Of a DNA stretch of 64,000 bases, positions 1 to 64,000 are shown piece by piece. Every line of letters starts with the position of its first letter. Positions within the stretch are counted from its first letter, which is position 1. The position numbers and the translations under genes were made by a program. This stretch comes from Gemmatimonas phototrophica (GTDB taxonomy: Bacteria; Gemmatimonadota; Gemmatimonadetes; Gemmatimonadales; Gemmatimonadaceae): NCBI RefSeq assembly GCF_000695095.2, contig NZ_CP011454.1, positions 248,001 through 312,000 of the forward strand, in the 5' to 3' direction. Under the pieces are notes generated by a model. The model was given only the letters and a program-made list of their open reading frames with translations, did not search any database and was not told where the DNA came from.

Positions 1-999
1 GCTGGCGCGGACTGGACCAGCATGGGGTTGCGCGCCACCACGACGGGCTTTGACAGCACCTGGGCCATTATGGCGGATCGCGTGGTTGCCCCCCGCATCG
101 ACGCCCCCGATGTGGAGTTCGTGCGGGAGCAGTTCGTGACGGCGGTGAGCCAGCGCAAGGACAGCCCCGATGCGCTCCTCGATTTTCTCGCCGACAGCAT
201 GGCGTTTGCCGGCCATCCGTATGCGCTCGAACCCACGGGCTCCGAAGCGTCACTCAAGAGCATTACGGCCGCTCAGCTGCGCGACTATCACCGTACACAA
301 ATGGTGACGTCGCGCATGCTGCTGGTGGTGGTAGGCAATGTGTCGCGCAGCAAGGTGGAGAAGCTGGTGCGTGAGAGCATTGGGCGCCTGCCGCGCGGTA
401 CGTATGCCTGGTCGCTCCCCGATCCGCCGGCCGATTTGCCCAGCGGCTATGTAGTGGAAAAGCGTGCACTCCCTACCAACTACCTGCAGGGGTACTTCCA
501 CGGACCCAAGGCTACCAGCCAGGATTACGCCGCCCTGCGCCTCGCCTGCGCGGTGTTGTCGGGGCGGCTGTTTGGCGAGGTGCGTCAGCGCCGCAACCTG
601 TCGTACTCGGTCAACGCGCCCTTCGTGGAACGCGCCTTCTCACTGGGTGGGCTCTACGTCACCACCACCCAGCCCGACGAAGTGCTCTCCATCATGCTGC
701 AGCAGATCAAGGCGCTGCAGGAGGGCATCATTACAGAGGAAGGGCTGGAGCAGCTGGTGCAGCAATTCATTGTCACGTACTTCCTCGACAACGAAACCAA
801 CGCCGACCAGGCCAACATGCTGGCGCGCGCCGAGCTGTATCAGGGTGACTTCCGCCGTGCGTCGCGTTTCGTGCAGGAGCTGCGCGCCGTAACCCCCGAA
901 GAAATTCAGCGCGCCGCCCGCACCTACATGCGCAACGTGCGCTGGGCGTACGTGGGCGACCCGGCCAAGGTCACGGGTGCGCGGTTGCTGCGCTTCTGA
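1..999 (+). CDS. M16 family zinc peptidase, C-terminal part (5' truncated by window edge)
   Basis: The frame is open from base 1, so the N-terminus lies outside the window. The visible 333 residues match the C-terminal half of M16 (insulinase/processing-peptidase) proteins: a stretch with GEVRQRRNLSYSV in the middle is the Arg/Tyr substrate-carboxylate region of the family, followed by a C-terminal helical section. No HxxEH zinc motif is visible; it would lie in the missing part or in a partner subunit, since M16 proteins often work as an active/inactive pair. Likely a periplasmic or membrane-associated peptidase. Family assignment is firm, substrate unknown. Confidence 0.85.
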   Translation, partial: AGADWTSMGLRATTTGFDSTWAIMADRVVAPRIDAPDVEFVREQFVTAVSQRKDSPDALLDFLADSMAFAGHPYALEPTGSEASLKSITAAQLRDYHRTQMVTSRMLLVVVGNVSRSKVEKLVRESIGRLPRGTYAWSLPDPPADLPSGYVVEKRALPTNYLQGYFHGPKATSQDYAALRLACAVLSGRLFGEVRQRRNLSYSVNAPFVERAFSLGGLYVTTTQPDEVLSIMLQQIKALQEGIITEEGLEQLVQQFIVTYFLDNETNADQANMLARAELYQGDFRRASRFVQELRAVTPEEIQRAARTYMRNVRWAYVGDPAKVTGARLLRF

Positions 1000-1040
1000 C
1001 TTAAGGTGTAGCCTGGAGCACGTTGAACCGATGGCACGGA

Positions 1041-1114
1041 GGTATCCAAGGCATCCGAGGCATCCAAGAACAGCAATGTTGTTTCTTGGATGCCTTGAAT
1101 GTCTTGGATGCCTT
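1041..1114. repeat. Nested inverted repeat built on GGCATCCAAG
   Basis: Between the M16 and DUF429 genes. GGCATCCAAGAA (1059-1070) is the exact reverse complement of TTCTTGGATGCC (1083-1094), loop 12 nt. Additional copies of the same word sit outside (ATCCAAGGCATCC at 1044-1056 and CTTGGATGCCTT at 1103-1114), so a longer imperfect stem can form. No T-run follows, so it is not a standard terminator. It looks like a dispersed intergenic repeat of palindromic type. Confidence 0.75.
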
Positions 1115-1164
1115 CGTGCTATCAGTTCAAATCAACTTGCACCAAACAGGTCTCCGTGAATGCC

Positions 1165-1878
1165 ATGCCCCGTATCCTCTCCGTCGATCTCGCCTACAAG
1201 CACTACCGTGATGTCGGCGTCGCACTGCTCGAGGCCACGCCACGCGGCATCGCCGTCACGCTGCTCGATATTCCACTCAGCGGCGCACCAACGCCGGATG
1301 CACTCTGCGAGTGGTTGGTCCTCAGCGCTGCGGAATACGCCGTCAGTGGCCTCTGCATCGATGGCCCGCTCGGCTGGAAAGCCCCACACACCGACGCGGT
1401 ACACAGCCGCGTGAGCGAAAAGGCCGTGCGTGCGCCCGGCAAAACCGGACTGCCCCCCAATGGCGTGAAGCCGCGCGGCTATCTGGCGTTCACGCAGTTC
1501 TCCATTGCCCTCTTTGAGCGGCTCACCATGCGCGAGGGGTTCGTGCTGCCTGGGGACGAATCGCCGAGCGATGGATTGTTCGTCACCGAAACGTTCCCTA
1601 CGGCGGCTTGGCGGGCGCTCGGACTCACGGCGCTGCCGGGCAAGGCGGCCACGAAGCCGCACGGCATGGACGCCGCGCGCGAGCGGTTGGCCCTGGCCAC
1701 CGGCATTGAGCTGCCCTCACACATCACGCACGACCAGCTGCAGGCCGTCGTGGGTGGCATTGCGGGGGTGCGCTGGGCCGGCGGCGAGCGCGATGCCGTA
1801 CAGTTGGCTGGTTTACCGCCCTTTCGCCTCGACGGATGCTGGCGCGAGGGCTATATCATGGTTCCAGCGTCCGCGTGA
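1165..1878 (+). CDS. DUF429 family protein
   Basis: 237 residues beginning MPRILSVDLAYK; the N-terminal VDLA and the following LCIDGPLGW segment fit the RNase H-like DUF429 fold, in which acidic residues would form the active centre. The ATG at 1165 places the conserved first beta strand at the N-terminus; a GTG at 1156 is the alternative. No biochemical function is established for the family. Stands alone after the inverted repeat; the next gene starts 42 bp downstream. Confidence 0.6.
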   Translation: MPRILSVDLAYKHYRDVGVALLEATPRGIAVTLLDIPLSGAPTPDALCEWLVLSAAEYAVSGLCIDGPLGWKAPHTDAVHSRVSEKAVRAPGKTGLPPNGVKPRGYLAFTQFSIALFERLTMREGFVLPGDESPSDGLFVTETFPTAAWRALGLTALPGKAATKPHGMDAARERLALATGIELPSHITHDQLQAVVGGIAGVRWAGGERDAVQLAGLPPFRLDGCWREGYIMVPASA

Positions 1879-1920
1879 TCGCACGCGCCTGACGCCCTCC
1901 CCGTTTTCTCCCCGCCTGCC

Positions 1921-3432
1921 ATGTCTGATTCGTTCTCCCGCCGGGACTTTGTCGGCACCAGCGCCACTCTGGCCATGGGTGCCATGTTCGTGCCGAGGCA
2001 TGTGCTCGGTGGTCAGGGCTTCCGGGCCCCCAGCGACAAGCTCAACATTGCCTGCGTGGGAATTGGCGGCATGGGCATGAGCAACATGTCCCAGATGCTC
2101 ACCGAGAACATCGTCGCGGTGTGCGACGTGGACTTCGGCTACGTGGAGCGTTCGCTTCAAGGGCGGCTCAAGCCCCGCGAAGGGCAGCCCACGCCGCAGA
2201 ATGTGAAACTGGGTGAGGCGTACACCAAGGCGGCCAAGTACGCCGACTTCCGTGTCATGCTGGAGAAGCAGAAGGACATTGACGCGGTGATGATTGCCAC
2301 CCCCGATCACCTGCACGCCACCATTGCGCTGGCCGCGATGTCGCTGGGCAAGCATGTGTACGTGCAGAAGCCGCTGGCCTTCTCGGTGTACGAGTCGCGC
2401 TTGCTGGCCAAGGCCGCGGCCAACAACCCCAAGATTGCCACGCAGATGGGTAATCAGGGGCACTCCATGGACGGCTCGCATCGCGTCACGGAAATCGTGC
2501 GTTCCGGCGTGCTGGGCAAGGTGCACGAGGTGCATGTGTGGACTGACCGTCCGGTCCGCTATTGGGCGCAGGGCATTCCGCGTCCGCGGGCGGCAGGGTC
2601 GGCGGTGCTCAACACCAATCCGCGTCCGCAGTGGAACATGGGCACGGTGGACAACGCCGTGCGCGCCGCCATGGCCGGCAACGATCATGCGCCGCCTGAG
2701 GGGTTCAACTGGGACCTGTACCTTGGCCCCGCCCCGGAAATTCCGTATCACCCGGCGTATCATCCGTTCGCCTGGCGCGGCTGGCTGGACTTTGGCGTAG
2801 GCGCGATTGGCGACATGGGTGCGCACCTCATTGATCAGGCGTATACCGCCCTCGAACTCACGTACCCCACCAGCATCACGGCCAGCTCCAGCCCGTGGGG
2901 CGGCGGCGAAAAGAATCCCGCGACATATCCGCTCGCGATGATGGCGCAGTTCGAATATCCGGCGGTGGGCAAGCGTGGACCGGTGGATCTCTACTGGTAC
3001 GACGGCGGGCTGTTGCCGCCGCGCCCGGCCATGCTCCCCGATGACGCACCCATCTCCAACCCCGGAAGCGATGGTGGCGGGTCGATGATCATTGGTGACA
3101 AGGGGATGCTCATTCACGAGACGTACGGCAATCGTCCGCGCATCTATCCGGAAGGCACGTCCAAGAAGGCCGAGCAGGTGGCCAAGAGCATTCCGCGCAT
3201 CACGGTGTCGCACGAGCAGAACTGGATTCAGGCCTCCAAGGGGGAAGCCAAGGCCAGCTCGCCGTTCTCGGTGGCGGCGCCACTCACGGAAACGATGCTG
3301 CTGGGTATTGCCGCGTTGCGTGCCGGTCAGGGACGCAAGGTGCTGTACGACGCGGAGAAGGTGCAGTTCACCAACGCGCCCGAAGCCAACCAGTACCTCA
3401 CGCGCGCGTATCGCAAAGGCTGGGAACTCTGA
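1921..3432 (+). CDS. Tat-exported Gfo/Idh/MocA family oxidoreductase
   Basis: 503 residues. The N-terminus carries a twin-arginine signal (FSRRDFVG) and a hydrophobic stretch ending near residue 33, so the folded protein is probably exported with its cofactor. A Rossmann NAD(P)-binding motif GIGGMGMSNM follows at about residue 43, and VQKPLA near residue 158 replaces the usual EKP motif. A C-terminal alpha/beta domain completes the family layout. Secreted members process sugars or sugar derivatives; the substrate cannot be read here. The stop overlaps the next ATG by one base (TGATG), indicating co-transcription with the M20 peptidase. Confidence 0.88.
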   Translation: MSDSFSRRDFVGTSATLAMGAMFVPRHVLGGQGFRAPSDKLNIACVGIGGMGMSNMSQMLTENIVAVCDVDFGYVERSLQGRLKPREGQPTPQNVKLGEAYTKAAKYADFRVMLEKQKDIDAVMIATPDHLHATIALAAMSLGKHVYVQKPLAFSVYESRLLAKAAANNPKIATQMGNQGHSMDGSHRVTEIVRSGVLGKVHEVHVWTDRPVRYWAQGIPRPRAAGSAVLNTNPRPQWNMGTVDNAVRAAMAGNDHAPPEGFNWDLYLGPAPEIPYHPAYHPFAWRGWLDFGVGAIGDMGAHLIDQAYTALELTYPTSITASSSPWGGGEKNPATYPLAMMAQFEYPAVGKRGPVDLYWYDGGLLPPRPAMLPDDAPISNPGSDGGGSMIIGDKGMLIHETYGNRPRIYPEGTSKKAEQVAKSIPRITVSHEQNWIQASKGEAKASSPFSVAAPLTETMLLGIAALRAGQGRKVLYDAEKVQFTNAPEANQYLTRAYRKGWEL

Positions 3433-4943
3433 TGCCTTTCGCTCACGTAACGCGCGCCCGGACTCCGGGCGCGCGTGTCGTTTCTGCCACGCTTGCGACG
3501 CTCACGATCGCGCTGGCCACGCTCGCCGCACCGGTGCACGCCCAGAGCACCCCGTGGACCGTCACGACGCCCGCGCCGGCCGGCTTTGACCGCGCCCTCG
3601 CCCAGCGGGCGTCGCAGGCGCATCTCACCGCGCTCATCGGCCTCAACACGCAGAACCCGCCCGGGAACGAGCTGCTCACGGCGCGCTACTTCGACAGTGT
3701 CTTTGCCGCCGTGCCCGGTGTGGAACGTCATGTCCTCCCCGTCGCCAACGGTCGCGCCAACTTTGTGGCGCGTCTCAAAGCCACCAACCCCACCAAACGT
3801 CCCGTGCTCGTCATGGGGCACATGGACGTAGTGGGCGTGGACAGCACCAAGTGGAAGACCAATCCGTTTGCGGCCACGATCGTGCAGGAAGGCGACGTGT
3901 CGTATTTGTACGGGCGCGGCGCCATTGATGACAAGGGCATGCTGAGTACGGCGGTCGCTGCCCTGCAGCAGTTGGCGCTCAAGCGCGATCAGCTCGACCG
4001 CGATGTCATTTTCATGGCCACCGCAGCCGAAGAAGGCGGCCCGGAAGTCGGCATCGATGAAATGGTCAGCACGCACTTTGCGCTCATAAAAGACGCCGAA
4101 TTCGCGCTGAACGAAGGCGGACGCGTGCGTGTGTCTGACGGCATGGTGAAGTCGGTGAATATCCAGACCACCGAGAAAGTCTCCTACAACGTGGTGGCCA
4201 AAGCCACGGGGCAGAGTGGTCACGCCAGTGTGCCGCTCGCCGGCAACGTGCTGGCGGCGCTCGCCCGCGCGGTGTCGCGTGTGCACGAATGGAAGGCCCC
4301 GGTGATGCTCAACGAGACGACCCGCCTCTACTTTGCGCGCCTCGCCCGGATTGAGCAGGATCCCGCCATGAAGGCCGCCATGCTCCGGGTCTCGGTCCCC
4401 GGCGCCAGCGCCGTGCAGATCAACGCGGCGGCAAAGGTGCTGTCGCGCGAGCCGCTGCACAACGCGGTGCTGCGCACGGGGCAGTCACTCACGCTCCTGA
4501 ATGGTGGGATTCGCAGCAACGTCATTCCCAGCGAGGGGAGCGCCACCTTCAACGTGCGCGTCCTCCCCACCGACGACATCACGCGTACGGTGGCACAATT
4601 CAACCGGGTGGGTGGTGAATCGCAGGTGGTGTTTACGCTCGATGGCACGCCGCGCACGTCGCCGCCGGTGTCACCGGTGAGCACGGCGCTGTATCAGGCC
4701 ATGGAGCAGGCGGCCACGGCCATGGTGCCCACCACAACGGTCATTCCGTTCATGAGCACGGGGGCCACCGACGGCGCCGCACTGCGGGCCAAAGGCATCC
4801 CCACGTACGGCATTCTCCCCATGCCATTGCCGATGGTCGATGAATTGCGGATGCACGGAGACAACGAACGGGTTCCGGTGGCCGCGCTGGGATGGGCCGC
4901 GGAATTCCTCTATCGCACACTGGAGCGCGTCACCGCGCGCTGA
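3432..4943 (+). CDS. Secreted M20/M25/M40 family metallopeptidase
   Basis: 503 residues with a signal peptide ending near HAQ (about residue 38). The di-zinc site of the family is visible: GHMDVVG gives His130 and Asp132, GRGAIDDKGM the bridging Asp167, and AAEEGG the catalytic/ligand Glu200-Glu201. A dimerisation (lid) insertion with SGHASVPL follows. Related enzymes are exported carboxypeptidases and aminoacylases. Translationally coupled to the preceding oxidoreductase by a one-base overlap, although a functional link between the two is not obvious. Confidence 0.88.
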   Translation: MPFAHVTRARTPGARVVSATLATLTIALATLAAPVHAQSTPWTVTTPAPAGFDRALAQRASQAHLTALIGLNTQNPPGNELLTARYFDSVFAAVPGVERHVLPVANGRANFVARLKATNPTKRPVLVMGHMDVVGVDSTKWKTNPFAATIVQEGDVSYLYGRGAIDDKGMLSTAVAALQQLALKRDQLDRDVIFMATAAEEGGPEVGIDEMVSTHFALIKDAEFALNEGGRVRVSDGMVKSVNIQTTEKVSYNVVAKATGQSGHASVPLAGNVLAALARAVSRVHEWKAPVMLNETTRLYFARLARIEQDPAMKAAMLRVSVPGASAVQINAAAKVLSREPLHNAVLRTGQSLTLLNGGIRSNVIPSEGSATFNVRVLPTDDITRTVAQFNRVGGESQVVFTLDGTPRTSPPVSPVSTALYQAMEQAATAMVPTTTVIPFMSTGATDGAALRAKGIPTYGILPMPLPMVDELRMHGDNERVPVAALGWAAEFLYRTLERVTAR

Positions 4944-4991
4944 GCACACACCGCGTACCGCACACCGCTGTCGTCACGCCCAAGGAGTGTC

Positions 4992-5894
4992 ATGTCGTTG
5001 TCTCCGATCCTCACCGCCAGCACGGCGCCGTTCGTTGATCTCGCAGCGCCTGACGGTGCCCGCGCCCGCGTCTATCTCGACGGGGCGCAGGTGGCATCCT
5101 GGATTCCGGCCGGATCACACGAAGACCGCCTGTTTGTCAGTGAGCGGGCGCTCTACGGACCGGGGCAGAGTCTGCGCGGCGGCATCCCCATCTGTTTTCC
5201 GCAGTTTGGTGCTTTGGGGCCGCTCAAGCAGCACGGCTTTGCCCGCCATTGCCGGTGGAACGTGGAACAGCACACGACCGATGACGAAGGGGCACGGGTG
5301 GTATTGCAGCTGGTCGATAGCGCCGAGACACGCGCTCTGTGGCCGCACCCGTTTTGTGCCGCGCTGTCGGTCTACGTGAGCGGCGCCACCCTCTCGGTTG
5401 ACCTGACGATCACCAATACGCAGGACTCGGCGTTGGAGCACACGGTCACGTCGGATGCACCCTTTGCCTTTACGGTGGCGCTGCATCCGTACTTCCGCGT
5501 GCAGAACGCGCTGGCCACCACCGTGGTGGGGCTGGGTGGCACGCGCTACCGGGACGCGCTGCGCGACGGCGCCCTGTTTGAAGAAACGCGAGATCCGCTT
5601 CCCATTGATGGTCCGCTCGATCGCATTTTTTACGACACCGGCGATACGCTGGACATGGTGGAGCCGCACCGGACGCTGCGCATTGAGAAACGGGGGTTTC
5701 CCGACGCCGTGGTGTGGAATCCGGGGGCCGCAGGCACCTCATCCCGCCCCGATTTCCTCGCGGGCGATGAACGGCACATGCTCTGCGTGGAGGCGGCCGC
5801 GATTGGTACGCCGGTGGTGCTGGCCCCGGGGCAGCAGTGGATCGGGACCCAGGTCATGACGGCTGTCTCGAGTGCAGCACCACCGGTGTCTTGA
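4992..5894 (+). CDS. D-hexose-6-phosphate mutarotase (YeaD-like aldose 1-epimerase)
   Basis: 300 residues of the galactose-mutarotase fold, interconverting anomers of a phosphorylated hexose in the cytoplasm. Diagnostic stretches are RGGIPICFPQFG near residue 60 and ALHPYFRV, whose His is catalytic, near residue 162. No signal peptide. AAGGAG lies 5 bp before the ATG, supporting this start. Probably transcribed separately or as a read-through after the M20 gene (48 bp gap). Confidence 0.85.
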   Translation: MSLSPILTASTAPFVDLAAPDGARARVYLDGAQVASWIPAGSHEDRLFVSERALYGPGQSLRGGIPICFPQFGALGPLKQHGFARHCRWNVEQHTTDDEGARVVLQLVDSAETRALWPHPFCAALSVYVSGATLSVDLTITNTQDSALEHTVTSDAPFAFTVALHPYFRVQNALATTVVGLGGTRYRDALRDGALFEETRDPLPIDGPLDRIFYDTGDTLDMVEPHRTLRIEKRGFPDAVVWNPGAAGTSSRPDFLAGDERHMLCVEAAAIGTPVVLAPGQQWIGTQVMTAVSSAAPPVS

Positions 5895-5929
5895 CGCACC
5901 GTCCACCGACACGCGGCCATCACTAGCGA

Positions 5930-6724
5930 TCAGCGCTCGCTGCGCTTGCTGGTGTCGCTCAGGTTCATGGCGCCTTTCTCCGTAGCCATGACGCGGTCGT
6001 CAACCACCACGGCTTCCACGCGCTGTGCACTCCCCTTGGCGGCGCCACCGGTCAGTACGAGCGTGTACGAATGCCCCGCCTCAAAACGGATCTGCTTGCG
6101 AATAACCTGCGTGCCACTGCCGTCCAGCTTCACCACCACCGTGGCGGCACCAATGTCCACATCTGCAAAGCCCGCTTCCGATGCCGGGTTCATGTTGTCG
6201 AAGAGCTCGCCGCTTTTGCCCAGCAGCGACACGTCAATTTCACCCACGCCGCTCACGCCATGCACCACGCGGAGACGCGCCTTGGTGGAGTCCAGATCGA
6301 ATTTGTCGTTCAACACGCGCAGTCGCACTTTCCCATCCGCTTCAGGCAACGCGAGAATCGTGTAGCGTGACCCATCCAGCATGATCTCGTTGTTGCCGGC
6401 AATCGTGGTGTCGAGGCCGGTGCCCATGAGACGGAAGCGCGTGATGTTGTCGCGCACTTCGGTGTACGGGGTTACCGTCTTGTAGTCCACGCTCGAGAAG
6501 AGCTGGCGATCGTCCGCGCTTACCGTGGCCCCACCGCCAGTGGGAAGCGCATTGATCATACGGACCAGCGATGTCCCTCTCGCTTCGGTGGCGCCTTCCG
6601 TGGCTGACCCGAGCATCCCGTCAGACGTCTCGGTCTTTACCGCTGTATCGTCCGACTTGTCTCCCGAACACGCGGCCGCGCTCGCCGCCGCGGCCAGTGT
6701 AAGCATTAGAATCGTGGTTCTCAT
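5930..6724 (-). CDS. DUF4397 domain lipoprotein
   Basis: 264 residues. The N-terminus is a lipoprotein signal ending AAACSG, so the mature protein would be lipid-anchored and extracytoplasmic. The body has the DUF4397 pattern of short beta repeats: VRMINALPTGGGATV, then LRVVHGVSGVGEIDV and a third strand set, roughly two DUF4397 modules. Function of the family is unknown; such proteins are common in Gemmatimonadota and Bacteroidota. Convergent with the mutarotase gene (35 bp between stops). Confidence 0.8.
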   Translation of the reverse strand: MRTTILMLTLAAAASAAACSGDKSDDTAVKTETSDGMLGSATEGATEARGTSLVRMINALPTGGGATVSADDRQLFSSVDYKTVTPYTEVRDNITRFRLMGTGLDTTIAGNNEIMLDGSRYTILALPEADGKVRLRVLNDKFDLDSTKARLRVVHGVSGVGEIDVSLLGKSGELFDNMNPASEAGFADVDIGAATVVVKLDGSGTQVIRKQIRFEAGHSYTLVLTGGAAKGSAQRVEAVVVDDRVMATEKGAMNLSDTSKRSER

Positions 6725-6797
6725 GCAGTCTCCTCTTCAGTTGGACTGAAGGGGCGGTGCGCGGTGGAGTCGCAGAATGCGCCAGCCCAACGCTCAG

Positions 6798-6828
6798 TCC
6801 CTCAGCCGGTGATGTGCCAGCTGAGGGA
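6798..6828. other. Hairpin between hisIE and the DUF4397 gene
   Basis: TCCCTCAGC (6798-6806) and GCTGAGGGA (6820-6828) form a perfect 9-bp stem with a 13-nt loop. It lies downstream of the last his gene and could fold at the 3' end of the operon transcript. There is no U-tract, so a role in termination is only a possibility. Confidence 0.4.
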
Positions 6829-6899
6829 AGACAGTGCATGGTGCGTGCCGTGTGCTGCACGCGGTGATCCACGTCGCAGCATATGCCCCGCCCGGGCGA

Positions 6900-7517
6900 T
6901 TACCGCTGACGGCTGGCCAACACCTCGCGCACATCCTGCAGCGACCCACCGGCCGCCCGCAGCGCCACCAGCGCATGGTACAGCAGATCCGCCGTCTCTT
7001 CCGCAGCGCGCGCAGCGTCCTGATCCACACACGCCGTCGCCAACTCAACCGCCTCTTCACCCAACTTCTTGAGGCGCAAGTTCCGGTCGCTGAGCAGGCG
7101 TTGCGTATAGCTGGGCTTCTCTCCGTCCGTTACCGGAGTCTGCTGGCGCAGCGCAATGGTGGCATCGAGCGCCGAGAACACATCACTGCGCAACGCCTCA
7201 TTGCGGAAACAGGACGTGGTGCCGTTGTGGCACGCCGGGCCCGCGGGAACGACCAGCGCCAACACCGCATCCTGATCACAGTCCGCCGTGAGTGACACCA
7301 TGCGCTGCACATTGCCACTGGTTCCGCCCTTGTGCCACAGCCCGCGACTGCGGGAGTGATAGTGCATTTCTCCGGTGCGCTGCGTGTGTTCCAGCGCTTC
7401 CCGATCGGCGTGCGCCACCATGAGCACGGCACCGCTGTACGCATCCTGCGTCACGACGGTTACCAGGCCATTGCCTTTGGCAAAGTTGAGCGTGTCGAGA
7501 TCGAGTGTCGTACTCAT
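6900..7517 (-). CDS. hisIE: Bifunctional phosphoribosyl-AMP cyclohydrolase / phosphoribosyl-ATP pyrophosphatase
   Basis: 205 residues: an N-terminal HisI domain (about 10-110) with TADCDQDAVL and the metal-binding Cys in PAGPACHNG, joined to a C-terminal HisE domain (about 118-205) with EKPSYTQRLL and GEEAVELATA. It performs the second and third steps of histidine synthesis, hydrolysing PR-ATP to PR-AMP and opening the purine ring. Last gene of the operon; its ATG overlaps the hisN stop by 4 bp. Confidence 0.95.
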   Translation of the reverse strand: MSTTLDLDTLNFAKGNGLVTVVTQDAYSGAVLMVAHADREALEHTQRTGEMHYHSRSRGLWHKGGTSGNVQRMVSLTADCDQDAVLALVVPAGPACHNGTTSCFRNEALRSDVFSALDATIALRQQTPVTDGEKPSYTQRLLSDRNLRLKKLGEEAVELATACVDQDAARAAEETADLLYHALVALRAAGGSLQDVREVLASRQR

Positions 7518-8326
7518 GCAGAGACATCCAGTGAGGGAACGTCGGATTCAAGCAGCCGGCGACGAGTGGCGTTGGCCAACGTGCTGTTGGTGGCGATAAT
7601 GTCGCCTCCGAAGGCCGTGTCGCGGCCCTTCCAGTCACTGAAGCGCCCGCCGGCTTCGGTGATGAGTGGATACATGGCCGCGGCATCCCACGGATTCACG
7701 ATGTCATCCACCATGATCTCCGCCCGCCCTGTCGCGACAAGCAAATAGCCGTAGCAGTCGCCCCACGTGCGACACACTGCCACCTCTGAGGCCAACGACT
7801 GCCAAGGGTCACGGCGATGCGGCCGTTCAAGAAAACGATCGTCGGTCGTCAACAGCGTCGCCTCGCCGAGTGTCGCGACCGTGGAGACCGCCGCGCGTGT
7901 GCCGTTCCACCAGCACCCTTCACCCGCTGCGGCCACCACGAGTTCATTCACCACCGGATAGCAGGCCGCACCGGCCAGCACGGTATCACCTTCGCAGCAG
8001 GCCACGAGTGTTCCCCATAAGGGCACGCCGCGCACAAAGGCCTTGGTGCCGTCAATGGGATCGAGAATCCAGCGCCGGGCGGCCTCGGGGCGCACGGCAT
8101 CAAACTCCTCACCAAACAACCCGTACGCGGGAAAGCGCGTGGCCAGCCACTCCCGCGCCTGACGCTCGGCCTCGCGGTCGGCCACCGTCACGGGCGACCC
8201 ATCGCCCTTGGTTTCCACCGATACATTGGTGTGGTACCACCCCATGGCGACGTTGGCCGCAAAGCGTGCCACCTCGGCGGCCGCCTGCATGAGCATCGCC
8301 GGCGACTCCGTAAGCGACGGGCTCAT
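7514..8326 (-). CDS. hisN: Histidinol-phosphatase, inositol-monophosphatase family
   Basis: 270 residues with all three metal sites of the IMPase superfamily: FGEEF (GEE), WILDPIDGTKAFV (DPxDGT) and, near the C-terminus, NPWDAAAMYPL (WDxAA). The DGTK-AF variant and the location inside the his operon argue for histidinol-phosphate rather than inositol-phosphate as substrate. This supplies the phosphatase missing from the monofunctional HisB in this operon. 4-bp overlaps on both sides. Confidence 0.9.
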   Translation of the reverse strand: MSPSLTESPAMLMQAAAEVARFAANVAMGWYHTNVSVETKGDGSPVTVADREAERQAREWLATRFPAYGLFGEEFDAVRPEAARRWILDPIDGTKAFVRGVPLWGTLVACCEGDTVLAGAACYPVVNELVVAAAGEGCWWNGTRAAVSTVATLGEATLLTTDDRFLERPHRRDPWQSLASEVAVCRTWGDCYGYLLVATGRAEIMVDDIVNPWDAAAMYPLITEAGGRFSDWKGRDTAFGGDIIATNSTLANATRRRLLESDVPSLDVSA

Positions 8327-9108
8327 TCACTCACTCCGGCCACGCCCGCCGTCTCACGGACGAGCAATCCGGCGTCGCGCATGACCTGCTTGAGCGCGTG
8401 CACCGTGGTGAGTCCATCGTGCAGGATACCTGCCACCAGCACCGCGTCGGCGTGCGCCTGCTGGACCGCATCCACGAGGTGCTGCGCATTGCCGGCGCCC
8501 CCCGACGCAATGACCGGCACATGCACCGCCTCGGCCACGGCCCGGGTGATCTCCAGGTCGTAGCCAATGCGGGCGCCGTCACGGTCAATGCTGGTGAGCA
8601 GAATTTCCCCGGCCCCACGCGCCACGCACTCCTGCGCCCAGGCGACGGCCTCCAGTGGCGTTTCCTCGCGCCCTCCCTTCACCCACACCTTATACACGCC
8701 ATCGGCGTTCTTCTTGGCATCAATGCTGGCCACCACGCATTGCGCGCCAAACCGATCGGCCGCCGCCGTGAGCATCTCCGGGTTGGTCACCGCCGCCGAG
8801 TTCACCGAAACCTTGTCGGCACCAGCCCGCAGGGCCCGCGCCACATCGTCGGCGGTGCGGACACCACCGCCAATGGTGAGCGGGATGAACAGCCGTTCGG
8901 CGGTACGACGCGCCACATCCAGCAGCGTGGCGCGCTCTTCGGCGCTGGCGGAAATGTCGAGGAACGTGATTTCGTCGGCGCCCTCCAGTTCGTACCGCTC
9001 GGAGAGCGAGACCGGGTCACCCACATCGCGGAGTCCCACGAAGTTCACGCCTTTGACCACCCGTCCCCCTTTCACGTCCAGGCAGACGATTACACGACGC
9101 GTCAGCAT
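8323..9108 (-). CDS. hisF: Imidazole glycerol phosphate synthase, cyclase subunit
   Basis: 261-residue TIM barrel. RRVIVCLDVKGG puts the catalytic Asp at residue 11, and the second catalytic Asp is in VASIDAKK near residue 130. It takes ammonia from HisH to close the imidazole ring, giving IGP and AICAR. Normal family length. Starts 1 bp after the hisB stop, the only junction of the operon without a 4-bp overlap. Confidence 0.96.
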   Translation of the reverse strand: MLTRRVIVCLDVKGGRVVKGVNFVGLRDVGDPVSLSERYELEGADEITFLDISASAEERATLLDVARRTAERLFIPLTIGGGVRTADDVARALRAGADKVSVNSAAVTNPEMLTAAADRFGAQCVVASIDAKKNADGVYKVWVKGGREETPLEAVAWAQECVARGAGEILLTSIDRDGARIGYDLEITRAVAEAVHVPVIASGGAGNAQHLVDAVQQAHADAVLVAGILHDGLTTVHALKQVMRDAGLLVRETAGVAGVSE

Positions 9109-9109
9109 C

Positions 9110-9658
9110 TCACGCCGTCCCGGTGATCTCGAGCTTCACGGACCCCTTGGTGCTGAACACCGCCCCACTTTCCACCAACGCCTCGCGCAGCGCGAAGCCC
9201 AGGGCCTTGAACGCGGCCTCAATGATGTGGTGCTTGTCGGTGCCGCGCAGGACGCGCAGATGCAGCGTAGCCTTGGCGTTGTCGGCAAAGGAGCGCATGA
9301 AGTGATCGTAGATGCCGCTGGGCAACGGGCCGCGGTAGTAGGGGCGCCCGCCCAGATCAAGCACCACCTGCACGAGCGCATCATCCATGGGCACCGTACG
9401 CTCGCCGTAGCGCGCGCAGGTGGCCGGTGCATGCGCCGCCATCGCTGCGCCCAGCGCAATGGCCACGTCCTCAATGAGATGGTGGCGCAGGTCACCCTTG
9501 GCCTGCACATCAAAAGTCACCCCCGAGTACTTCGAGAGCGCCACGAGCATGTGATCGAGAAACGGCTCGGTGGTGTTGATGGAGGGCAGTCCCGGCGTGG
9601 GCTCGTTGAGCGCAATGCGGATCTGCGTTTCGTTGGATTCCCGGACGACGACGGTCAT
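9110..9658 (-). CDS. hisB: Imidazoleglycerol-phosphate dehydratase
   Basis: 182 residues, the monofunctional IGPD length, so there is no fused phosphatase. The paired manganese-binding histidine motifs are present: DHMLVAL and LRHHLIEDVAIALG in the first repeat, and IYDHFMRSF and DKHHIIEAAFKALG in the second. Converts IGP to imidazole acetol phosphate. 4-bp overlap with hisA upstream. Confidence 0.96.
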   Translation of the reverse strand: MTVVVRESNETQIRIALNEPTPGLPSINTTEPFLDHMLVALSKYSGVTFDVQAKGDLRHHLIEDVAIALGAAMAAHAPATCARYGERTVPMDDALVQVVLDLGGRPYYRGPLPSGIYDHFMRSFADNAKATLHLRVLRGTDKHHIIEAAFKALGFALREALVESGAVFSTKGSVKLEITGTA

Positions 9659-10368
9659 GCGCCAAACTCCTCGGCAAGACGGCGCGGATCAATCGCGCCC
9701 GTGTACAAAGCCATGCCCAACACCGCACCGGCCAGGCCGCGATGTTCGAGCGCTCGCATATCTTCGAGACTGGTCACTCCACCCGAGGCAAAGACAGGCC
9801 AGGCACTCGCCTCGGCCACGTCTTCCATGAGCGGCAAATCGGTGCCCTGCATCTTGCCTTCAAGGTGAACTGCCGTGACCAGCACACCGGCCAGCGGAAG
9901 CACGGAGAGCTCCTCCACGAAGTCCACCACATTCAGGCGCGATGTTTCCGCCCATCCCTTGGTGACCACGTAGCGCTCCCGTACATCGGCCGCAATGATG
10001 AGGCGACCGGGAAAGCGATTGGCCATCTCCTCGCGCCAGTCCTCGTCTTCCACCGCACGGGTGCCAACGACAACCCACGAGGCGCCTTCATCGAGCAGCC
10101 GCTCAATGCACGATTCGTCGCGTACACCACCCCCCACCTGCACGGGCACGTCGGCGGTGCGGAGAATCTCGCGGATGATCTCCATGTTGTGCCCGCGTCC
10201 TGTGGCGGCATCAAGGTCTACCACATGGAGTCGGGTGAATCCTTCGCGGACCCACTCGCGCGCCACCGATGGCGGATCTTCCAACCGGATCTTCTCGGCG
10301 TCGTAGTCTCCTCCCACCAGCTGCACACACTTGCCGCCGCGCAGATCCACGGCCGGAATGGCGATCAT
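9655..10368 (-). CDS. hisA: Phosphoribosylformimino-5-aminoimidazole carboxamide ribotide isomerase
   Basis: 237-residue TIM barrel related to HisF. IPAVDLRGG sets the catalytic Asp at residue 8, and a second catalytic Asp lies in AADVRE near residue 127. It catalyses the Amadori rearrangement of ProFAR to PRFAR. Starts inside the hisH stop (4-bp overlap). Confidence 0.95.
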   Translation of the reverse strand: MIAIPAVDLRGGKCVQLVGGDYDAEKIRLEDPPSVAREWVREGFTRLHVVDLDAATGRGHNMEIIREILRTADVPVQVGGGVRDESCIERLLDEGASWVVVGTRAVEDEDWREEMANRFPGRLIIAADVRERYVVTKGWAETSRLNVVDFVEELSVLPLAGVLVTAVHLEGKMQGTDLPLMEDVAEASAWPVFASGGVTSLEDMRALEHRGLAGAVLGMALYTGAIDPRRLAEEFGA

Positions 10369-11036
10369 ACAGAGCTCCGGTTGTGCGTCGCCACGGACGA
10401 CGCGAAATCAAGAAAGCCTTTCACGAACGCCACACCAGGCGCGCTGGATTTTTCAGGGTGGAACTGCGTGCCCACCACGTTCCCACGACGTACGGCGGCG
10501 GCGAACCGGTCGCCTTCATGCTCACTCCACGCCGTGACAAACGGCGCCCCGTCGCTGGTCGGGCGACAGACGAAGGAATTGGCATAGTACGCCACATTCA
10601 GCGCGGCTGCTTGCAGCAGCGGATCGTGTACCTCGTCGAGGTGGTTCCAACCAATCTGCGGCACCCGTTCGGCGGCCAGCCGCGTCACGCGCCCGGGGAC
10701 AATCCCCAGCCCGCTCCCCGGCCCTTCGTCGCTGGCGTCGAACAGCAGCTGCATGCCCAGGCAAATGCCCAGGGCGGGTAGTCCGCCCAGCAACGCTGTG
10801 CGCATGGCGATCAGTCCGGGGGCCAGTCGTTCGGCCGCCGGCGCGAAGGCGCCCACCCCGGGCAAAATGAGGGCATCGGTGTTGGCCACGGCAGCCACCG
10901 GGTCGACGTTCACCGTGACCGAGGCTCCACCAGCCTCAATGGCCTTGATGAGCGAATGCAGGTTCCCGGCCCCGTAGTCGAAGATCGACACCCGGAGCGG
11001 GAGCGCCGATGCCACACTGTTCATGACTTCACTCAT
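10365..11036 (-). CDS. hisH: Imidazole glycerol phosphate synthase, glutamine amidotransferase subunit
   Basis: 223 residues. The class I amidotransferase nucleophile is in GICLGMQLLF and the His/Glu pair in QFHPEKS. Supplies ammonia to HisF. The reading frame extends upstream into hisC, but the ATG at 11036, overlapping the hisC stop by 4 bp, follows the rule of this operon and puts the conserved FDYGAGNL close to the N-terminus. Confidence 0.94.
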   Translation of the reverse strand: MSEVMNSVASALPLRVSIFDYGAGNLHSLIKAIEAGGASVTVNVDPVAAVANTDALILPGVGAFAPAAERLAPGLIAMRTALLGGLPALGICLGMQLLFDASDEGPGSGLGIVPGRVTRLAAERVPQIGWNHLDEVHDPLLQAAALNVAYYANSFVCRPTSDGAPFVTAWSEHEGDRFAAAVRRGNVVGTQFHPEKSSAPGVAFVKGFLDFASSVATHNRSSV

Positions 11037-12106
11037 GCCGCGGTACCTCCGTTCACGTCCATGGTGGCAGCATCGAATGCTTCCAGAAACCGTTCCACCA
11101 TCTCCCACGGGCCCACGCTGATGCGCAGCGTATCACCCACGTGCGGCAGTGCGGCAAACGGGCGCGCCGCCACACCACGGGCCCGCAGTGCCTGACCCAC
11201 CTCAAGGGCGTTGGCCACCGGCACGCACACGTAGTTGGCGTGCGACTCGAGCGGGGTATAGCCACGCGTACGCAACGCCGCCGCGAGGCGGTTGCGGTTC
11301 TCCACCGCCAGCGCCACGTGGGCATGCACCCAGTCCATGTCGTGGCGCAACGCCGCCAGCCCCATCTGTTCCGCCACGCTGCTCAGCTTGTAGGGACCAC
11401 GAGACTTTTCCACGTCACGCACCAGCGATGGCGCACCAATGCCGTAGCCAATGCGCAGACCGGCCAGCCCGAAAGCTTTGGACATGGTGCGAATGACGAG
11501 CAGGTTGTCCACGCGCATGGCGAGGTCGACCGCCGACACGCCGCTGAACTCGGCGTAGGCTTCGTCCACGAACACCACGCCCGGCGCTTCGCGCACCGCA
11601 CGTTCAAGGGTTTCGCGCGTGAGCAGGGCACCGGTGGGATTGTTGGGCGAGCACAGATACAGAATGCGCGGTTTGGCCGCGAGCAGCGCATCGAGATCCG
11701 GCTGGTGATCGGCGCGTTCCGTAATGCCCACGTACTGCAGCCCATTCATCTGTGCAAAAATGGGAATCATGGCAAAGCTGGGCTCACTGCCAGCCACTAC
11801 CGACCCCGGCTCGCCAAACGCACGCATGGCGCTGTCGAGAATGTCATCAGAGCCACAGCCGGTGACCAGACGATCCGCGGTGGCGCCCACAAACGCGGCC
11901 AGCGCCTCCTTGAGCTCCGCGGCATACAGCGACGGATAGCGTGTAACCTTGGCCACTGCCATCTCGCGCAGCGTGCGTTCGGCGGTGGGGGGCAGCCCCC
12001 ACAGATTGGTGTTGTCTGTGAGATCGAGATCAACCGGCGTACGCTTGGGGTCGTACAGCGGCACCGCATCATAGAGCGCGCGGGCGAAGGCTAAACGGTC
12101 GCTCAT
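11033..12106 (-). CDS. hisC: Histidinol-phosphate aminotransferase
   Basis: 357-residue PLP fold-type I enzyme. The PLP lysine is in TMSKAFGLAGLRIG, and YLCSPNNPTG, GVVFVDEAYAEF and a C-terminal LRISVG are typical. Transfers the amino group from glutamate to imidazole acetol phosphate. Start chosen at 12106 because it overlaps the hisD stop by 4 bp and gives the normal N-terminus MSDRLAFARAL; the open frame upstream lies inside hisD. Confidence 0.95.
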   Translation of the reverse strand: MSDRLAFARALYDAVPLYDPKRTPVDLDLTDNTNLWGLPPTAERTLREMAVAKVTRYPSLYAAELKEALAAFVGATADRLVTGCGSDDILDSAMRAFGEPGSVVAGSEPSFAMIPIFAQMNGLQYVGITERADHQPDLDALLAAKPRILYLCSPNNPTGALLTRETLERAVREAPGVVFVDEAYAEFSGVSAVDLAMRVDNLLVIRTMSKAFGLAGLRIGYGIGAPSLVRDVEKSRGPYKLSSVAEQMGLAALRHDMDWVHAHVALAVENRNRLAAALRTRGYTPLESHANYVCVPVANALEVGQALRARGVAARPFAALPHVGDTLRISVGPWEMVERFLEAFDAATMDVNGGTAA

Positions 12107-13434
12107 GTGGTACCTCCCTGTCCCCAGGCTCGGGCCGCCGCTGCGTGCCCGGGCAACCCTTCGGCGTCGGCAAAGCGACCCACGTCGTCGGCCAACGCCG
12201 CCGCGGCGCTGGGGGTGACTTCCTGCCACGTAGTCCAGCGCACGAAGTCGAGCGTGCTGAGCCCCGAGTAGCTGCGACCGGCGCCGGCGGTGGGCAACAC
12301 GTGATTGGCCCCGGTCATGTAATCGCCGTAGGCTACACTGCTGGAGGCGCCCACGAAAATGGTGCCGGCGCTGCGCAACGCGGCCAAGGTGCGGTCGCGC
12401 ACATCATCGCTCACCACCAGCAGCAGATGTTCGGCGGCCCACGCATTGGTGAACTCAATCGCGTCGTTGAGCTCGGGCACCGTCACAATGGCGCCTCGCG
12501 CCGCCAACGACGCTCGCACCACCTCCGCGCGTGGTGCCGTGGCAAGTTGTGCGTCCAGCGCGTCCACGATCTCGGTGGTGAGCCGATCCACCTTGGGGCC
12601 GGTGAGCACCGCGATGACGGCCGCATCGGGGTCGTGCTCCGCCTGGGCCATCATTTCGCGCGCAATGGCATTGGCGTTGGCCGTTTGATCGGCCAATACC
12701 AGCAGCTCACTGGGGCCGGCCGGCGAATCGATGGCCACACGGTTGACCAGTTGCAGCTTGGCTTCGGCCACATAGGCGTTGCCAGGGCCCATGATGCGAT
12801 CGACTTGTGGCACGCTCTGTGTGCCTAGCGCGAGGGCAGCAATGGCGCCCGCGCCACCCAGGGAAAACACCCGGTCCACATTGGCCAGCGCGGCGGCGGC
12901 CAGCACTACGGCCGACGGCTTGCCATCAGCGCCCGGTGGGGAACAGACAATGACTTCTTGTACTCCTGCCACCCGCGCCGGAATGGCGCCCATGAGCAGC
13001 GAACTCGGGTAGGCGGCGCGTCCACCGGGGGCATAGATCCCCACACGCTGCAGCGCATCGGGGCGCCGCCCCACCGTAATGCCAGGTTCGGGCGAGCACA
13101 CCGTTTCAACCGGCAGAAACGCTGTGTGCACCGACGCAATGTTGCGCGCCGCGCGCTCCAGCGATTGCCGGAGATCAGGATTGAGCGACGCCAGCGCCGC
13201 GTCCCAGTCGGCGCGCGGTACTTCGAGTGCCGTGAGCGTCACGCGGTCTAAGTCGCGCGCGAACTCGAGCAGCGCCGCATCACCGCGCGTGCGCACCTGC
13301 TCAATGATGGCGGCCGTGCGCGCCCGCACCGTGGTATCGGTGGTGGACGATCGATCAACAATGGCGCGTCGCGTCTCGGTGTCGAGCCGCGACAACGGAC
13401 CACACGCACGCAGCTGGACCGACGTCGTGCTCAC
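12103..13434 (-). CDS. hisD: Histidinol dehydrogenase
   Basis: 443 residues, normal length. Signature stretches include VGIYAPGGRAAYPSS, VIVCSPPGADG, MGPGNAYVAEAKLQL, and near the C-terminus GDYMTGANHVLPT with the zinc/substrate histidine. Zinc- and NAD-dependent, it oxidises histidinol to histidine in two steps. Second gene of the operon, overlapping hisG and hisC by 4 bp each. Confidence 0.96.
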   Translation of the reverse strand: MSTTSVQLRACGPLSRLDTETRRAIVDRSSTTDTTVRARTAAIIEQVRTRGDAALLEFARDLDRVTLTALEVPRADWDAALASLNPDLRQSLERAARNIASVHTAFLPVETVCSPEPGITVGRRPDALQRVGIYAPGGRAAYPSSLLMGAIPARVAGVQEVIVCSPPGADGKPSAVVLAAAALANVDRVFSLGGAGAIAALALGTQSVPQVDRIMGPGNAYVAEAKLQLVNRVAIDSPAGPSELLVLADQTANANAIAREMMAQAEHDPDAAVIAVLTGPKVDRLTTEIVDALDAQLATAPRAEVVRASLAARGAIVTVPELNDAIEFTNAWAAEHLLLVVSDDVRDRTLAALRSAGTIFVGASSSVAYGDYMTGANHVLPTAGAGRSYSGLSTLDFVRWTTWQEVTPSAAAALADDVGRFADAEGLPGHAAAARAWGQGGTT

Positions 13435-14309
13435 GGCACCAGCCTCTCGATGCGCGTGACAAGAATGCCTTCACCGCCCAGCGCGCGCAGTTGCGAAATG
13501 GTGCGATAAATCGTGCTGGCGCTCACCACGGCGTGCACCGCCACAAACTGAGAGGACTCGGCGATCTCGATGACCGTGGGGCCGTTCAGTCCGGGCAACA
13601 CCGTGCGCACCTGATCGAGCGAGGTGCGCGGTACGTTGGCCATGAGATAGCGCTGGCCGCGGGCCCGGATGACCGACGCGAGGGCGGTCACGAGATCGTC
13701 GAGTTCCTGCTTGCGTTCGGGATCGCCCTGGCGTGGGCCTCCCTTGGCGGTAATGAGGTGGGCGCTGGAGCGCAGCACGATATCCACTTCCCGCAGTCCA
13801 TTCACGCGCAGCGTGGAGCCTGTGGAGGTGAGATCCACCACGATATCGGCAATGCCCAGGTGGGGGGCAATTTCGGCGGCGCCGGAGACCGGCACGACAT
13901 CCACCGGGCAGCCGCGCTCTTCGAAGAAGCGGCGCGTGATGTTGGGAAATACCGTGGCCACGCGCATGCGGGTGCCGGTGCGGCCAATGTCCTCAATGGA
14001 GCGAATGCCTGATTCCTCGCGGGCGGCCACCACCAGGCGGCACTTGCCGAAGCCGAGGTCGAGATGGGAGGACAGGTCCCGCCCCGACTCGTTGACGAGG
14101 TCCCAGCCGGTCACGCCGACGTCGGCGGCGCCGTCGGCGACGAACTCCGGAATGTCCTGGGCGCGCACGAAGATGGCCTCGAACTCCCCGCCCAGTGAGG
14201 CGGTGAGGGCGCGTTCACCGGACGAGCGGACTTCGAGCCCGGCGTCGTTGAACAGCTCGCGGGTGTCTTCGCTCAGGCGACCCTTGTTGGGGAGGGCGAT
14301 TCTCAGCAT
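13431..14309 (-). CDS. hisG: ATP phosphoribosyltransferase, long form
   Basis: 292 residues from the ATG at 14309 (MLRIALPNKGRL), the canonical N-terminus. The catalytic domain contains GVTGWDLV and VDLTSTGSTLRVNGL; the last 75 or so residues form the C-terminal HisG regulatory domain, ending in ILVTRIERLVP. This is the long, self-regulated form that binds histidine, so no HisZ partner is needed, and none is present. First structural gene of the operon, 60 bp downstream of the attenuator terminator, preceded by AAGAAGG. Confidence 0.96.
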   Translation of the reverse strand: MLRIALPNKGRLSEDTRELFNDAGLEVRSSGERALTASLGGEFEAIFVRAQDIPEFVADGAADVGVTGWDLVNESGRDLSSHLDLGFGKCRLVVAAREESGIRSIEDIGRTGTRMRVATVFPNITRRFFEERGCPVDVVPVSGAAEIAPHLGIADIVVDLTSTGSTLRVNGLREVDIVLRSSAHLITAKGGPRQGDPERKQELDDLVTALASVIRARGQRYLMANVPRTSLDQVRTVLPGLNGPTVIEIAESSQFVAVHAVVSASTIYRTISQLRALGGEGILVTRIERLVP

Positions 14310-14368
14310 CCAGGCCTTCTTGTAAGTGGAAACGAACGAATTGAGGGGCAACGTGGAGCGCGGGCAAC

Positions 14369-14397
14369 AAAAAAGGCCCGTCCGGAGAGGACGGGCC
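14369..14397 (-). terminator. Intrinsic terminator in the his leader (attenuator)
   Basis: On the minus strand GGCCCGTCC (14397-14389), loop TCTCC, GGACGGGCC (14383-14375) and then six T (14374-14369): a 9-bp all-perfect stem plus U-tract, located between the leader peptide stop and hisG. Its 5' arm can alternatively pair with GACGGGTC inside the leader-peptide coding region (14465-14458; eight pairs, one G-T), giving a mutually exclusive antiterminator. This is the arrangement of a ribosome-mediated attenuator. Confidence 0.85.
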
Positions 14398-14431
14398 GCA
14401 GGAAGCTTTGGCGCGGGGTGTTACAGCAGAG

Positions 14432-14515
14432 CTACCCCACCACGCAACAAGCGCCCCGACCCGTCGGGCCGTGACCGTGATGCGTATGATGGTGGGTGGG
14501 GCGGCAGCAAGGCAT
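14432..14515 (-). CDS. hisL: his operon leader peptide (HisL-type), 27 residues
   Basis: A small ORF opening ATG CCT TGC at 14515 and closing TAG at 14432. Residues 8-15 are HHHTHHGH, six His codons in eight, immediately upstream of the antiterminator segment and the terminator. The only in-frame start after an upstream in-frame TAG (14530) is this ATG. No Shine-Dalgarno is visible, and the predicted start of transcription lies at or a few bases before the ATG, so translation may be leaderless. Under histidine shortage the ribosome would stall on the His run and let RNA polymerase continue into hisG. Confidence 0.8.
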   Translation of the reverse strand: MPCCRPTHHHTHHGHGPTGRGACCVVG

Positions 14516-14524
14516 AGGACAGGG

Positions 14525-14553
14525 AGGCTAGCGGGGCGAAGTGGGGCCGTCAA
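14525..14553 (-). promoter_or_regulatory. his operon sigma70-type promoter
   Basis: Minus strand TTGACG (14553-14548), 17-bp spacer, TAGCCT (14530-14525). The -35 matches five of six and the -10 three of six consensus bases with ideal spacing. The predicted start (about 14520-14515) is at or just before the leader-peptide ATG. Confidence 0.55.
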
Positions 14554-14592
14554 GTGTGGAAATCCTGGACGGGGGGTTGGCGCCGAGCTCGA

Positions 14593-14610
14593 TTGTGAAT
14601 AGTTTCACAA
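14593..14610. promoter_or_regulatory. Perfect Rex-type operator
   Basis: TTGTGAATAGTTTCACAA is TTGTGAA-N4-TTCACAA, an exact match to the consensus of the NADH-sensing repressor Rex. It lies 81 bp upstream of the cupredoxin start and about 40 bp upstream of the his -35, in the divergent region 14516-14690. It is itself bracketed by an exact inverted pair CCGAGCTCG (14583-14591) / CGAGCTCGG (14627-14635) and followed by the palindrome GCAGGGCCCTGC (14616-14627). Control of the cupredoxin gene is inferred; no rex gene is in the window. Confidence 0.65.
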
Positions 14611-14690
14611 GGCTTGCAGGGCCCTGCGAGCTCGGGACCAAGCGTTCCGGTTGAAAGGAATTTTCCGAATAGGCTCTGGAGGCCTACAAC

Positions 14691-15191
14691 ATGCGGTTTC
14701 TCGGTTTTGCAGTAGTCGCCGGCGCGGCGATCCTCATGGGCGCGTGCGGCGGTGGTGACACGGCGGCGACGGATTCGGCAGCGGCGCCGGCGATGGACAC
14801 GGCGGCTGCGGCCCCGGCGGCGGCTCCGGCTGCTGGTGCGATGGCCCCGATCACGGGCACCACGCACACGGTCAACATGGTGGGTGACGGTCAGGGCTAC
14901 CGCTTTGAGCCGGCTGAAATCACGATTGCGGCCGGCGACGGCATCAAGTTCGTGATGGTCTCGGGCGGCCCGCACAACGTGGCGTTCGATCCCGCCACGC
15001 TGGCCCCGGAAGCCAAGACGGCCCTCATGGCCAACATGCCGGAGCAGGCTGGTGAGCTCTCGGGCAAGATGATGCTGAACGCGAACGAAGAGTACACGAT
15101 CTCGTTCGCTGGCGTTCCGGCTGGCACGTACGATTACCACTGCACGCCGCACCTTGCCATGAACATGAAGGGCAAGATCACCATCAAGTAA
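14691..15191 (+). CDS. Plastocyanin/azurin-like cupredoxin lipoprotein
   Basis: 166 residues. Lipoprotein signal LMGAC (Cys19), then an Ala/Pro-rich linker to about residue 60, then a cupredoxin domain. Type 1 copper ligands are visible: His in GGPHNVAF, Cys and His in YHCTPHLAM, and Met at its end. Probably a periplasm-facing, membrane-tethered electron carrier. GGAGG precedes the ATG by 8 bp. A perfect Rex-type operator upstream suggests control by the NADH/NAD+ ratio, fitting a respiratory electron carrier. Confidence 0.88.
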   Translation: MRFLGFAVVAGAAILMGACGGGDTAATDSAAAPAMDTAAAAPAAAPAAGAMAPITGTTHTVNMVGDGQGYRFEPAEITIAAGDGIKFVMVSGGPHNVAFDPATLAPEAKTALMANMPEQAGELSGKMMLNANEEYTISFAGVPAGTYDYHCTPHLAMNMKGKITIK

Positions 15192-15260
15192 CACTTGATG
15201 TGATATGCAGGACGGCGGGGGCTGGCGCGATGCGCTGGCCCCCGTGTTCGTTTGTAGCAC

Positions 15261-16934
15261 ATGACTTCTCCGCGCGCTCGTTGGCTCGCCGCTCGTACGC
15301 GGAACGCCGCCCGACACGGTCTCATCATTGCCGGCGTAGGCGCCATGGTGATGATTGCGTCGCTGCTCGCCTTCGTGCTGCTCCCCCGGCAGGCTGATCG
15401 CGCGCTCACCGCGGCCATTGCAGCGCTGCCCCCGTTGCGCGATACCCTGCGTCTGCGCGCCGACTCGGTGCGCGCGGATAGCGTGCGCTCCCGTGCGCGC
15501 TCACAGCAGCGCGACGCCCTGTCGCTGCTCGCGGCCGCGACGGCCGCCGATTCGCTTGCGAATAGCATGATGTCGCCCCTGGTCTTTCGCGACACCCTCC
15601 TGCGCGACCTGTATCAGCAGCTCGTGCGGGCCCGCCGCACGCCCCTCGTGGAGAGCTATCGCGCCCTCGCCGATGCGCCCGCGCTCCAGCGGGACCCTGC
15701 CGTGCAGCGCACGGTGCGCGCACTGCGCGACTCCATTGAGCGGCTCAACCGGGATCGCGAAACGTACGCCTCGCTCAGTGGTCCTGATGCGCTGTACGCC
15801 ATCATGACCACTCGCCTCACCCGATTGGGGGCCACCTTGGTGCAGGTGGCGCAGGCGGCGCTGACGCCGCCCCCCGTATCGGGGGCTGTTTCCGACACCA
15901 TGGCGGCCACCGCCCTCCGCACCGACAGTACTACGCCCCCGATCATGCAACGGGCGCTGCTCCCCGACTCGCTCCTTGAGGCCATGGTGCTGGCGGCCAC
16001 CGACACCGTGCGGCAGGCCACGCAGGCTCTCGACAGTGCTCGTCAGTACAATGAGGCGTTGGAACAACGCAAGGCCGCGCTGCGCGCACGCCTGCAGTTG
16101 CAGATCCCCCCGCTGGCCATGTTGCTCGCCTCGCTGGTGCTCGGGCTCACCAGTGGCTTCGTCGTCGCCCTCTGGCGTGAGTTGCGCCGCCCCACGGTGG
16201 GCGATGCGCAGGAGCTGGAGCAGCTCACCCGCTCGCGCGTCATCGTGCACGCGCGCGACGACGCGCGCCGCTTCCGGCGCCGCATCCGCAAAGGCGAAGC
16301 CGTGGTACCGGTGCTCTCCCCCAACGATGACGCCTGGCCTCTGCTGCACCTTACCCTCTCGCACATCGGGGATATGTCGCGGCAGGTGCAGCTGCTGGCT
16401 GATCAGCCGCTGGTGGCCGGTGCCGTGGGGCTCAACCTCGCGTCGGTCGCGGCCCGTGAATCACGCGCCACCATTGTGGTGGATGCGGCACTCCGGACCG
16501 GGGCGCTCGTGCCGCTGATCCCGGCCGCGACGCTCACCATTGCCACCGGCGGTCATCCGGTGCCTGTGGCCGCTCATGAACAGTGGGACAGTTCGCGCGC
16601 CCTTCCGCTGGGCCGGGATGCCAATGTGGATCTGCTGCTCCCTCGCGGTGTCCGGGGAATCGGCGCCGGTGCCAGAGGCTCGGGACACACCGATGCCGCG
16701 CCGGGTGCCCGGACCACTGCCGCCGATCATGTGCGCCACTACGACTTTGTGGTATTCGTGACGGACACGCTGGCCGCTCCGGCCGTCCCGCCCGCCACGG
16801 ACCTGGTGCTCTGTGCCAAGCTGGGGGTTACCCCCCTCTCGTGGATTGCGCGGGCCGTGCGCACGGCCGATGAGCAAAAGCAGCGGGTCCGGGCGGTTGT
16901 GCTGTGGGCCGACACGGTCCCGCTGGCCGGTTAG
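15261..16934 (+). CDS. Wzc/BY-kinase-like membrane protein with degenerate ATPase domain
   Basis: 557 residues. Layout: short cytoplasmic N-terminus, TM1 about 20-42, a long charged helical region 45-280 (probable periplasmic coiled coil), TM2 about 283-305, then a 250-residue cytoplasmic domain. This is the architecture of Wzz/Wzc chain-length proteins with fused tyrosine kinase. The last domain resembles CpsD/MinD folds: VGLNLASVAARESRATIVVD mirrors the usual strand-P-loop-NLA-VLLVDAD pattern and DFVVFVTD mirrors Walker B, but the GKS/T of Walker A (expected near 385-392) is absent. Likely a non-catalytic polysaccharide co-polymerase or scaffold. Similarity is read by eye; moderate confidence. 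Confidence 0.45.
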   Translation: MTSPRARWLAARTRNAARHGLIIAGVGAMVMIASLLAFVLLPRQADRALTAAIAALPPLRDTLRLRADSVRADSVRSRARSQQRDALSLLAAATAADSLANSMMSPLVFRDTLLRDLYQQLVRARRTPLVESYRALADAPALQRDPAVQRTVRALRDSIERLNRDRETYASLSGPDALYAIMTTRLTRLGATLVQVAQAALTPPPVSGAVSDTMAATALRTDSTTPPIMQRALLPDSLLEAMVLAATDTVRQATQALDSARQYNEALEQRKAALRARLQLQIPPLAMLLASLVLGLTSGFVVALWRELRRPTVGDAQELEQLTRSRVIVHARDDARRFRRRIRKGEAVVPVLSPNDDAWPLLHLTLSHIGDMSRQVQLLADQPLVAGAVGLNLASVAARESRATIVVDAALRTGALVPLIPAATLTIATGGHPVPVAAHEQWDSSRALPLGRDANVDLLLPRGVRGIGAGARGSGHTDAAPGARTTAADHVRHYDFVVFVTDTLAAPAVPPATDLVLCAKLGVTPLSWIARAVRTADEQKQRVRAVVLWADTVPLAG

Positions 16935-16959
16935 CGCGCACTCGGCTAGTCTCCGCCAT

Positions 16960-17394
16960 ATGTGGGCAGATACGCTGTTGACGCTGGAGCAGGGCCATCT
17001 CCTGAGACTGGGACTGTGGGCCGGAGTGAGTGTGCTGGGCGGCACCGCCCTGCTGGCTTGGCTCATGGTTCGACAAGTGGCCGCGCCGCTGTTGCGGCAC
17101 TTCGCCATCCAGACCGCCGCCTGGGGCGCGGTGAACGCCCTCATTGCCCTCTGGGCGTGGCGTGGCCTCACCATGCGCGATTTCGCCGGCACCCAGAAGC
17201 TGCTCAACATCCTCTGGCTGAACACCGGACTCGACGTGGGGTACGCCGCCGTCGGGCTTACCCTCGTGATCGTCGGGTGGCGCTGGGAGCGGCGGCTGGG
17301 CGCCGTGGGCGCCGGCCTCGGGGTGGTCCTTCAAGGGCTCGCCCTGGCCCTGCTCGATCTCCGACTCATTCTGCTGATCGGTCCGCTGCGCTGA
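16960..17394 (+). CDS. Small integral membrane protein, four predicted helices
   Basis: 144 residues from the ATG at 16960. Hydrophobic segments at about 15-38, 45-66, 85-105 and 110-138 suggest four transmembrane helices with short loops. No recognised catalytic motif; it resembles unassigned DUF membrane proteins of Bacteroidota/Gemmatimonadota. It starts 26 bp after the Wzc-like gene, so the two may be co-transcribed. Confidence 0.6.
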   Translation: MWADTLLTLEQGHLLRLGLWAGVSVLGGTALLAWLMVRQVAAPLLRHFAIQTAAWGAVNALIALWAWRGLTMRDFAGTQKLLNILWLNTGLDVGYAAVGLTLVIVGWRWERRLGAVGAGLGVVLQGLALALLDLRLILLIGPLR

Positions 17395-17436
17395 CGCGCG
17401 GGGCACCGTCGTTGATTCCGTCACGTTCAGTCCATC

Positions 17437-17946
17437 ATGGAACCTGTCATCCCCGATCTCCGAGAGACGCCGCGCACGGACGCCTACGCCCGACTGCTGG
17501 AGATGCAGGAGCTGTTACTGCACGACAGCACCGACGCGATAGCCGGCATGGCCACCCTGAGTGCGTTGCTCCATCACGCGTTCGGCCATCTCTGGACGGG
17601 CTTTTATCGGGTCGTTGAACCGGGGACGCTGCTGCGCGTTGGTCCCTACCAGGGATCGCTTGGCTGTCAGGACATCGCCTTTGGGCGCGGGGTCTGCGGC
17701 ACGGCCGCGGCCGAGGGGCGCACGGTGGTTGTCGCTGATGTGCACGCCTTTCCCGGGCATATTGCCTGCGACGCGCGCTCCCGCAGTGAGATCGTGGTGC
17801 CGGTCTTTGACGCCAAGGGCGCTCTGATGGCCGTGCTTGACATTGATTCACCCGTGCTTGACGCCTTTGGTGAGGCCGATGTTGCCGGTCTTGAGCGTTT
17901 GGTAGCTTGGTTCACCCGGACGACGTATGTTCCCGTCCCTGCCTGA
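17437..17946 (+). CDS. msrC: Free methionine-(R)-sulfoxide reductase (GAF domain)
   Basis: 169 residues, a single GAF domain. The three redox cysteines are Cys77 (LGCQD), Cys87 (GRGVCGTAA) and Cys111 (HIACDARSRSEIVVP), with the same spacing (10 and 24) as the E. coli enzyme's Cys84, Cys94 and Cys118. It reduces free Met-R-SO using thioredoxin. The segment VLDIDSP is also conserved in this family. Confidence 0.92.
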   Translation: MEPVIPDLRETPRTDAYARLLEMQELLLHDSTDAIAGMATLSALLHHAFGHLWTGFYRVVEPGTLLRVGPYQGSLGCQDIAFGRGVCGTAAAEGRTVVVADVHAFPGHIACDARSRSEIVVPVFDAKGALMAVLDIDSPVLDAFGEADVAGLERLVAWFTRTTYVPVPA

Positions 17947-17997
17947 CGCCTGCGCTCCCCGTCAGATCCGCCATTGCCCGTCGCCGTCTTGCCGACC

Positions 17998-18594
17998 ATG
18001 ACCGGATACTCCGATCGGATCAATCATGCCTTCGCCTTCGCGGCGAAGCATCACGACCAACAGGTTCGCAAAGGCACGCGCCTGCCCTACCTCACCCATC
18101 CGGCCAATGTCGCGCTGATTCTCACGCGCTACGGATGCAATGAGGAAACGGTGGTGGCGGGGATCCTGCACGATGTGATCGAGGATTGCGTGCGTGAAGG
18201 GATGACGCGCGAGATGCTCGAGGAGCGCATTGGCCACAAGTTCGGCAACAGTGTGCTGGCCACCGTTTTGGCGGTCACGCACCGCAAGATGGATGATGAC
18301 GGCGTCGAGATGTCGTCCGACGAGCGCAAGGAGGATTACCTCGCGCGGTTGTCGCTGGCGAACGAAGACGCCCTCTGGGTGTGCGCCGCCGATAAGGTGC
18401 ACAACGCCAACTCCATTTTGTCCGACCTGCGCCGCACGGCGTTCCCCGAAACGGTGTGGGGACGGTTCTCCGTGGGTCGCGACGGGACGATCAAGTGGTA
18501 TGCGCGCGTGGCCGAACGCCTGCGCGAATTGCAGTTCGACGCGCCGATCGTGGCGGAGTTGGAACAGGCCGCCGTGGGATTGGGAGCGGCGTAG
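17998..18594 (+). CDS. HD-domain phosphohydrolase (SpoT/MESH-like)
   Basis: 198 residues. HPANVA (His34), ILHDVIED (His58-Asp59, Glu62-Asp63) and a later Asp/Asn in ADKVHNANS form the metal site of the HD domain found at the N-terminus of RelA/SpoT and in stand-alone small alarmone hydrolases. No synthetase or TGS domain follows, so it is a hydrolase-only form; (p)ppGpp is a plausible substrate, not proven. ATG at 17998 chosen over a TTG further upstream. Confidence 0.8.
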   Translation: MTGYSDRINHAFAFAAKHHDQQVRKGTRLPYLTHPANVALILTRYGCNEETVVAGILHDVIEDCVREGMTREMLEERIGHKFGNSVLATVLAVTHRKMDDDGVEMSSDERKEDYLARLSLANEDALWVCAADKVHNANSILSDLRRTAFPETVWGRFSVGRDGTIKWYARVAERLRELQFDAPIVAELEQAAVGLGAA

Positions 18595-18607
18595 TACCAC
18601 TGCAGTT

Positions 18608-18699
18608 CCTGCCGTCTGCCAACTGAGTGGCTGCCGTCTGCGGTCTGGCGGTTGGCGGCCAAGGTGCAAGACGGCAGACCGCAGCCACACAGATGGCAG
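18608..18699. repeat. Inverted repeat of CTGCCGTCTGC family
   Basis: GTGGCTGCCGTCTGCGGTCT (18627-18646) faces AGACGGCAGACCGCAGCCAC (18669-18688) as an inverted repeat with two mismatches. A further CTGCCGTCTGCC is at 18609-18620 and GATGGCAG at 18692-18699. The same word recurs at 33531-33566, 45008-45019 and, weakly, near 58430, always between genes. Confidence 0.75.
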
Positions 18700-18735
18700 T
18701 GGTCAGGTCCATCAAATCATCACGGAGATTTTTGC

Positions 18736-19438
18736 ATGCTGTGGACTGTCCCTCTCCTCGCGGTCGCGGTAGTCTAGCCGCCGCGCGCGACCCGTCTGGA
18801 AATTTCGCCCGCCGACCCGGTGGTGGTGGCCGAAGACACGCTGCGTTTCTCGGCGCGCGTCCTGGATGCCAATGGGCAGGTCGTTCCTGGCGCCACCATT
18901 CGCTTCATTGCGGCCGGTGGCCGCTTTGAAGGGACCGTCGAGCCGTCAGGGTTGGTGCGCTCCGGAAGCACCGGCACGTTGCCGGTGACGGTGGTGGCCC
19001 AGATGCCCAACCAGCCCACCATTACCCAGCGTATTGAAGGGCGCCAAGGATGCCTCGGCCGGTCGCGCCTACGGTCGCCTGCAGGTGATCGACGTGAGCG
19101 ACATCGCGAAGCCCAAGAGCGTGGCGTTCTATGAGCCGGAGTACGGCGGCGTGCACAACGTGTACGTGGCGGGCGATACGCTGTACATGAGCGCCTACAA
19201 CGCGGGCTTCCGCACCTTCGACATTTCGGGAGAACTGCGCGGCGATCTGCGTGCGCAGCAGCGTGAGATGGTGCACGTGAACACTGCCGACATGGACGGA
19301 TTTGTGAAGAACGCGGCCATGACCTGGGGTGTGGTGGTGCGCAACGGGCTGGCGTACGTGAACGACATGTACAACGGCCTTTGGATTGTGCGTATGGATC
19401 CCAAGCCGGAACCGAAGAAGAACGCCATCGTTCCCTGA
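18736..19438 (+). pseudogene. Broken Ig-like/LVIVD-repeat secreted protein
   Basis: Three pieces of one gene in tandem. A signal-peptide start (ATG 18736, MLWTVPLLAVAVV) ends at an in-frame TAG (18775). The same frame resumes as an Ig-like domain (VVAEDTLRFSARVLDANGQ) up to about 19035. There coding jumps frame into LVIVD-type repeats (LQVIDVSDIAKPKSVAFY, VYVAGDTLYMSAYNAGFRTF) running to a stop at 19438. The abrupt junction, with no LVIVD start motif, suggests an internal deletion plus frameshift. Probably non-functional, although the C-terminal part from 19034 could still be translated. Confidence 0.7.
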
Positions 19439-19448
19439 GGATCGCGTG

Positions 19449-20609
19449 ATGCATCGGGTGGGTATGGCTCTGCTGTTGTGCGCGACGAGTGCGGCCCCGG
19501 TGGCCGCACAGTTCCCGTCGCGCACCTACACCGCGCTGGTGGCCAGCGAGAGCGCGGACCGCGTGGCAGTTATCGAACTGGGGCCGCAAGGCGCCAAGGT
19601 CGTGCGGCAGCATGACGTGGGGGTGATGATTGCCGACCCCGACGGCCCGCACGGCTTGGCCCTGGAGCCCGGCGGCAAGTACTACTACGTGAGCACCGCG
19701 CACGGAACGCCCTACGGCGTGCTTTGGAAGTTCGAGACGCGCACCAACACGTATGCGGGGCAGGTGATGCTGGGAAATTTTCCGGCCACCGCGCAGGTGA
19801 CCCCCGATGGCAGCAAGGTGGTGGTGGTGAATTTCAACCTGCACGGCGACATGGTGGCCAGCGACGTGAGCGTCGTGCGCACCGACAGCCTGCAGGAGAT
19901 TGCCCGCATTACCACCTGCGCCATGCCGCACGGGTCGCGGGTGAACAGCGCCGGCACGCGGCACTACAGCGTGTGCATGATGGACGAACAGCTCGTGGAG
20001 ATCGATCTCGACGGGCTGCAGGTGGCGCGGCATTTTCTGCTCACCAAGGGGGCAGAGCAGGGGATGACCGGCGCGCCACCGGTGCGTGGTGCCATTTCGG
20101 CTTCCGCTGATGCGGCGCACGCCGGCCACGATATGAGTGGCCATGGACTCGCGCAGCCGGCGGCGGGGAGCACGACCTGTTCACCTACCTGGGCGCAGCC
20201 GAGCCCCGACGACAAAACGGTGTGGGTGGCGTGCAATGGCACGAGCGACCTGGTGGAGGTCGATGTGGCCTCGTGGAGTGTGCGTCGCCGCATTCCGGCA
20301 GGGAACGGCGTGTACAACCTCGCGGTCACGCGCGACGGCACGAAGCTCGTGGCGTCCAACAAGCGCGGCCAGAGTGTGTCGGTGATTGACGCGCGTACGG
20401 GCGCCACGCTGGCGGTGTTGCCAACACAGCGCCGCGTGGTGCACGGAGTGGCCATCACGCACGACGATCGCTACGCGTTCGTGTCGGTTGAGGGGGTGGG
20501 GAGTGAGCCGGGCACGGTCGAGATTATCGACCTTGTGTCCTTGAAGACCATCGCGCGCGTGGACGTTGGTCAGCAGGCTGGTGGGATTGACGTGGTGCCG
20601 CCGCTTTAA
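19449..20609 (+). CDS. Secreted YncE-like beta-propeller protein
   Basis: 386 residues from the ATG at 19449, with a signal peptide ending VAAQ. Repeated blades of the YVTN/cytochrome-d1-like type are visible: DPDGPHGLALEPGGKYYYV, ATAQVTPDGSKVVVVNF, WAQPSPDDKTVWVACNG, YNLAVTRDGTKLVASNK and VAITHDDRYAFVSVEG. A His-rich insert HAGHDMSGHG in the middle may bind metal. Predicted periplasmic or extracellular; ligand unknown. It begins 10 bp after the broken LVIVD gene, suggesting the two once formed an operon. Confidence 0.8.
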   Translation: MHRVGMALLLCATSAAPVAAQFPSRTYTALVASESADRVAVIELGPQGAKVVRQHDVGVMIADPDGPHGLALEPGGKYYYVSTAHGTPYGVLWKFETRTNTYAGQVMLGNFPATAQVTPDGSKVVVVNFNLHGDMVASDVSVVRTDSLQEIARITTCAMPHGSRVNSAGTRHYSVCMMDEQLVEIDLDGLQVARHFLLTKGAEQGMTGAPPVRGAISASADAAHAGHDMSGHGLAQPAAGSTTCSPTWAQPSPDDKTVWVACNGTSDLVEVDVASWSVRRRIPAGNGVYNLAVTRDGTKLVASNKRGQSVSVIDARTGATLAVLPTQRRVVHGVAITHDDRYAFVSVEGVGSEPGTVEIIDLVSLKTIARVDVGQQAGGIDVVPPL

Positions 20610-20652
20610 GCTGCGGTTTGGGTTTGGTGTGTGCGACCCGCGTTCAGCGTCC

Positions 20653-20735
20653 GCGCGCGGGGCGCTCGCCATTTCGGGGCGGCCGGGCGCGCATGCGCGC
20701 CGGCGTCGCCCCTGCCAAGTACTCGCCCCCCGCGC
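20653..20735. repeat. Structured repeat, copy 1
   Basis: Core 20665-20726 (starts CTCGCCATTTCGGGGCGG, ends CTGCCAAGTACTCGC) with an internal near-palindrome GGCGCGCATGCGCGCC. Flanked by GCGCGGGGCG and CGCCCCCCGCGC, which can pair as an outer stem. The core is repeated in inverted orientation at 21369-21431 with three differences in 63 positions; the flanking stem sequence is different there. Confidence 0.85.
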
Positions 20736-20842
20736 ACGGCCGCCGAACGCGTCCACATCCCGGCGAACCGCGTGGTCGTGGTGCCTACGGGCGGGGACTC
20801 GTGCCGAGTGCGGCGCTGACAACGGCGATGGCTACGGCGCTA

Positions 20843-21280
20843 CTACGGCGCGCTGAACGGCAACGTCACACGCCGCACGAGAGCACTGCCGTCGGGCTGC
20901 TGAACCTTGAGGGTCACGCTGCGCGCCGGTGCCGCGGCGAGCGTGTCGGCGGCCACCAGCCGCGTGGGCATGGCGAGGCAGTCGCCATTTTCTGATTCGG
21001 CGATGAACCGCACCGCGAGTGTGTCCGGCGCCCGGTTCACGCGTTCCGTGCGTAGCAATCTGCTGCAACTGTTGCCGCCGACCAGCCCGTGGTACGTGGC
21101 AATGGCGCCACCACTCGCGAACGGTGCGACGCTCACGCTGTCCACGCGCACCACGTATTGATCGCGCCCGAACACGTCCCACAACCCGCACGCCGACAGA
21201 AACGGCACCAGCAGCGCGATGCCAGCTACGGCCACTCGTCGGCCTGCCGGCCGTGATGCAATGCATTGGGAATTGCACAT
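20843..21280 (-). CDS. Hypothetical lipoprotein
   Basis: 145 residues from the ATG at 21280. The N-terminus has arginines, a hydrophobic core and the lipobox FLSACG, so a lipid-anchored extracytoplasmic protein. The mature part contains DSVSVAPFASGG and LRTERVNRAPDTLAVRF, predicted mainly beta. I do not recognise the family. It is bracketed by inverted copies of a 63-bp structured repeat. Confidence 0.6.
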   Translation of the reverse strand: MCNSQCIASRPAGRRVAVAGIALLVPFLSACGLWDVFGRDQYVVRVDSVSVAPFASGGAIATYHGLVGGNSCSRLLRTERVNRAPDTLAVRFIAESENGDCLAMPTRLVAADTLAAAPARSVTLKVQQPDGSALVRRVTLPFSAP

Positions 21281-21343
21281 GCCGAACGCTAGTACGGCGC
21301 CAGCCGCGGCGGCACCACGATCCTGCGGCTCACCCCAACGCGA

Positions 21344-21457
21344 GGCGCTCAGCGGGACCGCGCCGGGCGCGAGTACTTGGCAGGGGCGACGCCGGCGCGC
21401 CACGCGCGCGCGGCCGCCCCGAAATGGCGAGTGCCCGGCGCGGTCCCGCTGAGCGCC
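21344..21457. repeat. Structured repeat, copy 2, within a 25-bp perfect inverted repeat
   Basis: A 25-bp left arm starting GGCGCTCAGCGGGACC (21344-21368) is the exact reverse complement of the 25-bp right arm 21433-21457. Between them is the inverted core copy (21369-21431), which can itself fold (GGGGCG 21383-21388 with CGCCCC 21415-21420, and GCCGGCGCG with CGCGCGCGGC). The whole forms a 114-nt rod-like hairpin. The direct repeat CGCCGGTCGAACAA occurs at 21454-21467 and 21494-21507 just beyond. Confidence 0.9.
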
Positions 21458-21526
21458 GGTCGAACAAGAGTGCCCGCTGCGATACCGCCCGGACGCCGGT
21501 CGAACAACACCAAGCCAACCCCAGCG

Positions 21527-22768
21527 TCAGACGCCAGCCAACGTCCCGTACGTCCGCTCCACGTACTCGTTCAGAATCACGAGGAACTCGGGCACGATAT
21601 TGTCACCCTTGAGCGTCGTGAACAGCTTGCCGTCCACGTAGACCGGGGCCTTGGGCTCCTCGAACGTGCCCGGCAACGAGATGCCGATGTTCGCGTGCTT
21701 GGACTCACCCGGGCCATTCACCACGCACCCCATCACCGCCACCTTCATTTCCACCACGCCCGGCTTCGACTCGCGCCACACCGGCATCTGCTCACGCAGA
21801 TAGCCCTGAATGTCTTCCGCCATGCGCTGGAAGAACGTGCTCGTGGTGCGGCCACACCCCGGGCACGCCGTGACCTGCGGGGCGAAGGAACGCAGCCCCA
21901 GCGACTGCAGAATCTGCTGCGCCACAAACACTTCTTCGCGGCGATCCCCACCCGGCTTGGGCGTGAGCGACACACGAATCGTGTCGCCAATGCCCTCGCT
22001 CAGCAGAATGGACAACGCGGCCGCCGACGCAATGACGCCCTTGTTGCCCATTCCCGCTTCCGTGAGCCCCAGGTGCAACGGGTAGTCGCAGCGCTTGGCC
22101 AGACGGCGATAGCACTCCACCAGATCCTGCACCACCGAAATTTTGGCGCTCACGATGATCTTGTTGTGCGCGAGTCCCACTTCTTCGGCCAGTGCCGCCG
22201 ACCGCAGCGCGCTCTCCAGCATCGCGTCCATGTACACGTCCTTCGCGTCGCGCGGCGTTGCCGAGCTGGCGTTGGCGTCCATCATGTCGGTGAGCAGGTT
22301 CTGGTCGAGCGAGCCCCAGTTCACCCCAATGCGCACCGGCTTGCCGTGATCGATGGCCGCCTGCACGATGGTCGTGAAGTTGGTGTCGCGGTGCTTTGTG
22401 CCCACATTCCCCGGATTGATGCGGTACTTGTCCAGCGCCGCCGCCGTCTTGGGGTACTTGGTGAGCAGCAGGTGCCCGTTGTAGTGGAAGTCGCCAATGA
22501 GCGGGACATCGAGCCCCAGGTCATCGAGCCGCTGCCGGATTTCCGGGACCGCCTGCGCCGCTTCGTCATTGTTGACCGTAATGCGCACCTTCTGCGAGCC
22601 GGCCTCGAACAGCGCCGCGACCTGTTCGGCCGTACCGGCGGCGTCAGCCGTATCGGTATTGGTCATCGACTGCACCACAATGGGCGCCGACGAACCGACC
22701 GGGACATTGCGGACCATGGCCGTGACCGTGGGGCGACGACGACCGAAGTGCGAGGCAGATGACGACAC
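21527..22768 (-). CDS. ispG: 4-hydroxy-3-methylbut-2-enyl-diphosphate synthase (GcpE)
   Basis: 413 residues, two-domain bacterial IspG: N-terminal TIM barrel beginning with [16 protein letters not shown]-terminal reductase-like domain with the [4Fe-4S] ligands in TACPGCGRT (two Cys) and [10 protein letters not shown] (third Cys). It catalyses the penultimate step of the MEP isoprenoid pathway. Stands alone; divergent from the gene at 22849. Confidence 0.96.
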
Positions 22769-22848
22769 GAGGCAAACCTTGGTGAAAGTGGCAGACAGGA
22801 CGCAGGGGAAAGCTAGCGCGGCCCCCGGGGGTCCCCCAAGTTCCGGAT

Positions 22849-23313
22849 ATGGCTGATCCTATCCCAGACGAACACGACTCGACCGCCGCCGGTGCCGAGT
22901 CAGCCCCCGCGACGGTGGCTGAGGCCCCCCGGAAGTCCTTCTTTCGCCGCCATTGGCTGGCGACGACGGTGGTCACCCTGATTGCGCTCCCCACCCTCGG
23001 GTTGGGAGTCTGGGCGGCCGCCGCGCTCTCGTGGAGCTACTCCGACGGGACGCGGGCAGGCTTTGTGCAGAAGATCTCTCGGAAGGGCTGGCTGTGCAAA
23101 ACGTGGGAAGGCACGCTGTACACGGATATCGCCAAGGGATTCCGCTCGGACAGCTTCTCGTTCACGGTGCGCAACGACTCCGTGGCCAAAGCGATTGCCG
23201 ACCTCAGCGGCAAGCGGGTCACGGTGACCTATAGCCAACATATCGGGGTACCAACATCGTGCTTTGGTGAAACCGAATACTTCGTGACCGCCGTACAGGA
23301 GTCACCGGAGTAA
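22849..23313 (+). CDS. Hypothetical single-pass membrane protein
   Basis: 154 residues: a charged N-terminus of about 35 residues, one transmembrane helix about 38-60 ([25 protein letters not shown]) and a C-terminal domain of some 95 residues with [18 protein letters not shown] and a Cys pair ([15 protein letters not shown]). Topology N-in/C-out likely. Similar short proteins are widespread in proteobacteria, but no function is known to me. Confidence 0.65.
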
Positions 23314-23373
23314 GCGGGAGGGTTACGTCTAACCTGGCCCGGCACTCCTTTTCGAACTTTTTGGAGGATGACT

Positions 23374-23931
23374 ATGAAACGCGCACTTCGTGCATTGGGT
23401 CTGGTGGCGGCGCTCGCTGCCCCGGCCGCGCTTTCGGCGCAGAGCAGTGACAAGCCAATCTCCCTTGGGGTGAGCGGTGGGTTGTCGCTGCCCATGGGCG
23501 ACTTTGGAGAGGGGCTCAGCTCGGGCTTCAACGTCACCGGCCACGTGTATTTCAAGCCGGCCTCGCTCCAGTCCCTTCGCTTGCGTGGTGATGTGAGCTA
23601 TGACCGCTGGACCGCCGACGGCAACAGTGATTTCAGCTTCCGCAGCCTTGGAGTTGCCGGCAACGTCGTCTACGACTTTCCTACGGAATCGTCGTCGATG
23701 GTGAAGCCGTACGTCCTTGGTGGCCTCGGCTTGTACAACGGCAAGACTACGGCGGACTTTGGCAGCGCTGAAATCTCCGGCAGCGACACCAACCTCGGCC
23801 TCCAGGCCGGCGCCGGCGTCGCGTTCCAGCTGTCCGGTTTCTCCACGTTCGCGGAAGCCCGCCTGGTCAACATCTTCTCCGACGGCAATAGCTCGCGCTT
23901 CGTGCCCATCGTCTTCGGCGTGCGCTTCTAA
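23374..23931 (+). CDS. Outer-membrane beta-barrel protein
   Basis: 185 residues with signal peptide MKRALRALGLVAALAAPAAL...SAQ. The mature part is alternating-hydrophobicity strands (GVSGGLSLPMGDFGEGL, YVLGGLGLYNGKTT, AGAGVAFQLSGFSTF) and ends in a phenylalanine (GVRF), as required for outer-membrane assembly. Eight-stranded OmpW/opacity-type barrel likely. ATG at 23374 is preferred to the one at 23368 because GGAGG (23363-23367) is then 6 bp away. Confidence 0.8.
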   Translation: MKRALRALGLVAALAAPAALSAQSSDKPISLGVSGGLSLPMGDFGEGLSSGFNVTGHVYFKPASLQSLRLRGDVSYDRWTADGNSDFSFRSLGVAGNVVYDFPTESSSMVKPYVLGGLGLYNGKTTADFGSAEISGSDTNLGLQAGAGVAFQLSGFSTFAEARLVNIFSDGNSSRFVPIVFGVRF

Positions 23932-24021
23932 CACGTCCGCTGCAGTCCGGACCAGGGGGCGATCCAATCGGGTCGCCCTCTGTTGTTTTACCCAACCCTG
24001 CAGCGGATTAGTGTTCACGTC

Positions 24022-25308
24022 ATGAGTGCTCCCATTGTCATCGTCGGGGCCGGCGTGGCCGGTCTGGTGGCCGCCATTGAACTGCAGGCCGCGCAGCGAG
24101 AGGTGCTGGTGCTTGATGCGGCGGCAGAGGTGGGCGGCCGCGTGCGTACCACCATGGTGAATGGACTGGTCATCGACCACGGCTTTCAGGTGCTGTTCAC
24201 GGCGTATCCCACGCTGCGGCGCTATCTCAATTTCGAGACGCTGGCGCTGCGCAAATTCACGCCAGCGGCGCGCATTGCCCGCGATGGACAGACGTCGCTC
24301 ATTGGCGACGCGCTCGCCGATCCGGGGCTGTTGTTCGATACGATTTTTGCCCGCGCCATTGGTGTGGGTGACAAGTTGCGGCTGCTCGCGCTGCGCCGCT
24401 TTGCGCAGCAGCTCACCATTGATGACTGCTTCAGCGCCCGCTTTGCCGGCATCAGCACGCGCGACTTTTTACGCGGTCGCGGCTTTGGGCCGGCGGTGAT
24501 TGATGGGTTCTTTGCCCCCTTTTATGGCGGCATTCTGCTGGACCGCACCCTCGCGACCAGCGCCAGCATTCTGCTCTTCACCTTCAAAATGCTGGCCGAC
24601 GGCGACACCGTGGTGCCGGCCGGTGGCATTGGCGCACTGACCCGGCAGATGGCCGATCGCCTCGCGCCGGGCACGGTGCGCACCGGGCAGGCCGTGCGCG
24701 CGCTGGTGGTGACAGAGGGAAGGGTGACCGGGGTACGGCTCACTGATGATCGTGTGCTTGACGCGGCTCAGGTGGTGCTGGCCACCGATGCGCCCATGGC
24801 GGCCACTCTGGCTGCTACGGCCGGGCTCACGCTTCCCGAACCCACCGGCGCCCGTGGCTGCACCACGCTGTATTTCACTGCCCGCACCACGCCCATTCCG
24901 GGCAAGGCCCTCTGGCTCAATGCCAACCCGGATGCCGTCGTGTCGCACGCCGTGACGCTCACCGACGTGGCCCCTGAGTACGCCTCCGGTGGCCGCACGC
25001 TCATTGCCGCCACCATCCTTGGCGATGCCGCGACCCTCCCGGATGACACGCTGGATGCGGTCGCTCGCCGGGAACTGTGCGCCATGGGCAGTGTGTCGGA
25101 AGCGCGCGTCGCGCTGGAGCGCGTCGCGCTCTGGCGCGTGCCGTATTCACAGTTTGAACAGGCACCGGGGTGGCGTAATCAGCGCCCCAGTATTGCCTGT
25201 GGTGTGCCGGGACTGTGGCGCGCCAGCGAAACGCTGCACTCCAGCTCGCTCGAAGGCGCCGCTCGCGGCGGTGAGATGGCGGCCAAGGCACTTCTCCACG
25301 CAACCTGA
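24022..25308 (+). CDS. FAD-dependent amine oxidase/desaturase-like oxidoreductase
   Basis: 428 residues. The N-terminal IVIVGAGVAGLVAAIEL is the dinucleotide-binding motif and VGGRVRT the following conserved loop of the protoporphyrinogen oxidase / phytoene desaturase / monoamine oxidase family. FYGGILLD and PAGGIGALTRQMADR are also typical. C-terminal FAD contacts are in IACGVPGLWRASE. Substrate not deducible; no carotenoid genes are adjacent. ATG at 24022 starts directly at the FAD motif. Confidence 0.82.
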   Translation: MSAPIVIVGAGVAGLVAAIELQAAQREVLVLDAAAEVGGRVRTTMVNGLVIDHGFQVLFTAYPTLRRYLNFETLALRKFTPAARIARDGQTSLIGDALADPGLLFDTIFARAIGVGDKLRLLALRRFAQQLTIDDCFSARFAGISTRDFLRGRGFGPAVIDGFFAPFYGGILLDRTLATSASILLFTFKMLADGDTVVPAGGIGALTRQMADRLAPGTVRTGQAVRALVVTEGRVTGVRLTDDRVLDAAQVVLATDAPMAATLAATAGLTLPEPTGARGCTTLYFTARTTPIPGKALWLNANPDAVVSHAVTLTDVAPEYASGGRTLIAATILGDAATLPDDTLDAVARRELCAMGSVSEARVALERVALWRVPYSQFEQAPGWRNQRPSIACGVPGLWRASETLHSSSLEGAARGGEMAAKALLHAT

Positions 25309-25317
25309 GCTAAACGC

Positions 25318-25920
25318 ATGTTCACTCGTTCGGTACGTACCACGGCGCTGGCTATGGGCCTCGCGACGCTCGCCCTCACGGCCGGAGCCCCGCGCCCGCT
25401 GCGCGCACAACCCCAGACAGCGGCCACGGCCACGGTCTCGTCGCCGCGCCATGTGTTGTCCATCAACCCCTTTCTGCCACTGGCCGGATACTTCCAGGGG
25501 GAGTTCGAAACCAAGCTCAAGGAAAATGTGGCGCTGGCCGTTTCCGGCGCGCACGCGCGGCTTGATGACTACTACACCAGCCTTGATGTGAAGCTGCGGC
25601 TTTATCCGCAGGAACGTGGGCTGGAAGGGTTTGGTCTGGCCGCGGGCGGTGGCTTTGGCCGCATTCGCGAGGACAGCTATACGGAACCCTTGGCGTGCAT
25701 CGCGCTCGTGGGTGTCGTTTGCCCGGACGTCGGCCGCCGCTCGGTGAGCGGCGCCACCTTCTCGGTGGAAGCGCACTATCAGTTCCTGCTGGGGCGCGCG
25801 CGCAAAACGAGCGTGGCGTTTGGCGCGGGGGCAAAGCGCTATTTCGTGGATACGCGTTCCAACGAAAGTTTCCAGGAACTGGTCCCCACACTGCGGCTGA
25901 CCATTGGGTACGCCTTCTGA
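25318..25920 (+). CDS. Secreted beta-barrel protein, tandem paralogue 1
   Basis: 200 residues; signal peptide ending near LRAQ. Hallmarks shared with the next two genes: SINPFLPLAGYFQGEFE, a strand pair ending DVKLRLYPQERGL, SGATFSVEAHYQFLLG, GAGAKRYFVD, and a C-terminal LTIGYAF with terminal Phe. These fit an eight-stranded outer-membrane barrel. I know no function for the family. Starts 9 bp after the FAD enzyme, so co-transcription is likely. Confidence 0.7.
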   Translation: MFTRSVRTTALAMGLATLALTAGAPRPLRAQPQTAATATVSSPRHVLSINPFLPLAGYFQGEFETKLKENVALAVSGAHARLDDYYTSLDVKLRLYPQERGLEGFGLAAGGGFGRIREDSYTEPLACIALVGVVCPDVGRRSVSGATFSVEAHYQFLLGRARKTSVAFGAGAKRYFVDTRSNESFQELVPTLRLTIGYAF

Positions 25921-26492
25921 TGCGTTCCTCGGCGGTGCTGGTCATCGCGGCGTTGAGCACCCTGCCGAACGCAACGCGCCTGTCGGCGCAGTCGCCGCGC
26001 CGCATTATGTCGATCAATCATGTCCTGCTGATCACCGGGAGCGTGCAGGGCGAAGTTGAGCAGCGCGTGAGTCCTCGGGTGTCCGTAGCGCTCAGCGGTT
26101 CTGCGGTGCGGTTGGCCGATCGCTATACCAACGCGGACCTCAAGCTGCGCTACTATCCCAATCCCCGAGGGCGCGTGCTCGACGGCGTGGGCTTTGCCAT
26201 TGGCGCCGGTTATGGACACGTGACCGATCGGAACGTCGGCGTCATCTGCGCGTCCAGTCCTCCAGGGGGAGGCGGGGGCGGATGCTACGACTTTTCCGAG
26301 AGCTACGCCGGACCAACCGTGACGGCGGAAGTGACGCACCAGTGGATCGCCAAGGCGCCGCACCACATGGTGTTGACTGTCGGTGCGGGCGTGAAGCGGT
26401 ACTTTGTGGAGGAGCGGTTACCCGCCACACTGCAGGGCTTTCCGCAACTCACCGGAACCGCGCGGGTCAGCGTTGGGTACGCCCTCTATTAA
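25920..26492 (+). CDS. Secreted beta-barrel protein, tandem paralogue 2 (diverged)
   Basis: 190 residues; starts at the ATG overlapping the previous stop by one base. Same layout as its neighbours, but the most diverged copy: MSINHVLLITGSVQGEVE instead of the SINPFLPLAG start, DLKLRYYPNPRGR, a Gly-rich loop SPPGGGGGGCYD with Cys residues, and GAGVKRYFVE. C-terminus VSVGYALY ends in an aromatic residue. Signal peptide ends near SAQ. Confidence 0.68.
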   Translation: MRSSAVLVIAALSTLPNATRLSAQSPRRIMSINHVLLITGSVQGEVEQRVSPRVSVALSGSAVRLADRYTNADLKLRYYPNPRGRVLDGVGFAIGAGYGHVTDRNVGVICASSPPGGGGGGCYDFSESYAGPTVTAEVTHQWIAKAPHHMVLTVGAGVKRYFVEERLPATLQGFPQLTGTARVSVGYALY

Positions 26493-26562
26493 GCGGTGGC
26501 GCTGCCACCCTGTTGGCACGGTACACCCCCCGACAGCTTCTCCCTTCACACCCCACCGCACT

Positions 26563-27129
26563 ATGCCCATCACCCGTCGTCACGTCGCCGCCCTCGCACT
26601 TGGCGCCCTGGTCCTCACTCTTCCGGCCACGCCTGTGTTGGCGCAGGGCCCCGGCAAGGTGGTTTCCATCAATCCCTTCCTGCCACTCGCCGGGTTTTTC
26701 CAGGGCGAGTTCGAGGGGCGGATCAAGGACAACCTCGCCGTGGCGGTGAGTGCTTCGCACATCCAGTTCGACGACATCTACACCAACGCCGACGTGAAGC
26801 TGCGCCTGTACCCGCAGGAGCGCGGTCTGCAGGGCTTCGCCATTGCCACCGGGTTGGGATACGGGCGCATTCGCAACGAGAACATCGACGAATTTTGCAC
26901 GGGGATTCCCAACGTGGATTGTGCGGCGCAGACAAAATCCACCAGCGGCGCCACCTTCTCCGTGGAAATGCACTACCAGTGGCTGCTCGGCAAATCGCGC
27001 AACACCGCGGTCACGCTCGGCGGCGGCGCGAAGCGCTACTACATCGGCGAAGAGACGAAGAACGGGTTTGACAACTTCCAGGAGTATCTGCCCACGTTGC
27101 GCCTTACCGTGGGCTACGCGTTCCGCTAA
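26563..27129 (+). CDS. Secreted beta-barrel protein, tandem paralogue 3
   Basis: 188 residues from ATG 26563. Signal peptide ends LAQ. Very close to paralogue 1: VSINPFLPLAGFFQGEFEG, DVKLRLYPQERGLQGFAIA, SGATFSVEMHYQWLLGKSR, GGGAKRYYIGE, LRLTVGYAFR. Differs mainly in the central extracellular loop (DEFCTGIPNVDCAAQ, two Cys). Overlaps the convergent HAD gene by 4 bp. Confidence 0.7.
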   Translation: MPITRRHVAALALGALVLTLPATPVLAQGPGKVVSINPFLPLAGFFQGEFEGRIKDNLAVAVSASHIQFDDIYTNADVKLRLYPQERGLQGFAIATGLGYGRIRNENIDEFCTGIPNVDCAAQTKSTSGATFSVEMHYQWLLGKSRNTAVTLGGGAKRYYIGEETKNGFDNFQEYLPTLRLTVGYAFR

Positions 27130-27812
27130 CGGATGAACGCCAGCAGTTCACGCAGGTTGAACACGGTGTGCACCGCCCCGGCGGCCATGAGCCGCTCGGG
27201 CGACACCAGTTCGGCGTAGCCAATTACCGTCATCCCGGCGGTGCTGGCGCCAAAAACGCCGAGCGGACTGTCTTCCACCACAATGGTGCGCGACGGGGCA
27301 AAGCCCAGTTGCTGGGCGGCGTGCAGAAACAGATCGGGGGCCGGCTTGGGGCGGGCCACGTCTACGGCCGAAAACCGTCGCCCTTCGAAGCGGGACAGCA
27401 GCCCGGTGGCGCCCAGCGTCGTTTCCATCTTTTCGTGTTCGCCGTTCGAAGCAACGCCGTATCCCACATCGGCCGCATCGAGCGCATCGAGCACCTCAAC
27501 AATGCCATCAACGGCGACGACTTCGCTGGCCAGCGCCACCTTCACCTGCGCATAAAAATCGGTGAGCAGGGAATCGGGTGGTGTGTGCCCCAACTGCTCG
27601 GTGACAATCTCCAGGCAGCGCGCCATGGAATTGCCCAGATACGTCGCAAGCGACTGCTCCGTGGTGGTGGGGAGCCCAATGTTGGTCAGCAGCCCGGCCC
27701 ACACGCGACTGGTAATGCGTTCGCTGTCCACCAGCACCCCGTCGCAATCGAACAGGATGCCATCGTAGCGGGCGCCGTTGAACACGACCCCCGTCTCCGG
27801 CGTGCCGCTCAC
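27126..27812 (-). CDS. HAD-superfamily hydrolase, beta-phosphoglucomutase/phosphoglycolate phosphatase type
   Basis: 228 residues. Motif I GILFDCDGVLVDSE (nucleophile Asp at the first D), motif II YGVASNGEHEK, motif III ARPKPAPDLF and motif IV VVEDSPLGVFGA are all intact; the helical cap follows motif I, so subclass IA. Acts on small phosphorylated metabolites; substrate unknown. The ATG overlaps the argH stop by 4 bp, so it is probably co-transcribed with argH. Confidence 0.85.
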   Translation of the reverse strand: MSGTPETGVVFNGARYDGILFDCDGVLVDSERITSRVWAGLLTNIGLPTTTEQSLATYLGNSMARCLEIVTEQLGHTPPDSLLTDFYAQVKVALASEVVAVDGIVEVLDALDAADVGYGVASNGEHEKMETTLGATGLLSRFEGRRFSAVDVARPKPAPDLFLHAAQQLGFAPSRTIVVEDSPLGVFGASTAGMTVIGYAELVSPERLMAAGAVHTVFNLRELLAFIR

Positions 27813-29206
27813 AGTGCGTGGGCAGCCAGCGCCGCGTGCGCCTGCGCAATCTGCACCCGCACGGCTTCGGGGCCGGTGCCGCCGGCAATGTTGCGTGCGG
27901 CCAGCGATGCTTCGGCGCCCAACGCATCACGCGCATCATCGCCAAAGAGTGCGTGCGCCGTGCTGAACGCGGCGGCAGGCAGTTCGGTCATCTCAATGCC
28001 GGCTTCTTCGGCTTGACGCACCAGTGAGCCCACGGCGCCGTGCGCTTCGCGGAAGGTGGCACCCTTCTTTACCAGATAGTCCGCCAGATCGGTGGCCATC
28101 ATGGCGCTCGATACCGCGCCACGCATGCGCTCGCGATTGAAGCGCAATTCTCCAATGGCGCCGGCCATGGAAGGCAACACCAAGTGCAGCAGATCCACCG
28201 CGTTGAACATGGCGCGCTTGTCGTCTTGCAAGTCCTTGCTGTAGCCGCTGGGCAGCCCCTTGATGGTGCCGAGCAATGATACGAGGTCGCCCAACACCCG
28301 GGCACCGCCGCCACGCGCGAGCTCAAAGACATCGGGATTGCGCTTCTGCGGCATCATGCTGCTGCCGGTGCTGAAGCCATCGCCAAACTTGATGAAGCCA
28401 AACTCGCTCGAGCCGTAAATGATCATGTCTTCGGCAATGCGCGAGCAGTGCACGGCCACCATGGTGCACACGAACATCGTTTCCGCGACAAAGTCACGAT
28501 CGCCGGTGGCGTCGATGCTGTTGGGGGAGATGGCCAGAAAGTCGAGTTCGTCGCGCAGCACATCGCGTGGCACCGGGAACGCCGAACCGGCAATGGCGCC
28601 GGAGCCGAGTGGCAAGGTGGAAGTGCCACGTAGTGCATTGGCCAGGCGGGCGCGATCGCGCTCGAGGGGCCAGAAGTGCGCCAGCAGCCAGTGGGCGCCG
28701 CTGACGGGCTGGGCCCGCTGCAGGTGCGTGTACGCCGGCAAAATGGCGTCGGCAATCTGTTCGGCCTGCGTGAGCAGCGCCTGCTGCAGCTCACGGATGG
28801 CCACGTCGAGCTTGCGACAGGCGTCCATCGTCCAGAGCCGTGAGGCGGTGGCCACCTGATCGTTGCGCGAGCGGCCGGTGTGCAGCTTGGAGGCCACGGT
28901 TCCGGCCTCCTCGTGCAGCAGCCGGTCGATCATGGTGTGGATGTCCTCGTCGGTGGCGATGGGCTGCGCACCGTCGGCAATGCGCGCCGCTACGCGATCG
29001 AGCCCACTGCGCAACGCGTCCGCTTCGTCCATGGTGAACACGCCGGCCTTGGCCAGCGCGAGCGCCCACGCCCGGGACAGCCGGATGTCGTGCGGCCAGA
29101 GCCGGAAGTCGGTGCCAATGGAGCGGTTGATCGCGTCGAGCAGCGGCGACGGGCCACCGGCAAAGCGGCCCCCCCAGAGTTTATGCGTTGCGGCGTCGTT
29201 GGACAT
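27809..29206 (-). CDS. argH: Argininosuccinate lyase
   Basis: 465 residues, normal length. The superfamily signature GSSMMPQKRNPDVFE is present with its catalytic Ser, and KLWGGRFAGG at the N-terminus, HTGRSRNDQVATASRL and THLQRAQPV are argH-specific. Cleaves argininosuccinate to arginine and fumarate. argG, argF and argJ are not in the window. Confidence 0.96.
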   Translation of the reverse strand: MSNDAATHKLWGGRFAGGPSPLLDAINRSIGTDFRLWPHDIRLSRAWALALAKAGVFTMDEADALRSGLDRVAARIADGAQPIATDEDIHTMIDRLLHEEAGTVASKLHTGRSRNDQVATASRLWTMDACRKLDVAIRELQQALLTQAEQIADAILPAYTHLQRAQPVSGAHWLLAHFWPLERDRARLANALRGTSTLPLGSGAIAGSAFPVPRDVLRDELDFLAISPNSIDATGDRDFVAETMFVCTMVAVHCSRIAEDMIIYGSSEFGFIKFGDGFSTGSSMMPQKRNPDVFELARGGGARVLGDLVSLLGTIKGLPSGYSKDLQDDKRAMFNAVDLLHLVLPSMAGAIGELRFNRERMRGAVSSAMMATDLADYLVKKGATFREAHGAVGSLVRQAEEAGIEMTELPAAAFSTAHALFGDDARDALGAEASLAARNIAGGTGPEAVRVQIAQAHAALAAHAL

Positions 29207-29286
29207 CAGAGCACGAAGATTGATGAGAGCACCGGAAAGCAGCGGTTGCCGGTGCGGGGTTCAAGTTGGGGGGACTTTGACTGACG

Positions 29287-29438
29287 ACTGAAAACTCTAA
29301 CTGAAGACTGAAAACTCCAACTGAAAACTGACAAGTTGCCCGCCCACAGGCGGAAGGGCAGACTTTGCGTACGGGAGAGAAGTTTTCAGTGGTCAGTCTG
29401 AGTTGTCAGTTTTCAGTTCGAGTTTTCAGTTTTCAGTT
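29287..29438. repeat. Inverted clusters of ACTGAAAACT repeats
   Basis: Between argH and argR. The left cluster (29287-29333) holds three ACTGAAAACT/ACTGAAGACT units. The right cluster (29381-29438) holds the reverse complement AGTTTTCAGT several times. TTGTCAGTTTTCAGTT in the right cluster matches the reverse complement of the left end, so the two clusters can pair across about 50-70 bp. Low-complexity, AT-rich relative to its surroundings. Confidence 0.85.
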
Positions 29439-29440
29439 CC

Positions 29441-29908
29441 TTACACCCGTATATACGCCCGGAGCTTCCGCAGCACCCGTTCGGTTCCCTCCGGGCTCCG
29501 GCAGATAATGAGCACCGTATCATCGCCGGCAATGGTGCCGGCCACGTCGGGCCACTCCAGCTGGTCGAGCACCTCGGCGACCGGCTGCGCGCCCGATTTC
29601 ATGGTACGGGCCACGACCAGCGCCTGCACGCCCTCCACCCCGGTGAGCAGTTCCGGCAGCATGCGTTCCAGCCGTGCGAGCGCCACTTCGCCCCCGGCCG
29701 TGGTGTTCTCGGGAAAGGCATATCGTGCCCGCCCCTGGCCACCGGGAATGCGCGCCAGCCGCAGCTCGCGCAGGTCACGGGAGAGGGTGGACTGCGTGAC
29801 GTCCCAGCCGCGTTTGGCCAGCTTCCGGCGCAGCTCTTCCTGGCTGGCCACTGCATGTGCCGACACGATGTCACGAATGACAGCGTGCCGGTCGGATTTA
29901 TCGGACAC
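29441..29908 (-). CDS. argR: Arginine repressor ArgR
   Basis: 155 residues from a GTG at 29908, with GGAG 5 bp upstream. N-terminal winged helix with TQSTLSRDLRELRLAR (SRD recognition motif), C-terminal arginine-binding/oligomerisation domain with TIAGDDTVLIICRS. Represses arginine biosynthesis when arginine is bound. Divergent from argCBD across a region carrying two ARG-box-like palindromes, as expected for an autoregulated local regulator. Confidence 0.93.
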   Translation of the reverse strand: MSDKSDRHAVIRDIVSAHAVASQEELRRKLAKRGWDVTQSTLSRDLRELRLARIPGGQGRARYAFPENTTAGGEVALARLERMLPELLTGVEGVQALVVARTMKSGAQPVAEVLDQLEWPDVAGTIAGDDTVLIICRSPEGTERVLRKLRAYIRV

Positions 29909-29987
29909 GGGTACTCCACGGACAAACGGGAACGTCAGGCGATGTCGCACACCGGACCGGCATAAATACTTCGGAGACGAACGATGA

Positions 29988-30016
29988 TTGACAGCGCGTG
30001 CATGCAAAATTATGCA
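29988..30016 (+). promoter_or_regulatory. argC promoter
   Basis: TTGACA (29988-29993, perfect -35), 17-bp spacer, TATGCA (30011-30016, weak -10). Start of transcription would be near 30023, 45-50 bp before the argC GTG. The -10 and spacer are covered by the first ARG-box palindrome. Confidence 0.55.
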
Positions 30017-30038
30017 TTAATACTGCATAGTATGCCAT
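30000..30038. promoter_or_regulatory. Tandem ARG boxes (ArgR operator)
   Basis: Palindrome 1: ATGCAAAATTATGCAT (30002-30017), arms ATGCA/TGCAT. Palindrome 2: GCATAGTATGC (30025-30035), overlapping ATACTGCATAGTAT (30020-30033). Centres are about 20.5 bp apart, matching the two 18-bp boxes separated by 3 bp bound by one ArgR hexamer. AT-rich island in GC-rich DNA, on top of the argC -10. Confidence 0.7.
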
Positions 30039-30069
30039 CCTGAATCAACCGTCTTCCGTATCGTCGATC

Positions 30070-31089
30070 GTGCCTCAGTCTGCCGTTGCTCCGACCTATC
30101 GCGTGGGTGTCCTTGGCGCGTCCGGCTATTCCGGGCGTGAGCTATGCGCCCTCGTGCTGGGCCACCCGAACCTGACGTTGGCGTTTGCCACGGCCAATTC
30201 GCAGCGCGGCACCACGCTGCGCGTGCGGGCGGGCGGGCGCGTGCACGACGTGCCCATGGTGGCGCCGGAGGAGGCTGACCTGGCCGGTGTGGATCTCGTG
30301 TTTGCGGCGCTGCCGCACGGGGCGAGTGCGGAGTGGATTGGCAAAGTCATCGCGGCCGGCGCCCGCGTGGTGGATCTGTCCAGCGATCTGCGCCCGGGAC
30401 ACGGCGGCGTGACCCACGCGCTCCCCGCGGGCGTGCCGGCCGACGCCCCTTATGGCATGCCAGAGCTGTTCCGCGCCGATATGGCGAACGCGCGCGTAGT
30501 GGCCAACCCCGGGTGCTACGCCACGAGCATTCTGGTGGCGCTCGCCCCGCTCGCGAAGTCCGGACTCATTGCGCCGGGTGCCACGGTCAACATCTCGTCG
30601 GCCAGTGGTGTGAGTGGAGCCGGGGCCAGCCCCAAGCTCGAACTGCTCTTCGCCGAAATCACCGAAGACTTCCGCGCCTACGGCGTGGGCAACGCGCATC
30701 GCCATCTGTATGAAATGCGGGCCACGCTGGCACGTCTTGGCGCCGACTGCGACCTGCTGTTCACGCCGCATCTGCTGCCGGTGGACCGCGGTATTCTGAG
30801 CACCATTTCAGTGCCGCTGTCACGCCCGCTCAGCGATGCGCTGGCGCCATACCGCGAGGCCTACGCCAACGAACCGTTTGTGGAGCTCACCACAGGGTTG
30901 CCGGCGCTGGCAGATGTACAGCACCGCAACGTGGTGCGCATTGGCGCCGTCATTCCCACGGGTCTGCGACAGGACACGCTGCTGGTGTTCAGCGCGATCG
31001 ACAACCTCGTAAAGGGTGCGGCGGGGCAGGCGGTGCAGAACGCGAATATCATGCTGGGCCTGGATGAAGGAGCGGGGTTGCAGGCATGA
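30070..31089 (+). CDS. argC: N-acetyl-gamma-glutamyl-phosphate reductase
   Basis: 339 residues, GTG start. VGVLGASGYSGRELCAL is the NADP-binding motif, and VANPGCYATS contains the catalytic cysteine. The His of GNAHRHLYEM is the proton donor region. Third step of arginine/ornithine synthesis. Overlaps argB by 4 bp. Confidence 0.95.
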   Translation: MPQSAVAPTYRVGVLGASGYSGRELCALVLGHPNLTLAFATANSQRGTTLRVRAGGRVHDVPMVAPEEADLAGVDLVFAALPHGASAEWIGKVIAAGARVVDLSSDLRPGHGGVTHALPAGVPADAPYGMPELFRADMANARVVANPGCYATSILVALAPLAKSGLIAPGATVNISSASGVSGAGASPKLELLFAEITEDFRAYGVGNAHRHLYEMRATLARLGADCDLLFTPHLLPVDRGILSTISVPLSRPLSDALAPYREAYANEPFVELTTGLPALADVQHRNVVRIGAVIPTGLRQDTLLVFSAIDNLVKGAAGQAVQNANIMLGLDEGAGLQA

Positions 31090-31841
31090 TTTGCATCAAG
31101 CTCGGTGGCCGCACCCAAAACGATCCACTGCTCCCCGCTGCCATTGCTGCCTTGTGGCAGTCAACGGGCGGCCAAGTGGTCGTCGTGCACGGCGGTGGCG
31201 ATCAGATCAGCGCGCTGCAGCGGCTGCGCGGGGAAGAGCCGGTATTCATTGGCGGACGGCGTGTCACCACGGATACGGCGCTGGAACTCGTTCGCATGGT
31301 GCTGAGCGGCCTGGCCAACAAGCAGATGGTGAGTGCGTTGGTCGCGGCGGGAGCGCCGGCGGTGGGGATCAGCGGCGAAGACGCGGCGCTGCTGCGCGCG
31401 ACCCCTATAGATGTGGCCCAGTTCGGGCACTCCGGCACGCCCTCGGTGGTGAACCCCGGCGTGGTGACGGCGCTGCTCGCCGCCGGGTATCTGCCGGTCA
31501 TTTCGCCGGTGGCGGCGCGCGAGCATGAGGGTGAATCGGGCGCGTACAACGTGAACGGCGATGATGCCGCCGCGGCGATTGCGGCAGCGTTGGGGGCCAC
31601 GGAGCTGTTCCTCATGGCCGATGTGCCGGGCGTGCTCGATGGCAACAAGCAACAGCTGGCGCAGCTCACGCTCGATGAAACGCGGGCGTTGGTGGCAAGT
31701 GGTGTTGCGGGCGGCGGGATGGCCGCCAAGCTGGACGCCTGCGCGACGGCGCTGGCGGGTGGTGTTTCACGGGTGCGCATCGGCGATCTCGCCGCGCTCA
31801 CCGTTCCCCAAGCGGGAACTGCGATCGTCGCGCGCGCCTAA
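31086..31841 (+). CDS. argB: Acetylglutamate kinase
   Basis: 251 residues of the amino-acid-kinase family. KLGGRTQ at the N-terminus, VVVHGGGDQIS as the glycine-rich phosphate loop, and YNVNGDDAAAAIAAAL for the nucleotide/substrate site. Phosphorylates N-acetylglutamate. The protein is short, lacking the N-terminal helix that makes arginine-inhibited NAGKs hexameric, so feedback inhibition may be weak; control would then rest on ArgR. Confidence 0.92.
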   Translation: MICIKLGGRTQNDPLLPAAIAALWQSTGGQVVVVHGGGDQISALQRLRGEEPVFIGGRRVTTDTALELVRMVLSGLANKQMVSALVAAGAPAVGISGEDAALLRATPIDVAQFGHSGTPSVVNPGVVTALLAAGYLPVISPVAAREHEGESGAYNVNGDDAAAAIAAALGATELFLMADVPGVLDGNKQQLAQLTLDETRALVASGVAGGGMAAKLDACATALAGGVSRVRIGDLAALTVPQAGTAIVARA

Positions 31842-31882
31842 CGACGTCTCCTTTTTCGTCTCATTTCTTTCCGGTAGCTGCC

Positions 31883-33109
31883 ATGACGTCAACGATGATC
31901 CCGCCCGTGTCCCCATCGGCCGCCGCGCCGACGGCGACTCCCGCTCCGTTGCCCGCCATTCTGGGCACGTACAAGCGACAGGCGCCGCTCTTCGTGCGCG
32001 GCGATGGCGTGTACATGATTGACGAGACCGGCAAGCGCTATCTCGACTTTGTGGCCGGGATTGCCGTGACGTCGCTGGGGCACAACGACGCCGGTGTGAA
32101 CAACGCGCTGCAGGAGTCCATTGCCTCGGGGCTCATTCACACCTCCAACCTGTACCGCACGGCACCGGGTGAGGCGCTCGCGCAGTGGCTCGTGGATCAC
32201 TCGTTCGCGAGCAGTGTCTTCTTTTCCAACTCGGGCGCCGAAGCCAACGAAGGCGCCTTCAAGTTTGCGCGGCGGTGGGCCAGAAGCACGCCGCACGTGG
32301 CCAAGCACGAAATCATTGCGGTGCGTGGCTCCTTCCACGGTCGGCTGCCGGGCACGCTCGCGGCCACCGATCGCCCGGCATACCGGTTGCCGTTCCGCCC
32401 GCTCATGGGTGGCGTGAGCATCGTGGAGCGCGACCTCGACGAGCTGCGCACGGTGCTCGATACACAAACCGTCGCGGCGGTCATTGTGGAACCCATTCAG
32501 GGCGAAGGCGGGGTGCGGGTCGTGGATCCGGAGTTCCTGCGGGGACTGCGGGCACTCACCGCAGAGCGCGACGTCCTGCTCATTCTCGACGAAATCCAGT
32601 GCGGGCTGGGACGCACGGGGAGCTTCTTTGCTTACGAGCAGCTGGGCATTGAGCCGGACATGCTCACCATTGCCAAGCCGCTCGCGAACGGCCTCCCCAT
32701 TGGCGCCATTCTGGTGAACGAAAAAGTCGCGCGCACCATGCAGCCGGGCGATCATGGCACCACGTTCGGCGGTGGCCCGCTGCTGGCGCATGTGGCGCAC
32801 CACGTCGTACAGCGTCTGTCCGACCCGGCGCTGCTGCAGCATGTCCGCGAAGTGGGCGCCTGGTTCGGTGAACAGCTGCAGGGGATTGCCGACCGCACCG
32901 GTTCCGTGCGCGCCATTCGCGGCAAGGGCCTCATGTGGGGCATGGACGTGCATGAGCCGGCCGCGGCCATCATTGGACGCGCCTTCGACCGCGGCCTGCT
33001 CATGGTGAGCGCCGGCGAACACACGCTGCGCTTCTTGCCGCCGCTGGTCATTTCGCAGGCCGAGTTGGCGAGCGGACTGGAGATTCTCGAAGCGGCAATG
33101 AAGGGCTGA
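31883..33109 (+). CDS. argD: Acetylornithine/succinyl-diaminopimelate-type aminotransferase
   Basis: 408 residues, class III PLP transaminase. FSNSGAEANEGAFKFAR binds phosphate of PLP, LILDEIQCGLGRTGSFFAYE holds the PLP Asp, and TIAKPLANGLPIGA the Schiff-base lysine. Fourth step of the pathway, converting N-acetylglutamate semialdehyde to N-acetylornithine. Follows argB by 41 bp; last gene of argCBD. Confidence 0.94.
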   Translation: MTSTMIPPVSPSAAAPTATPAPLPAILGTYKRQAPLFVRGDGVYMIDETGKRYLDFVAGIAVTSLGHNDAGVNNALQESIASGLIHTSNLYRTAPGEALAQWLVDHSFASSVFFSNSGAEANEGAFKFARRWARSTPHVAKHEIIAVRGSFHGRLPGTLAATDRPAYRLPFRPLMGGVSIVERDLDELRTVLDTQTVAAVIVEPIQGEGGVRVVDPEFLRGLRALTAERDVLLILDEIQCGLGRTGSFFAYEQLGIEPDMLTIAKPLANGLPIGAILVNEKVARTMQPGDHGTTFGGGPLLAHVAHHVVQRLSDPALLQHVREVGAWFGEQLQGIADRTGSVRAIRGKGLMWGMDVHEPAAAIIGRAFDRGLLMVSAGEHTLRFLPPLVISQAELASGLEILEAAMKG

Positions 33110-33122
33110 AAGCAAAAGCTCT

Positions 33123-33217
33123 CACAGAGGCCTCGGAGGAAACAGAGGCCACAGTGCGAACAACACGAGATCTACGGAGTAGGCTTTGTATCCTCCGTTG
33201 CCTCAGTGACCTCTGTG
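33123..33217. repeat. Inverted repeat CACAGAGG...GAGG
   Basis: CACAGAGGCCTCGGAGG (from 33123, extending to GAGG at 33148) faces CCTCCGTTGCCTCAGTGACC...TCTGTG (33192-33217). Aligned as an inverted repeat, 22 of 26 positions agree. Located just after argD. A related run, GGAGCACACGGAGTACGGAG, is at 53099-53118. Confidence 0.7.
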
Positions 33218-33229
33218 CGATTGCTGTTC

Positions 33230-33580
33230 AAACCACGCCAGCCTGATGCAACGTGAACGTGCGTGCGCCAAACTCGGCGTACGCGCGTTTTGCTTTGCCT
33301 CTAGTGCAAACGCGTGGAATGCACAATATTGACGGCGCCATCACGTGCCTCCGTGATCGGTGCGGGACGCCACGCGGTGTTTGCGTGTGTGCACTCCGCG
33401 ATGTGCACCAGCCCGTGTGTCGTTGTTGTACCGGCGGTGTTGGCCCTGTCCTGGCGCGTCGATCCGGCGACGTGCACGAGGCCGGACGGGCTGGCTGCCG
33501 TTGCGTGGCGGGTTCGCGTGAGCGACTTACTGCAGACGGCAGACCGCAGCAAGCACAGACGGCAGTTGGCAGGAATTCTG
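33230..33580. other. Non-coding tract ahead of a strong terminator, no assigned gene
   Basis: About 350 bp without a convincing gene. It is rich in GTGCAC/GCGTG words and, read on the minus strand, has an imperfect direct repeat of about 50 bp (33485-33425 against 33415-33365, sharing TCGTGCAC / TGGTGCAC-ATCGC and CAACACCGC). It includes the CTGCCGTCTGC family in inverted arrangement at 33531-33566. Because a strong plus-strand terminator closes it, it could be a long 3' UTR of argD or an RNA gene; I cannot match it to a known RNA family. Confidence 0.35.
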
Positions 33581-33617
33581 AAACGGGGGCCACGACCACG
33601 TGGCCCCCGTTTTCATT
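33581..33617 (+). terminator. Strong intrinsic terminator
   Basis: AAACGGGGGCCACG (33581-33594), loop ACCA, CGTGGCCCCCGTTT (33599-33612): 14 perfect pairs, followed by TCATTTT. Lies 470 bp after argD with no gene between. It could also act in the minus direction. Confidence 0.8.
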
Positions 33618-33624
33618 TTCCCTC

Positions 33625-33679
33625 CGCCCTTCCTGCCCCCTGATCTCTGCCCCCTGCCCCCTGCCCCCTGCTTCCTGTT
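33625..33679. repeat. Direct repeat CCCCCTG(C)
   Basis: Four to five tandem units of CTGCCCC / CCCCTGC plus flanking CTTCCTG just upstream of the PafA-type gene. The same pattern occurs inverted at 35945-35990 and again at 53051-53095. Confidence 0.7.
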
Positions 33680-33734
33680 CGTTCGTCACGAGCACGTTAC
33701 CCGCCCCGCCGCACCCTCGCGCTACATTTCCCGC

Positions 33735-35321
33735 ATGACCTTCCGAGCCCTCGCCGCCGCTGCGGCCCTCGCGCTGCCGACCGCCGTGTCGGCGCAGCAA
33801 AAGCCCACGCTCGTCGTGCAGATCACCGTCGACCAGCTGCGTCCCGACTATCTCGACAAATGGGGGCCGCAGTTTACCGGTGGCCTCAAGCGCTTCCTCA
33901 CGAAGGGCGCCTTCTTTACCCAGGCGTTCCACGATCACGCCACCACGGAAACTGCCCCCGGGCACGCGACCCTCTGGTCGGGGCGCTTTCCGCGCAACAC
34001 CGGCATTGTCATCAATGACCTCGGCGTTGCCGACGCCCAGTCACCGCTGTTGAGCGGGCGCGGTGGTGGTGCCTCCCCCTGGCGCTTCCGTGGGTCGGCG
34101 CTGTTCGATTGGGTTCGCGCCCGCGACCAGTTCTCGCGCGCGCTCTCCGTGTCACGCAAGGATCGCGGCGCCATCCTGCCGCTCGGCAAAGCCAAGCAGC
34201 AGGTGTACTGGTACGGCCTCGACGGTCGCTTCATTACCAGCCGGTACTACGCCGACACGCTCCCCACCTGGGTGCAGCAGTTCAATGCGCGCGACGGGGC
34301 CGCCAAGTGGCTGGGACAAACCTGGTCGCCGCTGCTGCCGGCCTCGGCGTACACCGAACGTGACAGCATCGACTACGAGCACGAAGGGCGCGACATCGCC
34401 TTTCCGCATACGCTCAACAAAGATCGCCGCCTGGGCTTTGATTCACTCGCCTCGTTCCCGTGGATGGACGAGTACACCGTAGACATGGCGCTTGCCGGCG
34501 TGCAGGCCATGGACCTGGGCAAAGGCCCCACCACCGACGTGCTCGCGGTGTCGCTGTCTACCACTGATGCCGTGGGCCACGCGTGGGGACCCGACTCCAA
34601 GGAGCTGCATGATCAGGTGCTGCGTGTGGATCGCGCCCTTGGCCGGCTCATCGATTCGCTGTACAAAATGCGTGACTCTACCCGCATCGTCTTTGCCCTC
34701 GGCTCCGATCACGGGGTGACGCCGTATCCACTCGCCACCTTTGCCGGCACCGACCCCAATCGTGGTCGCGTGGATGTTCGTCCGGTGATGAGCGCGGTGG
34801 GCAGCGCCCTCGTGGCACGTGGGCTCGAGACCGACGCCCTCGAGTATCAGGACAAGATGGTCATGCTCGACCGGCGCCGTTTTGCGGCCAAGGGGATCAA
34901 CGCCGACTCCACCATTGCGGCGCTGCGGACCGCTCTGCTGGCCCTTCCCGGCATGGCCCGCGTGGACCGCGTCACCATGCTGGCGGCCAACGCGGCCAAG
35001 GGCGACAAGATTGCCCGACGCTGGTACAACTCGTTGCCGCCGGACATGGAGGTCGTGCTCACGGTGACGTTCAAGTCGGGCTACTATGTGGCCACCACGC
35101 GCTACGCCACGCACGGCACGCCGTACGATCTCGATGCCCATATCCCTGTGCTCTTCATGGGCCCCGGCATCAAAGCGGGACGTTTCACCACTCCCATTCG
35201 CTCTGTAGATGTCGCCCCCACGTTGGCGTACCTGCTGCACGTGGAGCCCATTGAGCCAATCGATGGGCGTATTCTCACCTCCGTGCTCACGTCGCCGCCG
35301 TCGCCGCGCGCGCGCCGCTGA
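33735..35321 (+). CDS. Secreted PafA-type alkaline phosphatase family protein
   Basis: 528 residues from ATG 33735; signal peptide ends VSAQ. The metal site of the alkaline phosphatase superfamily is visible: QITVDQLRPDYL (Asp33), TTETAPGHATLWSG with the Thr nucleophile (Thr73) typical of PafA rather than the Ser of PhoA, ALGSDHGVTPY (Asp-His) and YATHGTPYDLDAHIPVLF (His) near the C-terminus. Predicted to release phosphate from monoesters in the periplasm or outside the cell. Confidence 0.87.
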   Translation: MTFRALAAAAALALPTAVSAQQKPTLVVQITVDQLRPDYLDKWGPQFTGGLKRFLTKGAFFTQAFHDHATTETAPGHATLWSGRFPRNTGIVINDLGVADAQSPLLSGRGGGASPWRFRGSALFDWVRARDQFSRALSVSRKDRGAILPLGKAKQQVYWYGLDGRFITSRYYADTLPTWVQQFNARDGAAKWLGQTWSPLLPASAYTERDSIDYEHEGRDIAFPHTLNKDRRLGFDSLASFPWMDEYTVDMALAGVQAMDLGKGPTTDVLAVSLSTTDAVGHAWGPDSKELHDQVLRVDRALGRLIDSLYKMRDSTRIVFALGSDHGVTPYPLATFAGTDPNRGRVDVRPVMSAVGSALVARGLETDALEYQDKMVMLDRRRFAAKGINADSTIAALRTALLALPGMARVDRVTMLAANAAKGDKIARRWYNSLPPDMEVVLTVTFKSGYYVATTRYATHGTPYDLDAHIPVLFMGPGIKAGRFTTPIRSVDVAPTLAYLLHVEPIEPIDGRILTSVLTSPPSPRARR

Positions 35322-35347
35322 CCTCCGGGAACGCGTCACCTCACCGC

Positions 35348-35938
35348 ATGACCAGCCTCGACCGCGCCTTCGATGACCTGCGCTTTGGCAGCAGCCGCAC
35401 GCTCAACTTGCGTGCGCTGCAGCCTACGGCATTGCAGGCCACGGCGCTGGCCGAACGCTGGCTGCGCGAGCAGCAGGTGCTGGGCGCCGACGAGGCGCTC
35501 GTGATTACGGGACGTGGCAACAACAGCGTGGACGGCTATTCGCCGGTCCGCGAATCCATCGTGAAGCTGCTGCCGTCGCTCCGCCGCCGGAACGTGATTG
35601 CCGGCTACGCCGAGCATACGCCGGGATCGTTTGTGGTCACGTTCGCGCCGGTGACATCGCTCTTCGAAACGCCAAAGCGGCGTCGCGAAAAGCCCGGCCC
35701 CGTCCCCCGTCCGCCGTCGCTGCAGGGGCTCGACGACGAAACGGTGCGCCAGCTGCGCGACCTCGCCGTCATGTCGCTGGCCGTCCTGGGGCTCAATTCC
35801 CCCACGCGGGTCCAGCTGGAAGACGAAATGCTGCGGCAGTTTACGGTGCTGTCGGCGGCGCTTCCCGATGGAGTGGACCGCGAGGCCTTGCTGCAGCAGG
35901 CCATGCTGCGGGCGGCGGAGGAGTACGAGGCGGGATAA
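35348..35938 (+). CDS. Smr-domain-like protein
   Basis: 196 residues. The first 100 follow the Smr (MutS2 C-terminal) pattern: LNLRALQPTALQATALAERWL in place of LDLHGL..EA, VITGRGNNSVDGYSPVRESIVKLL for the TGKG-loop, and a final strand SFVVTF. The conserved His of the LDLHG nuclease motif is replaced (RAL), so catalysis is doubtful. A C-terminal helical region of about 80 residues is unassigned. It starts 26 bp after the phosphatase gene. Confidence 0.6.
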   Translation: MTSLDRAFDDLRFGSSRTLNLRALQPTALQATALAERWLREQQVLGADEALVITGRGNNSVDGYSPVRESIVKLLPSLRRRNVIAGYAEHTPGSFVVTFAPVTSLFETPKRRREKPGPVPRPPSLQGLDDETVRQLRDLAVMSLAVLGLNSPTRVQLEDEMLRQFTVLSAALPDGVDREALLQQAMLRAAEEYEAG

Positions 35939-35944
35939 ACAACG

Positions 35945-35990
35945 AGGGAGCAGGACGCAGAGGGGGCAGGAGGCAGGGTGCAGAGGGGGG
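35945..35990. repeat. GGGGGCAGGAGGCAGG repeat (inverse of the CCCCCTGC family)
   Basis: GGGAGCAGGACGCAGAGGGGGCAGGAGGCAGGGTGCAGAG-type purine-rich run between the Smr-like and M28 genes, the reverse complement of the pattern at 33625-33679. The phosphatase/Smr pair is thus bracketed by inverted copies. Confidence 0.65.
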
Positions 35991-36038
35991 TGAGGTGGTA
36001 GTTTGGTACAGTTCACCTACCCCTACAGGAGACCGTTT

Positions 36039-38171
36039 GTGATTGGTCGCTTCCGTGCTGTTGCGCGACGCTCGGCGCTTTTGGTGCCGCTGGCCGGTGC
36101 CCCGGCGCTGCTCTCAGCGCAGTCTTCCATTCCCGGCTATTCGCCGTCGGCGGCGTATGCGCAGCGGCAGCTGGAGCAGGCGGCCATTGCCGGCCCGGTG
36201 GCGTCGCGCGCCAAGGCACACTCGGCGGCGCTCTCCAAGGAGCCACACATTGCCGGCACGCCGGCGCAGAAGCGCACCGCCGACTACGTCATGGCGCAAA
36301 TGAAGGCCATGGGGCTCGAGACGGAGCTCCGGACGTATGACGTGTGGCTGCCGCACGCCACCTCGGTGAAGATCACGCGCATGCACCGTGATACCAGCGC
36401 ACTCGACTTGGTGGAGCCGCCCATCGCGAGCGACCCGGCGACGCAGCTGCCGCAGTATCTCACCGTGAATGGCTCCAGCGGCGCCGGCGTGGGCGAAGGC
36501 GACGTGGTGTTTGTGAATTTCGGCCTCATTGAAGACTACGCCACCCTCGATTCTCTGGGCGTGAGCGTGAAGGGCAAGGTGGTGCTCTCGCGGTACGGCC
36601 GCAGCTTTCGTGGCATCAAGGCGCGCGAAGCACAAAAGCGCGGCGCGGTGGCGCTGCTCATCTACACCGATCCGCTCGACGACGGCTTCGTGACGGGCGA
36701 TGTGTATCCCGAAGGCCCCATGCGTCCGCTGCAGGGAGTGCAGCGTGGCAGTGTGTTCAACGGCGCCGGCGATCCGCTCACGCCAGGCTATGCCAGCAAG
36801 GGCAACGCGCCGCGCCTCACCCCTGACCAGACGGAGCTGCCGCGTATTCCGGTGGTGCCCATCAGCGCGGCCAACGCGCAGGCGCTGCTGAGTGAGGTAC
36901 GAGGCACCGATATTCCGCGCAATTGGCAGGGGGGGATGCCCATTCGGTATCACATTGGCGCCGGCCCGGTGCGCGCCCGCGTGGAAGTGACCACCGATGC
37001 GGCCACCGCCGGCACGAAGCAGATCTTCAATACGCTGGGGTATCTGCGCGGCACCGAGTTCCCCGACCAGTACGTGTACATCGGTGGGCATCGCGATTCG
37101 TGGGGCCCCGGCGCCGCGGACAACATCAGCGGTACGGTGAGCATTCTCGAAGCGGCCAATGCCCTGGCCGACATGGCGAAGAAGGGGCAGCGCCCCAAGC
37201 GCACGATTGTCTTTGCCACGTGGGACGCTGAGGAGTGGGGATTGGTGGGAAGCAGCGAATACGTGGAAGACGACTCGCTGCGTCTCAAGAAGGGCGCCGT
37301 GGCGTACCTCAATCAGGATGTGTCGGCGCAGGGGTCGCAGTTTGGTGGTGGCGGTAGCCCCAGCATGCGCGCGGCGCTGCGCGATGTGGTGAAGAGTGTG
37401 CCCGACCCGCGTGGTCGTGGCAGCGTGTATGAGGCGTGGCGGCTCACCACGGGCACGCGCGTGGATTCGCTGGAGCCGGCAATGGGCGACCCGGGCGGCG
37501 GCAGTGACTTTGCCGGCTTTTACAATCACTTTGGCATTCCCACTGCCGACTGGGGATTTGGTGGTCCGGCCGGTACCTACCATTCCGCGTACGACACGCA
37601 CGCCTGGATGGAGAAGTTTGGTGACCCGGGCTTTTTGTATCACGCAGCGTCGGGACGCATTGGCGCGGCGTTCGCCCTGCGCCTGGCTAACGCCGAGGTG
37701 CTGCCGTACGACTACGCGGAGTTTGCCCGCACCATGCGTCGCTACCTGACGCCGGTGGAGCGCGGGCTCACGCAGAAGGGGTGGGCCACCGCCGGGGTGG
37801 GCACGTTGGGCGCGGCCATTACGAAACTGGAGAGCGCGGCGACCGCATTTGGCACGGCACGGGACGCGGCGCTGGAGAAGGGTGTGGCCAAGCCGGCCAA
37901 AGATGCGGCGAATGCGGCGTTGCTGACGGTGGAACGCAGCTTTGCCCGCGATCGTGGTCTCAAGAGCCGTCCGTGGTATCGCACGCTCATCTACGCATCC
38001 GACGTGGACAACGGCTACTCCAGCATGGTGTTCCCCGGCGTGAACGAGGCCATCCGATATGGCACGGAGGCCGAAACCAACGCGGAGATTACCGATCTCG
38101 TACAACGGTTCGAGGCGGCAGCCGCTGCGCTCGACACGGCTCGTGCCGCACTGACCGCGCCCGGCCGCTGA
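36039..38171 (+). CDS. Secreted M28 metallopeptidase, glutamate carboxypeptidase II type
   Basis: 710 residues from a GTG at 36039 (AGGAGA 7 bp upstream); signal peptide ends LLSAQ. Order: M28 N-terminal part, protease-associated (PA) insertion with VVLSRYGRSFRGIKAREAQKRGAVALLIYTDP, zinc peptidase core with YIGGHRDSWGPGAADNISG, FATWDAEEWGLVGSSEY and AYDTHAW, then a transferrin-receptor-like helical dimerisation domain (about 590-705). All co-catalytic zinc ligands appear present. Likely a periplasmic or extracellular peptidase for acidic or glutamyl peptides. Confidence 0.92.
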   Translation: MIGRFRAVARRSALLVPLAGAPALLSAQSSIPGYSPSAAYAQRQLEQAAIAGPVASRAKAHSAALSKEPHIAGTPAQKRTADYVMAQMKAMGLETELRTYDVWLPHATSVKITRMHRDTSALDLVEPPIASDPATQLPQYLTVNGSSGAGVGEGDVVFVNFGLIEDYATLDSLGVSVKGKVVLSRYGRSFRGIKAREAQKRGAVALLIYTDPLDDGFVTGDVYPEGPMRPLQGVQRGSVFNGAGDPLTPGYASKGNAPRLTPDQTELPRIPVVPISAANAQALLSEVRGTDIPRNWQGGMPIRYHIGAGPVRARVEVTTDAATAGTKQIFNTLGYLRGTEFPDQYVYIGGHRDSWGPGAADNISGTVSILEAANALADMAKKGQRPKRTIVFATWDAEEWGLVGSSEYVEDDSLRLKKGAVAYLNQDVSAQGSQFGGGGSPSMRAALRDVVKSVPDPRGRGSVYEAWRLTTGTRVDSLEPAMGDPGGGSDFAGFYNHFGIPTADWGFGGPAGTYHSAYDTHAWMEKFGDPGFLYHAASGRIGAAFALRLANAEVLPYDYAEFARTMRRYLTPVERGLTQKGWATAGVGTLGAAITKLESAATAFGTARDAALEKGVAKPAKDAANAALLTVERSFARDRGLKSRPWYRTLIYASDVDNGYSSMVFPGVNEAIRYGTEAETNAEITDLVQRFEAAAAALDTARAALTAPGR

Positions 38172-38226
38172 ACTGTACCGGGTATTCCACGTTGCGTTGC
38201 GTATCGCTCTCGGAGTAAGGACCATC

Positions 38227-38550
38227 ATGCCACTCGACCACCGCTCCGCCGCCGATGTTGCGGCGCTGCTCGCTACTGCCACGCCGCCGGTTGTCATTGA
38301 TGTGCGGGAGCAGTGGGAGTACGACATTGCCCATCTCGAAGGCAGTGTGCTCATTCCGCTCTCCACGCTCCCCACGCGGGTGGACGCACTCGACCCTACG
38401 CGTACGTACGCCTTGCTCTGTCATCACGGCATGCGCAGTGAGATGGCAGGAAACTGGATGGCGCAGCACGGCTTTGCGCAGCTCATCAACATTGACGGTG
38501 GGATCGACGCCTGGAGTGTCGAGGTCGATCCGTCATTGGCGCGGTACTGA
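38227..38550 (+). CDS. Single-domain rhodanese
   Basis: 107 residues. VVIDVREQWEYDIAHLEGSVLIPLSTL is the N-terminal CH2 motif and LLCHHGMRSEMA the active-site loop with Cys65. A GlpE-like single-domain sulfurtransferase, cytoplasmic. GGAG lies about 12 bp before the ATG. Confidence 0.9.
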   Translation: MPLDHRSAADVAALLATATPPVVIDVREQWEYDIAHLEGSVLIPLSTLPTRVDALDPTRTYALLCHHGMRSEMAGNWMAQHGFAQLINIDGGIDAWSVEVDPSLARY

Positions 38551-38566
38551 GCCGGGCACGAAGCCA

Positions 38567-39460
38567 ATGAACACCGGGTGGCTGTTGACTGGCGCCGTTG
38601 GCGCGGCGGTGGCCCTCGGTGGGTGGGTCTGGCTGTGGCGTTGGCGGGTGGCGCAGCGTTTTGAGTCCAGCGATGCGGCACGTCGGCCGCGCGGCGCTAA
38701 TGGGGTGGTGATTGGCGCCGAGGAGTTTTTCCTGCGCGGAACCAGCGACCGGGCGGTGTTGCTGCTGCACGGCTTCAATGACACGCCGCAGTCCATGGCG
38801 TACCTCGGCGCGCGGCTGAACGCCGTGGGGTACACGGTGCACGGACTGCGGCTCCCGGGGCACGGCTGTTCGTTGCCGGAGCTGGCCCGAGAGGCGCGGG
38901 CGGGTGCCTGGCGCGAGGCGGTGCAGTCGGCGTTCACGGCGCTCCACCTCGAGCACCGCCGGGTGTACGTGTGCGGCCAGAGCATGGGTGGTGCGCTGGC
39001 GGTGTTGCTGGCGGCGAGCCACTCCGAGATGCCGGCGGTGGCACTGCTGGCGCCATTCATTGGGCTGGAGCCGCGGTTGGGGTGGCAGTTCCGGCTGGCC
39101 CGTCTGAGTCCGGCGCCGTACCACAAAAGCCTTGGCGGGGAGCGGTCGCTGCACGATCCGGTTGCCCGCCGCGCGGCGCTGGGGCCGGGGATCGTCACCG
39201 CACAGGCGTTGCTGGCGCTGCGGACCATCGCGCTCGACGCACAGTCGGTGCTGGGGCAGGTGCGGGTGCCCACCTTATACGTGCAGAGCACCCTCGATAA
39301 CCGGGTCAGTGCCGCCGCTGGTGAGAAGCATTACAACGCCATACAAGCGACAGATAAAGAACAGTTATGGCTTTCCGGGTCTGGCCACATCATTTCGGCT
39401 GACCTGGAGCGGGACCTGGTGGCCGACCGGGTGATTGCGTGGTTTGAGAGGCATCTGTGA
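38567..39460 (+). CDS. Membrane-anchored alpha/beta hydrolase (carboxylesterase/monoacylglycerol lipase-like)
   Basis: 297 residues starting with one transmembrane helix (about 5-24, LLTGAVGAAVALGGWVWLW). The hydrolase core has the oxyanion VLLLHGFNDTPQSM, the nucleophile elbow VCGQSMGGAL (Ser), the acid in QSTLDNRV (Asp) and the histidine in SGHIIS. Resembles the EstD/YvaK serine-esterase group, whose members favour short acyl esters. Starts 16 bp after the rhodanese gene. Confidence 0.83.
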   Translation: MNTGWLLTGAVGAAVALGGWVWLWRWRVAQRFESSDAARRPRGANGVVIGAEEFFLRGTSDRAVLLLHGFNDTPQSMAYLGARLNAVGYTVHGLRLPGHGCSLPELAREARAGAWREAVQSAFTALHLEHRRVYVCGQSMGGALAVLLAASHSEMPAVALLAPFIGLEPRLGWQFRLARLSPAPYHKSLGGERSLHDPVARRAALGPGIVTAQALLALRTIALDAQSVLGQVRVPTLYVQSTLDNRVSAAAGEKHYNAIQATDKEQLWLSGSGHIISADLERDLVADRVIAWFERHL

Positions 39461-39491
39461 GCTTGGCCGTTCTTGTGGGGCGGGTTGGGTG

Positions 39492-39573
39492 AACAGCTGG
39501 GCCCCCGCCTGCGGGGGCCCAGCTGTTGAGATAAAGCCCGCCCGACCCACGGAGCCCGGGGCCCAGCTGTTGA
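39492..39573. repeat. 17-bp perfect hairpin plus direct repeat of its arm
   Basis: AACAGCTGGGCCCCCGC (39492-39508) and GCGGGGGCCCAGCTGTT (39511-39527) form a perfect inverted repeat with a 2-nt centre. The arm GGGGCCCAGCTGTTGA then recurs as a direct repeat at 39558-39573, each followed by A-rich sequence and AAGCCCG. No T-run immediately after the stem. Lies between the esterase and pntAA. Confidence 0.85.
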
Positions 39574-39735
39574 TCGAAGCCCGGCGCCAAGCACTACGCC
39601 CGCCGCCGCCCCAAGCGACCCAAAGCATTGGGGAACAAAGCACTCCGGTATCCGGATTCTGCTCTTCCCGGGCGTGTCTGCAGCGCTGATTCAGCGGCTC
39701 GACCCGCCTGTTGTTCCACTTAGCCAGTCGCTCCC

Positions 39736-40878
39736 ATGAAAATCTGCGTAGTCGCCGAAACAGCGCCCAACGAATCCCGCGTGGCGCTCATTCCCGACAG
39801 CGTCTCCAAACTGGTCAAGGCCGGGCACGAGGTGGTGGTGCAGGCCGGGGCCGGAGCACGCGCCCACTTCGACGATGCCAGCTACCTCGCCGCCGGGGCC
39901 TCCATTGCTCCCACCGCACTCGCCGCGCACGCCGGGGCCGAGATTGTCGTGCGGGTGCAGCGGCCAGATGACGCCGAAGTGACGCTTATCTCCGAAGGCG
40001 CGGTGCTGGTGAGCCTCATGGCCCCGGCGTCGGCCCTGGACACCGTGGTTGCGCTGTCGGCTCGCCGAGTGACCGCGCTGGCCCTGGAACTGGTCCCGCG
40101 CATTACCCGCGCGCAGAGCATGGACGTGCTCTCCAGTCAGGCCACCGTGGCCGGGTACAAGGCCGTACTCATTGGCGCGTCCTTGCTGCCGCGCTTTCTC
40201 CCCATGCTCACCACCGCTGCCGGGAGCATTACGCCGGCCAAGGCCTTCGTACTTGGCGCCGGAGTGGCCGGGCTGCAGGCGCTGGCCACCGCGCGCCGGT
40301 TGGGGGCCGTGACCAGTGGCTTCGACGTGCGCCCCGCCGCCGCCGAACAGGTCAAGTCACTCGGCGCCACCTTCGTGCAAAGCGATGTGGTGAGCGCGGC
40401 CAGCGAAGACAAGGGCGGCTACGCCAAGGCACAGAGCGACGACGAGGCGGCGCGGACCCTCGCGACGATCGCGAAGCATATCGCCTCGCAGGACCTCGTG
40501 GTCACTACGGCCCAGATCCCCGGCCGCGCCGCGCCTCGGCTCATTACGGCCGACATGGTGCGCAGCATGAAACCGGGAAGTGTGATTGTGGACCTCGCCG
40601 CCGACACCGGTGGCAACTGCGAACTCACCGTGCCTGGCGAAACGATTGAAGTGAATGGCGTGCAGGTGGTGGGCGCCACCAATCTGCCGGCCACCATGCC
40701 CACGCACGCCAGTCAGATGTTCAGCCGCAACGTGCTCACGCTGCTGCAGCACATCGTGAGCAACGAGGGCACGCTCACCATCGATCTTGCCGACGAAATC
40801 ACCGGGGCCATGGCACTGACGCACGCCGGAACGCCGAAGAGCGATACGCCGAAGAGCGCTACGCCCACGAGGAGCTGA
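39736..40878 (+). CDS. pntAA: Proton-translocating NAD(P) transhydrogenase, subunit alpha part 1
   Basis: 380 residues forming the soluble NAD(H)-binding domain I. SRVALIPDSVSKL at the N-terminus, SSQATVAGYKAVL, and the Rossmann motif VLGAGVAGLQALATARRLGA followed by DVRPAAAEQVKSLGA are diagnostic. It transfers hydride from NADH to NADP+ with the other subunits, driven by the proton gradient. The three-gene split form resembles that of Rhodospirillum. Confidence 0.95.
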   Translation: MKICVVAETAPNESRVALIPDSVSKLVKAGHEVVVQAGAGARAHFDDASYLAAGASIAPTALAAHAGAEIVVRVQRPDDAEVTLISEGAVLVSLMAPASALDTVVALSARRVTALALELVPRITRAQSMDVLSSQATVAGYKAVLIGASLLPRFLPMLTTAAGSITPAKAFVLGAGVAGLQALATARRLGAVTSGFDVRPAAAEQVKSLGATFVQSDVVSAASEDKGGYAKAQSDDEAARTLATIAKHIASQDLVVTTAQIPGRAAPRLITADMVRSMKPGSVIVDLAADTGGNCELTVPGETIEVNGVQVVGATNLPATMPTHASQMFSRNVLTLLQHIVSNEGTLTIDLADEITGAMALTHAGTPKSDTPKSATPTRS

Positions 40879-40881
40879 CCT

Positions 40882-41199
40882 ATGTCGATGACCGGATTCT
40901 TTCAGCTGTATGTGTTCATTCTCGCCGGCTTCGTCGGCTTCCTTGTCATTTCGCGCGTGCCGCATCTGCTGCACACGCCGCTCATGGCGGCGACGAATGC
41001 CATCAGTGGCATTTCGCTGGTGGGGTCCATTGTGCTCGCCGGCGGTCAGTACGGAAAATTGCCTACCATTCTGGGCGCCATTGCCGTGGCGTGCGCCATG
41101 ACCAACGTGGTGGGTGGCTTCATCATTACCGACCGCATGCTCACCATGTTCAAGCGGCGTGACGACAAGCCGTCGTCGCCTGCGGACGGTGCGTCATGA
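40882..41199 (+). CDS. pntAB: NAD(P) transhydrogenase, subunit alpha part 2 (membrane)
   Basis: 105 residues with three to four transmembrane helices (about 7-27, 38-60, 62-85). The motif ISRVPHLLHTPLMAATNAISGI is strongly conserved in domain IIa. Starts 4 bp after pntAA and overlaps pntB by 4 bp. Confidence 0.93.
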   Translation: MSMTGFFQLYVFILAGFVGFLVISRVPHLLHTPLMAATNAISGISLVGSIVLAGGQYGKLPTILGAIAVACAMTNVVGGFIITDRMLTMFKRRDDKPSSPADGAS

Positions 41200-42650
41200 C
41201 CGACGTGCTCGCCATGACGGCAGCGGAAAGCACCGCCGGGAACGTGCAGGAGATCATTTCGCAGGTCACGTATCTCGCGGCCAGTGTGCTGTTCATGCTG
41301 GGGCTGCGCAGTCTCACGAAGCCTGACGAAGCACGTCGCGGGATGCAGCTGGCCGCCCTCGGGATGCTGCTGGCCATCATTGGGACCATGCTGCACCGGG
41401 AAATCCTCACGTACACGTGGATTGTCACGGGGCTCATTGTAGGCACGGTCGTGGGGTATCCACTGGGCAAGTTCGTGCCCATGACGGCCATGCCGCAGCG
41501 TATTGCCTTCTCGCACATGTTCGGTGCGCTCGCGGCGACGCTCGTAGGCATCGGCGAGTTCTACCACATGTATCAGGGTGAGCAGCCGTCCAACCCGTCG
41601 GCGAGTGACGCGCGCTTCAAGATGGCGGCGCTGGGCTTCGAGGTGCTCTTTGGCGCGCTCACGGTGTCGGGCTCGTTCATGGCCTTCGGCAAGCTGCAGG
41701 AGTTCATCACCGGCAAGCCGATCACGTTCAAGGGGCAGAACGTGCTCAACGGGCTGCTCTTTCTGGCCGCAGTGGGCTGCTTTGGGTGGTTGGTGGTGGA
41801 GCCCAACAACGTGCTGGCCTTCTACGCCATGGTGGGCATTTCGTTTGCCATTGGCTTCATGCTCGTGTTGCCCATTGGTGGCGCCGACATGCCGGTGGTG
41901 GTGTCGCTGCTCAATTCGTACGCCGGGTTGGCGGCGAGTGCCACCGGTTTTGCCATTGGCAACAATGTGCTCATCATTGCCGGCGCGCTCGATGGCGCCA
42001 GCGGGTTCATTCTGTCGATCGTGATGTCGAAGGCCATGAACCGCTCGTTCAGCAACGTGCTCTTTGGCGCGTTCGGGTCGGCTGGCAGTGCCGTGAGCGG
42101 CAAGACCAGCGAAGGACTCACGGCCCGCAGCGTGAGCGCCGAAGACGCCGCCGTGCAGCTGGCCTTTGCGCAGAAGGTGGTGATTGTGCCGGGCTACGGG
42201 ATGGCCGTGAGTCAGGCGCAGCATCAGGTGCGCGAGTTGGCCGAGCTCATTGAGAAGAAGGGCGGGGAGGTGCGCTACGCCATTCATCCCGTGGCCGGCC
42301 GCATGCCGGGGCACATGAACGTGTTGCTGGCCGAAGCCAACGTGCCGTACGACCGCATGTACGACATGGACGAGATCAACGACTCGTTCGCCGAGGTGGA
42401 TGTGGCGGTGGTGATTGGGGCGAACGATGTGGTGAACCCCGCCGCCAAAACCGACCCCGCGAGTCCCATTTATGGTATGCCCATTCTGCGCGTGAACGAG
42501 GCGCGGCAGATCATCGTGCTCAAGCGCTCCATGAACGCCGGTTTTGCGGGCATTGAGAACGAGCTGTTCTACGACGACAAGACCAGCATGCTCTTCGGGG
42601 ACGCCAAGGGGTCGCTGACCAAGGTGATTTCGGAGATTAAGCAGCTGTGA
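41196..42650 (+). CDS. pntB: NAD(P) transhydrogenase, subunit beta
   Basis: 484 residues. The first two thirds are about eight to nine membrane helices including GGADMPVVVSLLNSYAGLAASATGF with the proton-path His/Asn region; the last 180 residues are the NADP(H)-binding domain III with VVIVPGYGMAVSQAQH and IHPVAGRMPGHMNVLLAEANV. Completes the NADPH-producing pump. Confidence 0.95.
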   Translation: MTDVLAMTAAESTAGNVQEIISQVTYLAASVLFMLGLRSLTKPDEARRGMQLAALGMLLAIIGTMLHREILTYTWIVTGLIVGTVVGYPLGKFVPMTAMPQRIAFSHMFGALAATLVGIGEFYHMYQGEQPSNPSASDARFKMAALGFEVLFGALTVSGSFMAFGKLQEFITGKPITFKGQNVLNGLLFLAAVGCFGWLVVEPNNVLAFYAMVGISFAIGFMLVLPIGGADMPVVVSLLNSYAGLAASATGFAIGNNVLIIAGALDGASGFILSIVMSKAMNRSFSNVLFGAFGSAGSAVSGKTSEGLTARSVSAEDAAVQLAFAQKVVIVPGYGMAVSQAQHQVRELAELIEKKGGEVRYAIHPVAGRMPGHMNVLLAEANVPYDRMYDMDEINDSFAEVDVAVVIGANDVVNPAAKTDPASPIYGMPILRVNEARQIIVLKRSMNAGFAGIENELFYDDKTSMLFGDAKGSLTKVISEIKQL

Positions 42651-42777
42651 TTGGGGCCTTCGTGCGATCGGTTCACGGTGCCGGCGGATAGCCCCCGTGA
42701 ATGCACGTGGCTAACTTTCCTCGGCTGGCCCCCGAACGGGCGGGTCAGTGCGCGATGTTCAACGTTTTGGAGCGGTC

Positions 42778-43551
42778 ATGCCCGAGTTTGGAAGTTGGGG
42801 AGCCGATTGGTGGAAGCCGGTCGTCTTCGTGCTGGTTGCCGGTCATCTCACGAATATCTGCGTCACGCTCTTTCTGCATCGGTCGCAGACGCATCGCAGT
42901 GTGGTGTTCCACACCATTGTGGAGATGCCCATGCGCGTGTGGCTGTGGCTTACCACGGCCACCAAGACCAAGGAGTGGGTGGCTTGCCATCGCAAGCACC
43001 ACGCCTTTGCCGACCGGGAAGGGGATCCACATAGCCCGGTAGTGGAAGGGTTGCGCAATATCCTGCTCAAGGGCGCCTTCTACTACCGCAACGCGGTGCG
43101 TCAGCCGGGCATGCTCGACAAGTACGGCAAGGGGACGCCCAACGACTGGATTGAGCGCCATCTGCTCGACAAGCGCTCCAACATGGGCATCTTTCTGATG
43201 CTCGCCATCAATATCTGGCTCTTTGGCTGGTTCATTGGCCCGGTGGTGTGGGGCATCCAGATGATCTGGATTCCCTTCTGGGCGGCGGGCATTGTGAACG
43301 GCGTGGGACACGCGCTGGGTTACCGCAATCATGATGTGAAAGATGAGAGCCGCAACATCACGCCCATCGCCATCATCATTGCCGGTGAGGAACTGCACAA
43401 CAACCACCATGCCGACCCGCACAGCGCGAAGTTTGCACACCGCTGGTTCGAGTTCGATATCGGGTGGATGTACATCAAACTGCTGTCGCTCTTCGGGCTG
43501 GCCGAAGTGAAGTACGCGCGCGTCGGCGCGCATGTCCGCGTCGCGGAGTAA
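42778..43551 (+). CDS. Fatty acid desaturase (acyl-CoA/acyl-lipid delta-9 type)
   Basis: 257 residues from ATG 42778. Three histidine boxes of membrane di-iron desaturases: HRSQTH (34-39), HRKHH (71-75) and HNNHH near residue 211. Four hydrophobic segments flank them. Introduces a cis double bond in acyl chains using O2 and electrons. A frame extension upstream to 42748 lacks support. Confidence 0.9.
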   Translation: MPEFGSWGADWWKPVVFVLVAGHLTNICVTLFLHRSQTHRSVVFHTIVEMPMRVWLWLTTATKTKEWVACHRKHHAFADREGDPHSPVVEGLRNILLKGAFYYRNAVRQPGMLDKYGKGTPNDWIERHLLDKRSNMGIFLMLAINIWLFGWFIGPVVWGIQMIWIPFWAAGIVNGVGHALGYRNHDVKDESRNITPIAIIIAGEELHNNHHADPHSAKFAHRWFEFDIGWMYIKLLSLFGLAEVKYARVGAHVRVAE

Positions 43552-43556
43552 CGATC

Positions 43557-43835
43557 ATGGCTGATGTCACCTGCACGCGCTGCAGCACGACCCGTGAAGG
43601 GTTCGAGCGCCCGCCGTTCCCCGGCGCCATCGGCGCCCGCGTCGTCACCGAGATCTGCAAGGATTGCTGGGGCCAGTGGCTCAAGCAGCAGACCATGCTC
43701 ATCAACCACTACGGCCTGAACGTGATGGACCCGCAGGCGCGCACCTTCCTCACCCGCAACATGGACGCCTTCCTCTTCAAGGGCGGCCAGGCGGACGACG
43801 TGGACACCTCCAAGCAGGGCACGATCACCTACTGA
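43557..43835 (+). CDS. yggX: Fe(2+)-trafficking / oxidative damage protection protein YggX
   Basis: 92 residues, the normal size. CTRCSTTREGFERPPFPG at the N-terminus and CKDCWGQWLKQQTMLINHYGLN are characteristic; the C-terminus has FLTRNMDAFLF. Thought to protect iron-sulfur clusters and assist iron transfer. Begins 5 bp after the desaturase stop, suggesting one transcript with the di-iron enzyme. Confidence 0.92.
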   Translation: MADVTCTRCSTTREGFERPPFPGAIGARVVTEICKDCWGQWLKQQTMLINHYGLNVMDPQARTFLTRNMDAFLFKGGQADDVDTSKQGTITY

Positions 43836-43854
43836 TCTCCCCCCGTTCAATCGA

Positions 43855-43894
43855 AACGCCCCGGCCGATGACACTCGGCGGGGGCGTTCTGTTT
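43855..43894 (+). terminator. Intrinsic terminator after yggX
   Basis: AACGCCCCGGCCGA (43855-43868) pairs with TCGGCGGGGGCGTT (43875-43888) with one mismatch, followed by CTGTTT. It closes the desaturase-yggX unit. Confidence 0.7.
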
Positions 43895-43929
43895 CGGGGG
43901 GTTCTACCCCCTCTACTTCCGACGACCGG

Positions 43930-44139
43930 TCAGTTCACACCGGCGATGTAGCGGGCCAACCGACCACAGCTCGTGCATTTGAGCGTCACGTGCGAGTGCG
44001 GCTGTGGCGGGGTGCTGGCCGGGTCTCGGTCAATCTGACCTTCGCAGCTCGGGCAGCTCAGGGGAAGCCCAGTACGGTCCGTTGCAATAAGGTGCAGGGC
44101 CTGCGCTGGGTTATACGTGTTCGGTCGGGGCTTACGCAT
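43930..44139 (-). CDS. Small zinc-ribbon protein
   Basis: 69 residues from ATG 44139 (MRKPRPNTYNPAQAL). CPSCEGQ and CTSCGRLARY give a CxxC-x22-CxxC zinc ribbon. Too small for a confident role; RNA- or protein-binding is typical of such ribbons. Convergent with yggX; its upstream region is shared with the divergent marR gene. A longer frame to 44226 is not preferred. Confidence 0.55.
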   Translation of the reverse strand: MRKPRPNTYNPAQALHLIATDRTGLPLSCPSCEGQIDRDPASTPPQPHSHVTLKCTSCGRLARYIAGVN

Positions 44140-44391
44140 CACGCCTCCTCGCGGAAAGTACGCTGGCCAACAGTCCCTCCGGCCAGCGACGGAAAGGTAT
44201 AACCACCTTTTTTTTCGCAACACCACTTTCCGTACTTTTGCGGTAACGGTTAACCATCTTTTAACTCTTTCGGTGGTTTTTCATTCGGAACGTTCGGTCC
44301 ACTATTCATTAGGACTTGGCATCTTATACCCAAAAAATGAGTGCCCGAGCACCCTTGCGGAAAAAACCGGGATCGCTGAGGCTTCACCACT
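44140..44391. promoter_or_regulatory. AT-rich divergent control region upstream of the marR gene
   Basis: Clearly poorer in GC than all surrounding DNA. Contains an 8-T run (44204-44211), palindromes GGTTAACC (44248-44255) and GAACGTTC (44288-44295), and the long-range inverted pair ACCACC-T8 / GGTGGTTTTT (near 44202 and 44271). These are candidate sites for MarR autoregulation; no hexamer pair stands out as a clear promoter. Confidence 0.45.
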
Positions 44392-44922
44392 ATGGCCACC
44401 ACCACCCGACCCCAGCAGGACGCTTCGGTGCATTCCGAGGCGCATGAACCGGACCTCGACGAGGCCACCGCCGCCGCCTTGCGGTTGTGGGTCATCATGT
44501 CGCGCGCGCAGTCTGCCGTGACGACCCAGGCCGCGGCGCATGCGTCGCAGTATGGGCTGACGCTCGCCGAGTTCGGCATTCTCGAGGCGCTGTACCATCG
44601 TGGCCCCATGCTACTGGGCGAAGTGCAGAAGCGCATTCTCGTGTCGAGCGGCGGCATCACATTCCTGGTGGACCGCCTCACCGCCAAGGGGTTGGTGGAA
44701 CGTCGGAGCTGCGACTACGATCGCCGCGCGCGCTATGCCGCGCTGACCCCCAAGGGGACCGAACTGGTGGCAGAGGTGTTCCCGTCGCACGCCCTCGTCA
44801 TCGCCCGCGCCATGAGCGGTATTGGGACCGACGAGCAGACGGATGTGGCTAACCAGCTGCGTACTCTCGGGCGCGCCGCCGCCGCGCTCCCGCTCCCAGG
44901 CGGTCGAGAACAGGACAAATAG
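44392..44922 (+). CDS. MarR family transcriptional regulator
   Basis: 176 residues with a roughly 25-residue N-terminal extension. Winged helix core: LTLAEFGILEALYHRGPMLLGEVQ, VSSGGITFLVDRLTAKGLVERR as the recognition helix and DYDRRARYAALTPKG as the wing. C-terminal dimerisation helices. No obvious target gene is adjacent apart from the divergent zinc-ribbon gene. Confidence 0.9.
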   Translation: MATTTRPQQDASVHSEAHEPDLDEATAAALRLWVIMSRAQSAVTTQAAAHASQYGLTLAEFGILEALYHRGPMLLGEVQKRILVSSGGITFLVDRLTAKGLVERRSCDYDRRARYAALTPKGTELVAEVFPSHALVIARAMSGIGTDEQTDVANQLRTLGRAAAALPLPGGREQDK

Positions 44923-44940
44923 CTCAGTACCAAGAGGGCT

Positions 44941-44995
44941 GGCCGGAATAGAGAAGGGGCCGATGCAATGCATCGGCCCCTTCTCTATTCCGGCC
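44941..44995. repeat. Perfect 55-bp palindrome
   Basis: A 27-nt arm beginning GGCCGGAATAGAGAAGGGGC (44941-44967), single central A (44968), and its exact reverse complement (44969-44995). It lies between the convergent marR and PD40 genes. Transcribed, it would be a 25-bp-plus hairpin, suitable for bidirectional termination, although no T-run follows. A CTGCCGTCTGC-family word follows at 45008-45019. Confidence 0.95.
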
Positions 44996-45074
44996 AACTG
45001 CCATCGGTGTGGCTGCCGTCTGCTGTCTTTCAGTTAAGCCCCACTCTCCCCACCCGGCACCGTCGCTGCGGAAG

Positions 45075-46160
45075 CTACTTCCATTCCGCGATGAACAAGT
45101 TCGTCTCCCCCTGCTTCGTCGCCCCGCGATTGCTCGCAAAAATGAGCTTCTTGCCATCGGGGCTGAACATCGGGAAGCCGTCGAACTCGGGGTTCGTGGT
45201 GATCTGCTGGAGATCACCGCCGTCAAGCGCCACGGTGTACAAGTCGAAGTTGCGACTGCGCGGATTCTTGTGGTTCGACGAAAAAATGATGTGCTGCCCG
45301 TCGGGGGTCCACGACGGACCGAAGTTCGCGCCACCCAGCTTCGTGATCTGCCGCTGATCGCTGCCGTCGGCGTTCATGACGAACAACTCCATGCGGTTGG
45401 GGCGGATCATGCGCTTGGCCAGCAGATCCTGGTACGCCTTGAGCTCCTGCGGATTGTCGTAGTGCCAGGCGCGGTACACGATCTTCGTGCCGTCGGGGCT
45501 CCACCACGGGCCGCCGTCGTAGCCGGGCGTGGTGGTGAGGCGCTTCACGTCGCTGCCGTCCACATTCATCGTGTAAATGTCGAGGTCTCCGTCCTTGAGA
45601 CTCGTGAACACGATGCGCTTGCCATCGGGACTCAGCACCCCTTCGGCGGTATACACGCCGTAGTTGGTGAGGCGCTTCATGTTCTTGCCGTCGATATCCG
45701 TGGTGTAGATGTCATACGGATCGATCCCCCACACGTAGCCGGCGCTCGGGTCGGGCTTGGGCGGGCAGGCGCTATCGGCGTGGTGCGTGGCACCAAAGAA
45801 CAGCCGCTTGCTGCCGGGCAAAAACCACCCACAGGTGGTCTTTCCACCCTGCGACACCTTGGTGAGCTGCGAGCCGTCGGCGCGCATCACGTACTGCTGG
45901 TCACAGCTCCGGCCGTCGCGCGTGCTCTGGAAGGTGATGTACTTGCCGTCGGCGCTGAAATACGCCTCGGCGTTCTCTCCGCCGTCGGTGAGCTGCACCA
46001 GGCTGGTGAGATGCGCCTCGCCCGAATCAGACGCAATGGCTCGGCGCAGCGCCGACGCGCTCGCGGCAGGGGACGCAGGCTGGCTGCTGCAGGCAGCGAC
46101 CATGGAGGCGGCAAACGCCGCGGCGGCGACTGAGCGCCGGGAAGTGGAGGTCAACGACAT
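45075..46160 (-). CDS. TolB-like PD40 beta-propeller lipoprotein
   Basis: 361 residues from ATG 46160; lipobox MVAACSS. Contains about six WD40-like PD40 repeats of the form FSPDGKKLIFASNRG, LSPDGKRIVFTSLKDGDLDIYTMNVDGS, WSPDGTKIVYRAW, WTPDGQHIIFSSN. Anchored propeller in the periplasm; binding partner unknown. Confidence 0.85.
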   Translation of the reverse strand: MSLTSTSRRSVAAAAFAASMVAACSSQPASPAASASALRRAIASDSGEAHLTSLVQLTDGGENAEAYFSADGKYITFQSTRDGRSCDQQYVMRADGSQLTKVSQGGKTTCGWFLPGSKRLFFGATHHADSACPPKPDPSAGYVWGIDPYDIYTTDIDGKNMKRLTNYGVYTAEGVLSPDGKRIVFTSLKDGDLDIYTMNVDGSDVKRLTTTPGYDGGPWWSPDGTKIVYRAWHYDNPQELKAYQDLLAKRMIRPNRMELFVMNADGSDQRQITKLGGANFGPSWTPDGQHIIFSSNHKNPRSRNFDLYTVALDGGDLQQITTNPEFDGFPMFSPDGKKLIFASNRGATKQGETNLFIAEWK

Positions 46161-46303
46161 GCGCTGAACCGTAGTCCCGGGGGTGAAGGGTGGCAATCCG
46201 CATTTCTGCGGAAGGCGCCGGACCCTCGCTCCGGAGTTCAAGGATGGACCGCTGTGCCTGATCGGAGGAGGACTGGAGCTGAGGAGGTGGGGAGCACAGC
46301 AAC

Positions 46304-46334
46304 AAAAAATGGGGTGTCCGGAAAGGACACCCCA
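46304..46334 (-). terminator. Intrinsic terminator downstream of the S41 protease gene
   Basis: Minus strand GGGGTGTCC, loop TTTCC, GGACACCCC, then A and T6 (46309-46304). Nine perfect pairs with a U-tract, 95 bp past the protease stop, preceding the PD40 gene. Confidence 0.85.
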
Positions 46335-46428
46335 TCATGATTTTTGAATTACTTCTCCTCACCTCACCACGTCATTCCCTCCCTCAATCAGGCACAACCA
46401 GCCCCGATTCAGAGGGAGGCCCAGAGGT

Positions 46429-48036
46429 TCACGGCCCGCTACGGCGCGCCACGCCGGGCTTGCTGGGGGCCAGCTGCGCCCCGGCGGTGAACAGCTCCTG
46501 CTGGGTGCTGCCCTTGCGCATGATTTCCATGGCGCGGCGGAGCTGGTTGTCGTCCTTGAGGCTGCGGCGACGCACGAGCGTATCGCCAAAGGCAATCTTG
46601 GCCACGCGCTCCTCAATGCTGCGGTCCACATCGGTGGAGCCGGCGTCCCAGACGGCCTTGTCGATCTTGACCGTGTCGGCCACGAGGCGACGATACACTT
46701 CGTCGCGCCACGCGGGGTTCACCTCAAAGTTCGGCGCAATCTTCCCCTTCTGCTGTTCGGCCACGGCGGCCACGTGCGCGAGATACTTGCCGTACACCGG
46801 CAGCAGCGCACGACGCAGCTGCTGTTCGGCGGTGGAGAGCGTATCCGACTGCACGATCACGTCGGGGGTAATGGCGCCGCCGCCATACACCGTGCGACCG
46901 CTGGCCGACTTGAACACCGGACGCGCCTTGCGCACCGAGTCTGTCTCCAGGCTGTCGGGCATCACTTCAACAAACTGTCCGTCGGCGTTGATCTTCCGTT
47001 CCTTCTGAATGGACCGGCCCGACGGCGTATACCACTTGCCCGTCGTGATCTTGAGCGCGTAGCCGCCATCGAGGTTGTACACGCTCTGTACGAGCCCCTT
47101 GCCGAAGCTCGTGGTGCCAATCACCAGCGCGCGATCGTAGTCCTGCAGCGCCCCGGCCACGATTTCCGACGCGGACGCCGAGCCGCCATCGACCATGACC
47201 ACGAGCGGGATCTCCGGCGCGAGTGGATCCTGCTGCGAGACGAACTTCTGGAACTCCGCCCGTCCACGTACCGACAACAGCTCCTTGCCCTTGGGGAGGA
47301 ACAGGTTGGACATCGAGAACGCTTCCTCGAGAATGCCACCGGGGTTGCCGCGCAGGTCAATGATGAACCCCTTCGCGCCCTTCTTGCTGAGCGCCATGAC
47401 GGCGTTGGCAATGTCTTCGGTGGTCTGCTCCGAGAAGCGTTCGAGCGGGATGTAGCCGGTGCGTTCATCGAGCATCATGCTGTAGCGCACCGCGGGCACA
47501 TGAATTTCCGCGCGCTTGAAGCTGAGCTTCACCGGCTGCGGCACCCCCACGCGCAGGAACTGCACACTCACCGGCGTGCCAATGGGGCCGAGCAGCTTGT
47601 TCTGGACCTGCTGCGTGCTGAAGCCACGGGCACTGGTGGTGTCCACGAGGGCGATCTTGTCGCCTTCGAGCACGCCACCCTGTTCCGCCGGCGAGCCGGG
47701 GAAGACTTTGTTCACGGTCACATAATCGCCCACCTTCACGATCTCCATGCCAATGCCGGCATAGCGCCCGTTGGTGTTGCGCGAGAATTCCTCGAGCTGC
47801 TTGGGGGTAAAGAGCTCGGTGTAGGGATCATTGAGCTCCTTCACGAGTCCACGCGCCGCCTTTTCGTACAGCATCTGGGCGTCGAGCGTGTCCACGTACC
47901 GCAGGGCGACGAATGTCAGCACCTGGTCAAGCAATTGAGCCCCACCCCGGGTAGCGCGCGCCTGCAGGGCAAAGCCCGAGGCGAGCAGGGGGGCGAGGAC
48001 GAGGCTGGCCAGGACGGCCTTGCGGTTACGGGTCAT
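46429..48036 (-). CDS. S41 family C-terminal processing peptidase (CtpA/Prc)
   Basis: 535 residues; membrane-anchor/signal segment 7-28, PDZ domain about 85-170 (GRYAGIGMEIV, VFPGSPAEQGGVLEGDKI), protease core with FIIDLRGNPGGILEEAF, the Ser nucleophile within GGSASASEIVAGAL (286-290) and the general-base Lys313 in TSFGKGLVQ. Periplasmic degradation of proteins by C-terminal recognition. A helical C-terminal extension of about 130 residues follows the core. Confidence 0.93.
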   Translation of the reverse strand: MTRNRKAVLASLVLAPLLASGFALQARATRGGAQLLDQVLTFVALRYVDTLDAQMLYEKAARGLVKELNDPYTELFTPKQLEEFSRNTNGRYAGIGMEIVKVGDYVTVNKVFPGSPAEQGGVLEGDKIALVDTTSARGFSTQQVQNKLLGPIGTPVSVQFLRVGVPQPVKLSFKRAEIHVPAVRYSMMLDERTGYIPLERFSEQTTEDIANAVMALSKKGAKGFIIDLRGNPGGILEEAFSMSNLFLPKGKELLSVRGRAEFQKFVSQQDPLAPEIPLVVMVDGGSASASEIVAGALQDYDRALVIGTTSFGKGLVQSVYNLDGGYALKITTGKWYTPSGRSIQKERKINADGQFVEVMPDSLETDSVRKARPVFKSASGRTVYGGGAITPDVIVQSDTLSTAEQQLRRALLPVYGKYLAHVAAVAEQQKGKIAPNFEVNPAWRDEVYRRLVADTVKIDKAVWDAGSTDVDRSIEERVAKIAFGDTLVRRRSLKDDNQLRRAMEIMRKGSTQQELFTAGAQLAPSKPGVARRSGP

Positions 48037-48108
48037 GCGGGTCTCGCGAAAAGGAGGATGCTACCAATATCACGTATAACGTACGTCTTTGACGGGGCGC
48101 TGTTCCCT

Positions 48109-48481
48109 GGTCTCAGATCTCAGATCGTCGAGCTGCGACCTGGAGGTGAGATCTGGGACTATTGAGGTGCGCTGGATATCGAGGGTGAGAGGCCCGATGC
48201 AAGCGAGTTGAGAGGTGCGAGTGCTTACGTCCGCTCGAGATTTGCGTGATGCCGTGGGGGCTGTGTGACGCCAATGCTCTGGTAACTGCCACTTCGGTAA
48301 GGAGTTACGGCCGGCCGGGGCAGACACCTCTCACCACTGACCTCTGAGCGTCTCCCACGCGGACGCCAGCACTCGCACCTCTCACCTCGCTTGCATCGGG
48401 CCTCTCACCCTCGATATCCATCGCACCTCGATCGTCCGACCTCTGACCTCCAAATCCCGCCTCGGCGGTCTCAGATCTCAG
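48109..48481. repeat. 370-bp inverted-repeat element bounded by 15-bp direct repeats
   Basis: GGTCTCAGATCTCAG occurs at both ends in the same orientation (48109-48123 and 48467-48481). Inside, a 71-bp arm (48164-48234, starting GAGGTGCG) is repeated inverted at 48359-48429 with only four mismatches; the spacer is 124 bp. Words such as CACCTCTCACC recur within. The 455-bp gap between the S41 gene and the initiator-like gene holds nothing else that I can identify. Confidence 0.9.
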
Positions 48482-48491
48482 GCAATAGATG

Positions 48492-49394
48492 TCAGGTTTC
48501 CTCGCGCGGTCTCGAGCCCAAGACGTAGTCCACGTGCCATTGGCGGTCGTACTGGCGGATGGCAATGTCCCGCACCAGTCCGGCTGACAGCAGCATTTCG
48601 TGGGCTGGTTGTAGGACGCGCGAGAGGTGGCTGGGGTACCGCTGGGTGAGTGGCATCTGCTCGGCCAGCCGTTCCAGGGGGACGCGCCAGGAGAGGCGGC
48701 CGTCGGCCCGGGCCACCTCGAGAATGCGATACAGGCGGCGCGCCACGGGGCTGGAGAGGGCGTGGTAGCGGGCGGCCGAGAGGGTAATCACATGCCGGGC
48801 GGCGAGATTGGCCCGCAGGGTCGCCGAGAGCGTCACCCGGGCGTCACCTGGTTCGCCGGCGGCGAGGTTGCCGAAGAGATGCAGCTGTTCGCGGTCGGCC
48901 ACTCGGCGGCGCTGCACCGATACCGTGCTGAGCACCGTGAAGCTGACATCCGACGCCCCCGACTGCGCGGACCAGTAGGCGCCATCGATGCTTTCGAGGG
49001 TGGTGCGCTCCAGGCGGCTCAGGGCGGCCCGCAGCTGCTCGTAGGTGCGGCCGTCGGCGCGGCGCCCCATGGAGCGCAAGAACGCGTGCAGTGTGAACGT
49101 CACCGCACCGTCCGGGGGCGACCCCCCTTCGTTGTATCGGTGCAGGATCTCCACGTACACGTCCTGGTCGAACGTGCCGGGGAGTCGATCGCCGGGAGCG
49201 GGGATGACGCGCCAGCGCCCGCCGTTCTCGGTCGTGTACGAGACGGGCGCATCATCGGCGGAATCGCTCAGGCGGAACAGCGGGAGATCCTCGAGCGAGC
49301 GATCGAGGACCACCCCGCGCACAGCCGGGCGCCTACGGGCGGCGAGAGTCATCGCCTGCAACTTGGCGGAGAGACGGGCGTTTCCGCCAGCCAC
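48492..49394 (-). CDS. Replication initiator protein A-like (RPA) DNA-binding protein
   Basis: 300 residues. RPLEDLPLF-like start (LDRSLEDLPLFRLSD), TTENGGRWRVIPAPGDRLPGTFDQDVYVEIL, ARRLYRILEVAR and SHLSRVLQPAHEMLLSAGLV match the plasmid replication-initiator family (RPA/RepA, paired winged helices) found on plasmids and, in some phyla, chromosomes. It sits beside a 370-bp inverted-repeat element. It could be a domesticated plasmid initiator or a regulator with that fold. An internal ATG at 49352 is an alternative start. Confidence 0.6.
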   Translation of the reverse strand: MAGGNARLSAKLQAMTLAARRRPAVRGVVLDRSLEDLPLFRLSDSADDAPVSYTTENGGRWRVIPAPGDRLPGTFDQDVYVEILHRYNEGGSPPDGAVTFTLHAFLRSMGRRADGRTYEQLRAALSRLERTTLESIDGAYWSAQSGASDVSFTVLSTVSVQRRRVADREQLHLFGNLAAGEPGDARVTLSATLRANLAARHVITLSAARYHALSSPVARRLYRILEVARADGRLSWRVPLERLAEQMPLTQRYPSHLSRVLQPAHEMLLSAGLVRDIAIRQYDRQWHVDYVLGSRPREET

Positions 49395-49468
49395 CCCCCA
49401 CGAGAGGGGCTGACGTCAAGGCTCGATGGTTCTTCCGAGGAGCGTATCCGCCGTGCACATTCGCCGCC

Positions 49469-50188
49469 ATGAAAAAAGAGCTCTGGCTCCGCCTTCGCGC
49501 CTATCAGTTCGCGAATCTCGTGCCCCCCGATCTTTGGAACAAGGTCGCGGAAGCCTTTGGCGGTGGTGACGCCTCGACGAGGGCATTCGCCAGCAAGATC
49601 GCCCGCAAGCACGGGTGGACCACCAGCTTTGCACTGCGCGCCATTGCGGAGTACCGCAAGTTCGTCTTCCTCGGGGTCACGGGCGACGTGGTCGTGACGC
49701 CGTCGAAGGTGATCGATACCGTGTGGCACGAGCATGTGCTGTTCACCAAGGCCTATCGTGAATTCTGTCGCGATGTGTTGCAGCGCGACTTCGATCACCA
49801 CCCCGAACTCCTTGCGACGGAGTCGCAGACCGCCCTGTTCGCGCAGCAGTATGACGCGACGTTGGAGCGCTACGAGGTCGAGTTTCGCGTACCGCCGCCA
49901 GTCGCGATCTGGGGAACCCCGAAGTTTCCGCGTGAGGCGTCCGCGGCGCGACGGCCCCAACCGGCCACGGCGACGGACGGTGGCGACGTGCCCTTGTACG
50001 CCCACTTTGATGGGCTGGGGGGCACCCCCGGCCACCACGACATGCCGGAGTTTGGTGGCGGCGGGTTCAGCGGTGGTGGTGGTGGCGACGACTGGGGGAA
50101 CGAAGGCGCCGGCGGGGACGGTGGCGGGGATAGTGGCGGCGACGGCGGCGGATCCGGCTGTTCGTCAGGGTGCGGTGGCGGCGACTGA
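49469..50188 (+). CDS. GRDP-like (DUF1399-type) protein with Gly-rich tail
   Basis: 239 residues. The first 150 contain VTPSKVIDTVWHEHVLFTKAY followed by FCRDVL, the signature of glycine-rich-domain proteins (DUF1399: P-S-x-x-v-D-xx-WH-x-H). The last 55 residues are almost only Gly/Asp/Ser and end SGCSSGCGGGD. No signal peptide. Function unknown. Overlaps the convergent channel gene by 24 bp at the 3' end. Confidence 0.65.
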   Translation: MKKELWLRLRAYQFANLVPPDLWNKVAEAFGGGDASTRAFASKIARKHGWTTSFALRAIAEYRKFVFLGVTGDVVVTPSKVIDTVWHEHVLFTKAYREFCRDVLQRDFDHHPELLATESQTALFAQQYDATLERYEVEFRVPPPVAIWGTPKFPREASAARRPQPATATDGGDVPLYAHFDGLGGTPGHHDMPEFGGGGFSGGGGGDDWGNEGAGGDGGGDSGGDGGGSGCSSGCGGGD

Positions 50189-51343
50189 CGGCAGCGCGCG
50201 ATACACCTGCTCGTCCACAATGGCCGTCATACTCACCGTGAGCTGAATGTCGAGCTGCTCGCGGAGCCGCGCGGCCATGCCGTCGTCGAAGATGCGCAGC
50301 ACCAGGCGAAGATCCGGCGCGATGGTGCGTGCGATCAGGCCGATCTCGAGATTCGCGAGGTCGTTGTTCACGATGGAGTACAGCGCTTTGGCCCGCGTGA
50401 TGCCCACTTCCTGCAGTACACCCGGCACCCGGGCGTCGCCAATGTAGACGTCGGCGCCCAGTGCGCGCAGTGACTCCACCTTCGCGCCCTCCGCATTGAG
50501 TTCAATGACGAGCACGCGCTCGCCACGTGCAATGAGGCGCTCCGCCACGAAGTATCCCAGTCGCCCCAGGCCACACACGATGACATGTCCGGCGTGGGTA
50601 TAGGTGCGACGGCCGAGGGCGAGCTGCACACGCCGCTTGATGACCCGATCGATGGTCAGCGAGAAGATCATCCAGATGAAGCAGGTGGCGCTCACGATAA
50701 GCGCAATGCCAATCAGCTTGCTCAGGGTGCTGGAATTCCGCAGGCTGATATCGCCGTAACCCACGGTCGCGATCGTCACGATGACGAAGTAGAGCGCATC
50801 GACCCATGACAGATCTTCGGCGTAGCGGAAGTAGCCGGTGGCGGCGACGATCACGACGCCAAAGCCCGCGCTCAGCCGACGCACGAGTGGATCGTCGTCA
50901 ATTTTCCTGCGGCTGCTGATAGGCGCTGGTGGTCGTTCGTACGCGAACGTGTGCGAGAGCGGCGTGTCGAGTGTGTCAACCAACGCCGGCGCCGCCATCT
51001 TGAACGGGTTCACCACCCGCACATTGGGATTTGCGGCCTGCAGGTGCGGCGCGATGCTCTCGTTGGAGAGTGACAGGACGACCGGAAGCGTGGGGTGCAC
51101 TGACAGCAGCGCCACCAGACACTGGAGATTGAGGTCGTCCCGATCGTCGAGGAGATACGCGGCGGGGAACGCGCCAGGATCAATGGCGCGCAGACGTTCA
51201 ACAATGGACGCGAACGCTGGCGCGCTACCCGATGCGGCAACGGCCGGCAGGTGAATGACCTCCCGGCCGTCCGCGCGCGCCATGGACTCAATACGATGTG
51301 CCAGGTGTCCCGTGCCAACGAGAATGACCCGTGGCGGCGTCAC
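50165..51343 (-). CDS. Two-TM potassium channel with N- and C-terminal RCK-like domains
   Basis: 392 residues. Residues 5-125 form a Rossmann-like domain (VILVGTGHLAHRI); TM1 about 156-174; pore helix and selectivity filter TVGYGD (193-198); TM2 about 208-230; then a classical RCK/TrkA-N domain from 253 (HVIVCGLGRLGYFVAERL). Selective K+ permeation gated by nucleotide or ion binding is likely. Having a nucleotide-binding fold before as well as after the pore is less common than the MthK order. Confidence 0.83.
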   Translation of the reverse strand: MTPPRVILVGTGHLAHRIESMARADGREVIHLPAVAASGSAPAFASIVERLRAIDPGAFPAAYLLDDRDDLNLQCLVALLSVHPTLPVVLSLSNESIAPHLQAANPNVRVVNPFKMAAPALVDTLDTPLSHTFAYERPPAPISSRRKIDDDPLVRRLSAGFGVVIVAATGYFRYAEDLSWVDALYFVIVTIATVGYGDISLRNSSTLSKLIGIALIVSATCFIWMIFSLTIDRVIKRRVQLALGRRTYTHAGHVIVCGLGRLGYFVAERLIARGERVLVIELNAEGAKVESLRALGADVYIGDARVPGVLQEVGITRAKALYSIVNNDLANLEIGLIARTIAPDLRLVLRIFDDGMAARLREQLDIQLTVSMTAIVDEQVYRALPSVAATAP

Positions 51344-51391
51344 GACGTCTGCACTCGAACGCGCGTGATTGGCTCCCGCCCGTCAGTCACG

Positions 51392-52204
51392 TCAGAGCAT
51401 CTCCGGCTCGAGCGTCTTTTCGGTGGCCGTGCCATTCTCTCGGCTCACGTAGTAGCACTTGGCGCCTGCGCGCGTGGCCACGACGCGCTTCACGGTGTTG
51501 TCTTCGAAGTAGATGCCGGCGTCGTTGTCGCAGGCATAGCCTGGCTGCATCTCACCACTGCCAATGAGCTTCTGATACAACGGGCGCCGACCGGGCTCGG
51601 CGTCGTAATGCGGCGAGTGGCTGCCCTTGATGAAGCCCATGCACTTCACGATGGAGAGTGCTTTGGGGCGCGAGTCGGTGGTGCCTTCGTCAAACCAGCA
51701 GAGTGAGCCGGCGCTGGCACCGCCGAGGACGATGCCACGGTCCCACGCTTGACGCAGCACCACATCAATGCCCTGCGCTTTCCAGATGGCTTGCTGGTTG
51801 AGCGTGTTGCCACCGCTCACGACAATGCCATCCATGCTGAGCAGCACCTCTTCCCAGCTCTGCGTTTGCGACAGGCTTTCAATGAAGCTGTTCTGCACAA
51901 ACGGCTCCACGTTGAGCGGCGCACACGACTGATAGAACGACAGCGACGCCTGCGGGCTGTCGGCGCTGGCGGTGGGCAGGAAGCAGATGCGCGGACGCGT
52001 CTTTCCCGAGAGCTGCGCCATGTAGCCAATGAACTTCGTGCGAAAGCCACCGCCGGCAATGAGGATCTTGCGGGTGGCGCGGGCGTCGGTGGCAACGGTC
52101 TCGGTCATGACGGGCGCGGGTGATGAGTGCGAGTGAGCGGTGGCGGGGAGCGCCATGGCGGCCGCGCCGAGTGTGGTGGTGGCAACGAAGTCGCGTCGGT
52201 TCAT
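51392..52204 (-). CDS. Tat-exported S51 family peptidase (cyanophycinase/peptidase E-like)
   Basis: 270 residues from ATG 52204. Twin-arginine signal NRRDFVATTTLGAAAM. The class I amidotransferase-like serine peptidase core shows ILIAGGG, IVVSGGNTLNQQ and the nucleophile elbow GGASAGSLCWF (Ser). Members cleave aspartyl dipeptides or cyanophycin. No cyanophycin synthetase is in view, so dipeptidase activity is the simpler guess. Confidence 0.83.
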   Translation of the reverse strand: MNRRDFVATTTLGAAAMALPATAHSHSSPAPVMTETVATDARATRKILIAGGGFRTKFIGYMAQLSGKTRPRICFLPTASADSPQASLSFYQSCAPLNVEPFVQNSFIESLSQTQSWEEVLLSMDGIVVSGGNTLNQQAIWKAQGIDVVLRQAWDRGIVLGGASAGSLCWFDEGTTDSRPKALSIVKCMGFIKGSHSPHYDAEPGRRPLYQKLIGSGEMQPGYACDNDAGIYFEDNTVKRVVATRAGAKCYYVSRENGTATEKTLEPEML

Positions 52205-52208
52205 GGCA

Positions 52209-53030
52209 TCACGCGGGTGGGGAGTCGTCGTGGTCGTCAGGGGCCTGTTCGGCGTCCTCGGCCTCCAACCGATCATACAACCGCTCAATGGTATCGAACC
52301 AGAGGCGACCGAGCTGTTGCTGTCCGTCGGCGGTCCCCGTGATGTCGGCGGGCATGGGCGGTGCACTCACCCCACCCGCTTCGTAGGCCGCGGCAATCAC
52401 CTCCTTGCCCTCCGGCAGCGGCAACGGATGATCGTGCAGCCCGGCAAAGAGGTGCAGCCCGTCCACCTCCATCACGTACGCCAGCAGCAGCAGCTCGGCT
52501 TCGAGGTCGTGGGTAATGGCGTTCTCGTGCACAAACAGCGTGCGATCGCCGAGCCGGTCGTAAATGGTGGTGCCCACGCCGGGTTCAATGGTTTCCACCT
52601 GCCAAAAGCCCATGGTTGCGGCACCCTGCGCCTGCACGAGCGATACGACATCCGCGTCCATGCGCGCGCCCAGACGGGCCTGCTGCGCTTCCAGCCACTG
52701 CGCGGCCGCGGGCCGTTGGCCCGGCGTGGCTACGTAGTGGTGCAGCGCCCACATGGTGAAGAGGTCGCCTTCTTCTTCGGGGAGCTCTTCTTCGGCTGGC
52801 ACGCCCCAGGCGGTCATGGCGGCGTCCATCCATTCGGCACCGAACTTCTTGTCGGTCCAGTCCACGATCTCCTGCGTCACGCGCTTGTCGCGCTGCAGGA
52901 TCGTGGTGGCCCGCAGCAGTTCAGCGCGCTGCGCCGCTGGCAGCGCCGCTGCTTCGGGAGGCACCGCGGCGCCATGGCACTTCTTGTACTTCTTCCCCGA
53001 ACCACAAGGACACGACGCGTTCCGATCCAT
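52209..53030 (-). CDS. SEC-C motif protein (YecA/UPF0149-related)
   Basis: 273 residues with an N-terminal SEC-C zinc motif CPCGSGKKYKKCHG, then a mainly helical body rich in acidic residues ending DHDDSPPA. SEC-C modules bind zinc and often contact nucleic acid or SecB. Only 4 bp separates its stop from the S51 start, so the two are probably one transcript with this gene first. Confidence 0.72.
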   Translation of the reverse strand: MDRNASCPCGSGKKYKKCHGAAVPPEAAALPAAQRAELLRATTILQRDKRVTQEIVDWTDKKFGAEWMDAAMTAWGVPAEEELPEEEGDLFTMWALHHYVATPGQRPAAAQWLEAQQARLGARMDADVVSLVQAQGAATMGFWQVETIEPGVGTTIYDRLGDRTLFVHENAITHDLEAELLLLAYVMEVDGLHLFAGLHDHPLPLPEGKEVIAAAYEAGGVSAPPMPADITGTADGQQQLGRLWFDTIERLYDRLEAEDAEQAPDDHDDSPPA

Positions 53031-53050
53031 AAGTAGGCCTGGCGGTTAAA

Positions 53051-53118
53051 GTCTGCTTCCTGCCTCCTGCCCCCTGCTCCCTCTCCCAACAGTGCGTCGG
53101 AGCACACGGAGTACGGAG
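53051..53118. repeat. CCTGCCCCCTGC run and CGGAG run
   Basis: CTTCCTGCCTCCTGCCCCC plus CTGCTCCCTC (53055-53084) belongs to the family at 33625 and 35945. It is followed by GGAGCACACGGAGTACGGAG (53099-53118), resembling one arm of the repeat after argD. Both lie in the 438-bp gap between the SEC-C gene and the next lipoprotein gene. Confidence 0.6.
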
Positions 53119-53197
53119 GGCACGGAGCACAGCGGCAATCGATATAGCAGACTAACGAATCTTGCCTCCGGTCGTCGAAGTGAGTGGAGGAATTTTC

Positions 53198-53269
53198 ATG
53201 ATGAGACGACAGATTATTGCGATCTCCAAGCGGGCTCTGTGTGTCCACCCAATACTCGGCCACGGCTAA
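53198..53269 (+). CDS. Possible small protein or leader peptide, 23 residues
   Basis: ATG at 53198 with GGAGG (53186-53190) 7 bp upstream, an ideal ribosome-binding site, opens MMRRQIIAISKRALC and ends at TAA 53267-53269. Basic N-terminal half. It lies in otherwise unassigned DNA, 200 bp before a lipoprotein gene. The ribosome-binding site is the only support; it could be chance. Confidence 0.3.
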   Translation: MMRRQIIAISKRALCVHPILGHG

Positions 53270-53313
53270 GACCACGCGTCCCAACGCGGGCGGGATGGGT
53301 GTCCTGCGATAAA

Positions 53314-53332
53314 TGTCTGTTTCAAACAGACA
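53314..53332. promoter_or_regulatory. 19-bp perfect palindrome, operator-like
   Basis: TGTCTGTTT-C-AAACAGACA, 137 bp upstream of the lipoprotein gene at 53469. AT-rich spacing and size fit a site for a dimeric repressor of TetR or similar type; no cognate regulator is adjacent. The rest of 53119-53468 shows no other clear feature. Confidence 0.5.
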
Positions 53333-53468
53333 ATTTCAGCCGGGGGATGACGTCAGCCCTCGCGTCGGCGCGCCATAGACATTCCGTAGACAATCCGTCG
53401 ACCGCACGAAGTAGCGTCGCCCCACGTTGGCACGGGGCCGACGCCACTTCTTCCTGCGATGGACACAA

Positions 53469-53843
53469 ATGAACCGACTGCGACAAGCCACCGCGCTGTT
53501 GCTGGGGACGGTGCTCATGGCCGCCTGCCAAGCCGGGCCGGCAACGGCACCAACAGACGGGCTCGAGGCCGGGACGCCAGATCTGATGGTGATTGGCACG
53601 ACCGATGATCTGGACGATGCACTGACCCGCATTCTGCCCGTGTTGGCCGCAACGCCCGGGGCGACCGGGCTCACGAAACACCTTGAGGCCGCCCGTGATG
53701 CCGCCGCGCGTGGCCAGGCCGTCCGGCTGCGAGAGCAGCTCGGGCTCGCGCTCCATGCCCTCGATGCCATGGAAGACGATACCGCACCAGCCGTGGCCGC
53801 CGATGTGGATGCCCTGCGGCTCATGCTCGATGCGCGATTCTGA
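53469..53843 (+). CDS. Small hypothetical lipoprotein
   Basis: 124 residues, lipobox LMAACQ. The mature part is short and mostly helical (DDLDDALTRILPVLA, HLEAARDAAARGQAVRLREQL). No family recognised. The next gene, also a small secreted protein, begins 39 bp downstream. Confidence 0.6.
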   Translation: MNRLRQATALLLGTVLMAACQAGPATAPTDGLEAGTPDLMVIGTTDDLDDALTRILPVLAATPGATGLTKHLEAARDAAARGQAVRLREQLGLALHALDAMEDDTAPAVAADVDALRLMLDARF

Positions 53844-53882
53844 ACGCGCTTCCCTCACTCCATTCCTGACCACTACCCGACC

Positions 53883-54344
53883 ATGCGCCTTCTCCGCCTG
53901 ACCTCCCTGCTCGCCGCCGCACTCACGGTGTGTGCCACGCTCGCCCCCACCACGGTCTCCGCCCAGACCATCACCGCCTGTTCGGCCGATCGCTCGGGCA
54001 CGCTGTACCGGGTTGGCATTCCCGGTGCCCCGGCCGATTGCACCAAGTCCAGCCACACCAAGGCCACCTGGAGCACCAACGGGTCGGCGCCGGACATCGT
54101 GGTGGACTCCACCTCAGTTTCCGCACCCGCCGGCACGCAGTTCAGTGGCAGTGTGACTTGCCCGACAGGCTACACCGTCATTGGTGGCGGCTTTGAAAGC
54201 TCTGGCGTGCCTACCACCGTCGGTGTCTGGACGTCCCGGCCGCACTACTACACGACCTATTCCTTCTGGCAGGTGCGCGGCTACAACTCGGGGGCCAATG
54301 GCTACAGCATGAAGATTCAGGCCATTTGCATGAAGCGACCCTGA
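53883..54344 (+). CDS. Small secreted protein of unknown function
   Basis: 153 residues with signal peptide ending VSAQ. Mature part is Ser/Thr/Gly-rich and beta-like, with four Cys (ITACSAD, ADCTKSS, VTCPTGYTVIGGGF, AICMKRP) that could form two disulfides. The segment CPTGYTVIGGGFES recalls secreted shufflon/tail-fibre-like repeats, but I would not assign a role. Confidence 0.6.
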   Translation: MRLLRLTSLLAAALTVCATLAPTTVSAQTITACSADRSGTLYRVGIPGAPADCTKSSHTKATWSTNGSAPDIVVDSTSVSAPAGTQFSGSVTCPTGYTVIGGGFESSGVPTTVGVWTSRPHYYTTYSFWQVRGYNSGANGYSMKIQAICMKRP

Positions 54345-54354
54345 CGCAGCAACT

Positions 54355-54379
54355 GACCCGCTCCCTGAGGGGGCGGGTC
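54355..54379. terminator. Hairpin between convergent genes
   Basis: GACCCGCTCC (54355-54364), loop CTGA, GGGGGCGGGTC (54369-54379); 9-10 pairs with one bulge. No U-tract. Sits 10 bp after the secreted-protein stop and 25 bp before the dehydratase stop, so it may end either transcript. Confidence 0.4.
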
Positions 54380-54404
54380 GGTGCGGCGCGGGCTTCTCAC
54401 GGCA

Positions 54405-55403
54405 TTACGCCGAGAGCTGCGCATAGAAGGTGGCGGTATCAATGTTGCCGCCGCACACCACCAGTCCCACCGACTTGCCGGCCAATGATTCGCGCAACGG
54501 GTAGAGCAGCGCGGCCAGCGCCGCCGATCCGGCGGGTTCGGTCACCAGTTTGGCGGCGCGGAAGGTGAGGCGCATGGCGTCGCGAATCTGGTCGTCGCTG
54601 ACCAGCACCACCTCGTCGACGAATTGTCTGTTCAGCGCGTACGAATACGGTTCGCAGCGCGGCGCCCCCAGTGAGTCGGCAATGGTTTGCACCTTCTCAA
54701 TGGACTGCGGCGAGCCGGCGGCAAAGCTCCGGTGCATGGTGTCGGCGCCAAAGGGCTCCACGACGTACACCTTGGTCTGCGGCGACCGCTGCTTCACGGC
54801 GCAGGCCACACCACCGGTAAGGCCACCGCCACCGGCGGCCACAATCACGGCGTCGAGCGTACCACCAGCCTGCTCCACCTGCTCCACGAACTCGAGCCCT
54901 ACGGTGGCGGTGCCGAGTGCGGTGCGCGGGCCCTCGTAGGGGTGCACAAAGGTGCGTCCTTCGGTGGCGACAATCTCGTGCACACGCGCAAAGGCGTCGT
55001 GCACGGTGTCCACCAGTTCAACGGTCGCGCCGAGTTCCTTGCACAGCGCAATGCGGTACGGGTTGGCGGTGCGCGGCATGACCACCGTGGCGGTGGTGCC
55101 CAGTTCGCGCGCACAGTAGCCCAACGAAATGGCGTGGTTGCCGGCCGACACGCCCGTCACGCCACGTGCGAGCTCCTCCGGCGTGAGCTCGAGCATTACC
55201 GTGAGAGCGCCACGCGGTTTGAAGCTGCCGGTCCGCTGAAAGAGCTCTTCCTTGAGCCACACCAGGGTGTCCGGCGCCAGACGCGCCGCCACCGCGTCGT
55301 CGAGCAGTTCACGCACGGGGGTGGTGATGACGCGCGTGCCCAGTCGTTCGCGGGCGGCGCGGATCTCATCGAGCGTGGGGATGGAAATGGGGGTGGTGGT
55401 CAC
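54405..55403 (-). CDS. Threonine/serine dehydratase (PLP fold-type II)
   Basis: About 332 residues. RTGSFKPRGA carries the PLP lysine, GVSAGNHAISLGYCARELG and AAGGGGLTGGVACAV the substrate and phosphate loops. There is no C-terminal ACT domain, so it is the catabolic/serine-racemase-like type rather than the isoleucine-inhibited IlvA. Start uncertain: GTG at 55403 is used, because the frame otherwise runs to a GTG (55469) inside the upstream gene. Confidence 0.85.
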   Translation of the reverse strand: MTTTPISIPTLDEIRAARERLGTRVITTPVRELLDDAVAARLAPDTLVWLKEELFQRTGSFKPRGALTVMLELTPEELARGVTGVSAGNHAISLGYCARELGTTATVVMPRTANPYRIALCKELGATVELVDTVHDAFARVHEIVATEGRTFVHPYEGPRTALGTATVGLEFVEQVEQAGGTLDAVIVAAGGGGLTGGVACAVKQRSPQTKVYVVEPFGADTMHRSFAAGSPQSIEKVQTIADSLGAPRCEPYSYALNRQFVDEVVLVSDDQIRDAMRLTFRAAKLVTEPAGSAALAALLYPLRESLAGKSVGLVVCGGNIDTATFYAQLSA

Positions 55404-55443
55404 AGGGGTGGTCGAGGGGCAGGCTGTCTGAAAGGGAACGGTG

Positions 55444-56178
55444 CTACGCCAACGAAATAACCTGCCCACTCACGTTTCGGGCGAGGGGGCTGGCCAGAAA
55501 GGCCACCACGTCGGCCACGCTGTCGCGCTCCACATAGTCGGTTTTGTCCCCCATGTCGGCCACGTTGCTGGCGGTGCGGATGGCGGTGGGGGCCACGGCG
55601 TTGGCGCGCACTCCGTGCGGCTTTTCCTCCAGGGCCACGGCGCGCATGAGAGTAAGCACCCCACTTTTGGCGGCGGCGTAGGCGGCCATGCCGGCGGGGT
55701 TCCCACCGGGGGTGGCGGCCACGCTCCCGAAGTAGACGAAGCTCCCCTTGGCGTCGCGTACGGCGGGGAGGAACGCCCGCGTGGTGGCAAAGGCGGTTTG
55801 CAGGTTGATGGTGAACTGCTTGGCCCAGGCGTCGGGGTCGGCTTCATCGAGCGGGCCGGTCATCCCGAAGCCGCCGGCCACGCACACCACGGCGTCTACC
55901 CGGTCGGCGTGCTGGGCTCGGTGCGCCCAGAGCACCTCGGCGGCGGCACTCTGCGCTGAGGCCGGGTCGGAGAGGTTGGCGGCGTGGGTGGAGATATGAG
56001 GAAAGCCCTGGCCCGTGAGGGCGGCGGCGCGTTCGGCCACCTGCTCCGGATTGAGATCGAGCAGCGCGAGGGAGGCACCGCGCTGGGCAAAGCCGAGGGC
56101 AATGGCTTCCCCCACCTGGCCGGCTCGACCCACGCCGGTAATGACGATGAGCTTGCCGGAAAAATCGAGTGTGGTCAT
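55444..56178 (-). CDS. Short-chain dehydrogenase/reductase
   Basis: 244 residues, classical SDR. Cofactor motif VITGVGRAGQVGEAIA (TGxxxGxG-like), FVYFGSVAATPGG with catalytic Ser, MAAYAAAKSGVLTL (YxxxK) and a C-terminal GQVISL. Acidic DLN after strand 2 (LALLDLNPE) suggests NAD preference. Substrate unknown. Followed by the dehydratase gene on the same strand. Confidence 0.85.
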   Translation of the reverse strand: MTTLDFSGKLIVITGVGRAGQVGEAIALGFAQRGASLALLDLNPEQVAERAAALTGQGFPHISTHAANLSDPASAQSAAAEVLWAHRAQHADRVDAVVCVAGGFGMTGPLDEADPDAWAKQFTINLQTAFATTRAFLPAVRDAKGSFVYFGSVAATPGGNPAGMAAYAAAKSGVLTLMRAVALEEKPHGVRANAVAPTAIRTASNVADMGDKTDYVERDSVADVVAFLASPLARNVSGQVISLA

Positions 56179-56351
56179 GTGGTGGCCGAGTGGAGATGGG
56201 TGGCAGTGCGGGGCCCGGGCATTACGCGGGGAGTGGGTGGCCTGGGCACGTCGCGCGAACGCGGGGGACGCCTCAATGAATCGTGTGACGTGGGCCCGTT
56301 TTGTGCGAGTCCTGCGCCATGACCATCACCCGTCCTTTCATCCCACTGATT

Positions 56352-56747
56352 ATGACCCGTTCCATCCGCCTTTGGGCGACGGCGCTGCTCGCCGTGACCA
56401 CCATGACCAGCAGTGGCTGCTTTCTGTTGGCGGCCGGCGCCGGCGCCGGCGCGGCCGTGGCGTACACCAATCGCGGGGCCACCGCGAACATTGAAGGCGG
56501 CGTGAACGGCGTGTTTGATCGCGCGGTGCGCACCTTTGGCATTATGTCCATTACAGAAACCGGGCGCAGCACCGAAGACAGCGGCAACACCCGTCGCCTG
56601 GTGGGCAAAATGGGCGAGCACGAGGTGACCGTGGAAATCCAGCGTCAGAGCGACAACGTGTCCACGGTGGAAGTGACCGCGAAGAAGAACGTGGTGGACT
56701 ACGACAAGGAAATCGCCACGCGGGTGCTGGAGACGATGGTGAAGTAG
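56352..56747 (+). CDS. DUF3568-like lipoprotein
   Basis: 131 residues from ATG 56352, lipobox TSSGCF. Mature part: GAGAGAAVAYTNRGATANIEG, a helix, then SITETGRSTEDSGNTRRLVGKM and VEIQRQSDNVSTVEVTAKK. This order fits the DUF3568 family of small periplasmic lipoproteins. An upstream ATG at 56319 is possible but would bury the signal. Confidence 0.7.
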   Translation: MTRSIRLWATALLAVTTMTSSGCFLLAAGAGAGAAVAYTNRGATANIEGGVNGVFDRAVRTFGIMSITETGRSTEDSGNTRRLVGKMGEHEVTVEIQRQSDNVSTVEVTAKKNVVDYDKEIATRVLETMVK

Positions 56748-57265
56748 CTCGGAGTTGCCTCGGGTGCGCGCGCAAATGAGCGCGCTCAAGTACCATAAAT
56801 ACTAGATGAATACTGTCAGAGGCCTCACGCAGATTGTTGGTGCAGCATGCAAGCTGCTCAATGACAGTCTTCGGAGGTCTCTCGACTTTGTCCGTGTTGA
56901 TTCTTCGCCCAACAAAATATCCTGAACCGTCAGGCTCAGTGTGAACTGTGAGTGGTACCATGTGCTGATCGCAGGTCCCCACTCAAGAGAGCCACCAGTA
57001 TCCGCAGCATAAAGTCCTGGTGTGCAACCACCGAGAGAAATCCCTCTCCAACTGGAACGATGGGTATCGCTGAATGATCAACACCAAAGGACCGAATGAT
57101 CGAATCAAACTAGTGTATGCGAAACAGTGAGTCCGTAAGACGCCCGAGATACGATTGCCAAGTCCTTAAGTGCCCAAAGGGCAATGCTTTGACAGTCAAG
57201 AGATGCTATGAAGCCATCTTCGCGCCTGAGCGACAAACATCCGCCACCCGCATGAAGGTGCACTT
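56748..57265. other. 518-bp gap of lower GC, no gene seen
   Basis: Base composition drops visibly here and stays low through the following gene. No ORF with codon usage like the neighbours; short frames only. GCGCGCGCAAATGAGCGCGC (56769-56788) is a local inverted repeat. A TTGACA is at 57189-57194 but without a well-spaced -10. Confidence 0.5.
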
Positions 57266-58354
57266 ATGAAAGGAAGAAAACTGTTCTGTGTCGTCGTCAG
57301 CCTGAGTGCGTTGGCATGCGCTGATAGCACTCCAACCGAAGTGCAGAATCACGAAAGTATCGCCCGCGAGCCACTACTCGCATCCGGCCCGAATAGATGT
57401 AGCGGCCTCCCTCGTCGGACCACTTCGCTCGCGATAACCCCGGCGACAACTCAACTCCAGCCGGGGGGTCAACAGAAACTCACTGTCACGAATCAACTTG
57501 GCGAAGTCGTCCCTGATTGTGCTGTCACGTGGGCTAGCGCAGCCCCAAGTGTGGCAACGGTAAACGCGGCTGGAACCGCCACAGCGATTGCTCCTGGAAC
57601 TGTCGTCGTTTCAGCGCGCTCAGGTGGTAAGAAATCCTTTCTGGCCAATGCACAGATTGTGGTATTGAATACATGTGGCGCACTACCCGCCAGTTTTGAA
57701 ACGTCTCTGGAGTCTTGGTACCCGTTCTGTGGGAACGCCAATGAGCAAACAGGCAACGGTACTTTTGCGTCTGTTTTTGGCGCCACCTTGGTGGCCGATC
57801 GTACTGGACGTTCTAACGCCGCCTATCGATTCAACGGATCCAGCTACATCTCCCTAAGTCGTCCATTCTTCAACGGCGCGACCAACGTAAGCGCTATGAG
57901 TATGTCCGTTTGGGTGCGGCAGGACGTCCTTCACGACGGATACATCTCCGCAAAGGAAGGTTACTGGCGTGGGAAGGGCATTGTTGTGCTCGCGGATGGC
58001 AGCGTACTGTATTCGAATGCGGAACCAGAGCCCCAAGGCTATTTCACGCTAGTCACTGAACCAGGTCTCCTTGGTGCAAATACGTGGCATCATATTGTCT
58101 CCACGTTTGAACCAGGAATTATCCGGGTGTATGTGGACGGCGTGCTCCGTGGTACTGCTTCAGGGCCGTACAATACCTTTAACTTTTCGTGGCTTGCTGC
58201 AGGTAATTCAACAGCTACCAACTTGATTGGAGCTACTCACCCGGTCGATCTGGGCATCGTAGGATACTTTCGTGGTGATATTGACGATCTGGCGGTGTGG
58301 GGACGCACGCTCAGCGCAACGGAAGTCGCAACACTTAGCAAGTGGAATCCATAA
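57266..58354 (+). CDS. LamG/concanavalin-like lipoprotein with bacterial Ig-like domain
   Basis: 362 residues. Lipobox LSALAC (Cys18). BIG2-type Ig domain about 50-135 (PATTQLQPGGQQKLTVTNQ, WASAAPSVATVNAAGTATAIAPG), then a LamG/laminin-G-like jelly roll about 165-358 (AYRFNGSSYISLSR, MSVWVRQ, WHHIVSTFEPGIIRVYVDG, GDIDDLAVWGRTLSATEV). Likely an exposed adhesin or glycan-binding protein. Codon use is more A/T-rich than neighbours, a sign of recent transfer or relaxed selection. Confidence 0.82.
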   Translation: MKGRKLFCVVVSLSALACADSTPTEVQNHESIAREPLLASGPNRCSGLPRRTTSLAITPATTQLQPGGQQKLTVTNQLGEVVPDCAVTWASAAPSVATVNAAGTATAIAPGTVVVSARSGGKKSFLANAQIVVLNTCGALPASFETSLESWYPFCGNANEQTGNGTFASVFGATLVADRTGRSNAAYRFNGSSYISLSRPFFNGATNVSAMSMSVWVRQDVLHDGYISAKEGYWRGKGIVVLADGSVLYSNAEPEPQGYFTLVTEPGLLGANTWHHIVSTFEPGIIRVYVDGVLRGTASGPYNTFNFSWLAAGNSTATNLIGATHPVDLGIVGYFRGDIDDLAVWGRTLSATEVATLSKWNP

Positions 58355-58441
58355 TTCTCCGTTCATTGAATCAATGACATGACACTGCGTTGGCGGCAGT
58401 GTGTTGCATCCTACTCACTGCGCACTGCCGTCTGATTCATC

Positions 58442-61400
58442 GTGCCCATCCTCCTCCGCACCCTCGGCGCCCCAAGCCTCCTCTCCGAGGCCAACGAACC
58501 AGTCCTCCCCAAGGGGAAGCCGCTGGCGCTGCTGGCCTACTGCGCGGCCGACCGGCGCCGGAAGCTGTCGCGCGACGAATGCGCGGCGCTGCTCTGGTCG
58601 GACATGCCCACCGAACGCGCGCGTCACAGCGTGCGCCAGGTCATCTGGCGCCTGCGCCGCGCGCTCGGTGAAGACTTCATCACCCGCGATGATCTGATCA
58701 CGGGGATCGGGCCGGGGCTCGTCACCGACCGCGAACAGTTTCTCGAGGCGGTGCACAGCGACAACGCGGAGCTGGCGCTCTCCCTCTATGCGGGCCCGTT
58801 TCTGGATGGCATGGAGCTGCCGGGCGGTGAGGAGTTTGACGACTGGCTGCAATACGAGCGGCATCGTCTGCAGGATGCGCTGGTGCAGGTGGTGGAACGC
58901 GCCGCCGAACGCGCCCTCCACGATGAACGCCGGACCACCGCGCGTGCCTTGGTCGAACAGCTGGCCGAACGAGTTCCGAGCCATCTTGGCGTTCGCCGTC
59001 TGGCCATTGAAACGGCACTGGCTCTGGGCGATACGGCCAGCGCCAGGCAAGAGGCCGATGCGCTGGAGGCACTGGCCCACGCCGATGGCACGGTCCTCCC
59101 CGCCCGCGTGGCACAAACGGTGGCGCGCGCCCGGATGTCGTTCTCGCCTGCCGTGGAGAGCGCCCCGGACATCGCACTCGACTTTGTGGGACGCGATGGG
59201 CCATTCTCCGAAATACTGGGCGCCTGGCGCGAGGTGCAACGCGGCACCCCGCGGGTTCTACTGGTGCAGGGCGCTGCCGGCATCGGCAAGTCGCGGTTGC
59301 TGCAGGTGGTGCACCGGCGGTGTGCCGGGAAATCCACCCGCGCGCTCCTGGTGCGCGCCAACGCGGGAGAACAGGGCGTGCCCTTTGGCTACGCGTCGGC
59401 ACTCGTGCGGGCGCTTACGTCGCTCCCGGGCGCGCTCGGCATTGGCGAGGCCTCGGTCAAGGAACTGGTGGCCCTCGACCCTGCTTCGGCGGCCTCCCTT
59501 CGCGCGGAGCCGGCCCCGTGGAACGCCGTCGAAAGTCCGCGCCGACGGGCCTTGGCGTTGCTGGATCTGTTGCAGGCCGTGACCGAGCAACAGCCGGTAG
59601 CGCTGCTTATCGATGACTGGCATTGGATGGATGCAGCGTCACGTGAAATGATCACGGTGGCGCTGGGGCGCTGTGAATCGGCGCCGCTGCTGGTGGTGAT
59701 TGCGTCGCGGCACGGGCACGAACTCCCCGCCGTGCGTCATCCCGAACGCGTGACACTCATGCCGTTGGGGCTCGAGGACAGCGTGGAAGCGCTGCGCAGT
59801 ACCGGCGCCTGGCCGAGTACACCGGAGGTAACGCAGTTTCTCACCATCACCGCCACAGCCAGTCGTGGCGTGCCGCTGGAGCTGTACGAGCGCCTCACCT
59901 TGGCCGTGGAGTCGGGGCTGCTGCAACTGCGTGAGGGGGAGTGGCACGCTGCCTCGTGGGAGGCGCTGGCTCACGAAGTCACGGGCGCCTCGCCACTCGC
60001 GCGTCGTTTGTTGGCCTGTTCACGGCATGAGCGACAGCTGCTGTTGGTGCTGGCGGTGGCCGGTACGCCGCTTTCGATGCCCGTGCTGCAAGACGCCTTG
60101 ATGTCGTGGTCGTCGAAAGACCCATCGCTCCTTCACTCGCCACTTCCCCGCGAGGCGTTCGACGCCATGGTGGCCGTGCTGGAAGCGAAGGCGTTACTGC
60201 GTCACGACGGCCGGTATGTGCTGCTGGTACACGATACCATAGGCGAAGGGCTGCTCGAGCAGACCGGGACCGAGGAGCAGCGGCACGCGCACGGCGTGTT
60301 GGCGATGGCGCAGGAGCGCGCACTCAACGCGGGTGGCGCTCCTACTGCGGATGCGCTGCAGGCCGCATTGCTGCACGCGCTACAGGCTGGTGACGCGCCG
60401 CAGGCCGGCCGATTGCTGGCCCGACTGGTCAATGCGGTGCGCGCTCGTGGTGATGCCCGCAGCGCGCGGACGGTACTAATGGATAGCACCGGCGGCATCC
60501 CACGCGGCATTGATGAAGCGGTGGTGCTTCGCGCGGTTCCGCTTTGGCAACGCGGGGCGCGTCCGTCCGGCTGGGCGCTGGGTGTGGTGGGCATCGCCGT
60601 GAGTCTGGCAGCGCTGGTCATCACGTGGCGTGCCTCGGCAGCTCCCGTGGTGGAAGTACTGCAGGCGCCATCGTTGGCTGTTGCGGCACCGTCGTACGGT
60701 GACAACGTATTCCGCCTAACGCCTGCCCTCATGGTGGCGCGGGACACGCGGGGTGCCGACTCGGCGTTCGTGAAGGTGCGTTCGCTGGATAGCAACGCCG
60801 AGGTGGTGGCCGGTGCTGTGGCCTACGCCGGGAATGGCCCGGTGTCGCTGCAATCGTTGCGGGTGCGCTTTCAGGATTCCGTGGCGCGGCTCGTGGTGGA
60901 AATGGAAGGACATCGGCCGGCCGTGGTGACGGTGCGTCGGGACTACAACGGCACCGATCTGGCGGTGGGACGCTCGATCAAGGCCTCATTGCTGGAAGGA
61001 GATTTTGGCAAGCAGCATATCACACCAACCGCACGCACGGTTCGTGCGAGGGTGGGCGAGGATGTCTCTGGCGTGGTGCAGCTGCAATACACCTCGGTTC
61101 TTATTGCCGCGTCGGTGTGGGTGTCGTACACCCCCTCGTGGGGTGACCCGCAGCAACAGGGGCGCGAAGTGTTGCCGGTGCTCACCCCGACTCTGGCCGA
61201 AATCATCGATGTGCCCGTACAGTTCGTGGCCCCATCAACGCCCGGTCGCTACTGGATTCTGGTAACGGTGTCCGCCCAGCCATCGGGCGGGTTCACCCTG
61301 TCGGGGACCAGTTGGAGTGTGGAGCGGCCGCTCTGGAACGATGGCAATGACCTGGCACAGCTGTCGACCGCCCAAATTGAGCAGGCCAATCGCGAGGGGT

Positions 61401-61543
61401 CGATCATCACACCGTTCGCGTATCCCAAAGGATGGCAACGGACCCCAGGCGAATGCGAAACCGATCGGCGCCCCTCACCCGACACCAAGTTCTGCCTGAA
61501 TTATCTGGGCGCGTTTGGTATTCCGGTGGTGGTGGAGCGGTGA
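58442..61543 (+). CDS. BTAD/SARP-type regulator with AAA ATPase, one TM helix and extracytoplasmic domain
   Basis: 1033 residues, GTG start. Order: winged-helix output domain about 1-90 (LLAYCAADRRRKLSRDECAALLW, RHSVRQVIWRLRRAL), BTAD helical repeats about 95-235, AAA_16/NACHT-like ATPase with Walker A GAAGIGKS (277-284) and Walker B ALLIDDWHW (about 387-394), more helical repeats, a single TM helix about 711-730 (GVVGIAVSLAALVITW) and a 300-residue beta-rich C-terminal domain outside the membrane. This reads as a one-protein transmembrane signal-to-DNA device. No target genes are obvious nearby. Confidence 0.82.
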   Translation: MPILLRTLGAPSLLSEANEPVLPKGKPLALLAYCAADRRRKLSRDECAALLWSDMPTERARHSVRQVIWRLRRALGEDFITRDDLITGIGPGLVTDREQFLEAVHSDNAELALSLYAGPFLDGMELPGGEEFDDWLQYERHRLQDALVQVVERAAERALHDERRTTARALVEQLAERVPSHLGVRRLAIETALALGDTASARQEADALEALAHADGTVLPARVAQTVARARMSFSPAVESAPDIALDFVGRDGPFSEILGAWREVQRGTPRVLLVQGAAGIGKSRLLQVVHRRCAGKSTRALLVRANAGEQGVPFGYASALVRALTSLPGALGIGEASVKELVALDPASAASLRAEPAPWNAVESPRRRALALLDLLQAVTEQQPVALLIDDWHWMDAASREMITVALGRCESAPLLVVIASRHGHELPAVRHPERVTLMPLGLEDSVEALRSTGAWPSTPEVTQFLTITATASRGVPLELYERLTLAVESGLLQLREGEWHAASWEALAHEVTGASPLARRLLACSRHERQLLLVLAVAGTPLSMPVLQDALMSWSSKDPSLLHSPLPREAFDAMVAVLEAKALLRHDGRYVLLVHDTIGEGLLEQTGTEEQRHAHGVLAMAQERALNAGGAPTADALQAALLHALQAGDAPQAGRLLARLVNAVRARGDARSARTVLMDSTGGIPRGIDEAVVLRAVPLWQRGARPSGWALGVVGIAVSLAALVITWRASAAPVVEVLQAPSLAVAAPSYGDNVFRLTPALMVARDTRGADSAFVKVRSLDSNAEVVAGAVAYAGNGPVSLQSLRVRFQDSVARLVVEMEGHRPAVVTVRRDYNGTDLAVGRSIKASLLEGDFGKQHITPTARTVRARVGEDVSGVVQLQYTSVLIAASVWVSYTPSWGDPQQQGREVLPVLTPTLAEIIDVPVQFVAPSTPGRYWILVTVSAQPSGGFTLSGTSWSVERPLWNDGNDLAQLSTAQIEQANREGSIITPFAYPKGWQRTPGECETDRRPSPDTKFCLNYLGAFGIPVVVER

Positions 61544-61588
61544 CGTAAATCCCCCTGGGGAATTCGCCCCATCCCACCGCGACAGCGG

Positions 61589-62578
61589 TTAGGTCGCCTG
61601 CCTGGGCGGCGACGGCTGAATGAGCTCGTCGGCGAACCGATCGATGAGCGACGTGTGGGCCAGGCGCTGGCGCCACTCCAGCGGAATACCGGACTCGCCG
61701 TAGAAGGCGCCGGCAATCTGCCCATAAATGGCCGCGGTGGTATCGGCATCGTCGCCCAGGTTGGTGGCCAGCAGGCAGCCATCGCGGAAGTTGTCGCTTC
61801 GGTAAAAGGCCCAGAGCGCCGCTTCGAGGGCATCAGCGGCGTAGCCGGTGCCGCGAATGGTGGGCGGCATCTTCTGCGTAAATGACCCGTTGGCAATGAC
61901 CGCAATAGCCGGATGCAGTGGCGCTTCCTCCCAATAGCTCGGCACTGGAGTGTACTGCGGCGAGAGGAGTGCGTCTTTGGCGGCGCCACTCACTGCGCCC
62001 AGCAAAAGCGCGGCGAGGTAGCGGCAGCCGTCCACGGCGACAACAGCGCCATGCGTGGTGCGGGAGCTTTCGGCGGCCATGGCGATAGGGTCTTCGTGGC
62101 GCCCGAAAAAGAAGAGCGGCACAGGGGCGAGCCGCATGAGGGAGCCGTTGCCGGCAGACCACTCGTCGGTGCGTCCCGCGAAGGGATTACCGGTGGCCTG
62201 AAATGCGCGCAGCGCCTGTGACACCGTGTTGCCAATGTCGAAGCAGGTGCCCGTGCTGGAGAGATGCCCTTCGCGCCACCAGTTTACGTAGCGCTCCATC
62301 TGGTCTTTGGGATCGAAACCGCGGCATTCGATGAGACTTTCCGCCAGGCAGAGCGCCATGGAGGTGTCGTCGGTCCATTCGCCGGCTCTCAGCTGAAACG
62401 GGCCGCCGCCGGTCATGTCGGTCACCGGGGTGAAGGAACCGGGGCTCTTGAACTCCACCGTAGTGCCCACGGCATCGCCGACGGCGAGTCCGATCAGTGC
62501 GCCGCGCATGCGGTCGCGCAGGGCGTGAGAGAATTCAACGCGCGGGCGAAGCGGCTCCCAACGATCGTGGTGGTTCAT
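61589..62578 (-). CDS. ADP-ribosylglycohydrolase family protein (DraG-like)
   Basis: 329 residues from ATG 62578. GALIGLAVGDAVGTTVEF at the N-terminus, WTDDTSMALCLAESL for the first Mg2+ site and LGDDADTTAAIYGQIAGA for the second; all expected Asp residues are present. Removes ADP-ribose from proteins or small molecules. No ADP-ribosyltransferase is nearby, so it is not an obvious DraT/DraG pair. Confidence 0.9.
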   Translation of the reverse strand: MNHHDRWEPLRPRVEFSHALRDRMRGALIGLAVGDAVGTTVEFKSPGSFTPVTDMTGGGPFQLRAGEWTDDTSMALCLAESLIECRGFDPKDQMERYVNWWREGHLSSTGTCFDIGNTVSQALRAFQATGNPFAGRTDEWSAGNGSLMRLAPVPLFFFGRHEDPIAMAAESSRTTHGAVVAVDGCRYLAALLLGAVSGAAKDALLSPQYTPVPSYWEEAPLHPAIAVIANGSFTQKMPPTIRGTGYAADALEAALWAFYRSDNFRDGCLLATNLGDDADTTAAIYGQIAGAFYGESGIPLEWRQRLAHTSLIDRFADELIQPSPPRQAT

Positions 62579-62619
62579 GGAGACAAAAAGCCTCAATGGA
62601 AAATGTGGGACAACGCGTC

Positions 62620-62643
62620 ACCGTTTGCTTCGGGACAAACGGT
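62620..62643. promoter_or_regulatory. Dyad upstream of the ADP-ribosylglycohydrolase gene
   Basis: ACCGTTTG (62620-62627) and CAAACGGT (62636-62643), perfect 8-bp arms with an 8-bp centre, 42 bp upstream of the start codon on the minus strand. Position fits an operator. The interval 62579-62900 holds nothing else but a hairpin. Confidence 0.4.
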
Positions 62644-62805
62644 ACCCAGACGCTGTACCCAGTCCTTGGTCATGACGCCTAGAGTACCGCGTGAATAAGC
62701 ACTTGGGCGAGGGCGCAAGCCGCGACAAATGGCAGCAAAGGACGCCCATCTCCTGGGTAATTTTCCCCATCTCCCCACCGAACCATCCAGGTACCCTGCC
62801 TCATG

Positions 62806-62827
62806 TGCCCCCGCCCCCGCGGGGGCA
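62806..62827. other. GC hairpin upstream of the cupin gene
   Basis: TGCCCCCGC (62806-62814), loop CCCC, GCGGGGGCA (62819-62827), then TTGTGCTTT. Nine perfect pairs in the 5' region of the cupin transcript; could be a terminator for plus-strand read-through or a 5' UTR structure. Confidence 0.4.
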
Positions 62828-62900
62828 TTGTGCTTTCACAGCCCGGTCAGCGCGGACATGGGGTCCGCCGCGATCAGGGTTCTCTGGAGGCATACAGCTC

Positions 62901-63380
62901 ATGATGTCCGCCACGCTTACCACGCCAATGGTCCTCGTTCGGCCACTCAACGCGCTTACGTCCCTGCACCTCATGGGGCAGCAGGCCATTCCGGCCCTCA
63001 CCAGCGCCGATACGAAGGGTACTCTCTCACTGCTTCTGTACGTGGCGGCGCCCAACAGCGGACCGCCGCCACACCGGCACCGGGAACAGGACGAAACGTT
63101 CATTACCATCGACGAGGGCTTTGAATTCCTTGCCGGTGATATTTGGCAGGCCGTGCCGCCGCACACCGTGGTACATGTCCCCGCCGGCGCGCGACACACG
63201 TTCCGTAACAGCGGCACCACGCCGTCCCGCACCTGGGTGTTCACACGGCCGGGCGATATGGAGCTGTTCTTCGGGGCGCTTGCCGAAGTCAGCGCTGATG
63301 CCGAACGAACCGGTACGGATCCCGACCTGGCGCGTATCATGGCGCTGTACGACGAGTACGGCGTGGAGCCCATGCCATGA
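62901..63380 (+). CDS. Cupin-domain protein
   Basis: 159 residues from ATG 62901; GGAGG lies 10 bp upstream. Motif 1 PPPHRHREQDETFITIDEGFEFLAGD (His, His, Glu metal ligands) and motif 2 VPAGARHTFRNSG (His). Small quercetinase/oxalate-type cupin fold; activity unknown. The stop overlaps the next ATG by 4 bp. Confidence 0.85.
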   Translation: MMSATLTTPMVLVRPLNALTSLHLMGQQAIPALTSADTKGTLSLLLYVAAPNSGPPPHRHREQDETFITIDEGFEFLAGDIWQAVPPHTVVHVPAGARHTFRNSGTTPSRTWVFTRPGDMELFFGALAEVSADAERTGTDPDLARIMALYDEYGVEPMP

Positions 63381-64000
63381 ACCTGCTTGCACTCGCGCTG
63401 CTATCCGCCGGGCTCGATTGCTGGGCTCCCACCGTCGTGCAAACAGCCTCCTCGCTGTCGGCTGCGGAACGCACCGGCGTAGCGCCGCTCACGCACACGC
63501 TCGATCGCGCGGAACAGCTGCTGCGCGGTAACACCCACATCAATGCGCTTAGCGGTGTGCGCGCTCGGCTGCACCGTTTCATTGGGCACCCGGCCAGTCC
63601 CGGTGCCCCCCTCATGGCCGACGCATCGGTGTGGCTGCATCGCCGCGAGGAATTGTGGGGGCCGCAGTGCACACTGCGCTCGGGCGCCGACTACACCAGT
63701 CATGCCATGCTGTCGGCCCACGTCAATCAGCTCGACGCGCTCTTTGGGCTGCTGGAGAATCCGCAGGAGGTCACGGAGCGCGGCACGTTTCCACCGCCAG
63801 TCGTCACCGATTCCGTGCAAGGACATCCCATCTACGCGGGCCGCGTGCTATTGCTCACCCGCGAGGGTGTGCCGCCGCTTGTACCTGTGCCCGGCGACAG
63901 CACACGCTGGCGCGTGAATCCGGCGCTCTTTGCGGGCAGCCGCCGCGGCGAGGTGCGCGTCATTGCACTCTCCCTCGTGGTGAACAACGACGACGACCCG
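63377..64000 (+). CDS. Hypothetical protein, 3' end beyond the window
   Basis: An open frame of at least 208 codons from ATG 63377, coupled by 4 bp to the cupin gene and running off the end without a stop. N-terminus MNLLALALLSAGLDCWAP may be a weak signal peptide. Later parts such as HRREELWGPQCTLRSGADYTSHAML and IYAGRVLLLTREGVPPLVPV are predicted mixed alpha/beta. No family recognised. Confidence 0.65.
   Translation, partial: MNLLALALLSAGLDCWAPTVVQTASSLSAAERTGVAPLTHTLDRAEQLLRGNTHINALSGVRARLHRFIGHPASPGAPLMADASVWLHRREELWGPQCTLRSGADYTSHAMLSAHVNQLDALFGLLENPQEVTERGTFPPPVVTDSVQGHPIYAGRVLLLTREGVPPLVPVPGDSTRWRVNPALFAGSRRGEVRVIALSLVVNNDDDP

Follow-up and report, generated by a model that had tools for sequence, protein, structure and literature searches.

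The closest described counterpart of the element reported here is the leader of the enterobacterial his operon (RF00514), in which a short open reading frame (ORF) with a run of His codons, an alternative pairing, and an intrinsic terminator are followed by hisG. His leader peptides have been described in gammaproteobacteria and in 3 lineages of Firmicutes (PMC9413887), and the 2010 study that added the hisS/hisZ leaders of bacilli stated that leader peptides had until then been known only in Proteobacteria and Actinobacteria (PMC2965389). Attenuators on leaderless transcripts include the rhizobial trpL of Sinorhizobium (PMC7298713) and, as cited in PMC10272879, the ilvBNC leader of Corynebacterium (Morbach 2000).

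We analyzed a stretch of 64,000 nucleotides from Gemmatimonas phototrophica, here called the window, which contains a his operon on the minus strand (7514..14309, with the ATG of hisG at 14309). The gene order is hisG, hisD, hisC, hisH, hisA, hisB, hisF, and a gene for a HisN-type histidinol-phosphatase (hisGDCHABF plus hisN), each with an NCBIfam match. The genome consists of one contig of 4.72 Mb and contains a single HisG gene. Upstream of hisG are the same elements as in RF00514, but the His codons are interrupted (HHHxHHxH), there would be no room for a Shine-Dalgarno sequence before the leader ORF, only 1 competing helix is clearly conserved rather than the full enterobacterial multi-stem set, and the phyla are different. 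The sequence-only reading had equated the order of promoter, leader, antiterminator, terminator, and hisG with that of enterobacterial his attenuation, which holds for the layout but does not extend to the covariance model or to the number of competing helices. The Rfam his_leader search that it had proposed gave no match near hisG even at E = 10, and there was none at the gathering score in the window and 10 related loci. With the Firmicutes leaders the locus shares predicted leader-peptide attenuation and runs of His codons, but the lineages and in part the genes are different. With trpL and, as far as the cited source goes, ilvBNC, it would share an attenuator ORF located at the 5′ end of the transcript or lacking a ribosome binding site, but the amino acid and the phyla differ, and the transcript was studied by experiment in those systems, whereas the start is here inferred from the promoter.

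A σ70-type promoter, TTGACG-17-TAGCCT, was identified on the minus strand (TTGACG at 14553-14548, a spacer of 17 nucleotides, TAGCCT at 14530-14525), followed by the leader-peptide ORF MPCCRPTHHHTHHGHGPTGRGACCVVG of 27 codons (14432..14515, minus strand), which starts with ATG at 14515 and ends with TAG at 14432. The ORF contains the codon run CAC CAT CAT ACG CAT CAC GGT CAC (HHHTHHGH, 14471..14494, minus strand), that is, 6 His codons in 8. Such 6-of-8 runs were absent from all frames of 20 shuffled versions of the window, but one further run of this kind was found elsewhere in the 64-kb window, and the His run by itself is therefore suggestive but no proof. Taken alone, the second run would be in line with a His-rich frame and an ordinary intergenic terminator having met by chance, with no regulatory role.

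That reading was put to the comparison with relatives. A search with HisG as the query gave 80 loci, 77 of which had usable upstream sequence, resulting in a total of 78 comparable loci with the window included. The sequence-only reading had staked its case on a His-rich ORF upstream of hisG in relatives, and such a short ORF was present in 78 of 78 loci, which span the 3 phyla Gemmatimonadota, Myxococcota (Myxococcus, Corallococcus, Pyxidicoccus, Archangium, and Hyalangium), and Candidatus Eisenbacteria. It had also asked for conserved His runs and covarying stems, and the ORF, the promoter, the terminator, and the competing pairing were retained in essentially all relatives; most of them have TTGAC-17/18-TAnnnT at the position equivalent to the promoter in the window. 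The His codons in the runs are CAC (185) and CAT (250), which interchange between loci, and the insertions found close to the run have lengths in multiples of 3, as fits translated codons. Since every comparable relative keeps the leader, and every part is conserved at fixed spacing across the 3 phyla, the comparison refutes the chance reading, to which we assign next to no probability. The attenuator observation is real and far past chance; the DNA sequence itself shows which parts are present, how they are ordered and conserved, and where they are complementary. One of the loci, L047 (BNCN01000004.1), is recorded as Comamonas sp. KCTC 72670 and contains a HisG gene and an attenuator of the Myxococcus type; the name in this record looks wrong.

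The position of the promoter relative to the ORF had escaped the sequence-only reading. In 70 of 77 loci, an in-frame ATG or GTG was preceded by TTGAC at a distance of 31 to 45 nucleotides, compared with 0.5 loci expected from shuffles, and the distance from TTGAC to the start codon was 35 to 40 nucleotides in 67 of these 70 promoter-bearing loci. Where a −10 hexamer was recognized, the start codon followed it by 2 to 11 nucleotides. The start codon thus coincides with the expected start of transcription or follows it by a few bases, which leaves no room for a Shine-Dalgarno sequence. With its ORF beginning so close to this predicted start, the his leader mRNA is probably leaderless, as judged from the promoter position.

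Between the leader ORF and hisG is an intrinsic terminator (minus strand) with a GC-rich hairpin of 9 pairs, GGCCCGTCC-TCTCC-GGACGGGCC (14375..14397, loop TCTCC), and a tail of 6 T residues (14369..14374). A hairpin of the form GCCCGTCC...GGACGGGC with a T tail was found in nearly all loci, and among 37 diverse loci 99.4% of the cells in the terminator pairing were paired, with compensatory changes present. Just after the His codons, the leader segment ACGGG(T/C)CG, which codes for T-G-R, is complementary to the 5′ arm of the terminator in almost all loci. In the window, this antiterminator segment is GACGGGTCG (14457..14465, minus strand), encoding P-T-G-R, and its partner is CGGCCCGTC (14390..14398, minus strand), which is common to the antiterminator and the 5′ arm of the terminator. 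The terminator with 9 pairs and T6 had thus been read correctly, and so had the presence of a conserved competing pairing, but the word "exact" slightly overstated it, as 1 of the 9 pairs between GACGGGTCG (14465-14457) and CGGCCCGTC (14398-14390) is G-U.

The antiterminator helix was paired in 82% of the cells, compared with 35% to 52% in slid controls. Its covariation score was reached by 1 of 500 shuffles, although the loci are related, so that the shuffles overstate independence and the count cannot be read as a probability. In L065 and L080, the second position of the arm carries A in place of G, and pairing with both alternative partners is retained. Where the terminator was clear, the predicted duplex energies ranged from −16 to −32 kcal/mol. 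When the leader was recoded with synonymous codons so that the peptide was kept, the antiterminator pairing was at least as strong as in the median recoding in 74 of 75 loci (mean z −1.3), a conservative comparison, as the choice of amino acids may itself result from the pairing. The 3′ end of the leader (14432..14450, minus strand) can fold back and pair with the His codons, with moderate support as a possible lock for the off state; this pairing was at or beyond the median recoding in 63 of 74 loci (mean z −1.1). A local protector hairpin, CCCGA-CGGG-TCGGG, was rejected since it was not conserved across the set. RNAalifold recovered little except the terminator from the whole alignment, because the spacer aligns poorly.

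The locus thus has a short ORF whose codon run specifies the amino acid made by the operon itself, an intrinsic terminator between this ORF and the first gene, and a competing antiterminator that uses the 5′ arm of the terminator, and very probably attenuates transcription of the his operon by a ribosome-mediated mechanism. From this arrangement we infer that initiation is leaderless, that the ribosome stalls, that the polymerase reads through, and in which direction the operon responds. Transcription would begin at the ATG of the leader or just a few bases ahead of it, and a ribosome would load onto the leaderless end of the mRNA. If charged tRNA-His is scarce, the ribosome would stall in the His run and leave GACGGGTCG free to pair with the 5′ arm of the terminator before the 3′ arm has been made, so that the polymerase would read into hisG. 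If histidine is plentiful, the ribosome would reach the stop codon and disrupt the antiterminator pairing, the terminator would form, and transcription would stop; the off state would also gain from the pairing between the 3′ end of the leader and the His codons.

When transcripts masked by a ribosome were folded at equilibrium, these states were not cleanly distinguished, and the finished terminator was the best structure in almost all of them. When the terminator was left unfinished, the predicted occupancy of its 5′ arm in the window was 0.88 with the ribosome on the first 5 His codons, 0.55 with the ribosome on the sixth, 0.49 with the ribosome at the stop codon, and 0.83 without a ribosome. 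Because equilibrium folding fails to reproduce the switch, it must rest on the timing of transcription. The same failure would suit an upstream ORF that senses His and affects translation, Rho access, or mRNA stability, with the hairpin serving as a constitutive leaky terminator or forming the 3′ terminus of a small RNA (sRNA), and the best sub-threshold Rfam matches were indeed sRNAs that carry terminators. Such an ORF would, however, give no role to the conserved complementarity between the leader and the terminator arm, and hisG has a free Shine-Dalgarno sequence, AGAAGG (14315..14320, minus strand), downstream of the terminator; we therefore consider this explanation very unlikely.

Slightly less improbable, but still unlikely, is that the operon is controlled mainly by a DNA-binding regulator and that the leader is secondary. 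The palindrome TTGTGAAACTATTCACAA (14593-14610), of the CRP/FNR-like form TGTGA-N6-TCACA, lies in the region that separates the his promoter from a divergent gene for a plastocyanin/azurin-type cupredoxin (14691-15191, plus strand). It has only 4 sites in the genome at no more than 1 mismatch and is conserved upstream of the promoter in many Gemmatimonas loci, but its location between divergent genes means that it may serve the cupredoxin gene, and several loci with the attenuator (L015, L017, and L052) had no recognizable copy of it. A second conserved palindrome, GCAGGGCCCTGC (14615-14626), adjoins TTGTGAAACTATTCACAA in many Gemmatimonas loci.

To return to the attenuator, a covariance model built from the his leaders was run on the genomes of 3 groups and gave matches in 108 of 298 Gemmatimonadota genomes, in 72 of 195 genomes from the phylum of Corallococcus, and in 7 of 47 genomes from the Eisenbacteria group, a few of the weak matches not being his leaders. 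Of 25 examined Gemmatimonadota genomes with no match among the matches listed, 17 had no HisG gene, which suggests that histidine synthesis was lost. The remaining 8 contained HisG; 4 had a His-rich leader that the model had missed, 1 was doubtful, 1 was cut by the end of the contig, and 2 had no leader upstream of hisG (L227 and L230). The genomes that lack a HisG gene include G004, G016, G028, and G046, and most of the 17 are nearly complete. A tree of HisG gave no resolution at depth on transfer of the operon between phyla, including into Myxococcota. No open paper on attenuation leader peptides was found that deals with Gemmatimonas, Gemmatimonadetes, or the his genes of Myxococcus, while the wide survey by Lopatovskaya et al. 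2010, as cited in PMC10272879, possibly contains an earlier mention. The his attenuator has probably remained uncatalogued so far in Gemmatimonadota, Myxococcota, and Eisenbacteria.

The weak extra matches of the his model were Tyr-rich leaders with the same ACGGG(T/C)CG core and terminator, a recurrence that the sequence-only reading had also missed. They include MSIRRRYYAYSYAYAPRPTGRDRWRMRG before a gene for an aromatic amino acid hydroxylase and MQMSRSYYASYYYATRTGRGPRRTLD before a gene for DAHP synthase, and a further search identified Tyr leaders with terminators at 4 of 30 hydroxylase loci. In L112, a His-rich leader precedes a hisC-like gene. The genome of the window contains an aromatic leader, MTRHFFACRFYYVPTRMGSGMIGMRS, before a DAHP synthase gene (L207, G000:C1:4545000-4547200), with the hairpin GAGGCCCGT...ACGGGCCTC and TTGACA-17-TAGCCT just upstream. 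In L209 and L212 of Myxococcota, a GTG-started, Thr-rich short ORF, VSFVITTTTTGTTTRFGGRG, with a less similar core precedes a threonyl-tRNA synthetase-like gene, as named by eye. No Tyr leader was found at the phenylalanine hydroxylase gene in the genome of the window, from which LeuA_dimer was absent, and no leader for Trp attenuation was found before trpE in the genus. The loci of other Gemmatimonadota in which Tyr-rich leaders with terminators precede phenylalanine-4-hydroxylase-like genes are L113, L115, L118, L267, L273, and L275.

We tentatively suggest, at somewhat less than even confidence, that these leaders represent a modular attenuator in Gemmatimonadota and their relatives, in which different codon runs are fitted into one core (ACGGG(T/C)CG, translated as TGR, against the terminator sequence CGGCCCGT) carried by leaderless mRNAs. 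The putative set so far comprises His runs before hisG and hisC, Tyr runs before the genes for phenylalanine-4-hydroxylase and DAHP synthase, and a Thr-rich candidate before the threonyl-tRNA synthetase-like gene; since the his model was the means by which most of these additional leaders came to light, their common core partly reflects the way in which they were detected.

The mechanism of attenuation is textbook, and what is new is the lineage, the predicted leaderless layout, and the proposed exchange of codon runs. Leader-peptide attenuation of his genes is extended to phyla for which we found no description in the literature and which no Rfam model matches. The layout suggests attenuation on leaderless mRNAs, where the loading of the ribosome would coincide with the start of transcription. 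Should the exchange of codon runs around a common core prove real, these leaders would provide a natural series for studying how amino acid specificity changes.

Follow-up and report, generated by a model that had tools for sequence, protein, structure and literature searches.

The window considered here is a stretch of 64,000 nucleotides (positions 248001-312000) of the single-contig, 4.72 Mb genome of Gemmatimonas phototrophica. A pair of mutually inverted hairpins occupies the space between a beta-propeller gene on the + strand and ispG on the - strand, and a small lipoprotein open reading frame (ORF) is located in the spacer. Copy 1 is read on the - strand and copy 2 on the + strand, and this reading is referred to as strand F. 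The features of the locus, with the matches to the covariance model (CM) described below, are:

19386-20609, + strand: beta-propeller gene (weak Cytochrom_D1 match; stop codon 20607-20609)
20626-20639, - strand: outward tail of copy 1, reading GGGTCGCACACACC on the - strand; this tail type recurs in other copies
About 20640-20752, - strand (strand F): whole hairpin of copy 1; core 20665-20726; CM match G000:C1:268646-268745 (-), E 1.9e-8
20772-20789, + strand: inner motif GTGGTCGTGGTGCCTACG, facing the spacer from copy 1; the spacers of L072-L074 contain a similar motif
20843-21280, - strand: small ORF for a lipoprotein, lying within the spacer but not belonging to the repeat
21311-21323, - strand: spacer-facing inner motif of copy 2; it reads GGATCGTGGTGCC on the - strand and is inverted relative to the copy 1 motif
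21344-21457, + strand (strand F): whole hairpin of copy 2; core 21369-21431; CM match G000:C1:269350-269450 (+), E 1.6e-9
21458-21507, + strand: outward tail of copy 2, associated with a direct repeat of 14 bp (CGCCGGTCGAACAA; 21454-21467 and 21494-21507)
21527-22768, - strand: ispG (GcpE match)

The first-pass annotation described two inverted cores differing at three of 63 positions, and alignment of copy 1 (+) with copy 2 (-) reproduces three differences, comprising two substitutions and a one-base gap. The perfect 25-bp pair reported to enclose the copy 2 core is likewise present (21344-21368 with 21433-21457). The copy 1 stem exceeds the extent initially given, reaching about 20640-20752 with G.U pairs included, and the tail of this copy sits shortly past the stop codon of the beta-propeller gene. 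The outer stems, previously considered unrelated but self-complementary, are self-complementary but not wholly unrelated, as the core-adjacent bases are alike in the two copies (GCGCGGGGC versus GCGCCGGGC, a G-C pair being exchanged for C-G). On strand F, each copy folds into a variable outer stem, an internal loop and an apical stem of the form GGGGCG-AC-GCCGGCGC. Folding z-scores against dinucleotide shuffles are -4.3 (copy 1) and -8.4 (copy 2) on the strand reading AGTACTTGGCAGGGGCGACGCC, and -1.6 and -7.3, respectively, on the opposite strand. The paired, inverted structured cores at this locus are thereby confirmed. No Rfam covariance model matches the window at gathering score, and the sole weak match in 20600-21520 (mir-9250; E 2.1) is located outside the hairpins.

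The pair does bracket a lipoprotein gene in the window, as had been noted, but this arrangement is apparently incidental. Homologues of the lipoprotein ORF occur in six of the 29 other Gemmatimonas genomes searched (30-49% identity), none being found in G006, G018 and G009. The site shared with the window in G006 and G018 is an intergenic space without the lipoprotein gene, and since these two relatives lack it, the gene between the window copies looks incidental. The hairpins represent no conserved gene cassette.

A DNA search of 30 Gemmatimonas genomes identified more copies, which have the apical stem and a GAAG strand in common and differ in their outer stems. A covariance model was built from 27 copies and scored on the candidates from a first look (at most 135 per genome) with a match cut-off of E ≤ 1e-4, and all match counts are lower bounds. 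At least 18 matches are present in the genome of G. phototrophica, and copies occur in at least 16 of the 30 Gemmatimonas genomes. A looser run of the model on the G. phototrophica genome additionally yielded weak partners for two of the copies and a small number of doubtful places, while the sole additional one-mismatch match of CTGCCAAGTACTCG in this genome (L003) shows no similar hairpin and was dropped as a chance occurrence. Among the candidates scored in broader samples, matches were found in 6/148 genomes at the family level (one of 35 genera) and 15/288 genomes at the order level (one of 79 genera), with no genus other than Gemmatimonas represented. An exact-pattern scan of 84,980 species genomes furthermore returned 36 stretches, 31 of which derive from Gemmatimonas relatives; the other five belong to unrelated bacteria and have weak model scores (the best match, at E 0.0009, covers part of the model). 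The genome-wide count and covariance model called for by the first-pass annotation have as such revealed a dispersed hairpin family, restricted to the genus Gemmatimonas, and a literature search at the listing level found no account of such repeats in this genus.

In total, 92 copies were counted in 63 loci (62 fetched loci and the window). Each arm is an imperfect hairpin of roughly 110-150 nt, in which the apical stem (GGGGYG-AC-GCCGGCGC) and the internal loops are conserved and the outer stem is variable yet self-complementary; beyond the outer stem, a short outward tail reads about GGCGTCTCGCGCGCACC or GGTCG..CACACC. Wherever both orientations are present at a locus, their order is (-,+) with the tails outward (26/26 loci) and never the reverse; among the partner copies in these loci, three score weakly, at 24-30 bits, and another three reach 33-34 bits. 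Partial tandem duplications of the 3' arm can be observed in L073 (2183-2300), L074 (2193-2316) and L080 (2434-2559), apparently reflecting two independent cases. The spacer of a dimer 3' of an aconitase gene (L078:2240-2865) holds about 600 bp of apparently lower GC content, which is possibly foreign.

Two loci on contig C1 of G. phototrophica, L073 and L074 (about 40.5 and 54.8 kb; ~14 kb apart), have a whole dimer in common and dissimilar flanks. Identity between the dimers is 98.8% across one stretch of 167 bp and 95% across another of 205 bp. Both have the same 3' arm partly duplicated in the same way, and the L074 spacer contains an additional insert relative to that of L073. The presence of one dimer, together with its own partial duplication, at two unrelated places indicates that dimers are copied as units, and the description of a mobile hairpin in the first-pass annotation is supported by this duplication and by the dispersal of the family. 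As with MITE-like elements, the unit is found at unrelated sites and has no transposase of its own, none being recognised in those spacers between hairpins that were read.

Site occupancy is lineage-specific. The model finds no copy at the L073 site in six relatives (G021, G018, G009, G005, G006 and G001), and different sequences, several of them palindromic as well, were read there in the first four. G006 has the pair at the window site, and a single arm was recovered from each of G018 and G009, while no copy is found in G001, G021, G004 and G026; other palindromes are located there instead in G001, G021 and G004, and other sequence in G016, G005 and G013. Neither a target-site duplication nor a clean empty site could be defined, since the intergenic regions compared are too diverged. 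The unrelated long inverted repeats in the beta-propeller/ispG space of L056 and L069 are of a GCAGAG type, and that of L068 is of a CACAGA type. The L073 site itself (1867-2340; C1 about 40.4-40.8 kb) is intergenic, lies beside a ParA-like gene and is flanked by two parS-like TTTCACGTGAAAC motifs, and every relative read has a repeat of its own at this bracketed site (L073, L134, L135, L136 and L138).

The filling of both the window and L073 intergenic sites by other long palindromes in relatives is compatible with a function as bidirectional terminators or insulators between converging genes, for which hairpins free in sequence could be replaced by other palindromes. Such a function is, however, improbable. 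A TTTT run in the 15 nt following the hairpin, on either strand, is found in none of 88 copies, a terminator scan finds no terminators at the hairpins, and the 22 classifiable independent sites comprise 13 co-directional, seven convergent and two divergent gene arrangements (one further site is unclassified).

On the basis of crude gene calls, and with copies that are not independent, 65 of the 92 copies are located 3' of their outward neighbour and 24 are 5' of it, with three lacking a call. Recurrent neighbours, named by eye from sequence, are aconitase (on its 3' side; eight loci) and a topA-like gene (six loci), with ispG, ilvD and fabF-like genes also represented. The occurrence of the aconitase and topA-like sites in many species suggests that these are old, possibly retained copies. 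Tandem GGGGTC repeats number 34 in 53 kb within 300 bp of the hairpins versus one in 191 kb of comparison stretches, but the latter are mostly coding and the enrichment may only reflect intergenic placement.

The conserved core with re-paired flanks put forward in the first-pass annotation is borne out by covariation of the stems. Across 72 distinct aligned rows, which are in part related and thus not independent, and in an alignment fitted to the model, which favours pairing, 97.9% of cells pair. Double changes occur at 11 of 23 pairs (105 such cells versus 20.9 expected in shuffles), and the covariation score is 0.209, compared to 0.067 in shuffled alignments (0/500 as high) and 0.031-0.051 in slid controls. 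In the window, the copy 2 outer stem differs from its G006 orthologue at eight pairs; each of these is a double change yielding a Watson-Crick pair, and the 25-bp stem contains no broken pair. Both the further copies and the conserved pairing on which the initial proposal had been made to depend are therefore present. One-sided, uncompensated stem changes nevertheless predominate, especially between close relatives and orthologues (237 one-sided broken changes versus 70 compensated in 30 hand-chosen comparisons, flank pairs included), and hence strict constraint does not act on the pairing, which is seemingly restored over time. Whether the compensated changes cluster was assessed in 20 chosen pairs, two of which could not be anchored and many of which are affected by alignment slippage; 6 adjacent changes were counted versus 3.1 expected, a value equalled or exceeded in 58/1000 shuffles, and any clustering is therefore at most tentative.

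The hairpins of E. coli REP elements protect or regulate message, and the Gemmatimonas hairpins could similarly constitute cis-acting structured RNAs at mRNA 3' ends, being transcribed with the upstream gene and protecting or regulating its message. The position just 3' of the outward neighbour, seen for 65 of the 89 copies for which such a neighbour was called (calls being crude and copies not independent), the nature of the neighbouring genes, the conserved internal loops and the covarying stems all agree with this. However, the outer-stem mismatches on strand F, usable in 90 of the 92 copies, comprise 30 G.T versus 28 A.C and display no strand preference, giving no sign that one RNA strand is the thing kept; the corresponding whole-hairpin counts, 114 G.T versus 77 A.C, are dominated by conserved mismatch positions. 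Furthermore, the wobble strand of copy 1 is not the strand transcribed from the gene beside its tail, and in the G. phototrophica genome four of ten sites are convergent and two divergent, a weak placement bias. A structured RNA is as such an unlikely, if conceivable, explanation.

Covariation may alternatively have a mutational origin, as template switching between the arms of imperfect palindromes is a known route by which arms become alike, as outlined in PMC8604942 and PMC7202029.

The hairpin form, dimers and intergenic placement also match classical REP/REPIN or TIR families, which would here be moved by RAYT/TIRYT-type Y1 transposases of the genus. The motif GGGGTGAC of the type C copies fits GGGGWSAS, reported for TIRYT ends in PMC3733652, while the window copies, with GGGGCGAC, deviate from it by one base. 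The Y1 transposase domain PF01797 is present in eight of the 30 Gemmatimonas genomes, including five of seven copy-rich genomes versus three of 23 others (p 0.007, uncorrected for kinship), and as Y1 presence tracks high copy number, Y1 enzymes may play a helper role in trans. Movement by these enzymes in the classical manner is nonetheless improbable. The G. phototrophica genome, the richest in copies, has no PF01797 match, and the eight Y1 loci, covered to about 1.5 kb or less on each side, harbor no convincing hairpin copy (best model match E 0.21); two of the three Y1 loci inspected for repeats carry inverted repeats of a different, GGGGTC type. The REP/RAYT assignment of the first-pass annotation can thus not be upheld in the strict sense. 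Small palindromes of the form AAAGGGGTCAGAGTCG...CGACTCTGACCCCTTT can be observed beside or between hairpins in L091 (2213-2243), L092 (2182-2218), L093 (2225-2255), L101 (2314-2350) and L102 (1252-1282) and resemble the ends at Y1 genes of the genus. GGGGTC-type mini-palindromes, as found at Y1 genes, also occur inside or beside some hairpin dimers.

The family shares features with several known systems. According to PMC3733652 (Di Nocera et al. 2013), the TIR repeats of TIRYT tyrosine transposases are likewise long inverted repeats with partial self-complementarity that occur as dispersed dimers, with a GGGGWSAS-like motif as in the type C copies. The Gemmatimonas repeat differs in flanking no Y1 gene found, in its presence in a genome without a Y1 match, and in combining conserved internal loops with outer stems that change in concert. 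REP, REPIN and BIME elements (see PMC3116915) are similarly palindromic, intergenic and arranged in inverted dimers between co-directional or convergent genes. The Gemmatimonas hairpins, at about 110-150 nt, exceed the 20-40 bp of REP palindromes, number about 20 copies per genome, which is low for a REP-like family, and occur in a genome without RAYT; no GTAG/CGTC tag was found before the stem, the strand at the tag position reading GACG or CGACC. ERIC and similar enterobacterial imperfect palindromes of 100-170 nt (see PMC2229807) are alike in size, imperfect palindromy, intergenic location and non-autonomy, but unlike, in a comparison by description rather than by sequence, in that the Gemmatimonas repeats form strict tail-out dimers with strongly covarying outer stems and are restricted to one genus. 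Overall, the family works like a REPIN or TIR dimer, yet it fails to match REP elements in size and tag, and no RAYT association was found.

The attC sites of integrons are also imperfect hairpins, in which unpaired positions are conserved and the sequence of the stem is free. The Gemmatimonas hairpins resemble them in all three respects, but occur in inverted pairs, whereas attC sites form direct arrays. Rather speculatively, and with little probability, the hairpins could represent a folded single-strand substrate for recombination or transposition outside of the integron and Y1 systems, in which an undescribed enzyme would read the loop geometry and tail, leaving the stem free so that its arms could drift together with activity kept.

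We suggest that the two window copies probably form a single palindromic repeat, dimeric and non-autonomous, of which each is one arm and which is copied to new intergenic sites. The unit would consist of tail, hairpin, spacer, hairpin and tail, with the tails always outward, and a transposase supplied in trans, using the folded single strand as its substrate, would probably copy it as a dimer. The repeat would settle chiefly where the neighbouring genes are co-directional or convergent, frequently a short distance 3' of a gene, and its outer arms may remain complementary through arm-to-arm template switching or structural selection, either of which could produce the matched changes. The lack of a transposase found with the hairpins and of a target-site duplication or clean empty site counts against this dimeric repeat, as do the sites common to many species, the mostly uncompensated changes between close orthologues and the low copy number of about 20 per genome.

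The analysis documents a dispersed palindromic repeat family, found only in Gemmatimonas, without a recognised transposase. With conserved loops, stems that change in matched pairs and orthologous sites, it provides a natural series of hairpins which can separate structural selection from template switching. It furthermore cautions against assuming a functional RNA wherever stems close to genes show matched changes.
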